A stretch of DNA of 50,907 bases from Lachnospiraceae bacterium (GTDB lineage: Bacteria; Bacillota; Clostridia; Lachnospirales; Lachnospiraceae), in the NCBI GenBank assembly GCA_017622875.1, contig JAGAQG010000028.1:1-50907 (forward strand), read 5' to 3'. Below are positions 1 to 50,907 of this stretch, one piece after another; within the stretch, counting starts at the first letter, position 1, and the number at the start of each line of letters is the position of its first letter. A model generated the notes under the pieces. It saw nothing but the letters and a program-made list of their open reading frames with translations, searched no databases and had not been told where the DNA came from. The translations under genes were made by a program, and so were the position numbers.

Positions 1-215
1 GGAATTTCCATGCCGCTGATTCCCGGCATTTCAATATCCAATAAAATCAAATCATAAAAAAATCCATCATCGGTAATATCATAAAGCAAGTTGCGGCTTT
101 GGGTATATGTCGTAATTTCATAACCGATACTGCACGCCTGCAAGCTGTCTTTGACAAATTGCTCATGCAGGGCAACAGCTTTTTCTTCATCATCACATAT
201 CGCAATTCGTATCAT
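1..215 (-). CDS. Response regulator receiver domain, LytTR/AgrA-like, partial
   Basis: The visible 71 residues are the N-terminal half of a receiver domain; the gene runs off the window start. It opens with MIRIAICDDEEKAV, which carries the acidic pair of the phosphoacceptor pocket, and reaches the phosphorylation site in LILLDIEMPGISGME. This spelling is typical of AgrA/LytTR-type regulators of Firmicutes, but the output domain is not visible, so that assignment is by style only. The ATG lies at 213-215. No strong promoter is obvious in the roughly 110 bases separating it from the winged-helix fragment. Confidence 0.8.
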   Translation of the reverse strand, partial: MIRIAICDDEEKAVALHEQFVKDSLQACSIGYEITTYTQSRNLLYDITDDGFFYDLILLDIEMPGISGMEI

Positions 216-287
216 GTTATCATCCCACTCTCAAATTTCATGTCCATCATTATACCGTAACTTTGCAATTTTCTCAACTAATCAGCA

Positions 288-320
288 GAGGCGGTTACCC
301 TAAAACGGAGCAACCGCCTC
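288..320 (+). terminator. Strong hairpin, plus-strand terminator-like
   Basis: A perfect 9-bp stem (GAGGCGGTT at 288-296, AACCGCCTC at 312-320) with a 15-base loop is followed on the plus strand by a T-rich stretch (TCTTTTATT). The flanking genes are on the minus strand, where the hairpin lies just after the winged-helix fragment but has only an imperfect U tract. It may act there as a weak terminator. Confidence 0.5.
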
Positions 321-324
321 TCTT

Positions 325-561
325 TTATTCTCCTGCCCCCACAAACCGATACCCGCTCCCAACCACCGTTTCTATATACCCATCTCCGATCTTCCGTCTG
401 AGCGAATACACCACATTCGCCACCGCCGCCCCGCAATGCTCCGGGTCCGCTTTCCAGACCGCTTCGTAGATCTGGTCTTTAGAGAGAACCCAGGACGGTG
501 ATCGTTTCCCCCCAAACACCGCATTTTTCTGACCAGCTTTATGATGTATGCAGCGGCTCTA
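325..561 (-). pseudogene. Truncated OmpR-type winged-helix domain (gene remnant)
   Basis: The open frame at 325-519 starts at a GTG with no good ribosome binding site and encodes only the recognition-helix half of an OmpR/PhoB C-terminal domain. Segments such as WVLSKDQIYEAVW and PEHCGAAVANVV are followed by the terminal wing (IETVVGSGYRF). The frame stays open upstream only to a TAG at 559-561, and the first half of the winged helix and any receiver are missing. The remaining residues closely match the intact wHTH protein at 1281-1673. I read it as a decayed paralogue; a very small functional DNA-binding peptide is less likely. Confidence 0.6.
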
Positions 562-583
562 GCGCATAAGTACCTTTTCTGAA

Positions 584-772
584 TCAAGAGCCTTTCTTGT
601 CCTTTTTCAAAAAATAAACAGCGATTCCGCCAACCAGCAACGGGAATATCACCCTCCCATAGTTTACCCCACCAATTCCTCTCTCAGAAATGCCTTGCGT
701 CAAATAGCTAATGCCCGTTAAAAAGCCACTAATCGCTAAAACTAAAACCACTATACATACTTTCTTTTTCAT
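584..772 (-). CDS. Small two-helix membrane protein, hypothetical
   Basis: The 62-residue product has two hydrophobic segments, about residues 5-24 and 42-56. They are separated by a glycine-rich loop, and a lysine-rich tail (LKKDKKGS) should face the cytoplasm. I do not recognise the family. It begins five bases after the secreted protein gene at 778-1215 on the same strand, so the two are probably co-transcribed. A role in the envelope is all the sequence supports. Confidence 0.55.
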   Translation of the reverse strand: MKKKVCIVVLVLAISGFLTGISYLTQGISERGIGGVNYGRVIFPLLVGGIAVYFLKKDKKGS

Positions 773-777
773 TTAAC

Positions 778-1215
778 TTATCCTTCCTCTCCATAATCAT
801 TTATATACAAATCATCTAATTCATTTCCTAATGTATGATCTGAAAAAAACAACGTAATAGAGAAAGAGTATTCCCGTCCTGTCGTTCTATCTGTACACTT
901 GATGTTAATTGTGTCTGTAAGTTCTTCCCTTGGCCTGGAATAATCAAAAGATGATGAATGTTTGTTGCTAATTTTACCATTTTCTGCGAAAACACTATAA
1001 CTAAAATCATCAACTGCCGATACAACATAACAGGTCACTTTTTCAGACTGCCCGGTTTCCAAAGAGGTTTTATCCACTACCACCTGAAAAGGCAGTAATT
1101 CAAATTCACTTATAACGCTTTCATTTGATGTCTCAATGGAATGCTCTTGCGAAACACTGGGGATATGAAAAATACCCATATAACAAATCATAAGTATAAT
1201 AAATATTTTTCCCAT
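778..1215 (-). CDS. Secreted or anchored hypothetical protein
   Basis: The 145-residue protein starts with a short hydrophobic signal segment (about residues 3-20) and then has a polar, beta-rich extracytoplasmic part. No cysteine lipobox is evident. The start ATG at 1215 is preceded by a GGGAGGG ribosome binding site. I do not recognise the family. It lies between an orphan winged-helix regulator and a small membrane protein, all on one strand, which suggests a small envelope module. Function unknown. Confidence 0.6.
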   Translation of the reverse strand: MGKIFIILMICYMGIFHIPSVSQEHSIETSNESVISEFELLPFQVVVDKTSLETGQSEKVTCYVVSAVDDFSYSVFAENGKISNKHSSSFDYSRPREELTDTINIKCTDRTTGREYSFSITLFFSDHTLGNELDDLYINDYGEEG

Positions 1216-1280
1216 GCAATATTCCCTCCCATACCTTTTTCTAAATCAGCTCCCACAGTCATATTTCTCAATTTTCTATT

Positions 1281-1673
1281 CTACTGTTCAAACTTATATC
1301 CGCTGCCAATCACCGTCTTAATATATCCTTCTCCTAATTTCCTTCTGATCTGGCTTATCACATTTGCCACAGCCGCCCCGCAATGCTCCGGGTTCTCTTT
1401 CCAGACTTCTTCATAAATTTGCTCTTTGGAAAACACCCATCCTGGATGTTGGATCAGATAAGCCAATGTGAAAAACTCATGATGTGTCAGTGATACTTCC
1501 TCTCCATTTTGGTAAACAGTCTGCTCCTTCATGTGAACTACCAAACCAGAAGAAGTAAGAACATTTGAAACATAAGATGGTTCTAAGGAATGTTCCACCG
1601 CTGGCTCATCCCTTAAAACATCCATAATCTTTTGTATCACATGTTCTTCTGAATCAGAAAAAGTTACAACCAT
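1281..1673 (-). CDS. Orphan winged-helix DNA-binding protein (OmpR C-terminal type, no receiver)
   Basis: Residues about 47-130 form a complete OmpR/PhoB-type winged-helix domain: LTHHEFFTLAYLIQHPGWVF, then SKEQIYEEVWKENPEHCG, the recognition helix AVANVISQIRRKLGEG, and the wing ending GSGYKFEQ. The N-terminal 45 residues do not form a receiver domain, so phosphorylation control by a standard histidine kinase is not expected. It starts 45 bases downstream of the ABC permease gene with GGGAAAA as ribosome binding site. It is therefore probably the last regulator of, or a follower gene in, the transporter operon. Its winged helix closely resembles the remnant at 325-561 and the C-terminal domain of the flavokinase fusion at 10671-11375. 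Confidence 0.75.
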   Translation of the reverse strand: MVVTFSDSEEHVIQKIMDVLRDEPAVEHSLEPSYVSNVLTSSGLVVHMKEQTVYQNGEEVSLTHHEFFTLAYLIQHPGWVFSKEQIYEEVWKENPEHCGAAVANVISQIRRKLGEGYIKTVIGSGYKFEQ

Positions 1674-1717
1674 TATTTTCCCATGCCATCACTCCATCAT
1701 TTCCTGTCCAAAGCATA

Positions 1718-3919
1718 TTATCCCACACTGTCATTTCTTAAAGCATCTACCATGTTGCAGTTCAGCATTCGTTTTCCACCAATATAATAAGCCAAAGAAA
1801 CAAACCCGAAAATAGCCAGAATAAATATTACAATCGGCACAATCGGAAGTTTTGTCAAAAATTCCATCGGATTCAGATAACTTGCCGTTATCATAAAACC
1901 AACAGACAGTACTGTGAGCGGCAAAGTAATCAGTAATGGACGGCCAGCAATCACCAGCGCTTCAATGCAGAACATTTTCCGCATACCTTCCGGTGTCATG
2001 CCGACAGACATATACTGTGCAAATTCCCTCTTTCTCTGACGCAGAAACCCCAATGTATTAGAGAATACATTTGCAATTCCAATGACGGCAAGCAAAACAC
2101 AGAATGCCCCCAAAATCCACATGGCACCTTTCTGCATATTCTCGTCTGATACTTTTTCCTGGATACGGTTTTCACTTTCTACCGTATATTCACGGCCGAT
2201 AACCTGTACGATATCTTTCTCTAATGCATTTAATTCCGTAAGCGTTATTCCGTCCTCGGCAAGTACCCGGATATAGGTATCTGCCTCTGGATTTCCAATC
2301 TGTCCGGAGATTTTTTCCCACATAGACAGGGGAATGAACTGTACCAGGGCATAATTCGCATACTCTTCCCTTAAAACCGGGGCTTCCTGTGTAAAACCAA
2401 ACACCGGAAGTTCTACTGGATTTTCTCCCTGCCCGGCGTTCTGTAAAAGGATCGCGTCCGGTTCCTCTTTGATAAAAGGAACGTACTCTTTGTAACGGAA
2501 ATTGCTGTTTACACTGTCCCAGATACGATTCAGTACAATACTTCCGTCACCTTCTGACGTTATGCCAATTTGCTCACAATACTCTTTAAAACCTGCATCA
2601 TCCATGATCACAATAGGGGCCTTTATTAAATAGGAACCCTCTGCCAAAGTTACAGAACTGCCCGCCACTGTTCCCAAACCGCCCAGTGCATTCACTTCAT
2701 CACTGATGTCTGTTTCCGGAATGGCGCATACTGTCTCAGCTTTCTGATACGCAACGCTGCTCTTTACTCCATGTAATTGGTTGATCTCTTCCGCCTGCTC
2801 TATATTTTCTATTCCTGTGTTTTTCACTGTTACCATCACATCCCATGCGTCCTGATATCTTTCAAAATAGGTATGGTTTGTGCTGATACCGGAAAGCGTA
2901 AAAAAACATAACATGACAGTAAAGCCTAAGAACGAAAGTGTTAATGACAATGTGGACGTGCGAAGTGCTTTTTTCTGTGCTTTCAGTGCATTTCCAGCCA
3001 GTTCACCTTCTATTCCAAACAGTAATGACAGGATGCGGGAATGCTTTTTCTTTTTCAACTGTAGTTCACCCGTATTCCGTATCGCCTCAAGCGGAGTCAG
3101 TCTGCTTAATTTCCTTGCCGGTAACCATGCAGAAATAAATACGGTCAGAACAGATACCAGAATGGTAACCACAAATATCAGAGGATGGTACTGGAAAACA
3201 GCTTCATGCCGACCGGCCACATCTGCCGCTAATAAATTGATTGCCTGAATCACTCCAAAGCTAAGCGCAATTCCGATGATGCTCCCAACCAATATCGGTG
3301 CCGCGCAAAGCACTGCTGCCTCCTGCATCAGACAGGTGCAGATCTGTCCCGGCGTAGCCCCGACACTGGAAAAAATCCCAAACTGGTGAATCCTCGCATT
3401 CATGGTCACTGCAAAAGAATTATGGATAATCAATACCAGCGCCAGTGACATGATAATCAGTATAACCAGATAAAATGCCATCAGAAGTGGTGGTTTCGCA
3501 TCCTGCGGATCGTGGATCAGATATCTGGATAGAAGCAGTTCATGATAGGATGCCGCATCTGCATCTAAACCGAGTTTCTCTGTGATGAGCGGCATATCCC
3601 GGTAAATGGTTCTGGTATCTTGAAAATACACATCTACCACTATTTCCGATTCTTCCGATAGTTCTTCATTGACTGATGCGCTCTCCACGTTTGCAAAATT
3701 CTGTATCATGGCCAGATCATCTTCATCAATCTCACCTGTGATACGCCCCTGCCAGCCGCCTTCTTCTAAAACAATCTGTTCCACATCATAATTCCAGAAA
3801 TTGAAAAACAGGCTGCACAGTAAAGACAAAAACAGCGCCGAGATGAATGCAGCAACCATGATAGATATACTGGAAGCACGGTTCTTTTTAATAAAACTTA
3901 CTGAGTAATCTTTCCACAT
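1718..3919 (-). CDS. ABC transporter permease, FtsX/MacB-like, two FtsX domains
   Basis: The 733-residue membrane protein has an N-terminal transmembrane helix (about 20-42) and an extracytoplasmic domain. Three helices follow at about 147-270, ending with the FtsX signature region (SAWLPARKLSRLTPLEAIR). A second helix, a large extracellular domain (about 345-600) and three C-terminal helices complete it. This duplicated-FtsX layout is typical of Firmicutes exporters and antimicrobial-peptide detoxification or signalling permeases linked to two-component systems. The gene lies 5 bases after its ATPase (3925-4605) and downstream of a histidine kinase/regulator pair. The substrate cannot be read from sequence; peptide antibiotic sensing or lipid-II-related stress is an inference from context. 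Confidence 0.85.
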   Translation of the reverse strand: MWKDYSVSFIKKNRASSISIMVAAFISALFLSLLCSLFFNFWNYDVEQIVLEEGGWQGRITGEIDEDDLAMIQNFANVESASVNEELSEESEIVVDVYFQDTRTIYRDMPLITEKLGLDADAASYHELLLSRYLIHDPQDAKPPLLMAFYLVILIIMSLALVLIIHNSFAVTMNARIHQFGIFSSVGATPGQICTCLMQEAAVLCAAPILVGSIIGIALSFGVIQAINLLAADVAGRHEAVFQYHPLIFVVTILVSVLTVFISAWLPARKLSRLTPLEAIRNTGELQLKKKKHSRILSLLFGIEGELAGNALKAQKKALRTSTLSLTLSFLGFTVMLCFFTLSGISTNHTYFERYQDAWDVMVTVKNTGIENIEQAEEINQLHGVKSSVAYQKAETVCAIPETDISDEVNALGGLGTVAGSSVTLAEGSYLIKAPIVIMDDAGFKEYCEQIGITSEGDGSIVLNRIWDSVNSNFRYKEYVPFIKEEPDAILLQNAGQGENPVELPVFGFTQEAPVLREEYANYALVQFIPLSMWEKISGQIGNPEADTYIRVLAEDGITLTELNALEKDIVQVIGREYTVESENRIQEKVSDENMQKGAMWILGAFCVLLAVIGIANVFSNTLGFLRQRKREFAQYMSVGMTPEGMRKMFCIEALVIAGRPLLITLPLTVLSVGFMITASYLNPMEFLTKLPIVPIVIFILAIFGFVSLAYYIGGKRMLNCNMVDALRNDSVG

Positions 3920-3924
3920 TTTGC

Positions 3925-4605
3925 TTACCCCCGTTTCCGGTCGCTGATGATGCGCCCGTCCTCTATTGTTACAATACGGTCTGCTTCCAGTGCAATCTTT
4001 TCATCATGAGTAATCAGCAGAATTGTCTGGTTCAAATTGCGGTTAGACAATTTCAGCATATCAATGATTTCCTTTGAATTTTTCTGATCCAGATTCCCGG
4101 TCGGCTCATCAGCGAGTAAAAGAGCTGGCCGATAGATCAAAGACCTTGCTATGGCTGCACGCTGCTGTTGTCCGCCGGATAACTGGCTGGGAAGAAAATC
4201 CAGCTTATCAGCAATGCCTAACGTGTTTACGACCTGTTCAAAATACTCCTGGTTCGGTTTCCTTTTGTCCAGAGAAAGCGGCATGAGGATATTTTTCCGA
4301 ATAGTAAGCGTAGGGATCAGATTATAAAACTGATAGACCAGCCCCACTTTCCTTCTCCGGAAAATAGCCGACTGTGTCCGGTTCATGGTAGAAATATCGG
4401 TTCCTTCCACCACAACTTTTCCTTCTGTCGGCTGATCCACGCTTCCAAGAATATGCAAAAGCGTAGACTTTCCTGAACCGGATGCGCCTACAATAGCAAC
4501 AAACTCTCCTTTATCCACAGACAAGTCAATCCTGTCTAAAGCCGTAACACAGTTTTCGCCCGAACCGTATACTTTTCTGATTCCTTCACATTTTAGTATC
4601 TCCAT
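3925..4605 (-). CDS. ABC transporter ATP-binding protein (LolD/MacB type)
   Basis: The 226-residue cytosolic ATPase has every hallmark: Walker A GASGSGKST (about residues 40-48), the Q loop, the ABC signature LSGGQQQR (about 142-149), Walker B LLADEPTGNLD and the switch histidine in LLITHDE. The family energises FtsX-type permeases, here the one beginning 5 bases downstream. The start ATG follows AGGAGAGG. A leader of about 170 bases with palindromes and an extended -10 promoter lies upstream. Confidence 0.92.
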   Translation of the reverse strand: MEILKCEGIRKVYGSGENCVTALDRIDLSVDKGEFVAIVGASGSGKSTLLHILGSVDQPTEGKVVVEGTDISTMNRTQSAIFRRRKVGLVYQFYNLIPTLTIRKNILMPLSLDKRKPNQEYFEQVVNTLGIADKLDFLPSQLSGGQQQRAAIARSLIYRPALLLADEPTGNLDQKNSKEIIDMLKLSNRNLNQTILLITHDEKIALEADRIVTIEDGRIISDRKRG

Positions 4606-4756
4606 GATATCCTCTCCTTTTTGTTATAAGCTGATATTCATTGCCGCTCGAAAAAATGCTACGCATTTTCACTCATTAAGCTATCAGCTGCTTCTGTATC
4701 TGCGCTGTTCACTCCGTTCACAGCTAAAAGATGCTCCGCATCTTTTGATAGTTTAC
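4606..4756 (-). repeat. Structured leader of the ABC operon with two related palindromes
   Basis: Between the kinase gene and the ABC genes are two similar hairpins. One is AAAATGC-GTA-GCATTTT near 4656-4672 and the other AAAGATGC-GGA-GCATCTTT near 4729-4747. The first is nested inside a longer pairing of GCTGATA (about 4628-4634) with TATCAGC (about 4682-4688). A direct repeat TTCACTCCG / TTCACAG lies between them. Both stems end in T runs, so they could attenuate transcription or be copies of a short dispersed palindrome. Confidence 0.5.
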
Positions 4757-4766
4757 ATTATAACAA
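4757..4766 (-). promoter_or_regulatory. Extended -10 promoter for the ABC operon
   Basis: On the minus strand TGTTATAAT is a perfect extended -10 (TGnTATAAT) immediately after the end of the kinase gene. No convincing -35 hexamer is present, which is usual for extended -10 promoters. Transcripts would carry the roughly 150-base palindromic leader before the ATPase gene. Confidence 0.5.
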
Positions 4767-4780
4767 AGGAAAGTGACATC

Positions 4781-6049
4781 TCAGTGACTGTGCATAATTT
4801 CTTCGAAATCATGTGTTTCCGACGGATGCGCAACAGTTTTCTGCGGTGCCACAGAAACTGCCCTATGCGCATAAATTCTTATTTCAAAACAAGCTCCGCC
4901 TTCTGGCAGATTCCGGGCAGTGATATTGCCATTCTGCAATTCAAAAATAGAACGTGTAAGGGACAATCCAATCCCTATCCCATTTCCGGCAGCACCTTTC
5001 CCACGATAAAACCGCTCAAAAAGATGCGGTATATCTTCTGCCTGGAAGCCCTCTCCATCATCCCATATCAAAATTTCTGCGTAAAGCGGATTACTGGAAT
5101 AATCGCAGTGTACGGTTCCTCCATGTTTGGAATGCTCCATGCAATTTTTCATTAAATTCAAAAGGGCTTCCATTGTCCACTCCATGTCCCCATAGATTTC
5201 CATACACCCATGATCCGGAATATCCACAGAAATATTTTCTTTCATCATCAGGTCATTCAGATTTTCCGCTGTAAGATTCAAAACAGTATAGATATCCACT
5301 TGTGAAAACTCTAAATGCAAAGTCCCGGAGTCAATCTTAGAAAGTGTCAACAATGATTCCTCTAATCTGTTTAACCGTTCCAACTGCCTTTCTATCTGCT
5401 CTCCATAAGTATTCGGTGTTGTTTTCTTCATGAGCTGCAAAGACAGAAACGAGGCAGTAATTGGTGTCTTTAGCTGGTGGGCGATATTTGCCAGATTATC
5501 CGCAAAATTTACTTTCGCCTGCACCGCTGCTTCCCTTGTCTGATACAGAGAGGTAACTGTCTTATACATTTCATCCTGGAGATGGGAAAATTCATCTTCC
5601 TTCATCTGTATGACTGTCCCCGCAGAGGGAGCATTGACCTGTTCCAGATAACTTGTCAGTTCCGCTATTCTCATTCGATTGCGCTTATTCACACGCCATA
5701 CAGTAAGCAGAAATCCGCAGGTCACCAGAAGTATTAAAACTACAGAAGGAATGAAAAAGTTCCACGGAACACCTTCACAGAATTCATTATTCCAATATCC
5801 ATACTGCTTCAGAAACTGATTTCCTTCCACTTCCTGCTCTTCCAGCATATGATATTGTTTCAATGCAGAAAGCATCTGCTCCTCTGTTTCCGGATGGTTC
5901 TCTATAATAATTTCACAAAATTTAGACACATGTTCAAAGGCAGCCTGCCGATATTCATACTGCCAGAAAACTGTTATGCCAATGATACTGACAACACACA
6001 TCAGCACTGGCACCAAAACCGTTAGTTTCTGTTTTTTTGTCTCTGTCAT
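4781..6049 (-). CDS. Sensor histidine kinase
   Basis: The 422-residue kinase has a transmembrane helix at about 9-29, a roughly 65-residue extracytoplasmic sensor with cysteines at 45 and 91 that could form a disulfide, and a second helix at about 97-118. The H-box is IAHQLKTP with the phosphorylated histidine at 191. The ATPase domain shows the N box (LMKNCMEHS), G1 (DDGEGF), F box and G2 (GIGIGLSL). It overlaps its response regulator by 4 bases, and the ABC transporter genes follow, so it very likely controls that transporter. The last 25 or so residues are a low-complexity tail. Confidence 0.92.
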   Translation of the reverse strand: MTETKKQKLTVLVPVLMCVVSIIGITVFWQYEYRQAAFEHVSKFCEIIIENHPETEEQMLSALKQYHMLEEQEVEGNQFLKQYGYWNNEFCEGVPWNFFIPSVVLILLVTCGFLLTVWRVNKRNRMRIAELTSYLEQVNAPSAGTVIQMKEDEFSHLQDEMYKTVTSLYQTREAAVQAKVNFADNLANIAHQLKTPITASFLSLQLMKKTTPNTYGEQIERQLERLNRLEESLLTLSKIDSGTLHLEFSQVDIYTVLNLTAENLNDLMMKENISVDIPDHGCMEIYGDMEWTMEALLNLMKNCMEHSKHGGTVHCDYSSNPLYAEILIWDDGEGFQAEDIPHLFERFYRGKGAAGNGIGIGLSLTRSIFELQNGNITARNLPEGGACFEIRIYAHRAVSVAPQKTVAHPSETHDFEEIMHSH

Positions 6050-6720
6050 ATGCTCTCCTCCAGTCGATACCCAAAACTGCGTATGGTTTTCAGGCAGGTT
6101 GGATTATGTAATTTCTCCCGCAGGCGCTTCATTGTCACAGTCAATGTATTATCATTCACATAATTTCCGTTACTGTCCCATACCTGCTCCAGTAGCTGTC
6201 TTCTGGTTACCGTTTTTCCTTTGTTTTCCATCAGCAGAAGGAGCAACTGATATTCCGGCTGACTCAGCAGGATTTCTTCCTGTTCCCAAAAAACAGACAT
6301 TTTATCTGTATCCAGCGAAAGATGATCACAGAAAAGCCGGGTTTCCTTTGTCTGTCCACTCCGGCGCAGCAATGCCAGGATACGGGAATACAGCACTTCC
6401 AACTCAAACGGTTTTACCACATAATCATCCGCACCATCCTGGAATCCCTGAACAATATCTGCTGTTTCTCCCCGAACCGTTAAATAAAGAATCGGAAGCT
6501 GATTTCCCCATAAGCGGCGAATCCATTTACACAATTCATCCCCATTTCCATCCGGCATATTCCGGTCCACCAAAAGAAGGTCTGGATGTTTTTTCAGCAA
6601 TGCCTGTTTCGCATCAGCGATACTATAAAATAAAGATACTTCCATCTGACGGATTTGCAGATATGTTTTAACGTTCTCTGCAATATCTAAATCATCCTCA
6701 ACATAATATACTGTAGCCAT
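6046..6720 (-). CDS. Response regulator, OmpR/PhoB family
   Basis: The 224-residue protein has a receiver domain at residues 1-115. The acidic pair is in YYVEDDLDIA, the phosphoacceptor Asp in LLLVDRNMPDG, and the conserved Thr and Lys are present (LTVRG, VVKPFE). A C-terminal winged helix covers about 125-222 (RRQLLEQVWD, then TLTVTMKRLREKL, then RSFGYRLEE). It is translationally coupled to the kinase gene through an ATGA overlap and presumably regulates the ABC genes downstream. Confidence 0.93.
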   Translation of the reverse strand: MATVYYVEDDLDIAENVKTYLQIRQMEVSLFYSIADAKQALLKKHPDLLLVDRNMPDGNGDELCKWIRRLWGNQLPILYLTVRGETADIVQGFQDGADDYVVKPFELEVLYSRILALLRRSGQTKETRLFCDHLSLDTDKMSVFWEQEEILLSQPEYQLLLLLMENKGKTVTRRQLLEQVWDSNGNYVNDNTLTVTMKRLREKLHNPTCLKTIRSFGYRLEESI

Positions 6721-7055
6721 TAATTTTCTCCTTACTGTGCGTGTTTTCAGCGTATACTGGTATACCCGAAGGGTATTTCCTTAATGGATTTTCTTCCATT
6801 CAACTTAATTTATCCCAAACAATTACTCCGGTCTTTTTTATTTTACCTCTAAAAGCTGGTTATCTCAACGCTCTAATCATTGACACAACATAAGAGTTCT
6901 TCTGTCAAAAAGATACAACCGCATTTTCCGTTTTGTGGAAAAGTTCTGACACCCTCTTAGTTATGTGAAAAGGTGAGGGCTTCTTTTTCAGAAGTTTACC
7001 CCACCCTTTGATTTTTCCATGAGTATGAACCGTTCGTCCAAGAAACACACAAATT
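6721..7055. other. Gene-free stretch upstream of the response regulator
   Basis: No open frame is convincing here. Two overlapping palindromes sit at 6752-6776: GTATAC-TG-GTATAC, then ATACCC-GAA-GGGTAT, which on the minus strand has a CUUCGG-type loop. They lie about 35-70 bases upstream of the regulator start, where an operator or leader hairpin would be expected. The rest (6780-7055) is AT-rich with one weak CCCTC/GAGGG pairing near 6954-6987 followed by T residues. I see no clear promoter consensus. Confidence 0.45.
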
Positions 7056-7313
7056 TTATTCCTCTCCCGCTATCCTCTCCGCTTCCTCTATTGGAAAGTT
7101 CGGTATCTCCTCCAACAGTTTCAAAATAATGGATTGTTTCATATCCTCGTCCACAAAAGTTCTCACGCTGCCATCCGGCTGCCTCTCTTTCACTGTGGCG
7201 AGTTCTTCAATATAAGACTCGTAGTGTGCAATAACTTTTTCTGTTGCCCATTTCTTCCCGGCAACCGCCGCTTTAATGATTTCATAAGTCAATGGATTCT
7301 GCTGTTCTTCCAT
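7056..7313 (-). CDS. Helix-turn-helix protein of conjugative-transposon type (HTH_16-like)
   Basis: The 85-residue protein resembles the small HTH proteins of Tn916-like elements. Its pattern is YEIIKAAVAGKKWATEKVIA, then a helix around YIEELATV, then EDMKQSIILKLLEEIPNF. In such elements it sits near the excisionase, integrase and a sigma-like gene. None of these is beside it here, so I infer a leftover from an integrated element that has been lost or rearranged. The family assignment is by remembered pattern and is moderate. Confidence 0.6.
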   Translation of the reverse strand: MEEQQNPLTYEIIKAAVAGKKWATEKVIAHYESYIEELATVKERQPDGSVRTFVDEDMKQSIILKLLEEIPNFPIEEAERIAGEE

Positions 7314-7458
7314 ACCCGTACCTCCGCCATTTGATTACTTACAGCATAGCATATCTCCGGTTAGCAATCCAGTGAGCCGTGAAAAATGAAGATATTTTAC
7401 AAGCCTTTTGCGTTTTGAAATGCTACAATGAAGGACAGCAAGCAAGGAAGGAACACAC

Positions 7459-8304
7459 ATGAAGAAAGAAACAAGGACAGTGGTTTATGATGATGAGCTT
7501 CGGATTGAGGCATACCGTTTTGAGGGAATCGTGCAGCCATTTCCAAACCACTTCCATGAATATTATGTGATTGGATTTATCGAGGACGGGGAACGCTGCC
7601 TCTCCTGCCGCAATCAAGAATACACCATAGCAAAAGGTGATATCGTTCTTTTCAATCCCGGAGACAATCATGCCTGTGTGCAGAGTGATGATGACACATT
7701 GGATTACAGGGGATTTAATATTACCAAAGAAGTTATGCTGAACCTGGCGGAAGAAGTAACCGGGAAAAGGGAACTCCCCGGCTTCTCCAAAACCGTGATC
7801 TTCGATGAGGAAGTGACCTGCTATCTGCACCCGCTCCACGAACTGGTCATGAAAGGCTCCTGTGAGATTGGTAAGGAAGAAAACCTGCTGCTCCTTATAT
7901 CTCTGTTAATTCAGCGGTACGGACAGCCCTTTGAAAGCTGTATCCCGGAATGCCGGGAGGAAATTGAAAAAGCCTGCAATTTTATGAATCAGTACTTCGC
8001 AGACCGGATTTATTTAGATCAGATCTGCCGCTATGCTGGTCTTAGCAAATCCACACTGCTCCGGGCCTTTACCAAGTCCAAAGGTGTCACACCATACAGC
8101 TACTTAGAGAACATACGCATTGGCAGGGCAAAGAAACTTCTGGAACAGGGCGTACCTCCCATAGAGGCGGCCATGCAGACAGGCTTTTCCGACCAGAGCC
8201 ATTTCACGAACTATTTCAACCGATTTATCGGATTGGCTCCGGGTCTTTACCGTGACATATTTTTAGAAAAAGAATCCACGAAGGAGGAAACGCCGAATGA
8301 GTAA
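7459..8304 (+). CDS. AraC-family transcriptional regulator with cupin sensor
   Basis: The 281-residue regulator has an N-terminal cupin-type ligand domain (about 10-150; FPNHFHEYYVIGF and FNPGDNHACV look like the metal/ligand barrel). A C-terminal pair of AraC helix-turn-helix motifs spans about 175-275 (LDQICRYAGLSKSTLLRAF, and AAMQTGFSDQSHFTNYFNRF). It overlaps the DMT transporter gene by 8 bases and is the first gene of a three-gene operon. It probably activates or represses that operon in response to a small molecule. The start ATG follows AAGGAAGGAA. Confidence 0.88.
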   Translation: MKKETRTVVYDDELRIEAYRFEGIVQPFPNHFHEYYVIGFIEDGERCLSCRNQEYTIAKGDIVLFNPGDNHACVQSDDDTLDYRGFNITKEVMLNLAEEVTGKRELPGFSKTVIFDEEVTCYLHPLHELVMKGSCEIGKEENLLLLISLLIQRYGQPFESCIPECREEIEKACNFMNQYFADRIYLDQICRYAGLSKSTLLRAFTKSKGVTPYSYLENIRIGRAKKLLEQGVPPIEAAMQTGFSDQSHFTNYFNRFIGLAPGLYRDIFLEKESTKEETPNE

Positions 8305-9193
8305 AAAAGCGACCGGGCATCTGGCGGCGCTGGTCACGATCCTGATATGGGGAACCACCTTCATCTCCACCAAAGTGCTGTTAGTGGATTTTGAACCGAT
8401 AGAAATCCTGTTCTTCCGGTTTATCCTGGGATTTCTGGCATTGCTGATCGTCTATCCCCGCCGGATGAAAGGCACTACCAAACGGCAGGAAGCTGTCTTT
8501 GCAGCGGCGGGGCTGTGCGGCGTGCGCCTGTATTATCTGCTGGAGAACATTGCCCTGACTTATACAATGGCTTCCAACGTAGGTGTGATTATCTCCATAG
8601 CCCCTTTTTTTACCGCAATACTCACCCACCTGTTCACAAAGGAAGAAAAGCTGCGTGCAAATTTCTTCATCGGATTTGTAGTTGCAATGGCCGGAATCTG
8701 CCTGATCAGCTTTAACGGAGCGAAGATGCAGCTAAATCCTATCGGTGACTTATTGGCCGTAGCTGCGGCAGTCGTGTGGGCCTGCTACTCTGTGTTGACA
8801 CGGAAGATCAGCGGTTTTGGATATCACACCATCCAGACCACAAGGCGGGTATTTGCTTATGGCATCGTATTTATGGTACCTGCACTATTCCTGTTTGACT
8901 GCCGCATTGGAGCAGAACGGTTCGCAAATCCAGTCTACCTGGGGAATCTGATCTTCCTGGGCTTGGGTGCGTCCGCACTCTGCTTCGTCACCTGGAACAT
9001 GGCTGTGAAGGTTCTAGGCGCTGTCAAAACAAGCATTTACATTTACTTGTTTCCGGTTATCACGGTTATCACATCCGCCCTTATCCTGAAAGAAAAAGTA
9101 ACCGTGATGTCCGGCATAGGTACGGTCCTGGCACTGATCGGACTGTTCCTTTCTGAGTACAGAGGAAAAACACAAAAACAGGAGGAAATCTGA
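8297..9193 (+). CDS. DMT-superfamily transporter (EamA family)
   Basis: The 298-residue protein has about ten transmembrane helices in two EamA repeats (about 8-138 and 148-288). It begins with the typical LVTILIWGTTFISTK and ends with the family's GTVLALIGLFLSEYR helix. The family exports or takes up amino acids, nucleotides or other small metabolites; the substrate cannot be told from sequence. It overlaps the AraC regulator upstream, and the DUF2000 gene follows after one base, so all three are probably co-expressed. Confidence 0.88.
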   Translation: MSKKATGHLAALVTILIWGTTFISTKVLLVDFEPIEILFFRFILGFLALLIVYPRRMKGTTKRQEAVFAAAGLCGVRLYYLLENIALTYTMASNVGVIISIAPFFTAILTHLFTKEEKLRANFFIGFVVAMAGICLISFNGAKMQLNPIGDLLAVAAAVVWACYSVLTRKISGFGYHTIQTTRRVFAYGIVFMVPALFLFDCRIGAERFANPVYLGNLIFLGLGASALCFVTWNMAVKVLGAVKTSIYIYLFPVITVITSALILKEKVTVMSGIGTVLALIGLFLSEYRGKTQKQEEI

Positions 9194-9194
9194 A

Positions 9195-9617
9195 ATGGAT
9201 TTACAGAATGAAAAATGCGTCATGGTCATTGACGAAAATCTGCCGCTTGGCATTATTGCAAATACGGCGGCTATCATGGGAATCACCCTGGGAAAAGAGA
9301 TGCCGGAGGTGGTCGGTGCAAATGTTACAGACCAAAGCGGAAACGAGCATCTCGGCATCATTGAATTTCCTGTACCAATCTTAAAAGGTTCACCGGAAAT
9401 CATCAAAGCAATCCGTGAGAAGCTCTATCAACCTGACTTTCAGGACTTGACCGTGGTTGACTTTAGCGATCTGGCACAGGGCTGTAAAACCTATGATGAA
9501 TTTATCTCAAAAATGGGGGACATGTCAGAAAGCACTCTGCAATACTTCGGTCTTGCCATCTGCGGTCCTAAGAAAAAAGTCAATAAGCTCACAGGCAGTA
9601 TGCCATTGCTGCGATAG
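9195..9617 (+). CDS. DUF2000 family protein
   Basis: The 140-residue protein matches DUF2000 in pattern: an N-terminal KCVMVIDENLPLGIIANTAA strand-turn, a central LGIIEFPVPILKG, and a C-terminal GLAICGPKKKVNKLTGSMPLL. The family is small, cytosolic and of unknown function, and often sits beside AraC regulators and DMT transporters, as here. The gene starts one base after the transporter with GGAGGAAA as ribosome binding site. Confidence 0.75.
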   Translation: MDLQNEKCVMVIDENLPLGIIANTAAIMGITLGKEMPEVVGANVTDQSGNEHLGIIEFPVPILKGSPEIIKAIREKLYQPDFQDLTVVDFSDLAQGCKTYDEFISKMGDMSESTLQYFGLAICGPKKKVNKLTGSMPLLR

Positions 9618-9645
9618 TAATAATCCCTTAAAAAGAATCCGCCAT

Positions 9646-9703
9646 GGAAGTATCTTTTTCCTATATCCACTCCATCTTCTGATACTTCCGAAATACTTCC
9701 GAA
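9646..9703. repeat. Inverted repeat plus tandem 11-base repeat after DUF2000
   Basis: GGAAGTATC (9646-9654) pairs with GATACTTCC (9681-9689) across a 26-base loop. The right arm is part of a tandem duplication of ATACTTCCGAA (9682-9692 and 9693-9703). There is no good T run, so it is a poor terminator; it may close the AraC operon or mark an operator next to the ribU promoter. Confidence 0.45.
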
Positions 9704-9717
9704 ATCCCCTTCTTCTA

Positions 9718-9746
9718 TTGCCTTACAGCATTTTAAGAGGTATGAT
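9718..9746 (+). promoter_or_regulatory. Sigma-A promoter of the ribU operon
   Basis: TTGCCT (9718-9723) and TATGAT (9741-9746) are separated by exactly 17 bases. Transcription would start near 9753, about 16 bases before the FMN riboswitch. No other promoter-like pair is nearer to ribU. Confidence 0.65.
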
Positions 9747-9768
9747 TGATTCCGACAGCTGAATAAGA

Positions 9769-9912
9769 AGTCTTCAGGGCAGGGTGACTCTTATTGGATA
9801 AAAGATATCCAATGGGCAAGAATTCCCGATTGGCGGTACAGTCCGCAAGCACATATGTGCATGATTTGGTGCAATTCCAAAACCAACAGTATAGTCTGGA
9901 TAGAAGAAGATC
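9769..9912 (+). promoter_or_regulatory. FMN riboswitch (RFN element)
   Basis: The conserved RFN core is clear: TCTTCAGGGCAGGGTGA, then AATTCCCGATTGGCGGTA, then GATTTGGTG, then TTCCAAAACCAACAGTATAG, and the closing GAAGA that pairs with the opening TCTTC. FMN binding to this RNA normally turns down riboflavin synthesis or uptake genes. An extra hairpin (ATTGGATA / TATCCAAT) is inserted between GGGTGA and AATTCCC, and a second variable stem (GCACATATGTGC) follows the third helix. It is followed by a terminator at 9961-9998 and the ribU gene, so FMN should cause termination. Confidence 0.95.
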
Positions 9913-9960
9913 GTGCATATCACAGAATATATGTTTCTTGATATTCTGTAAATATTCCTT

Positions 9961-9998
9961 AACACCTGAAAGACATTCTTTAAGGTGTTAATTTTTTT
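9961..9998 (+). terminator. Riboswitch-controlled intrinsic terminator
   Basis: AACACCT (9961-9967) pairs with AGGTGTT (9983-9989) and is followed by a run of seven T residues. It lies between the riboswitch and the ribU ribosome binding site, the normal place for an FMN-dependent terminator. Confidence 0.85.
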
Positions 9999-10014
9999 CA
10001 AGGAGAAAATCTGA

Positions 10015-10659
10015 ATGAATACAAGAACAAAAATGCTTACCTCAACTGCCATGCTGTGCGCCATCGCCTACATAGCCGTTGCTGCCTGTCGGATACCCGT
10101 CGTGCTTTTTCTGAAGTACGATCCCAAAGATGTCATCATCACATTAGGAGGTCTGATCTGGGGACCGATGACCTCTTGCTTTGTGTCCGTCATTGTATCT
10201 CTGATTGAAATGTTAACCATAAGTGAAACCGGCATATTAGGGTGCTTAATGAATATCTTATCCACCTGCTCCTTTGCCTGCACCACCTCTTTGATTTATA
10301 AAAAGAAGCATACGTTAGCAGGCGCTGTTACCGGATTGTTCGTTGGCAGCCTTACAATGGTTGTTGTCATGCTGCTGTGGAATTACCTCATCACTCCGTT
10401 TTATATGGGATACCCCAGAGAAGCCGTTGCCAGACTGCTGCTCCCGGCATTTCTTCCATATAATCTCTTAAAGGCAGGACTGAATTCTGGATTCACGTTT
10501 CTGCTATATAAACCAGTGATAACAGCGCTGAGAAAAGCAGGATACCTTGCCACCCCCGTCAATGCCTCTGGCAAGAGACATCTTGGATTATTCCTTTTTT
10601 CAATGCTCGTTATTGTCACCTGTACATTATTCATTCTGTCCATGAATGAAATCATATGA
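10015..10659 (+). CDS. ribU: Riboflavin ECF transporter substrate-binding subunit RibU
   Basis: The 214-residue membrane protein has the RibU/ECF S-component layout of about six helices. The N-terminus (TSTAMLCAIAYIAVAACRI) is the site where S components bind the ECF-T subunit, and the family motif around KYDPKDVIITLGGLIWGP forms part of the riboflavin site. It needs the general EcfA-A'-T module, which is not in this window. The FMN riboswitch in front strongly supports riboflavin as substrate. It overlaps or abuts the flavokinase/winged-helix gene. Confidence 0.93.
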   Translation: MNTRTKMLTSTAMLCAIAYIAVAACRIPVVLFLKYDPKDVIITLGGLIWGPMTSCFVSVIVSLIEMLTISETGILGCLMNILSTCSFACTTSLIYKKKHTLAGAVTGLFVGSLTMVVVMLLWNYLITPFYMGYPREAVARLLLPAFLPYNLLKAGLNSGFTFLLYKPVITALRKAGYLATPVNASGKRHLGLFLFSMLVIVTCTLFILSMNEII

Positions 10660-10670
10660 GGTCAAAGTCT

Positions 10671-11375
10671 ATGGAAAAAACAAACAGCCCTGTCCCCGTT
10701 TTTGTAACAGCAGGAACCATCATACACGGACGTGGAATTGGAAAACTAATTGGAATGCCGACTGCAAATCTAAAAATCGCAGACAAAAAAGCCCTTCCTC
10801 CCGAAGGCGTTTATATTGCCACAGCCACTTTGGAAAATAAAACCTACTACGGCATTACGCACATTGGTCCCCAGCCTACCATCAGCAATGATAAAGAAAT
10901 ATCTGTGGAAACCCATCTCCTGAATTTCAATAAGGATATCTATGGATTGGAGATGGAGATTCAACTTATGAAAAGGCTGCGCACTCCGCAGAAATTTGAC
11001 AATCTTACCCTGCTACTGGAACAAATCCGTCTGGACTGTATTGCTGTGCAAGAGTTTTATGGCATCCGGCGGATCAGCTCACGGCTTTATATGAACGCTC
11101 AAAAACATGAGGTGAAAATTGACAACCACGCTTTATACTTATCTCCAAAAGAATTTGATGTTTTATATCTGCTCTATTCCAGCCCTGACATTATCTTCAC
11201 AAAGGAACAGATTTATGAATCGGTCTGGCACGAAGCAGCAAACGACCACTTCCATGCTGTGGAAAACACAGTTTTTCAAGTGAGGAAGAAAACTGCAGCA
11301 TACGAAGATGGGTTGAATTTCATTAAAACTGTAGTTGGATATGGATACAAATTCGACCCCGCCAACAAAGAATAA
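10671..11375 (+). CDS. Riboflavin kinase fused to an OmpR-type winged-helix DNA-binding domain
   Basis: Residues about 10-125 are a bacterial-type flavokinase. PTAN lies at 30-33 after a glycine-rich HGRGIGKLIGM, GVYIATA follows, the catalytic Glu is at 80 (ISVETHLL), YGLEMEI lies at 91-97 and the R..KFD motif at 104-110. Riboflavin would be phosphorylated by ATP to FMN. The FMN adenylyltransferase domain of normal RibF is absent. Residues about 137-230 form a complete winged helix (LSPKEFDVLYLLY, then FTKEQIYESVWHE, then AVENTVFQVRKK, then VGYGYKF). ATG at 10671 has GAGGTC nine bases upstream; an in-frame ATG at 10656 overlaps the ribU stop and is possible. RibR of Bacillus subtilis, a flavokinase with a C-terminal regulatory RNA-binding region, and archaeal RbkR, a winged-helix/kinase protein, are the nearest known concepts. 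Neither uses this domain order with an OmpR-type output. Confidence 0.85.
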   Translation: MEKTNSPVPVFVTAGTIIHGRGIGKLIGMPTANLKIADKKALPPEGVYIATATLENKTYYGITHIGPQPTISNDKEISVETHLLNFNKDIYGLEMEIQLMKRLRTPQKFDNLTLLLEQIRLDCIAVQEFYGIRRISSRLYMNAQKHEVKIDNHALYLSPKEFDVLYLLYSSPDIIFTKEQIYESVWHEAANDHFHAVENTVFQVRKKTAAYEDGLNFIKTVVGYGYKFDPANKE

Positions 11376-11415
11376 CAGCTATCCCCGTCATTTTGCAAAA
11401 CGCTCTTTAAGCAGA

Positions 11416-11460
11416 CTGCTGATACATGAAGCTTTCCCATGTGCCAGCAGCCTTTATTTT
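11416..11460 (+). terminator. Terminator of the ribU operon
   Basis: CTGCTG-A-ACATG pairs with CATGTG-CAGCAG, giving a stem of about 11 bp with one internal mismatch. It is followed by CCTTTATTTT. It lies 40 bases past the flavokinase-fusion stop and may also act on the converging minus-strand gene at 11459. Confidence 0.7.
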
Positions 11461-11878
11461 AATACACCTCATCAAAATACCCAATGAACACCGACATCCG
11501 GAGCAGCCCATCCTTAATAGAAAACGTCACGTTCTCCGCCCGCTCTGCGATTTCCTTTAACAGCGTCAACGCCTCCCGGTCACAGAACTCAAAATGCTCC
11601 AGGTACAGATCAATGGTCGCCTGCCATTTCTGATAATCCACCTCGCCCCGGATTCTTCCTCCGAACTGCCGGACATAAGCATCACACTCCCCAAGCAGAT
11701 ATTCATAATCTGCTTTTTCCTTTGGAACCACACGCTTTGGTATTTTATTCATTTCTTCTTGGTACTTCTGAAAGAACCCAACCTCCATCAACGTGTCCAG
11801 AAAATCCTTCCCCTCTGACTTATCGCTCCGTTCCCGGAATTCTTCTCCATAATCTTTTTCATATACTTCATTTTCCAT
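11459..11878 (-). CDS. Hypothetical cytosolic protein
   Basis: The 139-residue product is soluble and highly charged, mostly helical, and has no signal or membrane segment. The ATG at 11876-11878 has GGAAAGGG eight bases upstream and is preferred over a GTG nine bases earlier. The C-terminal half (IKDGLLRMSVFIGYFDEVY) looks like a compact domain, but I do not recognise the family. No operon partner is visible; it converges on the flavokinase-fusion gene. Confidence 0.6.
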   Translation of the reverse strand: MENEVYEKDYGEEFRERSDKSEGKDFLDTLMEVGFFQKYQEEMNKIPKRVVPKEKADYEYLLGECDAYVRQFGGRIRGEVDYQKWQATIDLYLEHFEFCDREALTLLKEIAERAENVTFSIKDGLLRMSVFIGYFDEVY

Positions 11879-12088
11879 GCTTCGCACCCTTTCCTGTAGA
11901 ATAATTTACCACTACGGGTAGGATGTTACCATAGATTTCTTATTATTCGTTGTCATGAAAGATAACTTTATGGGTCTATATTGATAAGTTTGTTAAACAT
12001 ATTAAGTGGTAATCGTTTTATTTTGTATTCTCATCCCTAAAAAAGCAACGAACATTTTCCCTGTTGCTCCCCCATTAACTGGAAGTTA

Positions 12089-12397
12089 TTATTTTTCCAT
12101 TTTCCATTTTTTATAATAATAAACGGCTTGAAGAATAAATATGGTACTTAATATTGCCCCAATAATACCTGTAAATAAATATGATTTGAATGTAATATGA
12201 ATATAAAATATCACTATTATTAAAAATGGCAACATCCATAAAGTTCTGATAAATTTTCTTCTATAACTTAATTTCCAAAAACAAAATACAAAGCTTTCGT
12301 CTATTTTTTCTCTATTCTTTAATAATTTTTCCAGTAGTAACGAAATAATTAAAGAAACGATAATTGATATTATCGTAAAAATCAATACATAATGCAT
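12089..12397 (-). CDS. Small membrane protein, hypothetical
   Basis: The 102-residue protein has an N-terminal helix (about 3-22), a basic cytoplasmic loop and two more hydrophobic segments (about 53-70 and 74-92), ending in a basic tail. I do not recognise it. Base composition here is noticeably AT-richer than in neighbouring genes, which fits acquired DNA. The roughly 200 bases on either side hold no convincing gene. Confidence 0.5.
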   Translation of the reverse strand: MHYVLIFTIISIIVSLIISLLLEKLLKNREKIDESFVFCFWKLSYRRKFIRTLWMLPFLIIVIFYIHITFKSYLFTGIIGAILSTIFILQAVYYYKKWKMEK

Positions 12398-12596
12398 AAT
12401 ACCTCCCTATAATCTCTGATAAATTTATTATATATCGCTGAGGGAATCCTGCAATCTCAATAATGTAAAAACAAAGTAATTTTTAAGCAACTTCCAGGTT
12501 ATCTCTTTACTTTCAGTATCCAGTATAGCATACAAGTTTGAAATTCCCATCTTTCTTCCAAATGCACCTTATCGTTTTTTGAGTAGGGGTAATCGT

Positions 12597-12630
12597 TAAA
12601 AATGCACCCTCAACGCTCAAAGGGTGCATT
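12597..12630 (-). terminator. Terminator embedded in the truncated flavodoxin end
   Basis: A perfect 10-bp stem (AATGCACCCT at 12601-12610, AGGGTGCATT at 12621-12630) is followed on the minus strand by a T run. The stop codon of the truncated flavodoxin lies in its loop. A second copy of AATGCACC occurs at 12571-12578. Confidence 0.8.
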
Positions 12631-12910
12631 GTATCAATTTGTGGTACGCAAGCCAGATTGGAAATCCTACAAAAATCGTATCATAAGAGGCAATGTCAGC
12701 ATCTTTATCAGCGATTGCAGGACGAAACGTCAGATTATTCATTTCTACTGTACTTCTTGAAAATTTATCCATCCAGTTTAAGTCTGCTTTTGTATATGGA
12801 ATTTCCGGTTTAATCTCATAAAGGTCTGCTCCGGAAGCCTCTGCCAGATTTTTCGAAACTCCTGCAGTAATACCACTTGCTGAAAAATAGGCAACTAATT
12901 TCTTGCTCAT
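12617..12910 (-). pseudogene. Flavodoxin, 3'-truncated
   Basis: The N-terminus is a good flavodoxin: YFSASGITAGVSKNLAE is the FMN phosphate-binding loop, followed by ADLYEIKPEIPYTKADLNWM, then YDTIFVGFPIW. After GFPIW the sequence diverges, and the frame ends after eleven more residues inside a terminator hairpin. It therefore stops at about 97 residues where family members reach about 150-180, losing the second half of the FMN site. The start at 12910 is chosen because GGAGGT lies seven bases upstream. A deletion joining the gene to its terminator is the simplest reading; FMN binding is unlikely. Confidence 0.75.
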
Positions 12911-12958
12911 AGTCAATACCTCCATCTGTTTTCTATTAATACAAGTATATATGATGTT

Positions 12959-14296
12959 TTATTCAAAAGCAATGACAGTTGCTTTACCTGCCGCTTCTAC
13001 GACAGTCATAAACTCCTCTTCTGTAATCTCTTCAATTTCATCTCCAAGCTTTCTCATATATGTAACAGCCTCGTCACTGCCTTCCATAGATGTTTCATAG
13101 ACTCCTTCTGCCAATTCAAGAGTACCTTTTTCTTCATTGATAACAAAGCGTTCGACTGTATGTCCTGACTGTACATAAATTCCTGTCTGGTCATAAGAAA
13201 GAGGATAAGCTGTTCCATAACTGCTTACAGTACCTATATTTTCAACTTGCCCATTTACCATATAATACACATCACAGGTAAGCGACGCCTGAATTCCGCC
13301 ATCATCATAAGTATGTTTGGTTACAAGCATTGCAGAATTATTTGCACCAATGTCAACAATCTGATAATGAGCCTCTTCCGAAGCCAGACCATGAATGGCA
13401 AATTCGTAATTTCGATTATAAGTTCTCACATAAAGCATAGCATCCTTTGCCACCAGATACTCCGCCTGTGATTTTAACGGTATCCGTTTCATCACTTCTC
13501 CGTTGAATTTATTCAATATGTACAAATAGTCATTTTCATCTGTAAACCCATAACCGCAGATAATCACATTCCCAATGATTTCAAAATTTCGGGAATTACA
13601 TACCTGAGGTGCTGTTTTCCAAAGAACTTCCCCTGTCTTCCAATCAATCGCAGTAATGTATCCTGTATGCGGTGCATCCTGCGAATAGGTGTGATGTCCT
13701 GTGGAAACATAGAGTACATTGTTTTCTATTGCAGCATATCCAATAGATTCTTCAATGAAGTCTCTGTTTTCTTCATTATATTGATCTGGAAGTTCATAAT
13801 CATCAAAATTAAAACAATAAACTTTCGAAGTGTCCGAATTCTCTGTTACCATGAGGCGCGTTGTTAGATAGGACGCTCCTTCATAATAATATTCTCCATC
13901 ATCATAAGGAAGCTGTGGAATTGTAAGATCAAGTTCTTCGGCCCATTCCTCTTCGTCTGTGATATCATTTTTTTCTTCATTAACCAGTTCCAGACTCACT
14001 GTAGAGATATCATTTCGGCTATATTCATCCCTGCAATAATATTCCCAGGAAGGATTTTCTATCTGAAATTCGACCTCAGTTTTCGTAATACCTACGTTTT
14101 CAAACTCTTCTTTTTTGATTTTAGGATCTTCTCCATAAACACGAACATCCCTTTTTCCAAGTTCTCTATGTTCCTTTGACGGTTTCATCGGTTTTTCTGT
14201 TTCCAGACTGGAAAAATGGCTGAACAATGAGACTGCAAATACCAGACACAATATTACAGACGTTGCAATGAGTATATATTTTTTTATCTTATCCAT
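12959..14296 (-). CDS. Membrane-anchored PQQ-like beta-propeller protein
   Basis: The 445-residue protein has an N-terminal signal-anchor helix (about 6-26) and a charged linker. From about residue 140 it has repeated beta-strand units of the PQQ/BamB type (for example YITAIDWKTGEVLWKT and YLYILNKFNGEVMKRIPL). Such domains form extracellular propellers used for binding or scaffolding. It is the last gene of the PadR operon. The last 40 residues are very acidic. The ligand is unknown. Confidence 0.65.
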   Translation of the reverse strand: MDKIKKYILIATSVILCLVFAVSLFSHFSSLETEKPMKPSKEHRELGKRDVRVYGEDPKIKKEEFENVGITKTEVEFQIENPSWEYYCRDEYSRNDISTVSLELVNEEKNDITDEEEWAEELDLTIPQLPYDDGEYYYEGASYLTTRLMVTENSDTSKVYCFNFDDYELPDQYNEENRDFIEESIGYAAIENNVLYVSTGHHTYSQDAPHTGYITAIDWKTGEVLWKTAPQVCNSRNFEIIGNVIICGYGFTDENDYLYILNKFNGEVMKRIPLKSQAEYLVAKDAMLYVRTYNRNYEFAIHGLASEEAHYQIVDIGANNSAMLVTKHTYDDGGIQASLTCDVYYMVNGQVENIGTVSSYGTAYPLSYDQTGIYVQSGHTVERFVINEEKGTLELAEGVYETSMEGSDEAVTYMRKLGDEIEEITEEEFMTVVEAAGKATVIAFE

Positions 14297-14351
14297 GGTC
14301 TTTCTCCTTCTGATGTCATATTTTATATGATAGCATAAAAAAGAAAGATCG

Positions 14352-14374
14352 TTTCTTAATTATCCCTTAAGAAA
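14352..14374 (-). terminator. Hairpin at the end of the HAAS membrane protein gene
   Basis: TTTCTTAA and TTAAGAAA form a perfect 8-bp stem around a 7-base loop. The stop codon of the gene at 14367 lies in one arm. On the minus strand it is followed by CGATCTTTCTTTTTT, so it can act as a weak terminator or as an attenuator before the propeller gene. Confidence 0.45.
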
Positions 14375-15851
14375 TTTCCTTTATGACAGTATCAAATCGG
14401 TACGCTGAAAGTATCAGTCCGGCCATAATCATTGTTCCGGTAATACTGACCAGTCCTTCCGAAACAAAAGGCAGATTTCCAAATTGACCAAACTGAAATC
14501 CAAAGTTTCCAAGGAAATAGAATAAATTTTGAACGAAAAATGCAAAAGCCCCAGACAACGCAGTCAGTCTTCCCAGACGATTCCGGATTTTCCATGCAGT
14601 CATCAGTATAACAATTTTCGTTGCAAGGATGAGCAAAACAGGTAACAATGCAGGAATCAGACCATACTTTAATATCCAATATGCAATACGATAATTATTC
14701 AGATAATGCTGTGGCAGAATATCTTCTAATTCAAGAGAATCCGCAAACTGCATCTTATATGCGGTGTATTTCTCTAAGGACATCCAGCCTTCCCCTCCAT
14801 TATTCCAGTTTCCTTCACCGTCTTCATAATACCATTGCGAGGTACTGTATCGAATCAGCTCCTCTTCTGATAGTTGAACTTCTCCAAACAGCTCTGCTTT
14901 TCCAAGTAAATCCTGAATCAGGACATTATTATAGGAATCATCCCATGCGGTCTGTACGGAAGCCTTGGCTCCCGGGTTTACAAACATCTGCATATTGTTA
15001 ATAAAATTACTTCCATCCATAAAAATGAATAAAAGAAATACTGTGGCAGTTCCCAAAATTGTAACAAGCGTTCCTTTTATTTCACTGACAGCTAAATATT
15101 CTTTCACAATCATATAAATGATAATGCCCGTACAGGATACCAACAATGTTACAATTGGAACATAGGCATAATCAATTACATAAGTAGCCATTGCTAAAAA
15201 GATCATCAACGCTTCATATGCAAATACAATACAAATGCTTTTGATTCCATTTCTACGATTTCGATACAAAAGCACCGCCATTAATGGGATAGATAACTGC
15301 AATACACCATATCTGACACTCACACTATAAATACTAAGGAAATGATGCGTAAACCAATCCCCATTGAACAATCTGGTCATCAATGGCAACACAGACATTC
15401 CAAGACAACATAATACTAAGATTTTCAATATCACATCTGTATACTTTAAAAGCATTGGGTATCCTCGCCACATGATTACCAGCAGAACAGCGATACCCCA
15501 TACAAAATACAGACTGTCAAACAGCTGGTATAGGCCGCCATCCTCAATATTTCCCACAATTCCAAGTAAAGTTAATGTCAGGATCAGTCCAAGCAGCGGT
15601 TTCGCAATTCGTAAATGATGTTTCTCATTCAGCGAAGCTCCTAAAGCTGATGGATCGCCCATATCACGTACTGCTCTGTGAAATGCCTCTTCTTCTGCAA
15701 GGCCAAAATCCATATACATCTCTGCTTTATCTTCTATGTGCCCACGAAGTTCTTCATTGATTGTAGAATGCATTGGCTGATAGGCGATCTGCTCATCTAC
15801 ATCGCCTAAAAACTGCTCCAGTGCCTCGTGTTTAGTACGCAAATGAAACAC
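14367..15851 (-). CDS. PadR-associated membrane protein with HAAS (DUF1700-like) N-terminal domain
   Basis: Residues about 5-65 look like the helical HAAS/permease-prefix domain that accompanies PadR-controlled membrane proteins (IEDKAEMYMDFGLAEEEAFH, and AVRDMGDP). Residues about 85-300 contain seven or eight hydrophobic segments, then a roughly 100-residue soluble loop (about 298-385), then three further helices to the end at 494. The PadR gene overlaps its start by 20 bases. In known cases the HAAS protein transmits or anchors the envelope response of the operon. The transported or sensed compound is unknown. Confidence 0.7.
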   Translation of the reverse strand: MFHLRTKHEALEQFLGDVDEQIAYQPMHSTINEELRGHIEDKAEMYMDFGLAEEEAFHRAVRDMGDPSALGASLNEKHHLRIAKPLLGLILTLTLLGIVGNIEDGGLYQLFDSLYFVWGIAVLLVIMWRGYPMLLKYTDVILKILVLCCLGMSVLPLMTRLFNGDWFTHHFLSIYSVSVRYGVLQLSIPLMAVLLYRNRRNGIKSICIVFAYEALMIFLAMATYVIDYAYVPIVTLLVSCTGIIIYMIVKEYLAVSEIKGTLVTILGTATVFLLFIFMDGSNFINNMQMFVNPGAKASVQTAWDDSYNNVLIQDLLGKAELFGEVQLSEEELIRYSTSQWYYEDGEGNWNNGGEGWMSLEKYTAYKMQFADSLELEDILPQHYLNNYRIAYWILKYGLIPALLPVLLILATKIVILMTAWKIRNRLGRLTALSGAFAFFVQNLFYFLGNFGFQFGQFGNLPFVSEGLVSITGTMIMAGLILSAYRFDTVIKEIS

Positions 15852-16167
15852 CTCCCATCACATCATGGATTGCCTTCTCATAAGCGTCCCATTCCTTCTT
15901 TTTCTCTTCAAGAAGCTTTTTTCCCTTTTTTGTCAGATGATAATATTTTCTTATTCGACCAGTTTCCGTAGTTTTTTCATAACTCTCTACCGCATCCTGC
16001 TCTTCAAGTCCATGTAAAATCGGATAGAGCGTTCCTTCTTTCAAAGAAAATACACTGTTGCTGCGCTCTTCCAACTTGCGAATGATCTGATATCCGTATA
16101 AATCTTCCTCTTCCAAAAGTTTCAGCACAAGCATTGTCGCTCCCATTGCCATCATCTTTTTATCCAT
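15832..16167 (-). CDS. PadR-family transcriptional regulator
   Basis: The 111-residue protein is a classic short PadR. The winged helix covers about 10-80 (MLVLKLLEEEDLYGYQIIR, SLKEGTLYPILHGLEEQ, and RKYYHLTKKGKKLLEE), with a short C-terminal dimerisation helix. It heads the operon and sits directly downstream of a promoter whose spacer is a perfect palindrome, so autorepression is very likely. Confidence 0.93.
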   Translation of the reverse strand: MDKKMMAMGATMLVLKLLEEEDLYGYQIIRKLEERSNSVFSLKEGTLYPILHGLEEQDAVESYEKTTETGRIRKYYHLTKKGKKLLEEKKKEWDAYEKAIHDVMGGVSFAY

Positions 16168-16208
16168 GTCAACACCTCCGTTGTTACACCTAGATTATCT
16201 ATGTATTT

Positions 16209-16237
16209 AGGATACCTAGAATTTCTAGGTATGTCAA
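16209..16237 (-). promoter_or_regulatory. PadR promoter with palindromic operator in the spacer
   Basis: On the minus strand TTGACA (16232-16237) and TATCCT (16209-16214) are 17 bases apart. The palindrome ACCTAGA-ATT-TCTAGGT (16214-16230) fills the spacer exactly. Another CTAGGT half-site lies downstream near 16190. A bound repressor would block RNA polymerase directly. Confidence 0.75.
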
Positions 16238-16283
16238 TAAAGCAGATGGAAACTTAAGGAAATCTTAAATACATTGAAATAAA

Positions 16284-16343
16284 AAAGCAGAAGATAAAGC
16301 ATTTTTTTATGCTAATCTCCTACTTTTCTGCTTTGTTATTTTT
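16284..16343. terminator. Bidirectional terminator after merR
   Basis: AAAGCAGAA at about 16285 pairs with TTCTGCTTT at about 16326, enclosing a second stem (AAAGCAT/ATGCT). On the minus strand it is followed by CTTTTTTATT and on the plus strand by TTATTTTT. It terminates the minus-strand merR gene and insulates it from the PadR promoter. Confidence 0.65.
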
Positions 16344-16791
16344 CCGCCTGTCCCATGATTCTGCGGCGTACTTCCCTGTATTCTTCCGGGAAATCCTCTG
16401 GTGCCATCCCATCAAGAACCGAAGTTGTTCCTGCTTATTTGGCAGTCTCATAATACCAGCACTTAAAATTGATCACATCCATCGTCTGCTGTAACTGGTC
16501 AATCTGTTTTTGCACAATTTCCCTCTGCTTGATAAAGAGCTGCAAACGCTCATTGATTGTCTCATCCCCCTGCATCGCCATATGAATAAATGCGCGAATA
16601 TCCTTCAGCTGCATCCCGGTCTTTTTCAGACACTCCACAATATGCAGCCACTCATAGTCCTTATCGGTAAACACACGAATACTTCCCTTTGGATGCTCTA
16701 AAAAGGGGAGCAATCCCTCTTTATCATAATAACGAAGCGTTGAAGCAGATGTTCCAAGCTTCTTAGCCATTTCCCCAATCGTATAAATCAT
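16336..16791 (-). pseudogene. MerR-family regulator interrupted by an in-frame TAA
   Basis: The first 118 residues are a normal MerR protein: YTIGEMAKKLGTSASTLRYY is the helix-turn-helix, then the wing, then a coiled-coil dimerisation helix ending NFKCWYYETAK. A TAA at 16435-16437 follows. The same frame then stays open for 32 residues (including DGMAPEDFPEEYREVRRR) to a TAA at 16336-16338, and these residues look like the lost C-terminus. DNA binding and dimerisation parts are intact, so the 118-residue form at 16435-16791 may still work. What is missing is the C-terminal effector-side tail. It is divergent from the MATE exporter gene it presumably regulates. Confidence 0.7.
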
Positions 16792-16803
16792 TATTCCACC
16801 CTC

Positions 16804-16834
16804 TTGACTTAAAGTATAGTTTAAGTTTTAAAAT
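16804..16834 (+). promoter_or_regulatory. MerR-type promoter and operator of the MATE gene
   Basis: TTGACT (16804-16809) and TAAAAT (16829-16834) are separated by 19 bases, the over-long spacer typical of MerR-activated promoters. The perfect palindrome ACTTAAA-GTATAG-TTTAAGT (16807-16826) fills the spacer. A further inverted repeat AAGCTA-TTA-TAGCTT lies at 16842-16856 and a TATAAT at 16858-16863. Confidence 0.75.
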
Positions 16835-16891
16835 AAAATTTAAGCTATTATAGCTTGTATAATTTTCTTATGTCAATAGGAGGAACTACTT

Positions 16892-18295
16892 ATGGAGAAC
16901 GAAATTGATGAAGAATCAGAAATACTGAACAGAGAACAACGTATTTTTGCAGAATATCCGGTGGCAAAAGCTGTAGCAACGATGGTTATCCCGACCATCA
17001 TCAGTCAGATCATTACTGTAATCTACAATCTCTCTGATACCTGGTATGTAGGTCTGACTGGAAATGCGGCTGCTGTGGCAGCAATCTCTCTTTGTCTGCC
17101 TGTATACAATATCATGACTGCCTTTGGTAACCTCTTCGGTATCGGTGGTGCCAGTGTTATCGCAAGGGCAATGGGTACAGGAAAACCCAAAGAAGCTCAA
17201 ACTGCCTTTTCTCTCGCAATCAGAGGTGCTTTTGTCGCAGCTGTTTCCTATGCAGCATTGCTGTTAATCTTTGCAAGACCATTTCTGCTTTGTATTGGCG
17301 GTGATGCTTCCAGCATTGATTATGCAGTCTGGTATACCATCATCACAATGGTCATCGGCGGCATCCCTACAATCTTATCCGCAGTATTCGCACACCTCAT
17401 TCGAAGTACCGGCGAGTCCAAAACTGCCAGCTTTGGTATTACAATAGGCGCTGTTTTGAACATGGTTCTTGACCCGCTGTTTATGTTTGTAATCCTTCCA
17501 AAGGGAAATGAGGTCATCGGTGCAGCGATTGCTACTGCGATTTCAAATATTGCAGCACTCACATATTTTATCCGTTATGTTCTAAAAGACCGTGAAAACC
17601 CTATTTTCCAACTTGCATTGGAAAAACATATCAATCTCAGAAAGCCAATGACGAATATCTTAAAATGCGGTGTCCCAAGCTTTTTCCTGTTAGCCGCAGG
17701 TCAGATTTCCAACTTCTTTTTAAACGGAATGATTGCTGAAATGGGGGCAAGTGCTGCTGTTGCCGGAATCGGCGTTGTAAGAAAAATAGACTCTCTTGCC
17801 TATGCAGTCAATCAGGGAATCACTCAGGGAATGCTTCCAATCGTAGCATATTGCTATGCTTCCCATCGGATTCCACGAATGAAATCCGTTGTAGCATTTT
17901 CTTCCGTATGTACGGTGAGCTTTTCCTTCATTTGCAGTATCTGTTCCTATTTATTTGCTCCACAGCTGATTGGATTCTTTATTAACGATGCTGATACCAT
18001 TTACTACGGAACTTTATTCCTGCGAATACTTTGCATTGCTGTAGCAATTTATCCATTACTTTTTGTAATTATTTCTGTATTTCAGGCAGTTGGACAAAGT
18101 GTGAAACCATTCCTTTTGTCATTGTTACATAAAGGCTCTCTGGACATTGTCTTATTCTTTGTCATCAGGAAAATGTTCGGACTGGAATACATTTTGTGGG
18201 CATCCCCAATCATGGCCGCGTTCGCTTTGACAGTTGCCATTATATTGATCCTGCGATTATTCCGCAGCTTACATTTACAAACACAATCAAAATAA
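16892..18295 (+). CDS. MATE-family efflux transporter
   Basis: The 467-residue protein has about twelve transmembrane helices in two MatE repeats (about 25-185 and 250-410). The N-terminal signature TMVIPTIISQIITVIYNLSD, with WYVGLTGN following, and an internal GIGGASVIARAMG loop are typical. Such proteins export cationic drugs or dyes with Na+ or H+ influx. It starts at an ATG with AGGAGGAAC upstream and is the target of the divergent MerR-type regulator. Confidence 0.92.
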   Translation: MENEIDEESEILNREQRIFAEYPVAKAVATMVIPTIISQIITVIYNLSDTWYVGLTGNAAAVAAISLCLPVYNIMTAFGNLFGIGGASVIARAMGTGKPKEAQTAFSLAIRGAFVAAVSYAALLLIFARPFLLCIGGDASSIDYAVWYTIITMVIGGIPTILSAVFAHLIRSTGESKTASFGITIGAVLNMVLDPLFMFVILPKGNEVIGAAIATAISNIAALTYFIRYVLKDRENPIFQLALEKHINLRKPMTNILKCGVPSFFLLAAGQISNFFLNGMIAEMGASAAVAGIGVVRKIDSLAYAVNQGITQGMLPIVAYCYASHRIPRMKSVVAFSSVCTVSFSFICSICSYLFAPQLIGFFINDADTIYYGTLFLRILCIAVAIYPLLFVIISVFQAVGQSVKPFLLSLLHKGSLDIVLFFVIRKMFGLEYILWASPIMAAFALTVAIILILRLFRSLHLQTQSK

Positions 18296-18370
18296 ACCTA
18301 TAAAAAGCTGATTTTAATAAGCCGATTACGGAGCTGTTAAGGTCAGCTTTCTAGTTATTGTACTTTCCGC

Positions 18371-18402
18371 AAAAAAAGTACCTACGCATTCACATAGGTA
18401 CT
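18371..18402 (-). terminator. Terminator of the aroB-lspA-rluD transcript
   Basis: AGTACCTA (18377-18384) and TAGGTACT (18395-18402) form a perfect stem around a 10-base loop. On the minus strand it is followed by seven T residues, immediately after the rluD stop. Confidence 0.9.
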
Positions 18403-18408
18403 TCCAAG

Positions 18409-19317
18409 CTATCTCAATTTTTTTAACAATTCTTCAAAATATTCCGGCAAATCCGCCGAAAACTCCATATATTCTCCCGTTCTCGGATGAACAAACCCTA
18501 AAACCATGGCATGAAGGCACTGTCCTTGAAGCTTAAATGGACATTTTGCCGGACCATATACCTCATCGCCAACCAAAGGATGTCCAATAGAACTCATATG
18601 AACACGAATCTGGTGGGTACGTCCGGTCTCCAGCACACATTCAATCAATGTATAGTTTCCAAAACGCTCCAAAACTGTATAATGGGTCACTGCTGGCTTT
18701 CCATTCTTCTCATTAATCGCCATTTTCTTACGATCAATCGGATGACGTCCAATCGGTCCTTCCACAGTTCCTTGATTTTCCTTCAGATTACCATGTACCA
18801 GCGCACGATATCTTCGATTAATAGAATGTTCCTTCAACTGTGCAGCAATGCTGTTGTGAGACATATCATTCTTACAAACAATCAGAATTCCTGTAGTATC
18901 ACGATCAATTCGATGCACGATTCCCGGCCTTGCTACACCATTGATCCCCGATAAATTATCCTTACAATGATATAAAAGTCCATTTACCAATGTATCTGTC
19001 GTATGCCCAGGTGCAGGATGAACGACCATTCCCTTTGGCTTGTTAATTAAAATAACATCTTCATCCTCATAAACGATATCTAAATCCATTTTCTGAGGCG
19101 CTACATCCAGTTCCTTTGGTTCCGGAATATTGACACTTACCTCGTCGCCCTTCGATAACTGATAACCGGTCTTTACAGACTTTCCATTGACCAGTACTTC
19201 TCCGTCCTTAATCAGTTTCTGTAAATAAGAACGTGTCTGCTCAGGAAACTGTTCCGCCAGATATTTATCCAGACGCATCTGCTGGTCTTCCTGAATCTCA
19301 AACAAATACTGCTCCAT
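18409..19317 (-). CDS. RluA/RluD-family 23S rRNA pseudouridine synthase
   Basis: The 302-residue enzyme has an N-terminal S4 RNA-binding domain (about 14-75, MRLDKYLAEQ...) and the catalytic domain with HRIDRDTTG, where Asp138 is the nucleophile. GRTHQIRVH and GDEVYG complete the family signature. It isomerises uridines in 23S rRNA, as RluD does. The ATG at 19317 overlaps the lspA stop as TAATG, so I start there rather than at the ATG 93 bases upstream inside lspA. The coupling to lspA is common in Firmicutes. Confidence 0.92.
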   Translation of the reverse strand: MEQYLFEIQEDQQMRLDKYLAEQFPEQTRSYLQKLIKDGEVLVNGKSVKTGYQLSKGDEVSVNIPEPKELDVAPQKMDLDIVYEDEDVILINKPKGMVVHPAPGHTTDTLVNGLLYHCKDNLSGINGVARPGIVHRIDRDTTGILIVCKNDMSHNSIAAQLKEHSINRRYRALVHGNLKENQGTVEGPIGRHPIDRKKMAINEKNGKPAVTHYTVLERFGNYTLIECVLETGRTHQIRVHMSSIGHPLVGDEVYGPAKCPFKLQGQCLHAMVLGFVHPRTGEYMEFSADLPEYFEELLKKLR

Positions 19318-19838
19318 TATTTTTTCTCCTTTTTTGAAGGAAACAGGCAATCCAGCTCTTCCTCTTTGTAATAAAAAAGAATCAGAAGTGCCAAAATAAT
19401 TGTTGCGCAAGTCACATAGATATCTGCCACATTAAAAATCGGGAAATCAATCAGCTCAAAATAAAAGAAATCCACCACATATCCTAACATTACGCGGTCA
19501 ATCAGATTTCCCACTGCACCGCCTGCAATACAAAGTCCTACAGCTCGGAGCGGATGGAAACGTTTTTCCCAAGGCAGTTTAAAGTAAATATATGCAATGG
19601 CAAGTACTGCAGCCGCAGCCATAATAACAAAAAATATCTGTTTTCCCTGCATCATTCCAAATGCTGCACCTCTGTTTTCCAAATATCTTAACTGAAATAC
19701 GCCAGGAATGATCACAAATGGATCCTGTCCCATTAAATGTTTTACCGCCAGAGACTTTGTCCACTGATCAAGTAATATGAATAATAAAAAGGAAATCAGT
19801 GCAAAACCAGCGCGTTTCCATGTAAAGTTTTGTTTCAT
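19317..19838 (-). CDS. lspA: Lipoprotein signal peptidase
   Basis: The 173-residue membrane protease has four transmembrane helices and both catalytic aspartates: Asp114 in GGAVGNLIDR and Asp123 in GYVVDFF. The ENRGAAFG motif is intact. It removes lipoprotein signal peptides after diacylglyceryl transfer; the carboxypeptidase at 24298-25293 is a candidate substrate. The lysine/glutamate C-terminal tail is longer than usual. It overlaps rluD by one base and follows aroB by 28 bases. Confidence 0.95.
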   Translation of the reverse strand: MKQNFTWKRAGFALISFLLFILLDQWTKSLAVKHLMGQDPFVIIPGVFQLRYLENRGAAFGMMQGKQIFFVIMAAAAVLAIAYIYFKLPWEKRFHPLRAVGLCIAGGAVGNLIDRVMLGYVVDFFYFELIDFPIFNVADIYVTCATIILALLILFYYKEEELDCLFPSKKEKK

Positions 19839-19866
19839 AAACTAACTCCTATACGATATGTTCTAA

Positions 19867-20952
19867 CTATTTTAGCAAATATTCAGAAGCAGACACAAGC
19901 TCCGCATCACTAACAGTCTTATCTACATAAGCATTTCCAATTTCATGTAATAACACAAATTTAATCTTTCCAGCTTCCATCTTTTTATCAGATTTTGAAA
20001 TCTGCAAAATTTCTTCCGCTGTAATTCCTTCTGTTCGAATCGGCAGTCCAAAGCTTTCAAAGCATTCTTCGACATAAGCAACATCCTCATCCGAAATATT
20101 TCCTCTCATTGCAGATAATTTCATTGCAGCCACACATCCAACAGCCACACACTGGCCATGAAGCATCTCAAAATTCTTTAATTTTTCCACTGCGTGCCCC
20201 AAGGTATGTCCAAAATTCAATAATGCTCGGTCACCTTTTTCCGTAGGGTCTTTTTCGACTACATCCCTCTTTACTTTACAGCTTTCCTTGATCATATAAA
20301 GTAACGTTTCATAATCTCTTTCCTGAATTTTATCCGCATTTTCCATACACCATGCAAAATATTCTCGATTTTTAATCAGTCCATGCTTTAAAATTTCACC
20401 CATGCCGCAGGAAAACTGCTCAGCACTTAAGGAATTCAATACAGAAAGATTCATGTATACAAGTCTTGGCATATGAAATGCACCGACCATATTTTTATAA
20501 CTGTCAAAGTCTACGCCAGTCTTTCCTCCAATGCTGCTGTCTACCTGAGAAAGCAACGTTGTCGGAACCTGTACAAAGTCAATTCCTCGAAGATAGGTAG
20601 CAGCTGCATAGCCGGTCATATCTCCGATGACACCGCCGCCAAGTGCGATCAGGCAGTCTTTGCGGTCAAAGTGGCTGAGAATCAGATGCTCATATAATTT
20701 TTTTACATTATCCAGCGTTTTATTCTGTTCTCCAGCTGGAATAACAAATTCAAATATCTGATCAAACTTCTCGCTCAATGCACTTTTTACCAGTTCCAAA
20801 TAAAGAGGCGCAACATTGGAATCCGTCACAATACATAATTTATGTCCCATAAATCCTAATGCTGCGATTTCCTCCGCAAGATAGGAAAAGTCCTTTTCAA
20901 AGCGAATCGCATAGCAAAACTGCCCGTCTTTTTTTACATCTAAACGTTCCAT
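19867..20952 (-). CDS. aroB: 3-dehydroquinate synthase
   Basis: The 361-residue enzyme shows the NAD-binding GGGVIGDMTGYAAATYLRGI segment, VPTTLLSQVDSSIGGKTGV, and the metal ligands in MGEILKHGLI, FGHTLGHAVE and HGQCVAVG. It converts DAHP to 3-dehydroquinate in the shikimate pathway. No other aro gene is nearby. A terminator hairpin separates it from sepF, and no promoter fits in the remaining 24 bases. It therefore depends on read-through or on a promoter inside sepF. Confidence 0.95.
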   Translation of the reverse strand: MERLDVKKDGQFCYAIRFEKDFSYLAEEIAALGFMGHKLCIVTDSNVAPLYLELVKSALSEKFDQIFEFVIPAGEQNKTLDNVKKLYEHLILSHFDRKDCLIALGGGVIGDMTGYAAATYLRGIDFVQVPTTLLSQVDSSIGGKTGVDFDSYKNMVGAFHMPRLVYMNLSVLNSLSAEQFSCGMGEILKHGLIKNREYFAWCMENADKIQERDYETLLYMIKESCKVKRDVVEKDPTEKGDRALLNFGHTLGHAVEKLKNFEMLHGQCVAVGCVAAMKLSAMRGNISDEDVAYVEECFESFGLPIRTEGITAEEILQISKSDKKMEAGKIKFVLLHEIGNAYVDKTVSDAELVSASEYLLK

Positions 20953-20975
20953 ATTTCTTCCTCACATCTTCCATG

Positions 20976-21006
20976 AAAAAAGCACCGAAACATTTGTATC
21001 GGTGCC
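20976..21006 (-). terminator. Terminator between sepF and aroB
   Basis: GCACCGA (20982-20988) and TCGGTGC (20999-21005) form a stem followed on the minus strand by TTTTTT. It lies only about 24 bases before the aroB start. Confidence 0.85.
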
Positions 21007-21019
21007 CTATCGTTTCATC

Positions 21020-21559
21020 TTAAAAATCTGTCTTAATACCAGGAACTTCAAAAGCATCTGTTAAAAGATCCTGCAAGTCACCACTGATATCTACACTCTT
21101 TGGTGTTACAATGAATATGTAGCTGGAAATCTTACGTAAGTTTCCATCAATTGCTACGCAGGTTCCACAAGTATAGTCAATGATTCTCTGGGCCAGATCC
21201 ATATCAAGGCCTTCAAAGTTCAGTACAACTGCACGTCCTGAAAGCAAAGTTTCTGTGATTTCTCTGGAATCTTCAAAAGAAGTTGGTTTAATTACACAAA
21301 CTTCCATACCACTTCCCCCTGAACGTCTTCTTGTAATCGGAGTAACCTTTGATGGTGCTGGTCTCGAAACAGCCTTTGTTTCGTTTACGATGGCATCTTC
21401 TAAATCATAATCAAAATCTTTTTCTTTCTTTTTGAAAAGTCTCTTTTTCGGAGCCTCGTCTTCGTAATCATCATCTTCGTCATCGAATTCGTCGTAATCA
21501 TCATAATCGTCGTCTTCGTCAAGCTTCATAATATTTAAAAATTTATCAAAAACACCCAT
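21020..21559 (-). CDS. sepF: Cell division protein SepF
   Basis: The 179-residue protein has the N-terminal membrane-targeting helix (MGVFDKFLNIMKL), a strongly acidic linker (about 15-40) and a basic patch. The C-terminal SepF domain spans about 86-168 (CVIKPTSFEDSREI, then GRAVVLNFEGLDMDLAQRI, then DYTCGTC). SepF anchors FtsZ rings to the membrane and aids septum formation. It ends the P-loop/HlyD-like/yggS/sepF cluster, a typical Clostridia arrangement. Confidence 0.95.
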   Translation of the reverse strand: MGVFDKFLNIMKLDEDDDYDDYDEFDDEDDDYEDEAPKKRLFKKKEKDFDYDLEDAIVNETKAVSRPAPSKVTPITRRRSGGSGMEVCVIKPTSFEDSREITETLLSGRAVVLNFEGLDMDLAQRIIDYTCGTCVAIDGNLRKISSYIFIVTPKSVDISGDLQDLLTDAFEVPGIKTDF

Positions 21560-21574
21560 GAAAATTTCACCTCA

Positions 21575-22276
21575 TTATTTTTTAGTATAATCGCGTTCAC
21601 CAAAAATTCCAGTACCAACGCGAACCATGGTAGCGCCTTCTTCAATTGCTACTTCATAGTCACCTGTCATTCCCATTGACAGAACATTCATAGATACATT
21701 ATCAATGTTTTTGCTGTCAATGTCAACAGATAATTGCTTTAAAGTACGAAATATAGTGCGATTCTCCTCTGGAACATCAGTATATGGTGCAATTGTCATA
21801 AGTCCTTTTACTGAAATATTGGGAAGAACAGAAATCTGGCGGATTAAATCTTCTGTTTCCTCTGTTTTTAAGCCAAATTTTGAATCCTCTTCTGCAACAT
21901 TTACTTCTATTAAAATGTCTGCATGAATTCCTTTTTTCACAGCGTCCTCGCTGATAGCCTCTGCAAGACGCAAAGAATCTACAGAATGAATCAATTCCGC
22001 CTTATCTGTAACATATTTCACTTTATTTCTCTGCAAATGGCCAATCAGATGCCAATGTAAATCCTTTGGAAGCACCTCATATTTGCTGCAGAGCTCCTGT
22101 ACCTTATTTTCTCCAAAGGTCACAACTCCACATTCCATGCAGGCTTCCATCATTTCTACCGGTTTTGTCTTACTGACTGCAATCAAAGTCACTTCACTTC
22201 TGTCTCGTCCAGCTCTTTCGCAGGCTGCACAAATTCTTTCCTCTACTTCTGCTAAGTTTTGTTTTATAAATTCCAT
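21575..22276 (-). CDS. YggS/PLPBP-family pyridoxal phosphate homeostasis protein
   Basis: The 233-residue protein is a single TIM-barrel of the alanine-racemase fold. The PLP lysine lies in LIAVSKTKP, with HLIGHLQRNK and SMGMTGDYEVAIEEG as the other signatures, and VRVGTGIFG near the end. It binds PLP and buffers B6 and amino acid metabolism; no catalytic reaction is established for the family. It starts directly after the HlyD-like stop (TAA then ATG). Confidence 0.94.
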   Translation of the reverse strand: MEFIKQNLAEVEERICAACERAGRDRSEVTLIAVSKTKPVEMMEACMECGVVTFGENKVQELCSKYEVLPKDLHWHLIGHLQRNKVKYVTDKAELIHSVDSLRLAEAISEDAVKKGIHADILIEVNVAEEDSKFGLKTEETEDLIRQISVLPNISVKGLMTIAPYTDVPEENRTIFRTLKQLSVDIDSKNIDNVSMNVLSMGMTGDYEVAIEEGATMVRVGTGIFGERDYTKK

Positions 22277-23725
22277 TTAATAAATCACCTGGTCCTCTTC
22301 TACTGCTTCAGCATTTAATACAATTCTATCATAAATTGTCAATCCGAAAGTTGTCCCTTCCTTGACAATTGTATATTCTTCGTTCGCATACAGCATTTCG
22401 ATCTTCCTAAACTGAGTATATCCCTGATTGATACAGTAAACGCCTTCTAATTCTGCTGTATTCCCTACCTGATACAAGTCATTACTATTCGGAATGATGA
22501 TACGATCTCCCGCTTTAATATAAGTTTCATTTGATGTAAAGCTACCCTGATTCGGGTCAATGTAGACCATACCATCCGTGATGGAATAAAATGTCGGCGT
22601 TACAAACTGTTGGGTAGAATGCCCTTCCTCATCAAAGGTCTCTACCATAAAGCCTTGCGAATCATCCTCTCCGCCCTTCATAATATATTCTTCCGGGATA
22701 ATAAAGAATTCCTTCGTCGTAATGGAAGAAGAAGGTATCTTTAATCCGCTGGTATCGTCAATTAAAAACTGAATGTCCAGATATCGATCCCCAGCAAAAC
22801 GGACCATAGAGTTGTTAAAGTCCAGCTGCAAATATTGCTGTCCATTCATATTTAAAATTGTAATATACCCCCAGCTCGTTGTATTATCTTTTAAAAACTT
22901 TACTTCAATTACTGAGCGCTGTTTACTTGTTACATTTCCATTTTCGTCTGTTACTTCTTTATAGGCGATGTCTTCCATCTGATCTTCTGTCAATGGAATC
23001 ACCATGGACCAATTTTCATCAGTCACAAGTTTGTATACCGTATCACCAGCACTGATCAGATCCACACTTCGAAGATTTGTCGTTTCATAGGTACTTTTGT
23101 CGAACATTTCCGGTGTTACGGTTTGCGGCGTTACACTCTCGAATCCATCAATATGATATTCTACAATTCCACTCTTTTCTGCATAAACACGCTGAAATGC
23201 TCCTGCATCTGCTTCGGAAAGCGCTTCCATTTCGCTAAGCAGCGTCTGATTGGCAAGCTCTAAAATATTACCGTTGACTGTGTCATGAAAATCATAAACT
23301 TCTGAAAAATCTTTTTTTTCATATCCGCTGCTAAAGGAACTGATATCACTTTTTAAGGACGTAAAATTAGCCTCTGACAGATTGATTTCTTCAGAGTTCG
23401 CTTCCAGATACTCAGACATACGCCCGCTCTCATCTACGGAATAAACGATCGATGCCCCCGATACCTTTGAACCTTCTGTAGCATAATAGTCAATGTAACC
23501 AGCAGTTGATGCAGTAAAGATTTCTTCTGTACGCAAAACAAGCCCGGTAAACTGCTTATTAGTCGCCAGGCTGCCAGCAATGACTTCGTAACCAGAAATA
23601 TGGGTACTGGTCAAAAACATATAAAGATAAATGACCATATATACCAAAATGGCTCCGAAAAATACATTGGCAATATTAAACGGTTTTTTATATTTTACAA
23701 CTTTCCCTTTTTTCTTTTTACTCAA
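22277..23725 (-). CDS. HlyD-like envelope protein of the sepF cluster
   Basis: The 482-residue protein has a lysine-rich cytosolic N-terminus, one transmembrane helix (about 21-40) and a large outside part. The first region (about 55-110) looks like half a lipoyl/barrel-sandwich hybrid (GLVLRTEEIFTASTAGYIDY), and the motif AEKSGIVEYHIDG looks like the other half, separated by a helical insert. This is the HlyD/RND adaptor pattern, although there is no outer membrane here. The start is a TTG after GAGGT. Its fixed neighbourhood with sepF suggests a role at the division septum, which is an inference. Confidence 0.7.
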   Translation of the reverse strand: MSKKKKGKVVKYKKPFNIANVFFGAILVYMVIYLYMFLTSTHISGYEVIAGSLATNKQFTGLVLRTEEIFTASTAGYIDYYATEGSKVSGASIVYSVDESGRMSEYLEANSEEINLSEANFTSLKSDISSFSSGYEKKDFSEVYDFHDTVNGNILELANQTLLSEMEALSEADAGAFQRVYAEKSGIVEYHIDGFESVTPQTVTPEMFDKSTYETTNLRSVDLISAGDTVYKLVTDENWSMVIPLTEDQMEDIAYKEVTDENGNVTSKQRSVIEVKFLKDNTTSWGYITILNMNGQQYLQLDFNNSMVRFAGDRYLDIQFLIDDTSGLKIPSSSITTKEFFIIPEEYIMKGGEDDSQGFMVETFDEEGHSTQQFVTPTFYSITDGMVYIDPNQGSFTSNETYIKAGDRIIIPNSNDLYQVGNTAELEGVYCINQGYTQFRKIEMLYANEEYTIVKEGTTFGLTIYDRIVLNAEAVEEDQVIY

Positions 23726-23743
23726 AACTACCTCTTATCAAGG

Positions 23744-23773
23744 AAAGGATACTCCCTTCAAAGAGTATCCTTT
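23744..23773 (-). terminator. Hairpin between the P-loop gene and the HlyD-like gene
   Basis: An 11-bp perfect stem (AAAGGATACTC / GAGTATCCTTT) with an 8-base loop is followed on the minus strand by only three T residues and CCTTG. It is more likely a partial terminator or RNA stability element than a full stop. Confidence 0.45.
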
Positions 23774-23807
23774 CTTAATTACAATATGTATTATTTTCTA
23801 GTCAAAA

Positions 23808-24227
23808 TTAGCAAGAAATAACAACTTTTTCCTTCAGAACATCTGATAAATCAGCTTCTTCAATAGATGCACTGATTACTAAGTTCACATTAAACTGTTT
23901 GCCAATAGCGTCTAATGCAAGAACTGTATCTGTGATGTCAGCGCCTTCTAAACCAGCAACTTTAATGAAACTGTCTACGTACATTGTCTGTAAATCATAG
24001 TCCTGTGAGCATACGCCGCAGATGAATCCTAAGAACTGATCTGCATTTTTTACAGGATATTCAGAAACATTGATCAAACGAACTTTATTATCAAGTTCAT
24101 GCATATGCTTGGAGCTTTTATCTAAATATACGATGTTTCCATCAGCTTCTTTCACTTCAGCATTAACCTTATCTAACAGATATTTAGTTTTTCCTTTTCC
24201 CTTATCTCCTACAATTAACTGTACCAT
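23808..24227 (-). CDS. Small P-loop protein of the sepF cluster (often labelled PilT-like)
   Basis: The 139-residue protein starts with a P-loop GDKGKGKT (residues 7-14) and has a hydrophobic strand ending in Asp (MYVDSF) that may be Walker B. It is too short and too divergent to be a real PilT motor; nothing here suggests pili. The ribosome binding site AAGGAGGA precedes the ATG. It is the first gene after a good promoter and is followed by the HlyD-like, yggS and sepF genes, so a cell-division or envelope role is inferred. Confidence 0.7.
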   Translation of the reverse strand: MVQLIVGDKGKGKTKYLLDKVNAEVKEADGNIVYLDKSSKHMHELDNKVRLINVSEYPVKNADQFLGFICGVCSQDYDLQTMYVDSFIKVAGLEGADITDTVLALDAIGKQFNVNLVISASIEEADLSDVLKEKVVISC

Positions 24228-24265
24228 GTGTATGTCCTCCTTGGGTTTGCCTGTTATGATTGTAA

Positions 24266-24294
24266 ATTATACTACAAATAGCTATAAATGACAA
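24266..24294 (-). promoter_or_regulatory. Promoter of the P-loop/HlyD/yggS/sepF operon
   Basis: On the minus strand TTGTCA (24289-24294) and TATAAT (24266-24271) are 17 bases apart. The -35 box starts three bases after the stop codon of the carboxypeptidase gene. Confidence 0.8.
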
Positions 24295-24297
24295 TGT

Positions 24298-25293
24298 TTA
24301 TTTGTTGATTTCTTCCAACAAATCGTTCATCTCTTCGTAGAGTACCCCACGATCTTGTGATTTTAAGATAATGGAGACAAATTCTTCTCCCGCTTCATTC
24401 TCAGAAAGAAGTACCAGACAGGAAAGCGCCTTTGTAGTCGTTCCTGTCTTTCCGGCAAGAACAGTTACGCCCTCCGGCGGAATCTTATTGCGGGTGAAAT
24501 ACTGCATGGTATTGCTCCATTCCACCGACACATTTTTGCCCGATGCATCCTGGTAAGATGCTGTATAGGAAGTAGAACCACAGATTTCACGGAATTCGTC
24601 ATATTCTAAAGCACTCTGGAAAATCAGATAAAGATCATAGACTGTCGTATAATGTTCATCATCATGAAGTCCATGGGCATTTACAAAATGGCTGTTTGTA
24701 GCCCCTAAAAGCTTCGCCTCTTCATTCATCAATTCTGCAAAGCTTTCCGTACTTCCGGAAATATAATCTGCCAGAACATTCGCTGCATCATTTGCAGACT
24801 TTAACATCAATCCATAAAGCAGATTTTTTACAGAAATCTGATCCCCTGCCTTTAATCCGCAATGGCTGGAATCACTTTCCAACGCAACATTATCCTGGGA
24901 TACTGTCACAATATCATCCAGATTACCATGCTTTAATACAATATAGGCAGTCAAAATCTTCGTAGTGCTGGCCGGATATAGCTTTTCATGGACATTTTTC
25001 GCATAAACGGTTTCCCCGTTTGTAATATCAAACAGTCCTGCCCCCTCTGCCAGCGACATATCAACTTCTGCATTATCTATATCTTCATTTGCAATGCAAA
25101 ACTTTGTGCCGAGCAGATGATTTTCCGAAATTTCACCCGCTCCCGTATGAAGCAGTCCGAAAATGTCACTGTTCAGCTTGTAGGCATCCGGAACATTTGC
25201 TGTTTTGCTGCCACAGCCGGATACCGAAAAAACCATAGCCGTGCACAGTAACACGGCTAAAGATTGTTTTGTCAGTTTATTTATAAATTTCAC
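24298..25293 (-). CDS. D-alanyl-D-alanine carboxypeptidase, lipoprotein form (DacF/PBP5-like)
   Basis: The family trims the terminal D-Ala of peptidoglycan. The serine peptidase S11 motifs are all present: SxxK in YPASTTKILTAY, SxN in SANDAANVL and KTG in AGKTGTTTK. I choose a GTG at 25293, because it gives a clean lipoprotein signal (KFINKLTKQSLAVLL... then the lipobox SVSGC). A TTG at 25317 would add eight residues without a benefit. The usual C-terminal amphipathic anchor domain is missing, and the lipid replaces it. The start overlaps mgsA by 17 bases. Confidence 0.88.
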   Translation of the reverse strand: MKFINKLTKQSLAVLLCTAMVFSVSGCGSKTANVPDAYKLNSDIFGLLHTGAGEISENHLLGTKFCIANEDIDNAEVDMSLAEGAGLFDITNGETVYAKNVHEKLYPASTTKILTAYIVLKHGNLDDIVTVSQDNVALESDSSHCGLKAGDQISVKNLLYGLMLKSANDAANVLADYISGSTESFAELMNEEAKLLGATNSHFVNAHGLHDDEHYTTVYDLYLIFQSALEYDEFREICGSTSYTASYQDASGKNVSVEWSNTMQYFTRNKIPPEGVTVLAGKTGTTTKALSCLVLLSENEAGEEFVSIILKSQDRGVLYEEMNDLLEEINK

Positions 25294-25672
25294 GCCACTC
25301 AAGGTCTCCTCTGTCAAGTGATTTGATCAAAAGCTCAGCAGTTGCCAGATTCGTCGCAAGCGGAATGTTATGCATATCGCATAAACGTACCACTGTATTT
25401 ACATCTGGTTCGTGGGACTTTGGCTGCTGCGGGTCCCGCAGGAAAATTACAAGATCAATCTGATTGTGTTCAATCTGCGCGCATAACTGCTGTTCTCCCC
25501 CCAGATGTCCAGCAAGATATTTATGAATGTTCAGATTCGCAACCTCCTCAATCAGTCTTCCTGTGGTTCCTGTTGCATAAAGCTCATTCTTACACAGAAT
25601 TCCTCTATAAGCAATACAAAAATTCTGCATTAATTTCTTCTTTGCATCATGTGCAATCAACCCAATGTTCAT
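25277..25672 (-). CDS. mgsA: Methylglyoxal synthase, with a Glu in place of the catalytic Asp
   Basis: The 131-residue protein has the phosphate-binding ATGTTGRLI and the conserved LIAHDAKK, IFLRDP, HEPDV and ATNLATAE. It would turn dihydroxyacetone phosphate into methylglyoxal. At residue 60 the canonical GGDQQ motif reads GGEQQ; the Asp in Escherichia coli MgsA (Asp71) is the catalytic base. The usual SGP before it is AGH. His8, Asp80, His87 and Asp90 (E. coli 19, 91, 98, 101) are kept. Activity may be altered. It sits between rodA and the carboxypeptidase. Confidence 0.85.
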   Translation of the reverse strand: MNIGLIAHDAKKKLMQNFCIAYRGILCKNELYATGTTGRLIEEVANLNIHKYLAGHLGGEQQLCAQIEHNQIDLVIFLRDPQQPKSHEPDVNTVVRLCDMHNIPLATNLATAELLIKSLDRGDLEWREIYK

Positions 25673-25693
25673 AATGAAACACGCTCCCTTCTC

Positions 25694-26800
25694 TTAATAT
25701 TTCCTTGGCTGTAAGCCAACATTCAATACAATTCCTATTGCAATGTACAGCGAGACCAGAGAAGTTAGTCCATAGCTGACAAAAGGCAACGGAACGCCGG
25801 TGTTTGGCATCAGTCCGGTTGCAACACATATATTGATAAAGCTCTGAAAACCAATCCAGGATGCAACACCGCAACAAATCAGGTTTCCGGCCAAATCTTT
25901 TGCATTTCTGCCAATCATAATGATTTCAATAACAATTAATAATAATAAAATGATGATCGCTGCTGTACCAATAAATCCTAGCTCCTCACCTGCAACCGCA
26001 AAAATAAAGTCCGTCTGCGGCTCTGCAATGTAATCAGCGTTCTTTACGGATGCAACTGCATCCGTATTCAGGCCTTTTCCGGCTAACTGTCCGGAACCAA
26101 TGGCCATAATGGAGTTCTGCTGCTGGTATGCCAGATCGGCATATTCCGAAGGATTTAACCACGCCATAATTCGGCTTCGCTGATAATCTTCTAATAATTT
26201 CTGATCATCACGCATAATATATCCTAAAAAGACCAGCACTACAGGTGCTACCACCGCAATAATTCCACCAATGTATCGATAACTGAAACCTGCCACAAAA
26301 ATCATTGCACAGAATACAAGTGCAATTGTGATCGTTGTAGACAAATCCGGCTCTTTTAATACCAGAACTGCCGGAATTCCGAACAGAACAATCGACTGCA
26401 GAATCACAAACGGCTCATTGATGCGATCCTGTCTGTCTGAAAAGAATTTTGCAAAGAAAAGCGTCAGCAAAATCTTGGCAAGCTCTGATGGCTGAAGCGA
26501 GAAAACTTTCAGGTCGATCCATCGCTGTGCGCCATTTACCTCTTTTCCAAGAGGTGTTAATACGATGATCAGCAATAGCAGATTAAAAATATAGACTGGC
26601 CAGTGCAGATGCATCAAAATATTATAATCTGTCAAGGAACAAACAAGCATTGCTGCCGAACCCAGTACCAATCCGAGAATCTGCTGACTCTGATAGCCTT
26701 TCTCAGCACTGCCGATCACAAGGATTCCAATGGTAGTCAACAAATATACGAGAATGATTAATTTAATTCGATAATTACGAAACTGGTACTGCTTAAACAT
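25694..26800 (-). CDS. rodA: RodA, SEDS-family peptidoglycan polymerase
   Basis: The 368-residue membrane protein has about ten helices and the SEDS signatures: GAQRWIDLKVFSLQPSELAK, KEPDLSTT with the catalytic-region Asp, QTDFIFAVAGEELGFIG, and TGVPLPFVSYGLTSL near the C-terminus. RodA polymerises lipid II glycan during elongation together with a PBP2, here encoded nearby. It follows minE by 8 bases. Confidence 0.93.
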   Translation of the reverse strand: MFKQYQFRNYRIKLIILVYLLTTIGILVIGSAEKGYQSQQILGLVLGSAAMLVCSLTDYNILMHLHWPVYIFNLLLLIIVLTPLGKEVNGAQRWIDLKVFSLQPSELAKILLTLFFAKFFSDRQDRINEPFVILQSIVLFGIPAVLVLKEPDLSTTITIALVFCAMIFVAGFSYRYIGGIIAVVAPVVLVFLGYIMRDDQKLLEDYQRSRIMAWLNPSEYADLAYQQQNSIMAIGSGQLAGKGLNTDAVASVKNADYIAEPQTDFIFAVAGEELGFIGTAAIIILLLLIVIEIIMIGRNAKDLAGNLICCGVASWIGFQSFINICVATGLMPNTGVPLPFVSYGLTSLVSLYIAIGIVLNVGLQPRKY

Positions 26801-26808
26801 AATACTCC

Positions 26809-27084
26809 TTAGTTCTTTTTATGTTTCATATCCAGAATCGGAATGTTTGCACACAGTGCAGGCACGCTTCCATTTGCTCCGTCAGACTCAGTCTGCGTAA
26901 TCTGGATATCCAAACCTTCACAGTCGATTTCCATATATTTGGAAATGACTTTGATAATATCATTTTTAATTGATTCCATAATTTCAGGAGAACAGTTTGC
27001 TCTGTCTGAAATCAACACTAATTTTAAACGGTCTTTTGCTAAAGAACCGGAAGATTTTTTCTTAAAAAAATCTAATAAAGCCAT
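26809..27084 (-). CDS. minE: Cell division topological specificity factor MinE
   Basis: The 91-residue protein has the N-terminal membrane/MinD-interacting helix (MALLDFFKKKSSGSLAKDRL) and LVLISDRANCSPEIMESI. The C-terminal dimerisation strand pair is DIQITQ and PALCANIPI. It displaces MinD from the membrane to drive Min oscillation. It lies 15 bases after minD. Confidence 0.95.
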   Translation of the reverse strand: MALLDFFKKKSSGSLAKDRLKLVLISDRANCSPEIMESIKNDIIKVISKYMEIDCEGLDIQITQTESDGANGSVPALCANIPILDMKHKKN

Positions 27085-27099
27085 TACACGTTCCCCCTC

Positions 27100-27885
27100 T
27101 TATTTGAAAAGCTTAGAAAGTTTCTTAAAGAATCCCTCTTTCACATCAAGATCAAGCATTTCAACCTTTTCACCCATAACACGTCTGCAAATGTTCATAT
27201 ATGCCTGTCCTGCCAAAGAATCGTCTCCTACCAATGGTTCTCCCTGGTTTGTAGAGATAACGATGCTGTCATCATCCGGCACTGCACCGATCAGATCAAT
27301 TGCGAGGATTTCAACAACATCTTCAATAGACATCATATCACCGCGTTTTACCATATCCATACGGAGACGGTTTACGATCAAATCAATTTTATGAATTTCA
27401 TTTGCTTCAAGAAGGCCGATGATACGGTCAGCATCTCTGACTGGAGATACCTCAGGTGTTGTAACGATCAGCGCACGGTCAGCAGCTGCAATGGCATTTT
27501 TAAAGCCCTGTTCGATACCCGCTGGGCAATCGAGCAGTATGTAATCAAATTCTTCTCTTAATTCATCAATCAATTTTACCATCTGTTCAGGAGAAACAGA
27601 TGTTTTATCTCTTGTCTGTGCTGATGGAAGAAGGAAGAGATTTGGATAACGTTTATCTTTGATCAATGCCTGTTTAATGCGGCAATTTCCCTCCACAACA
27701 TCTACCAGATTGTAAACGATACGATTTTCAAGTCCCATAACAACGTCCAGGTTACGAAGTCCGATGTCTGTATCGATCATAACAACTTTTTTATCTAATT
27801 TTGCAAGGCCTGTACCTAAATTGGCAGTTGTAGTTGTTTTACCAACGCCGCCTTTTCCGGATGTAATTACAATTACTTCACTCAT
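27100..27885 (-). CDS. minD: Septum site-determining ATPase MinD
   Basis: The 261-residue ATPase has the deviant Walker A GKGGVGKTTTTANLG (residues 10-24), switch regions MIDTDIGLRNLD and LLDCPAGIE, and a C-terminal amphipathic membrane-targeting helix (GFFKKLSKLF). It recruits MinC to block polar Z rings. The operon order is minC, minD, minE. Confidence 0.97.
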   Translation of the reverse strand: MSEVIVITSGKGGVGKTTTTANLGTGLAKLDKKVVMIDTDIGLRNLDVVMGLENRIVYNLVDVVEGNCRIKQALIKDKRYPNLFLLPSAQTRDKTSVSPEQMVKLIDELREEFDYILLDCPAGIEQGFKNAIAAADRALIVTTPEVSPVRDADRIIGLLEANEIHKIDLIVNRLRMDMVKRGDMMSIEDVVEILAIDLIGAVPDDDSIVISTNQGEPLVGDDSLAGQAYMNICRRVMGEKVEMLDLDVKEGFFKKLSKLFK

Positions 27886-27906
27886 CTTTCTAACTCCTCC
27901 ATCGGT

Positions 27907-28614
27907 TTATATGTTAATATCTGCTAATACTTCTTTTGTAATAGGTTCAATATATATATTTCCAGCGTCCACGTATGCGATCATTGGCTGTTCTTCCTGC
28001 TTGTCCTTCTTTTTTAAGAGCTTCTTTTTGTCTTTCTTTTCAGGACCGTCTGAATTTCGTGCAATATGATCTGCAATACGAATCTGCATTGGATCCATAG
28101 ATAATGCGGCAACAAATGTATTTTCATTTCCGCCTGCGCCTACATAAATGCTTCCCTTTAAAGTGCCGAGCACCACAACATTTCCTTTAGAAACGACGGT
28201 TGCTCCTGGATTTACATCACCTAAAATCACAATACTGGATTCTGACTCCAGAACCTGTCCGGAACGCAAGGTCCCTTTATAGAACTTCCCGTCTCCATTT
28301 TCGGACACTTCCGCAGATGCTTTTGTGTGCTCCATAGCCTGCTTCATCACTGCTTCTTTTGCCACATCCACATCTACGATGCATGGAACCTTGATTCCTG
28401 CATGGGCAATCATTTCCTGCACTAAGATGATCTGCTCATCCTGAGATAATTCTCTTCCTTCAAAAGCAATGGCAAGCTCTGCTCCTTTAAAGAACTTTTT
28501 GGATTCCTCAAATTTTTTTGCAACAAGACTGCGCAGAGTTTCAAAATCCGGTTCATTATTTAAACATACGGTCAGACCGTATTTATTACTTTTAATTACT
28601 ACTGGCTGTTCCAT
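27907..28614 (-). CDS. minC: Septum site-determining protein MinC
   Basis: The 235-residue protein has the N-terminal FtsZ-inhibiting domain (about 1-110) and the C-terminal beta-helix (about 110-235), with GTLRSGQVLESESSIVILGD, VNPGATVVSKGNVVVLGTL, then NTFVAALSMDPMQIRI. A lysine-rich insertion (KKDKKKLLKKKDK) sits near its end. ATG at 28614 has GGGGAG just upstream; an ATG at 28626 overlapping the PBP2 stop (TAATG) is also possible. Confidence 0.93.
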   Translation of the reverse strand: MEQPVVIKSNKYGLTVCLNNEPDFETLRSLVAKKFEESKKFFKGAELAIAFEGRELSQDEQIILVQEMIAHAGIKVPCIVDVDVAKEAVMKQAMEHTKASAEVSENGDGKFYKGTLRSGQVLESESSIVILGDVNPGATVVSKGNVVVLGTLKGSIYVGAGGNENTFVAALSMDPMQIRIADHIARNSDGPEKKDKKKLLKKKDKQEEQPMIAYVDAGNIYIEPITKEVLADINI

Positions 28615-28625
28615 AACTCTCCCCA

Positions 28626-31472
28626 TTAATCTCCTGCGACTGTACCGCTGACTGCTGATGCTTCGCCGCTTAATAATTCCTCTTCTTCCACAAGTTCGAA
28701 GTAATATTTATAAACATCGGCTGCCATAGATGCTGCATTCGCGGAAGTATAACCGTTTGCAATTCGTACTGCCACTGCAATTTCCGGATTTTCAAATGGT
28801 GCATAACCAATGAACAGCGCATGGTTCGGATGGTTGACTGACTGTTCGGCAGTACCAGTCTTACCTGCACTGGAAATTCCTATATTGTTAACAGCGGAGG
28901 AATTCATTGCGTATGCATACATTCCTTGCTGAATTGTGGTCATGTATTCCTGCGGTACATCTAATACATTATACACCGTGGAACCATATTCTTCAACTAA
29001 ATTTCCTGTAGAATCCGTTACTTTGTCAAGGAGTGACAGATTGTAGCAGGTACCGCTGTTGGCGATTGTTGTTACATATCTTGCAATCTGAGAAACTGTA
29101 TAGTTGTGTTTACCCTGACCGATTGCAGATGGTACAATAGTTTCATCTGAAATCTGTGGTTCACTCTCTTCTGTCTCAAGACCTGATTTATCACCCAGAC
29201 CAAACATGGTCGCATATTTTGCGAGCTTTTCAAGCCCCACCTCATTTGATAAGCCATTTCCTGTGCTTCCTAGCCGGAAACCAACTTCATAGAAATAGCA
29301 GTTGCAAGAATCTTTGATAGCGCTGATAAGGTTTTCCGCACCATGAGAACCGCCGCGCTGTGTAAATACCCAGCACTTTGGATGATTGCTGACCTTCGTA
29401 TAAACACCCGTACAGGTGATGGTATTTGCAGGGGAGGTTGTAATAACACCTTCGCAAAGACCTGCCATTCCGACCAGTGGCTTTAACGTAGAACCCGGTG
29501 CAGTCTTTTCCTGAGTTGCACGACTGTACATCGGTCTCGCATTATCATTTAGCAGCTGACTGTAGTAATCTGCTTCCATGGTATTGGTCAGACGATTATT
29601 GTCAAATCCCGGATAAGATACACAGGCAAGAACATCTCCTGTATTCGGATCCGTAACTATCATACCGCCACTGCAAGGTTCAAGCGCAAGCATTCCCGGT
29701 GTAATCTCAAGTTTTGTGATCTTTGAGATAAAAAAATCATACGCAGACATGCTGCCTGAAACCAGTTTCGTATAATCTTCGTCGTCTGTAGCATCCAGTA
29801 CTCCCTGATCATAGAGTAAAAGTGCTGTTTCTTTTCCAGAAATAGAATCTTCCTGAAGCATAAAGCGATAAAGCATTTCTCCAAATCGGGAATCATCAGA
29901 AAGACTTTCTGCAATATAGTCTATCAATGCACTGTAAATTTCTTCCGAATCCAGATACGGTGTATCAGAAGCAATCTTCGATACATTGATCCAGTTCATA
30001 GAAATGGCATATTCAAGGTAGGTCTTCAAGCTGATGCTTTCCTCCTTATGCCATGCAGTATACATAGGATCTGAGGAATCCGGGACAAGAACATTGTTTT
30101 CTCCCATCAGACAATGCTCGCCCACAATGTAACTCATATAGTTTTTCATTTCCAATGAAAGGTCTTTATATGCTTTTGCATTCGGATCATTTAATTCTTC
30201 ACGAAGTTTCTGAATCACCGATACAAGTTTAGATTCAAATCTGGCCTGTACGCTCTTCTCAAGTTCAGAAGCATCTTCTGCTGTAAACTGCTCTATATCA
30301 ATAATATTGTTGTCAAAGCAGGCATAGTAAACATCATAGATTGGAATCATAATGTCTTTTGCTCTGCCTGTCGATGTATAGGTCTTAGTATTGGTAATTT
30401 TTTCCAATAATATACCCGCCAGCTTCTGCTCCAGAATATTGTAGCAGGCAATCTGTAAATTCTTATCAATGGACAGATAAACATCATGTCCCGGAATCGG
30501 TTCAATCACAGATTCTACATTTAAGATATTACCAACGCTGTCTACGTCAATAATCTGAGATCCTTTCGTTCCCTGAAGCTCAAGCTCCATATATTGTTCA
30601 ATGCCAGATTTGCCTACAATATCATTCAACTGATATTTTTCAGCTCCAACCTCTTCATTAAAACCTTCAATTTCTTCATCGGAAGCTTTTCCGATCCAGC
30701 CAATCAGTGACGCAAAATATTCTGCATCCGGATAGACACGGATAGAATCCTCTTCTATAGAAACACCCTGTAAATTGGTGGTGTTCTCCATAACAGCTGC
30801 CACAGTTTTCTCTGAAACATTGGATGCAACTGTGGTTTTCACGTAACGCTTATAGCTGTTAGAACTCATAGCGTAACGGACATTTAAAATTTTCAGACGA
30901 TCCTCATCACTGTAATTTCCGTCATCAATGCGGTATCTTTTTTCGCCGCACATATAGTCCATGATTTCATCTGCTGTTGCCAGCTCCTGCTCTGTTTCCA
31001 GCTGATCAATGGTGGAATGTCCGTAAACATCAGCTTTAAATCTGAGCAGACGAGTCCCTTCGTTCACAAACTGATATTTTCCATTTTCATAGATAATTCC
31101 AAAATCATTGATGGATTCATCCCCGTTTTTTTCAATGAGTTGAATCAGTCGATAGATTGTTTCGTTTAAGCTGTGCTGTTTTTCTTTGGTCGTTTCATAA
31201 GTTCCATTATCTTCAATGGCAACAGAATAAGAAAGCTCACTATATGCCAATACCTCCCCGTTTCGGTCGTAAATCTTCCCACGGGTACTTGCAGTAGTGA
31301 CCTCTCTTTCCAGCTTCAAGGCAAAGGTTTCCTGATATTCTTCTCCTTTAACGATCTGCAGGTAGAACACTCTGTATAAAAGTGTGCCAAAGCAGCAAAT
31401 GAAAATCGCAGTCAGGACAAAATTCCTCGATTTTATAAAATTAAACAACCATTCTTTAAAATCATCAAACAA
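28626..31472 (-). CDS. Penicillin-binding protein 2 with a long internal insertion
   Basis: The 948-residue protein has one N-terminal transmembrane helix (about 18-38), a PBP dimerisation domain with RGKIYDRNGEVLA, and a transpeptidase with SxxK (GSTLKPL, Ser661), SxN (KDSCNCYF) and KTG (AGKTGTAEQ). Class B PBP2 proteins usually have about 600-700 residues. The excess lies between the TIDxxLQ-like SIDKNLQIACYNILEQKL and the TDPNTGDVLACVSYP strand, about residues 355-585. This insert is acidic and helical, with no catalytic motif. It overlaps mreD by 8 bases and should work with RodA in elongation. Confidence 0.9.
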   Translation of the reverse strand: MFDDFKEWLFNFIKSRNFVLTAIFICCFGTLLYRVFYLQIVKGEEYQETFALKLEREVTTASTRGKIYDRNGEVLAYSELSYSVAIEDNGTYETTKEKQHSLNETIYRLIQLIEKNGDESINDFGIIYENGKYQFVNEGTRLLRFKADVYGHSTIDQLETEQELATADEIMDYMCGEKRYRIDDGNYSDEDRLKILNVRYAMSSNSYKRYVKTTVASNVSEKTVAAVMENTTNLQGVSIEEDSIRVYPDAEYFASLIGWIGKASDEEIEGFNEEVGAEKYQLNDIVGKSGIEQYMELELQGTKGSQIIDVDSVGNILNVESVIEPIPGHDVYLSIDKNLQIACYNILEQKLAGILLEKITNTKTYTSTGRAKDIMIPIYDVYYACFDNNIIDIEQFTAEDASELEKSVQARFESKLVSVIQKLREELNDPNAKAYKDLSLEMKNYMSYIVGEHCLMGENNVLVPDSSDPMYTAWHKEESISLKTYLEYAISMNWINVSKIASDTPYLDSEEIYSALIDYIAESLSDDSRFGEMLYRFMLQEDSISGKETALLLYDQGVLDATDDEDYTKLVSGSMSAYDFFISKITKLEITPGMLALEPCSGGMIVTDPNTGDVLACVSYPGFDNNRLTNTMEADYYSQLLNDNARPMYSRATQEKTAPGSTLKPLVGMAGLCEGVITTSPANTITCTGVYTKVSNHPKCWVFTQRGGSHGAENLISAIKDSCNCYFYEVGFRLGSTGNGLSNEVGLEKLAKYATMFGLGDKSGLETEESEPQISDETIVPSAIGQGKHNYTVSQIARYVTTIANSGTCYNLSLLDKVTDSTGNLVEEYGSTVYNVLDVPQEYMTTIQQGMYAYAMNSSAVNNIGISSAGKTGTAEQSVNHPNHALFIGYAPFENPEIAVAVRIANGYTSANAASMAADVYKYYFELVEEEELLSGEASAVSGTVAGD

Positions 31473-31986
31473 ATTCGTCTACACTCCCTGTGTTGTCCAG
31501 CTTGTCCAGTTTTTCATAAAGCACTAAAATCCCCCGGTAGAATAACAGAATCAATACTACCGTATATAAAAATTCCGGCAAAATTACACTTGTAAAGTAA
31601 AAACCGAAATCAAATTTCCCACGAAGGAGAAATTGGAAAAAATATTGTATCAGCCCGTATGCCAGATCACTCATTGCAATCAAAAGCATCGGCTGTTTAA
31701 TATCCAAATCATAAAATACCGCATGGAAAAATCCATTGGCATATCCAATCAATGTATACAGTAAGGTATAGTAACCAAATAACTGCCCGTAAAAAATATC
31801 CGTAAACATTCCGCAGAGAACACCCATATACATTCCTTCTTTTCTGCCGCCAATAAATCCAATGGCTGCAGTAATTACCAGCAGAAGATTCGGGCTCACT
31901 GCCCCCAGCTCCAGCGCTTTTAGCACTGTGTTTTGTAAAATAAAACAGAATACCACAAGGAAGAACATGCAGATTCTTTTTTTCAT
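31465..31986 (-). CDS. mreD: Rod shape-determining protein MreD
   Basis: The 173-residue membrane protein has five or six helices and the family's N-terminal FVVFCFILQNTVLKAL and the loop GGRKEGMYMGVLCGMFTDIF. It belongs to the elongasome. Its start overlaps the mreC stop as TAATG. Confidence 0.9.
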   Translation of the reverse strand: MKKRICMFFLVVFCFILQNTVLKALELGAVSPNLLLVITAAIGFIGGRKEGMYMGVLCGMFTDIFYGQLFGYYTLLYTLIGYANGFFHAVFYDLDIKQPMLLIAMSDLAYGLIQYFFQFLLRGKFDFGFYFTSVILPEFLYTVVLILLFYRGILVLYEKLDKLDNTGSVDEFV

Positions 31987-32897
31987 TATGGTTCCTCCTC
32001 TGTATCTGTCTCTCCATCAGGTTCTGTAACTGCTGGTTCCTCATCAGGATCTATCTGACGCTTTTTATCTGTGATAACAAGCACAGAACGTAAATGTTCA
32101 AAATCAACCGCCGGTGTAATTGTACCGGATTTTGTCAGATTGTTTGCATCCATTTCCAGATCCTGTATATAACCGATCAAAAGTCCCGGATGATATTTGT
32201 CACTTACCTGAGAGGTAACGACTTTTGCTCCAAATACGACTTGATTGTCACTGTCTTTTAACTGTGAAACAGAGATGACTCCCTTAGACATAAGCTGTAA
32301 ATCACCACTGACCATACAGTTATCAGCAGTAGATAAAATCATTGCGCTGACATTGCTCGTGTCATCAATGATTGCGCGTACCTGCGCCCAGTCTGCTCCT
32401 ACTTTTGTCACAATCCCTACAAGACCGCTTCCGGAAAGCACATTCATATCAACTTCAATTCCATCCTGGGATCCTTTATCAATGATAAAGCTGTGGAACC
32501 AGTTTCCGGAATCCTTTCCGATAACATTTGCAGCCACTTTAGAATAGTCTGAATAAGAACGGTCAAGCTCGTATAATGCTCTCAAATCTTCAAGCTCATA
32601 TTTTTCCTGCATTAACTGACTGTTTTCAATAGTCAACTGATCTACCTGCTCCTGCAGTGCATCACGTTCTGCCATAACAAGTCTTAAATCCTGCAGATTG
32701 TCTGCACGGTCACTTAAATACCAGCCCACATAATTGATACCTTTCTGAATGGGCACGAACAAATATCCGCTGACTGTACCGAGAGGTCCTCCCTGAAACC
32801 CTAAGGTATAGGAAAGAAGCATAAATACGACACAGATCACACCGATTCCGGTCAAAATATATTTACTTGGAATAGAATCTCTTTTTCTTCTTCTCAT
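31986..32897 (-). CDS. mreC: Rod shape-determining protein MreC
   Basis: The 303-residue protein has a short basic N-terminus, a transmembrane helix (about 12-31), a coiled coil (about 60-105) and the MreC beta domain (about 115-275; ANVIGKDSGNWFHSFIIDKG, DMNVLSGSGLVGIV). An acidic proline/threonine-rich tail ends the protein. It positions peptidoglycan enzymes along the cell cylinder. It follows mreB by about 20 bases. Confidence 0.94.
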   Translation of the reverse strand: MRRRKRDSIPSKYILTGIGVICVVFMLLSYTLGFQGGPLGTVSGYLFVPIQKGINYVGWYLSDRADNLQDLRLVMAERDALQEQVDQLTIENSQLMQEKYELEDLRALYELDRSYSDYSKVAANVIGKDSGNWFHSFIIDKGSQDGIEVDMNVLSGSGLVGIVTKVGADWAQVRAIIDDTSNVSAMILSTADNCMVSGDLQLMSKGVISVSQLKDSDNQVVFGAKVVTSQVSDKYHPGLLIGYIQDLEMDANNLTKSGTITPAVDFEHLRSVLVITDKKRQIDPDEEPAVTEPDGETDTEEEP

Positions 32898-32917
32898 TCC
32901 ATGACTCCTAGTCTATT

Positions 32918-33934
32918 TTAGTGGTATTCCTGTTCCTTTGTTGTAAATGTGAGGGAACGGAATTCTCTTTCGTTAATTATTCTTGCAAGTCCTCTTGCAA
33001 TACACTGTTCTGGATTTTCGTCTTTCACAACATTGATACCAGTTGCATTGTGAATCATCAAGTCAAGATTCTTAAGCTGTGAAGAACCGCCTGTCAAATA
33101 GATACCATTCTGGATCATATCAACCCCTAATTCCGGCGGAGTTCTCTCTAAAACAACTTTTACCGTATCCATAATCTGTTTCAATACATCTTTAATAGAT
33201 TCAGAAACAAATTTTGCATCAATTTCAAGCATTGCCGGAAGACCAAGAACCATGTTTCTTCCGCAGATCTTCATCTTTTCTTCTGCTGCATTTTCTGGAA
33301 TAACTGCATATGCAAGGGCTTTTTTCACCTGTTCTGCTGTCTTGCTTCCAATGAAATAGTTGTGCTCTCTTCTGATTGCTGAACTGATTGCTTCATCAAT
33401 CTGATTGCCGCCAACTTTAATAAGTCTGCTCATAACGATACCGCCTAAGGACAGAATGGAAACCTCTGTTGTATCAGCTCCAACATCTACAACAAGTACC
33501 CCCTGTGCCTCTTTCACATTAATACCCAGACCAAGGCCCGCAGCTACAGGCATATCCACCATATTGATACTGCGTGCTTTTAAACCTGCATCCTGAATCA
33601 GAGTTGTAAATACACGATCCTGCATATCTGTAGGAAGCGCCATAAAATAGTCAGCGCCTTTTAATGCACCTTTTGTAGTTTTTTCCAAAAGTGATTTCAA
33701 AAATACTTCCAGATTATTAATGCTTCCAATATTTCCGTAAGACATTGGGTAAGATACTTCAATATGTGCCGGTGCTTTTTCATACATTGCATATGCTTCA
33801 TCACCGTATGCAATCATATTTTTCTTATTTTCAACAGCCACCATATTTTTCTGCTGAATGATACGGTCGCCTTCTTTGCAGTAAACTTTCAGGTTGTTGG
33901 ATCCTAAATCAATCCCAAAACATAAATTTCCCAT
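32918..33934 (-). CDS. mreB: MreB/Mbl-family actin homologue, divergent
   Basis: The 338-residue protein keeps the actin-fold phosphate loops (FGIDLGSNNLKVY, VVDVGADTTEVSILSLGG) and the adenosine loop (GIYLTGGSSQLKNLD). It lacks the usual GRTP and RPLKDGVIADF segments near residues 50-75, where it reads EKAPAHIEVSYPMSYGNIG. It is therefore a divergent MreB. The fixed position before mreC and mreD supports an elongasome role. Confidence 0.88.
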   Translation of the reverse strand: MGNLCFGIDLGSNNLKVYCKEGDRIIQQKNMVAVENKKNMIAYGDEAYAMYEKAPAHIEVSYPMSYGNIGSINNLEVFLKSLLEKTTKGALKGADYFMALPTDMQDRVFTTLIQDAGLKARSINMVDMPVAAGLGLGINVKEAQGVLVVDVGADTTEVSILSLGGIVMSRLIKVGGNQIDEAISSAIRREHNYFIGSKTAEQVKKALAYAVIPENAAEEKMKICGRNMVLGLPAMLEIDAKFVSESIKDVLKQIMDTVKVVLERTPPELGVDMIQNGIYLTGGSSQLKNLDLMIHNATGINVVKDENPEQCIARGLARIINEREFRSLTFTTKEQEYH

Positions 33935-33947
33935 GGTATTTCCCTTT

Positions 33948-34646
33948 CTATAAGTACCCTTCTTCGTGAAAACTCACGTATTTTTTATCTCCGATCACAA
34001 TGTGATCTAATAAAGGAATGTCCAGAAAGCTTCCTGCCTCCCTTATTTTCCTGGTGATTCTTAAATCTGCATCACTTGGTGTTGGATCGCCGCTTGGGTG
34101 ATTGTGCATCAGGATGATCCCTACCGCATGAAACTTCAGCGCTTCCAAATAAATCTCTCTCGGAGAAATGATGCTGGCATTGACTGTTCCGGTAAACATC
34201 AGCTTTTCTCCTAAAAGATTACTTTTTGTATCTAAAAGAAGCAAAAGTAAATTTTCCTGCTCCTTATGTCTGAAATCTTCCATATAATATTCCGCAATGG
34301 TCTGAGGATCTTTAAAATTTAATGTTTTCTCAGCTTCAGACCTGCTCATACGTTTTGCAAGCTCAAAAATACATTGAATCTGCAGAGCCTTCACTCTGCC
34401 AATTCCCGGCACAGCAATCAGTTCCTCATAGGACAGACTGCACAGACCATTCAGCCCCACTTTTCCTTTTCTCAAATTCAGAAGATGGTCTGCCAATGCT
34501 ACAGATGTATATTCCTTTGTGCCGGAACGCAAAATACAGGCAATCAGTTCTGCGTCTGTCAGAAATTCCGGTCCATAGGTGACGCATTTTTCATAAGGCT
34601 GCATCTGCGGCGGAAGATGTTTCATTGTCACGGAAATGTTATCCAT
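33948..34646 (-). CDS. radC: RadC/DUF2466 family JAB-domain protein
   Basis: The protein has an N-terminal helix-hairpin-helix region (about 20-100; LIACILRSGTKE, IAVPGIGRVKALQ). The JAMM-type metal site is HNHPSGDPTPSDAD. The fold would be a zinc-dependent peptidase or nuclease; despite the name, a role in recombination is not established. I start at 34646 because AAAGGA lies a few bases upstream; an ATG at 34697 adds 17 residues that do not fit the family start. Confidence 0.9.
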   Translation of the reverse strand: MDNISVTMKHLPPQMQPYEKCVTYGPEFLTDAELIACILRSGTKEYTSVALADHLLNLRKGKVGLNGLCSLSYEELIAVPGIGRVKALQIQCIFELAKRMSRSEAEKTLNFKDPQTIAEYYMEDFRHKEQENLLLLLLDTKSNLLGEKLMFTGTVNASIISPREIYLEALKFHAVGIILMHNHPSGDPTPSDADLRITRKIREAGSFLDIPLLDHIVIGDKKYVSFHEEGYL

Positions 34647-34729
34647 ATATATCCTTTCCGTGTGCTCCCCCATAAACAGCGGATATTCATAATCCACTTT
34701 GCTGCTTACTCATAGACGAGTAAACTTGA

Positions 34730-34987
34730 TTAAATAAAATGATAAATAATCGCTGCAATAATAATGCCAAGAATGCTTGCAATGGTAATTTTAATCGTAA
34801 GACCAAAAGTAATTACCATAACACCCAAATCTAAAACGATTGGATTCTGAAATCCAAAAGTCTGACCGTAGCTTAACCAGCCAAGACCTGAGATTCCGGC
34901 TGTCAATGTTGCGATAAAGCTTCCAAGCACAATACCTGCAAGAATTAACAGTGTCAGTGCCCAGTAATTTTTTCCTACGCCTCTCAT
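34730..34987 (-). CDS. DUF4321 membrane protein
   Basis: The 85-residue protein has two hydrophobic helices (about 10-29 and 54-82), with LGSFIATLTAGISGLGWLSY between them in the style of DUF4321. It regularly sits next to radC-mreB in Clostridia, so an envelope or cell-shape role is plausible but undemonstrated. The ATG follows AGGAGGAGCT. Confidence 0.75.
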   Translation of the reverse strand: MRGVGKNYWALTLLILAGIVLGSFIATLTAGISGLGWLSYGQTFGFQNPIVLDLGVMVITFGLTIKITIASILGIIIAAIIYHFI

Positions 34988-34999
34988 AGCTCCTCCTAA

Positions 35000-35024
35000 G
35001 TTAACATAGATATTTTATGTTAAC
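35000..35024 (-). promoter_or_regulatory. Palindrome upstream of DUF4321-radC-mre operon
   Basis: GTTAACAT (35000-35007) and ATGTTAAC (35017-35024) form a perfect 8-bp inverted repeat around a 9-base AT-rich loop, just before the AGGAGG of the DUF4321 gene. There is no T run on the minus strand, so an operator or leader hairpin fits better than a terminator. The region upstream (35025-35050) is very AT-rich and could hold a promoter. Confidence 0.4.
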
Positions 35025-35050
35025 TCATTTTGAATTTACATAAAATATAT

Positions 35051-36646
35051 TTAATCATAACATGGTTTAAATTTCAATGCAATTGCTTCCGCAACTTTTA
35101 TGCCATCCATGGCTGCAGACATGATTCCACCGGCATACCCTGCACCTTCCCCACAAGGATAAACCCCTGCAATTTCACTCTCGAAACTGTCATTATCACG
35201 CTCGATCCGCACCGGAGAAGAAGTTCTGCTCTCTACTCCAAGAAGCAGTGCATCTTTTCTGGCAAATCCAGGAATCAGCTTTTCACAGCCTTTGATTCCT
35301 TCTTCCAGACCTGCAGATAAATTTTCCGGGAAAATACTTCGTACGTTTCCAAAGGTCCATTCTCCCTTGGTATTCGGTCTGATATCTCCAAGCTCTGTGC
35401 TGACTTTATTTTCACAGAAATCTCCAAAGAGCTGCACCGGAATCTTTCCTTTTCCTTCTCTGTAGGCAGCTCTTTCCAACTTTCTCTGAAATTCAACGCC
35501 TGCAAGCGGTTCATCACTGCCAAAATCCTCTGGTCTTACAGAAATGATCATAGCACTGTTTGCATTTTCGCCTGCTCTGGCATGATAGCTCATACCATTT
35601 ACTGCAGTCATTCCCTCTTCCGAAGATGCGTTGACTACATAACCTCCCGGACACATACAGAAAGAATATACGCCGCGTTCTTCTCCGACTTTTCTTGTCA
35701 GCTTATAAGCTGCAGCAGGTAAGGAATCCGGATAATTTTTTCCATATTGATTTTCATTGATCAGACTTTGCGGATGCTCCATACGCACACCCACCGCAAA
35801 AGCTTTGCTTCTCATTGGAATTTTACGTTCCAAAAGCATCTGAAATGTATCTCTGGCACTGTGACCAATGGCTAAAACTGCTGCTTTTGTAGAAATCCAC
35901 TGCCCATTGTTCACTTGAAGTGCTGAAATTCCACTATCTTCTATACAAATGTCTGTCACCTGACTGTTGAAATGAATATCCCCGCCAAGCGAGATGATTT
36001 CATTTCGCATATTTCGCACAACATCTACTAAAATATCAGTTCCAATATGCGGTTTGCTTTCATATAAAATATCATCCTCTGCACCAAATTCCGCAAAGGT
36101 CTTCAGTACGAAGCGACTGCGGCCATGATTGTCTTTTACAAGAGTATTCAGTTTCCCATCAGAAAAGGTTCCAGCACCGCCTTCACCAAACTGTACATTG
36201 GACTGTGAATCAAGTTCTCCTGTTGCCCAGAAATGATCAACTTTTTTCTGCCGCTCTTCTACAGCTTCGCCACGTTCCAGAAGAATTGGCTGAAATCCTG
36301 CTTTTGCAAGCATGTAAGCGCAAAACAGGCCTGCAGGACCTGCTCCGATGATCACTGGCGGATGTTTCAATTTTTCCTCTCCGCCCTTTGGAAAACGGTA
36401 TTTCACAAGATTTCCAATGGTCACGTCTTTATTTTTCAGTTTTTTTACGATTTTTTCTTCTCCATCTGCAAAAACACCTAGCTGATAGTTGTACATCAGC
36501 GGAGTTTTTCTGGCATCCAGAGAACGCTTTAAAATTTCAACTCCATAGAGCTTTGCCGGTGGAATCTGTAACAATTTACAGACTTTTTTATCCAGATCTT
36601 CTTTTTTATGCTCTATCGGAAGCTTTAACTGTGTAATCTTAATCAT
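35051..36646 (-). CDS. FAD-dependent oxidoreductase (COG2509-like)
   Basis: The 531-residue protein has an N-terminal 90-residue domain before the dinucleotide-binding motif IIGAGPAGLFCAYMLAKAG. GEGGAGTFSDGKLNT follows, and a late CGEGAGYAGGIMSAAMDGI binds FAD. These uncharacterised FAD-dependent dehydrogenases lack a known substrate. The start at 36646 has AGGAAAA upstream and overlaps the flavoprotein gene at 36639 by 8 bases. Confidence 0.88.
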   Translation of the reverse strand: MIKITQLKLPIEHKKEDLDKKVCKLLQIPPAKLYGVEILKRSLDARKTPLMYNYQLGVFADGEEKIVKKLKNKDVTIGNLVKYRFPKGGEEKLKHPPVIIGAGPAGLFCAYMLAKAGFQPILLERGEAVEERQKKVDHFWATGELDSQSNVQFGEGGAGTFSDGKLNTLVKDNHGRSRFVLKTFAEFGAEDDILYESKPHIGTDILVDVVRNMRNEIISLGGDIHFNSQVTDICIEDSGISALQVNNGQWISTKAAVLAIGHSARDTFQMLLERKIPMRSKAFAVGVRMEHPQSLINENQYGKNYPDSLPAAAYKLTRKVGEERGVYSFCMCPGGYVVNASSEEGMTAVNGMSYHARAGENANSAMIISVRPEDFGSDEPLAGVEFQRKLERAAYREGKGKIPVQLFGDFCENKVSTELGDIRPNTKGEWTFGNVRSIFPENLSAGLEEGIKGCEKLIPGFARKDALLLGVESRTSSPVRIERDNDSFESEIAGVYPCGEGAGYAGGIMSAAMDGIKVAEAIALKFKPCYD

Positions 36647-37856
36647 TGACTGCTTTTCCTGCAAGGTAACCGCTGGTCCATGCCCACTGCAGATTATAAC
36701 CGCCGCAGTCTCCATGAACATCTAAAAGCTCTCCACAAAAATGTAAGCCGGATACTTTTAACGATTCCATGGTAAACGGATCAATCTCATCTAAAGAAAC
36801 TCCTCCGCCACAGCACTGTGCATGTTCAAAACCGTTGGTTCCATATGTTTGAATCTTAAAATTTTTGATTTGTTTACATAAATTAGTTATGTCATCTTCT
36901 GTGAATTTTTCAGCGATCAGCTTCTTTGAAAACTTACATCGCTCGCATAAAATTTCACTTAACTTTTTCGAAAATAATCCGGTAAGGAAATTCACCGCAC
37001 TTTTATATCCGCCTGTGCTGATTCTCTGCTTCATAAAGTTTACAAGCAGTTCCTCTGTAAAATCCGGCAGGAAATCAAGAACCACATGGCATTTCTTTCC
37101 AGCTGCAAGCGCTTTTGCTGCGTCCGCACTGATCTGAAATACCGGGATACCGGAAATATTGTTGGCATTTAGCTGCACTTCCCCGCGGTTTGAAATGACT
37201 GGTCTGTCATCTGCAAACAGAATTGCTCTTGCATCCACGCGAAGCCCTGCCAATGCATTTAAGCATTTATCTTTTGAAAGCAATTGTACCAGTGCCGGAT
37301 ATGGCTCGATCACTGTATGGCCAAGGCTTTGGGCCAGTGCATAACCGCTTCCGTCAGAACCCGTTGCAGGAGCTGCCTTGGAACCTGTTGCCAGAATCAC
37401 TTTTTCTGCCTCATAGGTCCAGCCCGGAGTATTTACTTGAAATACACCATCACATTTTACAATAGATTCAACTTCAATCTGACATGCAATTTTTACCTTC
37501 AAATGTTCACATTCCATGCGAAGCACCTCTAAAACTGCGCTTGCAGCATCAGAATGCGGGTAAAGATAACCATTTCTGTTCTTTGAAAAAATTCCCAAAT
37601 CCTTAAAGAACATGATTGTATCCTGACAAGTATACTGTTTTAGGATCATTGCCATATTCAGAAGGTTTTCACTGTGATAATGGGACAGATCCTGATCTGT
37701 ATTGGTAAAGTTACATCTGCCATTTCCAGTGACCAGAATCTTTTTCCCGACTTGATTTTGATGTTCTAAAATTGTGACTTTTGCTCCGCCTCTGGCTGCT
37801 GTGATTGCTGCCATAAGACCGGAAGCACCGCCACCGATAATGATAACTCTCATCAT
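36639..37856 (-). CDS. HI0933/BaiN-like NAD(P)/FAD-dependent oxidoreductase
   Basis: The 405-residue flavoprotein has the N-terminal GGGASGLMAAITAARGG, VGKKILVTGNGRCNFTN and the C-terminal GLHFCGELLDVHGDCGGYN, the HI0933 signature. Members act on various substrates, including bile acids, but nothing here fixes one. The start overlaps the Met_gamma_lyase stop as ATGA. Confidence 0.9.
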   Translation of the reverse strand: MMRVIIIGGGASGLMAAITAARGGAKVTILEHQNQVGKKILVTGNGRCNFTNTDQDLSHYHSENLLNMAMILKQYTCQDTIMFFKDLGIFSKNRNGYLYPHSDAASAVLEVLRMECEHLKVKIACQIEVESIVKCDGVFQVNTPGWTYEAEKVILATGSKAAPATGSDGSGYALAQSLGHTVIEPYPALVQLLSKDKCLNALAGLRVDARAILFADDRPVISNRGEVQLNANNISGIPVFQISADAAKALAAGKKCHVVLDFLPDFTEELLVNFMKQRISTGGYKSAVNFLTGLFSKKLSEILCERCKFSKKLIAEKFTEDDITNLCKQIKNFKIQTYGTNGFEHAQCCGGGVSLDEIDPFTMESLKVSGLHFCGELLDVHGDCGGYNLQWAWTSGYLAGKAVND

Positions 37857-39133
37857 AATGTTACGATTTTAGCCTCCACAAGCTTCTGTAACGACATTAA
37901 AATACCGAATTTTGCATGGTTCCATGTAAGACCGCCCTGGAAATACACTGCATATGGCGGTTTTATCGGAGCATCTGCAGAAAGTTCAATGCTGGAGCCC
38001 TGTACGAACGCACCTGCCGCCATGATAACATCGCTGTCATACCCCGGCATAGCCCATGGTTCCGGTACAACGTAGCTGTCAACCGGTGCTGCTGCCTGAA
38101 TTCCCTTACAGAATTCGATGACACCTTCCGGCGTTCCCAAAGTCACTGTCTGAATAATGTCATGGCGGCTTTCTGTACCGTTTGGAACAACTGCAAATCC
38201 TAATTTTTCATAAACATTGGCTGCAAAGATCGCACCCTTTAATGCACCTGCTGTAACTGTTGGTGCAAGGAAAAATCCCTGATAGAAAGAACTGATGACA
38301 CCAAGCGAAGCCCCTACTTCTTTGCCAAGTCCCGGGGAAGTCAGTCTTGCTGCTGCTCTTTCGATGCAGTCTTTTCTTCCTACGATATAACCGCCGATCG
38401 GTGCAAGTCCGCCGCCCGGATTTTTGATCAGGGAACCAACGCACATATCTGCTCCAACGTCCGTTGGTTCAATTGTTTCTACAAATTCACCGTAGCAGTT
38501 ATCTACCATACAGATAACATCCGGTTTGATTTCTTTTACAAATTTAATCAATTCAGCAATACGAGCAACTGACAGGGTAGGTCTTGTCTGATAACCTTTG
38601 GAACGCTGAATTGTTACCATTTTTGTCTTTTCATTGATTGCTTTTCTGATATTTTCCCAGTCAAAGGAACCATCTTCCAGAAGGTCTACCTGACGGTATT
38701 TGATGCCATATTCCGCAAGAGAACCTACAGATTCTCTGATACCGATGACTTCTTCCAATGTATCATATGGTTTTCCAACAGGGGATAAAAGCTCATCACC
38801 CGGACGAAGCTGGGATGATAATGCAACTGCCAATGCATGCGTACCGCTTACCAGCTGTGGACGTACGATAGCATCTTCTGTGTGGAATACCTTTGCGTAA
38901 ACCTCTTCCAATGTATCACGACCTAAATCGTTATAGCCATAGCCTGTAGTCGCTGCAAAATGTACATCACTGACTTTACATTCCTGCATTGCATTCAAAA
39001 CCTTCATCTGGTTGTATTCTGCAACTTCATCGATTTTTTCAAATCTTTCTTTCAGTCCTTCAAGGATTTCTTTTCCAAAATTATAGACTTCTTTTGAAAT
39101 CCCCATGGACTGATACATGTTTTCAATTTCCAT
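37853..39133 (-). CDS. Met_gamma_lyase-family PLP enzyme (YnbB-like)
   Basis: The 426-residue PLP protein has the family's start (MEIENMYQSMGIS), FAATTGYGYNDLGRDTLEEV, and a PLP-lysine region GSLIKNPGGGLAPIGGY. Such proteins are often labelled aluminium-resistance or cystathionine-beta-lyase-like; the real substrate is uncertain. I start at 39133, where AGGTGAG precedes the ATG. The gene overlaps miaA by 11 bases. Confidence 0.88.
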   Translation of the reverse strand: MEIENMYQSMGISKEVYNFGKEILEGLKERFEKIDEVAEYNQMKVLNAMQECKVSDVHFAATTGYGYNDLGRDTLEEVYAKVFHTEDAIVRPQLVSGTHALAVALSSQLRPGDELLSPVGKPYDTLEEVIGIRESVGSLAEYGIKYRQVDLLEDGSFDWENIRKAINEKTKMVTIQRSKGYQTRPTLSVARIAELIKFVKEIKPDVICMVDNCYGEFVETIEPTDVGADMCVGSLIKNPGGGLAPIGGYIVGRKDCIERAAARLTSPGLGKEVGASLGVISSFYQGFFLAPTVTAGALKGAIFAANVYEKLGFAVVPNGTESRHDIIQTVTLGTPEGVIEFCKGIQAAAPVDSYVVPEPWAMPGYDSDVIMAAGAFVQGSSIELSADAPIKPPYAVYFQGGLTWNHAKFGILMSLQKLVEAKIVTL

Positions 39134-40088
39134 TTTTCTCACCTAAAATTCCTTTATCTTCTAAGACTGTCATCATGGCAGCCAGTATTTTCTCATCATT
39201 GTAGTCATATTCATATTTATTGATCCATGACACTTCCGGTTCGCGCCTGAACCATGTCAGCTGACGCTTCGCAAAATGCCTTGTATCACGTTTTAGAATA
39301 TAAACTGCCTCCTCTAATGTCAGAGTTCCATCAAGGTAATCTAAAATTTCCTTGTATCCAAGTCCCTGCATAGAAACCATGTTTCTTGTAAAACCACGGT
39401 CTTTTAAACCCTGTACCTCTTCCACGAGACCTTCTTCCAGCATTTCATCGATACGTTTTTCGATGCGATCATAAAGAAGATTTCTATGGTCATTCAATAC
39501 AAAGCAGGCAAAATTATACGGAGAACCTTTGGCTTTCTGTTCTTCATTATGTTCGGAAATACGTTTGCCGGAAAGCTCATAAAATTCCAATGCTCGAACC
39601 ACACGCTTTACGTTTCCTGTCGGAATTGTCTCCGCAGATTTCGGGTCGATCTTCGCAAGCTCTGCATGAAGCGCCTCTGCTCCAAAATCTTTTGCATACT
39701 GTTCCCATTTGGCGCGGACTTCTGTATTTTCTTCATTTTCTGTAAAATCAATATCTTTTACAATGGCCTGAATATAAAATCCGGTTCCGCCGACCAGAAT
39801 CGGGATGTGTCCATTCGCGTAAATCTTTTCCATGGCTTCTTTTGCCATTTCCTGAAATTTAACAATGTGGAATTCATCCGCAGGATCAAGTACATCCACC
39901 AGATAATGCGGTACTCCATCCATTTCCTCTGGACGGATTTTTGCAGAACCAATATCCATATATTTATAAACCTGCATGGAATCTGCGGAAATAATCTCTC
40001 CGCCCACTGCTTTTGCAAGGGCAATAGACAGCTTTGTCTTTCCTACTGCGGTCGGACCTGTTAAAACAATTAAAGGTTTCTTCATCAT
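39123..40088 (-). CDS. miaA: tRNA dimethylallyltransferase MiaA
   Basis: The 321-residue enzyme has the P-loop TGPTAVGKTKLSIAL, the DSMQVYKYMDIGSAKI and PHYLVDVLDP motifs and the C-terminal RDTRHFAKRQLTWFRRE. It adds an isopentenyl group to A37 of tRNAs reading UNN codons. MiaB, encoded upstream in the same block, then methylthiolates the base. The start overlaps the mutL stop as ATGA. Confidence 0.96.
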   Translation of the reverse strand: MMKKPLIVLTGPTAVGKTKLSIALAKAVGGEIISADSMQVYKYMDIGSAKIRPEEMDGVPHYLVDVLDPADEFHIVKFQEMAKEAMEKIYANGHIPILVGGTGFYIQAIVKDIDFTENEENTEVRAKWEQYAKDFGAEALHAELAKIDPKSAETIPTGNVKRVVRALEFYELSGKRISEHNEEQKAKGSPYNFACFVLNDHRNLLYDRIEKRIDEMLEEGLVEEVQGLKDRGFTRNMVSMQGLGYKEILDYLDGTLTLEEAVYILKRDTRHFAKRQLTWFRREPEVSWINKYEYDYNDEKILAAMMTVLEDKGILGEKNGN

Positions 40089-42145
40089 ACAATTCTCTTG
40101 AATTTCTTTTCGATTTCGTATTTGCTCATTGAAATAATGGTCGGGCGGCCATGCGGACACTGGTATGGATTATCTAATGTTAAAAGTTCTTTGATAAGAC
40201 TCTCCATTTCCATACGGGAAAGCTTCATATTTCCCTTTACCGCTGCTTTACAGGACATGGATGCAATCTTTTCCAGAATCAGATCCGGGTTATTGCGTCC
40301 TGACAATTCGCTTAAATTGTCCAGAATTTCAATAAACAGTTCTTTTTTGTTAATGTTATATAAATTTCCCGGCACTGCACAGATTTGATATTCCATGCCG
40401 CCGAAATGTTCGATTTCATAGCCCAGGTCAGTGAACTGCTGCATATATTTTTTCAGCAGAGCTTCTTCCTGCATTGTAAGAGACAATACCATTGGCGGGC
40501 TTAAAAGCTGCGAAGTATGCTCTTTTGATTTCAGGCCTTTTAAGGTTCTTTCATACAGTACCTTTTCATGGGCTGCATGCTGGTCGATGATAAACAATTT
40601 TTCATCAAATTCTACCAGCCAGTAAGTTTCAAAAAGCTGTCCAATAATCTTATGCTCTTTGATGCTTTCTTCTGCAAGGAGCTTTCTGTCAAAGAGTTCC
40701 ATCTGCTGTGGTTCTAAAACTGCTACAGGCTTTTCTTCCTGCTTTGGCTGCTCAGGAACCTTCTTTGGCTCTTCTACTGCTTTTGGGGTTCCATATGGCA
40801 CACGCTCTTCTTTTATAACTTTATCTGAAACAGGCTGTAATGGCTTCTGCTCGAATTTCTGCTGATATGGACTCTTGTTTTCCCTGCTGGTGTAATCTGC
40901 TTTTACACGTTCACGCATCTGTGCAAGGAAGTAATCCAAATTACGTTCCTGGGTCGTTGCCTGCTTTTGCACAGGTGTTACAGGTACTGTCGGTTTCTGC
41001 AGTAGTACTACAGATGCAGATTCTTTCTGTGCTGATGCTGCAGGTGTCGGTGATTTCTGCACCGGTACTGTTGGCGTTACAGGCTTCTGCACTGGGACTG
41101 TAACTGGCTTCACAACAGCTTTCTTCGGCTCATCTACTGTCACCTGTGGAATATATTCCTTGCGGTCAAGTCCTTCACGAACAGTTCTAAATACAAAATC
41201 GTAAAGTGCCTGCTGATTAGAAAATCGCAGTTCCATCTTTGTCGGATGCACATTGACATCCAGATCACTGCCATTCATCTCAAACTGAAGTACACAGAAC
41301 GGATACTGATGCTGCATCAGATACCCTTTATAAGCATCTTCAATTCCCTTAGCAATAATATTGCTCTTAATATAACGGCCATTGACAAAATAGGTCTCAA
41401 AATTTCGATTGCCTCTGAAAACACTCGGTTTTCCAATATATCCCTTGATATGAATCCCATTCTCTTCGGCATCAATCTCCACCAGATTATTGGAAATATC
41501 ACGTCCGTAGACCTGATAGATCACATCTTTCAAACTGTGGTTTCCTGAAGAATGAAGCTTCGTCTGTCCATTATTGATAAACTTAAAGGAAACCTCCGGA
41601 TGTGACAGTGCCAGTCGAATCATCAGTTCATGAATGTATCCGGCCTCTGTCATGGAAGACTTCAAAAATTTCTTCCTTGCAGGAGTATTATAAAACAGAT
41701 TTCTTACGAAAAATGTCGTTCCGTCAGGGGAAGCTGCTTCTTCCATAGATTTTTCTATGCCGCCCTCGATCACATAGCGGATACCGCATACGGAATCCTT
41801 CGTCTTTGTCAAAAGTTCCACCATGGAAACCGCAGAAATGCTGGATAATGCCTCACCACGGAATCCTAAGGAACTGATTGTTAAAAGGTCTTCTACAGAG
41901 CGAATCTTACTTGTAGAATGGCGTAAAAATGCTGTCTTAATATCAGAGGGATCAATCCCACAGCCATTGTCAGAGATTCTGATGAAGGAAATTCCACCAT
42001 CCTTAATCTCAACTGTCACTGCGGTACTCCCAGCATCAATCGCATTTTCTACTAATTCCTTTACCACGGAACTTGGACGTTCCACAACTTCACCAGCCGC
42101 AATCTTATCAATCGTGGCCTGATCTAACAGAGTAATAGCTCCCAT
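40085..42145 (-). CDS. mutL: DNA mismatch repair protein MutL
   Basis: The 686-residue protein has the GHKL ATPase motifs (ELVENAIDAG, DNGCGI, TSKI, GFRGEALSSI). The C-terminal endonuclease motif DQHAAHEKVLYE is kept. Between them (about residues 345-400) is a proline/valine-rich linker with at least four imperfect VPVQK-type repeats. Fully functional MutL with nicking activity is expected. mutS lies 3 bases upstream. Confidence 0.95.
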   Translation of the reverse strand: MGAITLLDQATIDKIAAGEVVERPSSVVKELVENAIDAGSTAVTVEIKDGGISFIRISDNGCGIDPSDIKTAFLRHSTSKIRSVEDLLTISSLGFRGEALSSISAVSMVELLTKTKDSVCGIRYVIEGGIEKSMEEAASPDGTTFFVRNLFYNTPARKKFLKSSMTEAGYIHELMIRLALSHPEVSFKFINNGQTKLHSSGNHSLKDVIYQVYGRDISNNLVEIDAEENGIHIKGYIGKPSVFRGNRNFETYFVNGRYIKSNIIAKGIEDAYKGYLMQHQYPFCVLQFEMNGSDLDVNVHPTKMELRFSNQQALYDFVFRTVREGLDRKEYIPQVTVDEPKKAVVKPVTVPVQKPVTPTVPVQKSPTPAASAQKESASVVLLQKPTVPVTPVQKQATTQERNLDYFLAQMRERVKADYTSRENKSPYQQKFEQKPLQPVSDKVIKEERVPYGTPKAVEEPKKVPEQPKQEEKPVAVLEPQQMELFDRKLLAEESIKEHKIIGQLFETYWLVEFDEKLFIIDQHAAHEKVLYERTLKGLKSKEHTSQLLSPPMVLSLTMQEEALLKKYMQQFTDLGYEIEHFGGMEYQICAVPGNLYNINKKELFIEILDNLSELSGRNNPDLILEKIASMSCKAAVKGNMKLSRMEMESLIKELLTLDNPYQCPHGRPTIISMSKYEIEKKFKRIV

Positions 42146-42148
42146 TCT

Positions 42149-44812
42149 TTACCACCGGTTCTTAATCTTGTTCTGTAATCTGTAAATCGTATTTAAGGCA
42201 TCCATCGGTGTCAGATTAGAAATGTCAATATCACGCAGTTCTGCAATGATATCGTCATTTTTCACAGTGTCAAACAGTGACATCTGTTCTAAATCCACCT
42301 CATCATATTTTTTCGGACGCACCTTCTGTTTGGATTTCGCCTTGATTTCCTCAGCGATTTCCTTTGCTTTGATGGAGATATCGTTATCGATCAGCTCCTG
42401 TAAGATTTCCTTCGCACGTTCGATTACAGGGTCCGGTACGCCCGCAAGCTTCGCCACCTGAATACCGTAGCTCTTATCGGCGCCGCCCTTAATAATCTTA
42501 CGAAGGAATACAATATCGTCACCCTTTTCATTGACTGCGATACAGTAGTTATTTACGCCATCCAGCGTACCTTCTAACTCTGTCAGTTCATGATAATGGG
42601 TCGCAAACAATGTTTTTGCACCCAGAATTCTAGGGTTACAAATATGTTCAATAACGGACCATGCAATACTCAGACCATCAAAGGTACTTGTACCACGTCC
42701 GATCTCGTCTAAAATAATCAAACTTTCAGAAGTTGCATTTCTTAAAATATTTGCAACCTCTGTCATTTCTACCATGAAGGTACTCTGACCGCTTGCAAGG
42801 TCATCAGACGCACCAACACGGGTGAAAATACGGTCCACAATGCCAATATTGGCACTGCTTGCCGGTACAAAGCTTCCAATCTGAGCCATCAGCACGATCA
42901 GCGCAGTCTGGCGCATATAAGTTGACTTACCAGCCATATTCGGTCCGGTAATAATAGAAACTCTGTTCTTATTCGCATCCAGATAGGTATCATTTGCAAT
43001 GAACATATCATTGTTGATCATCTTTTCAACCACCGGATGACGTCCGTTTTTGATATCAATGAGTCCTTTTTCATTAATTTTCGGACACACATAATTATTT
43101 CTTTCTGCTACCAGCGCAAGAGACGCAAATACATCCAGTCTCGCAATGGCTTTGGCAGTTTTCTGAATTCGCAGCACTTCCCCTGCAATGTGTTCTCTGA
43201 TCTCGCAGAACAGATCATATTCTAACGCGATCAGCTTTTCCTCTGCGCCAAGAATCATATCTTCCAGTTCTTTTAATTCTGGAGTGATATAACGCTCTGC
43301 ATTGGTCAGTGTCTGCTTTCTCATATAATAATCTGGAACCATATCCTTGAAAGAATTGGTAACTTCCAGATAATAACCAAATACTTTGTTATAACGAATC
43401 TTTAAGTTCTTAATACCTGTCGCTTCTTTTTCCTTTGCTTCAAGGTCCGCAAGCCAGGTCTTTCCTTCCGTCTTCGCCTGACGGTATTTATCAACGTCTT
43501 CACGATAACCATCTTTGATGATACCACCCTCTTTGATTGCCAAAGGCGGCTCTTCGATAATGGCTTCATCGATCAACTGATATAAATCCTCTAAAGGATC
43601 TAATTCATCCTCAATCTCCCCTAATAATGGACTGCTAAAATCCTGAAGCAGACTCTTAATATAAGGAAGCATTGATAACGAAGATTTAAATGCAATGAAA
43701 TCTCGCGGATTTGCTGTCTTATAAATGATACGTCCGATTAAACGCTCCAGGTCGTAAACAGGATTCAGATACTCACGAATCTCCTCACGTGAAATTGCAT
43801 TCTGATTCAGCTCTCTGATCGCTGCCTGACGAGCTACGATTTCATCCTTTTCAATAAGCGGCTGTTCAATATATCCTCTAAGGGTTCTTGCACCCATAGC
43901 AGTTTTCGTCTTATCAAGCACCCAAAGAAGCGAACCACGTTTATTTTTCTCACGCAAAGTCTCCACAAGCTCCAGATTCCTTCTGGTAGAGCTGTCAATG
44001 ACCATAAATTTTCCAGTCGTATAGGACTGAATATGAGAAATGTGCGAAAGGTCTGTCTTCTGTGTTTCTAAAAGATATTTCAGAAGTGCTCCTGCGCTGA
44101 CCACACCACAAGGATAGTCCTTTAAGCCCAGTCCTTCCATCGTTGCAGCATGGAAATGTTCAGAAAGTGTTCTCTTACACATTTCGTCATCAAAATACCA
44201 GCTTTCCAAAGAACTGATGGCAATGTTTAATCTGTGGCGCAAATTCTCCAGATCAATTCCGCTTACATAAAATGCCTCATTACATACGATTTCTGAAGGT
44301 GCAAACTTGCTGATCTCATCCAGAAGCTTTCTGTCTGTATCGACCTCAGTTGTATAAAAATCACCTGTGGTAACGTCTGCAATGGCAAGTCCATAATGGT
44401 CAGAAAGATATACAATACTCATAATGTAGTTGTTCTTTCCTTCATCCAGCGCACATGCATTTAAGTTCGTACCCGGAGTTACTACACGTGTAACCTCACG
44501 TTTTACGAGCCCTTTTGCAGTTTTCGGATCTTCCACCTGTTCACAGATTGCAACTTTATAGCCTTTGGATACAAGGCGGTTCAAATAGGTGTCTACTGCA
44601 TGATGAGGAACTCCGCACATTGGCGCACGTTCTTCCAGACCACACTGTTTTCCTGTCAGCGTCAATTCCAGTTCTCTGGAAGATGTGATCGCATCCTCAA
44701 AAAACATTTCATAGAAGTCACCCAGTCTGTAAAACAAAATACAATCCGGGTACTCTGCCTTGGTTTCCATATATTTTTGCATCATCGGACTAAGCTGATT
44801 TTGCTGTGCCAT
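42149..44812 (-). CDS. mutS: DNA mismatch repair protein MutS
   Basis: The 887-residue protein has the mismatch-binding FYEMF motif (residues 32-36), the connector and lever regions, and the ATPase with GPNMAGKSTYMRQ, DEIGRGTSTFDG and FATHYHEL. The helix-turn-helix dimer end is present. It binds mismatches and recruits MutL. Confidence 0.97.
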   Translation of the reverse strand: MAQQNQLSPMMQKYMETKAEYPDCILFYRLGDFYEMFFEDAITSSRELELTLTGKQCGLEERAPMCGVPHHAVDTYLNRLVSKGYKVAICEQVEDPKTAKGLVKREVTRVVTPGTNLNACALDEGKNNYIMSIVYLSDHYGLAIADVTTGDFYTTEVDTDRKLLDEISKFAPSEIVCNEAFYVSGIDLENLRHRLNIAISSLESWYFDDEMCKRTLSEHFHAATMEGLGLKDYPCGVVSAGALLKYLLETQKTDLSHISHIQSYTTGKFMVIDSSTRRNLELVETLREKNKRGSLLWVLDKTKTAMGARTLRGYIEQPLIEKDEIVARQAAIRELNQNAISREEIREYLNPVYDLERLIGRIIYKTANPRDFIAFKSSLSMLPYIKSLLQDFSSPLLGEIEDELDPLEDLYQLIDEAIIEEPPLAIKEGGIIKDGYREDVDKYRQAKTEGKTWLADLEAKEKEATGIKNLKIRYNKVFGYYLEVTNSFKDMVPDYYMRKQTLTNAERYITPELKELEDMILGAEEKLIALEYDLFCEIREHIAGEVLRIQKTAKAIARLDVFASLALVAERNNYVCPKINEKGLIDIKNGRHPVVEKMINNDMFIANDTYLDANKNRVSIITGPNMAGKSTYMRQTALIVLMAQIGSFVPASSANIGIVDRIFTRVGASDDLASGQSTFMVEMTEVANILRNATSESLIILDEIGRGTSTFDGLSIAWSVIEHICNPRILGAKTLFATHYHELTELEGTLDGVNNYCIAVNEKGDDIVFLRKIIKGGADKSYGIQVAKLAGVPDPVIERAKEILQELIDNDISIKAKEIAEEIKAKSKQKVRPKKYDEVDLEQMSLFDTVKNDDIIAELRDIDISNLTPMDALNTIYRLQNKIKNRW

Positions 44813-44859
44813 TAATATCTAACCTCTTCGTATCTTCTTAAGATACCCTCTTCTAAAGT

Positions 44860-46266
44860 CTACTCTTCTACGATACTTCCAATATAATAGAAGCCTTTAC
44901 ATTCATCTAAATGTACTTTTACAATCTTACCGATCATAGATGCATCTCCTGGGAAATGTACCAGATGGTTGTTGCTCATACGTCCTGTTACAAGGTCCGC
45001 ATTATGGTCATTGATATCTTCCACAAGAACTTCCTGAACAGTGCCTTCAAAACGTGCTGTCATTTCCTGAGAAATTGTCTGCACTTCTTTTAATAATCTA
45101 TCAAAACGATCCTTTACGACATCTTCCGGAATCTGATTTTCCATTGCTGCCGCAGGTGTGCCTGTACGTTTGGAATAGATGAAAGTAAATGCGCTGTCAT
45201 AACGTACTTTCTTTACAACATCCATCGTTTCAAGGAAATCTTCCTCTGTTTCCCCTGGGAATCCCACAATGATATCTGTTGTCAGACCAATATCCGGAAT
45301 TGCTTTTTTGATCTTTTCAACCAACGCAAGATATTTTTCCTTATCATAACGACGATTCATCACTTTCAGAATCTGTGAGCTTCCTGACTGTAATGGTAAA
45401 TGAAGATGTTTACAGATTTTCTTTGAATTAGCCATTGCTTCGATGAGCTCGTCTGATAAATCCTTAGGATGAGAAGTCATGAAACGGATTCTTTCCAAGC
45501 CCTCAATCTTTTCAATTTCCTGTAACAGCTGTGCGAAAGTCATTGGATTTTCAAGGTTCTTTCCGTAAGAGTTTACGTTCTGACCAAGAAGCATTACTTC
45601 TACAACACCGTCTGCTACCAGTTTTTTGATTTCTGCAATGATGTCTTCCGGATTTCGGCTTCTTTCACGTCCGCGCACGTAAGGTACGATACAGTAGCTG
45701 CAGAAATTGTTGCAACCAAACATGATATTGACACCGGATTTAAAAGAATATTTACGTTCGATTGGTAAATCCTCTACGATTTCCTGAGTATCTTTCCAGA
45801 TATCGATGACCATGCCTTTTTCTTCAAAATTGCGAACGATCAGTTCTGCAAATTTGAAAATGTTATGAGTTCCAAAAATAATATCTACAAAACGATAGCT
45901 TTTCTTTAATTTTTCTACGACTTCCGGCTCCTGCATCATACATCCGCAAAGAGCGATGGTCATGTTTGGATTTTTCTTTTTATATCCATGCAGTACGCCA
46001 AGTCTTCCGTAGACACGCAGGTTCGCATTTTCACGAACGGTGCAGGTGTTGTAAATGACAAAATCTGCTTTTTCATCTTCTGCCGCTACATAACCGATTT
46101 CTTCTAAGATACCTGTGAGCTTTTCGCTGTCACGGGCATTCATCTGACAGCCAAATGTGGTTACACAGTAAGTTAATGGTCTGCCAAGTTCTTCTGATTT
46201 TGCTTTTACATAGCCTTTGGCTTTTTCCATGTATTCGTATTGTCTTTGTGTTTCGTTTGTGTTCAT
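44860..46266 (-). CDS. miaB: tRNA-2-methylthio-N6-dimethylallyladenosine synthase MiaB
   Basis: The 468-residue radical-SAM enzyme has the N-terminal cluster cysteines (TFGCQMN, YNTCTVREN, CGCMMQEP), the radical-SAM CNNFCSYC motif and a C-terminal TRAM domain. It methylthiolates i6A37 made by MiaA. It is first in the mut-mia block. Confidence 0.97.
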   Translation of the reverse strand: MNTNETQRQYEYMEKAKGYVKAKSEELGRPLTYCVTTFGCQMNARDSEKLTGILEEIGYVAAEDEKADFVIYNTCTVRENANLRVYGRLGVLHGYKKKNPNMTIALCGCMMQEPEVVEKLKKSYRFVDIIFGTHNIFKFAELIVRNFEEKGMVIDIWKDTQEIVEDLPIERKYSFKSGVNIMFGCNNFCSYCIVPYVRGRERSRNPEDIIAEIKKLVADGVVEVMLLGQNVNSYGKNLENPMTFAQLLQEIEKIEGLERIRFMTSHPKDLSDELIEAMANSKKICKHLHLPLQSGSSQILKVMNRRYDKEKYLALVEKIKKAIPDIGLTTDIIVGFPGETEEDFLETMDVVKKVRYDSAFTFIYSKRTGTPAAAMENQIPEDVVKDRFDRLLKEVQTISQEMTARFEGTVQEVLVEDINDHNADLVTGRMSNNHLVHFPGDASMIGKIVKVHLDECKGFYYIGSIVEE

Positions 46267-46353
46267 TCTAATACTCCATTCTAATGCTTGTTTATCAGTG
46301 TATTGGGCGTTTTTTGCAACACAAAAAAGATGTTCGCAAGAAACACCAAAAAT

Positions 46354-46382
46354 AATATAGCATATTCAATTGTCAAAAGCAA
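46354..46382 (-). promoter_or_regulatory. Likely promoter of the miaB-mutSL-miaA block
   Basis: On the minus strand TTGCTT (46377-46382) and TATATT (46354-46359) are 17 bases apart. A second TTGACA overlaps the spacer. The messenger would have a leader of about 80 bases before miaB. Confidence 0.5.
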
Positions 46383-46800
46383 TGAAAGAGATTCTGAAAA
46401 ATATTTGAACATACACTCGTTATATCTGTGTGTGAAAGATTATGGTAAGCTCGAAATCTTGCAATAGCAGACTGTGTATAATGCTTTTTTAAAATCACAT
46501 CCACATGCATTACAAATTTAGAAACATCCGCTTCATGCAGCGTATCGTACATTCCCAGCCAATATTCCGGTGTTTTATCTAAATACATGACGTCTTCCTG
46601 TTCGATTTCCTGATCTTTCACTTCTGGAACCACCAGACGAACCAGTTCGCAGCCTGCTTTGTTCTGCGATATTCCTGCCTTGCCTTTCTGTCACGCTCTT
46701 TTTTTCTAGCATAATAAACCTCAGAATCCGCATGGCCTCACTTAACTGTCGATAGGAAATAGAACCGGAAACAAAATCTTTTGCAAAAAATAGAATCTTT
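46373..46800 (-). pseudogene. Degenerate hypothetical gene
   Basis: The longest frame (46373-46633, 86 residues from a GTG) encodes KTPEYWLGMYDTLHEADVSK and a helical end. Upstream, coding-like stretches continue in the other two frames (SGSISYRQLSEAMR, then DSEVYYARKKERDRKARQEY). This is what a gene broken by two frameshifts looks like. I do not recognise the family; the basic helical stretch suggests nucleic-acid binding. Confidence 0.4.
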
Positions 46801-46810
46801 TATCCCCCCA

Positions 46811-46860
46811 AACAAAAATACAACCGCAGTAGTATATTTGTATTATACCACCGCAGTTGT
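46811..46860 (-). terminator. Terminator of the beta-glucoside operon
   Basis: A 17-bp stem with only G-U wobbles (ACAACTGCGGTGGTATA with TATACTACTGCGGTTGT on the minus strand) is followed by ATTTTTGTTT. It is about 70 bases after the glucosidase stop. The rest of 46634-46932 holds only the degenerate gene and no other feature I can support. Confidence 0.8.
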
Positions 46861-46932
46861 ACCTTGTTAAGCAATTTATTGTGTAGGACTGTTCCTAAAA
46901 TTCCAAAGAAATTTTGCTCCTAACACCATCTT

Positions 46933-49780
<2,848 letters not shown>

Positions 49781-49827
49781 AGTCTCACTTACTCCTTTTT
49801 AAATATAAAATATAGCATATATACATC

Positions 49828-49852
49828 AACAGTGATGCGCGCCTTCACTGTT
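49828..49852 (-). repeat. Inverted repeat in the PTS leader
   Basis: AACAGTGA (49828-49835) and TCACTGTT (49845-49852) form a perfect 8-bp inverted repeat with a GC-rich loop, just after the terminator and before the PTS ribosome binding site. It has no T run. It could stabilise or process the messenger, or be a protein operator. Confidence 0.45.
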
Positions 49853-49860
49853 TTAGCCAA

Positions 49861-49907
49861 ATAAAAAACCCCAGCACAAAAACAACATAGTTATTATGTA
49901 CTGAGGT
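49861..49907 (-). terminator. Terminator between bglG and the PTS gene
   Basis: ACCTCAGTAC (49898-49907) pairs along its full length, with G-U pairs, to GTGCTGGGGT (49868-49877). The stem extends inward (AATAAC with GTTGTT) and is followed by TTTTT. A terminator inside a PTS operon led by a BglG protein is the hallmark of antitermination control. Confidence 0.85.
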
Positions 49908-49929
49908 AAAGCCCTATTGGTCACAATCC
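49904..49929 (-). promoter_or_regulatory. Possible RNA antiterminator (RAT) site for BglG
   Basis: On the minus strand GGATTGTGAC...GGGCTTTACC resembles the RAT consensus (GGATTGTTAC...GGCAAAACC) and its 3' end overlaps the 5' arm of the terminator, as required. The inner AAA is TTT here, which breaks part of the usual pairing, and the site overlaps the last bglG codons. It may be a variant or a coincidence. Confidence 0.4.
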
Positions 49930-50747
49930 TCTCTTGCACAAAGCCGATTGATATGAAGCATTAAATAGATGCATTCTTCTTCATTTAATTCGCATTTAAG
50001 TGAATATTCAATATATCGCTTAATGAGCTGTGCACATTCAAATGTTTTTTCATAACTATTTTTCAATGAATCATACAGTTGCAGATTATCACTCTGTGCA
50101 AGCTCCTTATTTTTTCCTCTCTTCATTAAATAATGCATGTGACTGACAAATCTGGAATAATTAAAACCTTCTCGATTTATCTGAATCTCGAAATAATTTT
50201 CAACGATCTCAGTGATGTCTTCGATATAGTTTGAAGACAGTTTATCCTTCACGCTTTTTTGATCCTGTGATTCTGCATTAATTAGATGAAGCGCAATATA
50301 GGTAGCTTCTTCTTTCGGAAGATATGTTTTATATTCCCTTTGTAGAAGCTCCAAAGCATATTTTCCAATCTCTATTTCTGTTTCAAACAAATATTGAACA
50401 TCATAAACAATTGGCAGCTGAATATTCATATTTTTTTCATAGCGCTGTATAGCAAAGTGAATATGATCAGCTAAAGTAAACACAATATTTGAGCTGACCG
50501 GATTATCAAGCTTCAATCTTGCATAATCAATCACTTTTACAGACAATTTCAAAATATATTCAGGTATGTCATGAATCATAGAAAGATATGTCGGATTCAC
50601 ACCATAAAATGTTCTCTCTATCTTAGACAATGGAATATCATATGGTGGTTTCGTAAATCCAATCCCTTTTCCAAAAACCACAACTTCGTTTTGATTACTG
50701 TCAAGGCATAAAGATACATTGTTGTTGATATTCTTAATGACCCTCAT
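49914..50747 (-). CDS. BglG/LicT-family transcription antiterminator
   Basis: The 277-residue protein has an N-terminal co-antiterminator RNA-binding domain (about 1-55; VIKNINNNVSLCLDSNQNEV, VFGKGIGF) and two PRD domains. PRD1 histidines lie in ADHIHFAIQ and IALHLINAE; PRD2 has FVSHMHYLMKR and LMLHINRLC. PTS phosphorylation of these histidines controls RNA binding and hence expression of the downstream PTS and glucosidase genes. Confidence 0.95.
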   Translation of the reverse strand: MRVIKNINNNVSLCLDSNQNEVVVFGKGIGFTKPPYDIPLSKIERTFYGVNPTYLSMIHDIPEYILKLSVKVIDYARLKLDNPVSSNIVFTLADHIHFAIQRYEKNMNIQLPIVYDVQYLFETEIEIGKYALELLQREYKTYLPKEEATYIALHLINAESQDQKSVKDKLSSNYIEDITEIVENYFEIQINREGFNYSRFVSHMHYLMKRGKNKELAQSDNLQLYDSLKNSYEKTFECAQLIKRYIEYSLKCELNEEECIYLMLHINRLCAREDCDQ

Positions 50748-50846
50748 AATAGCATTTCCTCACTACTATAGATGTTTTTAAATAAGTGGACTATATTCTT
50801 GTCGTGTAGTATAATGTTCTTATTAGATGAAAAGGAGCATTATTTT

Positions 50847-50907
50847 ATGGGAAAGAAAGCATCCACCATTACTCTTAGCACAGACGACCGTTCGTATCTT
50901 GAAGCAC
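50847..50907 (+). CDS. IS630-family transposase, N-terminus only
   Basis: Only 20 codons are in the window (MGKKASTITLSTDDRSYLEA), but they match the start of IS630-type transposases, which continue into a helix-turn-helix domain. AAAAGGAG precedes the ATG, and GTAGTATAATG upstream has a TATAAT. The element boundary is not resolved. Confidence 0.7.
   Translation, partial: MGKKASTITLSTDDRSYLEA

Follow-up and report, generated by a model that had tools for sequence, protein, structure and literature searches.

A riboflavin kinase fused to an OmpR-type winged helix as a probable regulator of its own ribU operon

The ribU operon and the fusion protein

The window analyzed here, a stretch of 50,907 nucleotides from a Lachnospiraceae bacterium, contains a ribU operon on the forward strand. 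Its predicted promoter (TTGCCT-17-TATGAT; positions 9718 to 9746) is followed by an FMN riboswitch aptamer (RF00050; 9766 to 9915), which the covariance model scored at 83.2 bits against a gathering score of 66.2, and by an intrinsic terminator of the leader, consisting of a hairpin (9959 to 9991) and a T run that ends at position 9998. The terminator was identified from its sequence and fold (a 45-nt segment at the hairpin gave −13.6 kcal/mol); it was absent from the output of a consensus terminator and promoter scan of the leader region. A sequence-only reading of the locus had placed both elements ahead of ribU and the fusion gene at about these positions, and the RF00050 match and the fold bear this out. 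Promoter-like sites in the leader region were no more frequent than in shuffled sequence, and the promoter call therefore rests on a geometry that is constant among relatives, as described below.

The ribU gene (10015 to 10659, forward strand) encodes a RibU-like ECF S component that matched PF12822 (E = 2.5e-15), and all three solved relatives that were found are RibU proteins. NCBIfam returned a FolT-family match only, below its cut-off, and the assignment of a RibU substrate is a prediction. Directly upstream of the ribU operon lies an apparent operon (7459 to 9617) for an AraC-type regulator, an EamA transporter and a DUF2000 protein. The window also holds a shortened Flavodoxin_4 reading frame on the reverse strand (12617 to 12925; 102 amino acids, profile positions 1 to 85 of 155), likely a broken gene.

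The downstream gene encodes the fusion protein of 234 amino acids (10671 to 11375, forward strand). The reading frame is open from an ATG at 10656, which would give 239 amino acids, but we took the ATG at 10671 as the probable start because it is preceded by GAGGT and several relatives start there. Residues 17 to 133 (239-amino-acid numbering; 10704 to 11054) matched the flavokinase profile PF01687 with an E value of 2.1e-36 over profile positions 6 to 122 of 124, and residues 159 to 233 (11130 to 11354) matched the Trans_reg_C profile PF00486 with an E value of 9.5e-16. In the 234-amino-acid numbering, the PTAN motif at residues 30 to 33 and Glu80 aligned with PTAN 207 to 210 and Glu268 of the C. 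ammoniagenes enzyme, of which an E268D mutant was among the deposited structures matched. We take Glu80 to be the catalytic residue, and the protein is expected from these conserved positions to have riboflavin kinase activity.

In a structure model with a mean pLDDT of 76, riboflavin kinases matched residues ~7 to 135 and OmpR-family DNA-binding domains matched residues ~135 to 232, so that the C-terminal OmpR/PhoB winged helix was recognized by both profile and fold. RibF profiles matched only from positions 169 to 193 onward, and no FAD-synthetase half was found in the reading frame. Nor did the Pfam scan find a receiver domain; the N-terminal half is a riboflavin kinase, and for want of a receiver the fusion is not a response regulator. 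These searches confirm three elements of the sequence-only reading, namely, that one reading frame holds a flavokinase with PTAN and Glu80, that the FAD-synthetase half of RibF is missing, and that the C terminus is an OmpR/PhoB DNA-binding domain.

Comparison of the window gene with L019 and L020 gave dN/dS values of 0.12 to 0.33 in each domain (three close relatives, hence small samples), and by this measure both the kinase domain and the winged helix are under purifying selection. The predicted recognition helix (11250 to 11303, forward strand; HAVENTVFQVRKK core), whose role we assume by analogy with OmpR-family domains, was the best conserved of the elements measured in the fusion. Two fusions depart from the kinase consensus: in L032 (4941 to 5693) the catalytic Glu is replaced by Gly, and in L022 (4986 to 5729) PTAN has become PTAD. 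Both retain full domain matches, the winged helix and the upstream repeat described below. Catalysis is therefore not strictly kept among the fusions, and judging from their sequences these two could possibly be sensor-only members.

The genome of the window (G000, 88% complete) encodes a bifunctional RibF at a separate place (G000:C48), which shares 36% identity with the fusion kinase, and another RibU-type gene (PF12822, 121 bits) that lies behind another FMN riboswitch. From its motifs we presume this gene to be the canonical RibU; the copy in the window is divergent. Given the bifunctional RibF and the second RibU-type gene, the fusion kinase may be redundant, and the operon would seem to provide a further, regulated route of uptake. 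DMRL synthase was not found in 10 of the 11 fusion genomes but was found in all 14 controls, and most of the carriers searched are accordingly predicted to be auxotrophic for riboflavin and to rely on its uptake. The two ribU genes of Clostridium scindens are described as upregulated at low riboflavin (PMC12934955).

Distribution and origin of the fusion

We searched 397 genomes of the bacterial family and scanned further genome contigs for the fusion. A full-length fusion was present in 11 of the 397 genomes, and the contig scan contributed more loci. After duplicates had been merged (L005/L019, L006/L021, L013/L023 and L161/L031), 22 distinct loci remained, each with ribU directly ahead of the fusion gene. 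The joint flavokinase/Trans_reg_C architecture noticed in the window thus recurs behind ribU in 21 intact loci. With this many distinct loci carrying an intact fusion, a frameshift or assembly artifact joining two genes is ruled out. The remaining locus, L029, is broken (4444 to 5690): the winged-helix frame ends after QIRKK, and the first 32 residues of ribU are missing. The region upstream differs from that of the other loci, with neither the repeat nor the riboswitch found there. L029 could reflect decay or an assembly error, and we excluded it from the set of 21 intact fusions.

In wider searches, the fusion was found in 2 of 392 genomes of the order and 1 of 361 genomes of the class, all inside the same family; these searches used strict E values and scored few candidates per genome, so that distant members could be missed. 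Two loci labeled Oscillospiraceae, L026 and L027, nest in the tree within the L023 to L025 cluster, which may reflect transfer or mislabeling. The carrier at L023, Fusicatenibacter saccharivorans, is culturable. L051, at first sight a distant full-length match, proved to be an ordinary response regulator, and L017/L156 was not counted because it holds a winged-helix remnant with neither kinase nor ribU nearby. At L156 (2913 to 4684), this remnant lies beside a stand-alone winged-helix reading frame of 103 amino acids and a resolvase-type reading frame. At one fusion locus (L009 in genome G056), an azaaromatic (yjdF) riboswitch (1297 to 1417, reverse strand) lies directly 3′ of the fusion gene and is followed by a reading frame that is YjdF-like by eye.

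In a tree that also held two RibF kinase domains and two kinase-only relatives, the 22 fusion loci formed a single clade (support 99/99), and the winged helix was probably acquired once, in a single origin. The kinase-only relatives, L015 and L016, in which ribU is followed by a kinase without a winged helix, fell outside this clade. On the strength of this branching, the ancestral arrangement was probably an FMN riboswitch followed by ribU and a plain kinase, and metabolic coupling of transporter and kinase probably came first. The same two loci lend something to a purely metabolic explanation, in which the kinase does no more than phosphorylate imported riboflavin beside its transporter and the winged helix plays no part in regulation. 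We consider this extremely improbable, since the winged helix itself is under purifying selection at the dN/dS values given above and a DNA site has been inherited together with it.

A direct repeat upstream of the ribU promoter

The sequence TTCCGAAATACTTCCGAA at positions 9686 to 9703 (forward strand) of the window contains two 7-bp half-sites in direct orientation with an 11-bp period. Direct half-sites 11 bp apart are the arrangement bound by OmpR/PhoB dimers. The pattern TTCCGAA-N4-TTCCGAA was exact in all 21 intact fusion loci and missing from L029, and in all 21 the distance from the end of the repeat to the TTG of the −35 element was 14 bp. For 20 loci this distance came from a script that scored pairs of −35 and −10 elements (with a bonus for TTG and TA...T) and left the distance free; for L012 the geometry was read by eye (gap ATGGGGCGATTCTA, TTGCGC, 17 bp, TATCCC). 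Counted by hand from the −10 element, the repeat occupies approximately −67 to −50. Its 14 core bases each carry 2.0 bits, a value fixed by the way the search was built, against 0.00 to 0.14 bits for the six positions lying 5′ of the repeat (−7 to −2). When grouped at 60% identity, the 30-nt upstream flanks formed 15 clusters, which argues that the repeat is not simply a product of shared recent ancestry. As a direct repeat with a period of ~11 bp near a promoter, it is a predicted binding site for the winged helix.

The repeat pattern was derived from the fusion loci themselves, and the counts of 21 of 21 loci and 11 of 11 genomes are therefore not blind tests. Across the 397 family genomes, the exact pattern occurred in 44, comprising all 11 fusion genomes and 33 of the other 386; for this co-occurrence Fisher's test gave a P value of 9e-12, which overstates the association because the pattern was built from fusion loci and the genomes are related. 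A backward control pattern gave 25 matches in 22 genomes, so that the 33 is somewhat higher (397 genomes, counted from the table). At the exact sites of 22 of the 33 non-fusion genomes, no ribU, kinase or winged helix was found within ~1.5 kb. The informative parts of the comparison are the copy number, the constant spacing and the ribU loci that lack the fusion. Each of the 11 fusion genomes has a single exact copy, located 0.6 to 1.0 kb 5′ of the fusion gene and ahead of ribU.

A close relative of this ribU was found in 51 of the 397 genomes, at 52 places. Among 30 such loci compared, the repeat was present at 10 of 10 with the fusion and at 0 of 20 without it (20 of the 41 non-fusion places). 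Six of the 40 non-fusion genomes with this ribU do carry the repeat, in no case on the contig that holds ribU. One genome, G263 (loci L167 and L011), has two copies of this type of ribU, one on contig C25 with fusion and repeat and one on C53 with a riboswitch only. At L164, where ribU is 74% identical to that of the window, the winged helix has been lost and the kinase reading frame is 87 residues long. Of the two half-sites at the 14-bp position, one is unchanged and the second has the sequence ATCTGAA. An alternative alignment at this locus places a one-mismatch repeat 3 bp from the −35 element.

Taken with the fixed geometry, this co-occurrence strongly supports a specificity of the predicted winged-helix domain for the repeat. 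OmpR-type regulators are common in the fusion genomes, several of them among the contig-scan matches, and one of these could in principle bind the repeat in place of the fusion protein, leaving the winged helix on the kinase as a passenger. We judge this very unlikely, both because the repeat separates ribU loci with the fusion from those without it and because the recognition helix is the best conserved of the elements measured; moreover, the repeat is degraded or absent where the winged helix has been lost or broken (L164 and L029). The transcriptional layer above the riboswitch that the sequence-only reading had postulated is thus well supported by a PhoB-type repeat 14 bp 5′ of the −35 element that tracks the fusion among the loci and genomes compared.

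To the same reading, flavodoxin promoters were further candidate targets. When up to two mismatches to a longer pattern were allowed in 12 fusion genomes, 41 matches were obtained: the 12 ribU sites, one backward match in G035 and 28 others. These 28 outnumber the 11 matches of the backward control under the same conditions (two mismatches, 12 fusion genomes). However, 26 of the 28 lie within reading frames of at least 70 amino acids, and none shows the promoter geometry of a TTG at 14 bp followed by a −10 element. The operon itself is therefore the whole of the visible regulon, and a wider regulon that takes in flavodoxin promoters finds no support.

Predicted regulation of ribU and relation to known systems

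We consider it likely that the fusion is bifunctional, a riboflavin kinase that is at the same time a one-component transcription factor and autoregulates the ribU operon, most likely as an activator. The C-terminal winged helix would bind as a tandem dimer to the two TTCCGAA half-sites 5′ of the −35 element and the bound protein would set initiation, most likely by activation, while the FMN riboswitch would set elongation. The kinase domain would act as the sensor, with riboflavin, FMN or a nucleotide altering dimerization or DNA affinity. The proposal of the sequence-only reading, that the protein makes FMN and that occupancy of the kinase governs DNA binding, agrees with the conserved active-site residues; L032, for its part, has lost the catalytic Glu but retains the winged helix and the repeat. 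FMN riboswitches are described as terminators when FMN is bound (PMC12934955). Because they terminate in this state and the operon encodes uptake, negative feedback appears the likeliest logic, in which a product-free form would activate uptake and a flavin-loaded form would let go; a substrate-induced logic is possible instead.

The activator sign is read only from the position of the repeat (approximately −67 to −50) and from its spacing, and the same site could serve a repressor if the flavin- or nucleotide-bound protein sat on the repeat and blocked initiation at the ribU promoter. Repressing autogenous regulators of vitamin metabolism are common, BirA and archaeal RbkR being examples, and the site of the fusion's own operon is the only promoter-like one found. 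Even so, we regard repression as unlikely, though not negligibly so. The repeat lies outside both core promoter elements and at a rigid 14 bp from the −35 element in 21 of 21 loci, an arrangement that suits contact with RNA polymerase, and in 14 of the 21 loci the −35 element reads TTGC.., away from TTGACA. Activation by the fusion protein fits better with a repeat that does not touch the core promoter and lies at a constant distance from it.

An FMN riboswitch scored above the gathering score in 14 of the 22 fusion loci. None was found at this score in L008, L012, L014, L028, L030, L031 and the broken L029, and that of L021 is a remnant of 34.6 bits. All seven intact loci with a lost or degenerate riboswitch keep the repeat and the promoter geometry. 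Among ribU loci without the fusion, a riboswitch was present in 17 of 20 (15 of 18, plus L180 and L190, which are the places of L015 and L016); at L184, the 3′ part of a riboswitch was seen by eye at the contig end. The comparison of losses with the fusion (8 of 22, including L029) and without it (3 of 20, one of them cut by a contig end) is suggestive only. Riboswitch losses are scattered on the tree and correspond to about five or six events, counted by eye, with some weak forks and assuming no regain. At least one FMN riboswitch above cut-off occurs somewhere in each of the 11 fusion genomes. Elsewhere, L178 (917 to 1290) has a Clostridiales-1 RNA between its FMN riboswitch and ribU, and L166 has a Clostridiales-1 RNA at its edge.

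These losses bear on a further explanation, in which the fusion, like RibR, would be a second flavokinase and would act by interfering with the FMN riboswitch in the leader RNA. The kinase is indeed additional to a bifunctional RibF and is located in a riboswitch operon. Yet seven fusion loci keep both fusion and DNA site where the riboswitch has been lost or reduced to a remnant, and the C-terminal domain is of the OmpR DNA-binding type by profile and fold, which makes a RibR-like action highly improbable. A more far-reaching possibility is that a protein sensor of flavin has been replacing an RNA sensor, with fusion and repeat kept in the intact loci and the riboswitch lost some five or six times after one fusion event. 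We propose this replacement tentatively, as somewhat short of an even prospect; under it, the kinase would be the only visible flavin control of the ribU operon where the riboswitch is gone, and in some members, such as L032 with Gly for the catalytic Glu, it may be a pure sensor.

Several known systems resemble the fusion in part. BirA and NadR are enzymes of vitamin metabolism fused to a DNA-binding domain that control their own pathways; their enzyme and DNA-binding families are not known to be related to those of the fusion. The pho box is a direct repeat with an 11-bp period, and the fusion shares with PhoB/OmpR-family regulators (VanR, SaeR and PhoB) a C-terminal winged helix and a direct repeat of this period, but a riboflavin kinase replaces the receiver domain. 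RibF has a kinase of the same family, but its N-terminal half is an FAD synthetase and it lacks a winged helix. RibR of Bacillus subtilis is described as RNA-binding and as acting on the FMN riboswitch; like it, going by that description, the fusion is a second flavokinase beside a bifunctional enzyme and is tied to the control of FMN-riboswitch genes, but its partner domain is PF00486, with a predicted DNA site 5′ of the promoter.

RbkR of Archaea was reportedly identified by Rodionova and coworkers in 2017 as a riboflavin kinase and transcriptional regulator. Its kinase is CTP-dependent and of a family other than PF01687. As in RbkR, one protein would combine a riboflavin kinase with a regulator of flavin metabolism genes. 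RbkR is described as "bifunctional as gene regulator and enzyme" in a text that also notes a relative without the N-terminal HTH domain (PMC8305020; RbkR appears in PMC10746257 as well). The fusion has no N-terminal DNA-binding domain and no archaeal-type kinase, which sets it outside the RbkR family: its kinase is of the bacterial and eukaryotic type (PF01687), its OmpR domain is C-terminal whereas the DNA-binding domain of RbkR is N-terminal, and its predicted target is an uptake operon in which an FMN riboswitch is, or once was, present. That the protein matches neither RibR nor RbkR, as first noticed from its domain order, holds on domain content, with RibR set apart by its description. 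We found no recognizable description of a PF01687/OmpR fusion in the open-license PMC literature, which is not proof of absence. The fusion was apparently reached independently of archaeal RbkR, by convergence.

If the proposed function is correct, a bacterial riboflavin kinase is also a transcription factor, built from another kinase and another DNA-binding domain than RbkR, and the ribU operon is under two stacked flavin controls, one by RNA and one by protein. Because relatives exist with both controls or with one, they would allow a direct study of how a protein sensor comes to replace a riboswitch, and because the predicted site is short, single and constant in position, binding and its response to ligands are testable at once. 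The fusion further suggests that a metabolic enzyme can take the place of a receiver in driving OmpR-type output domains.
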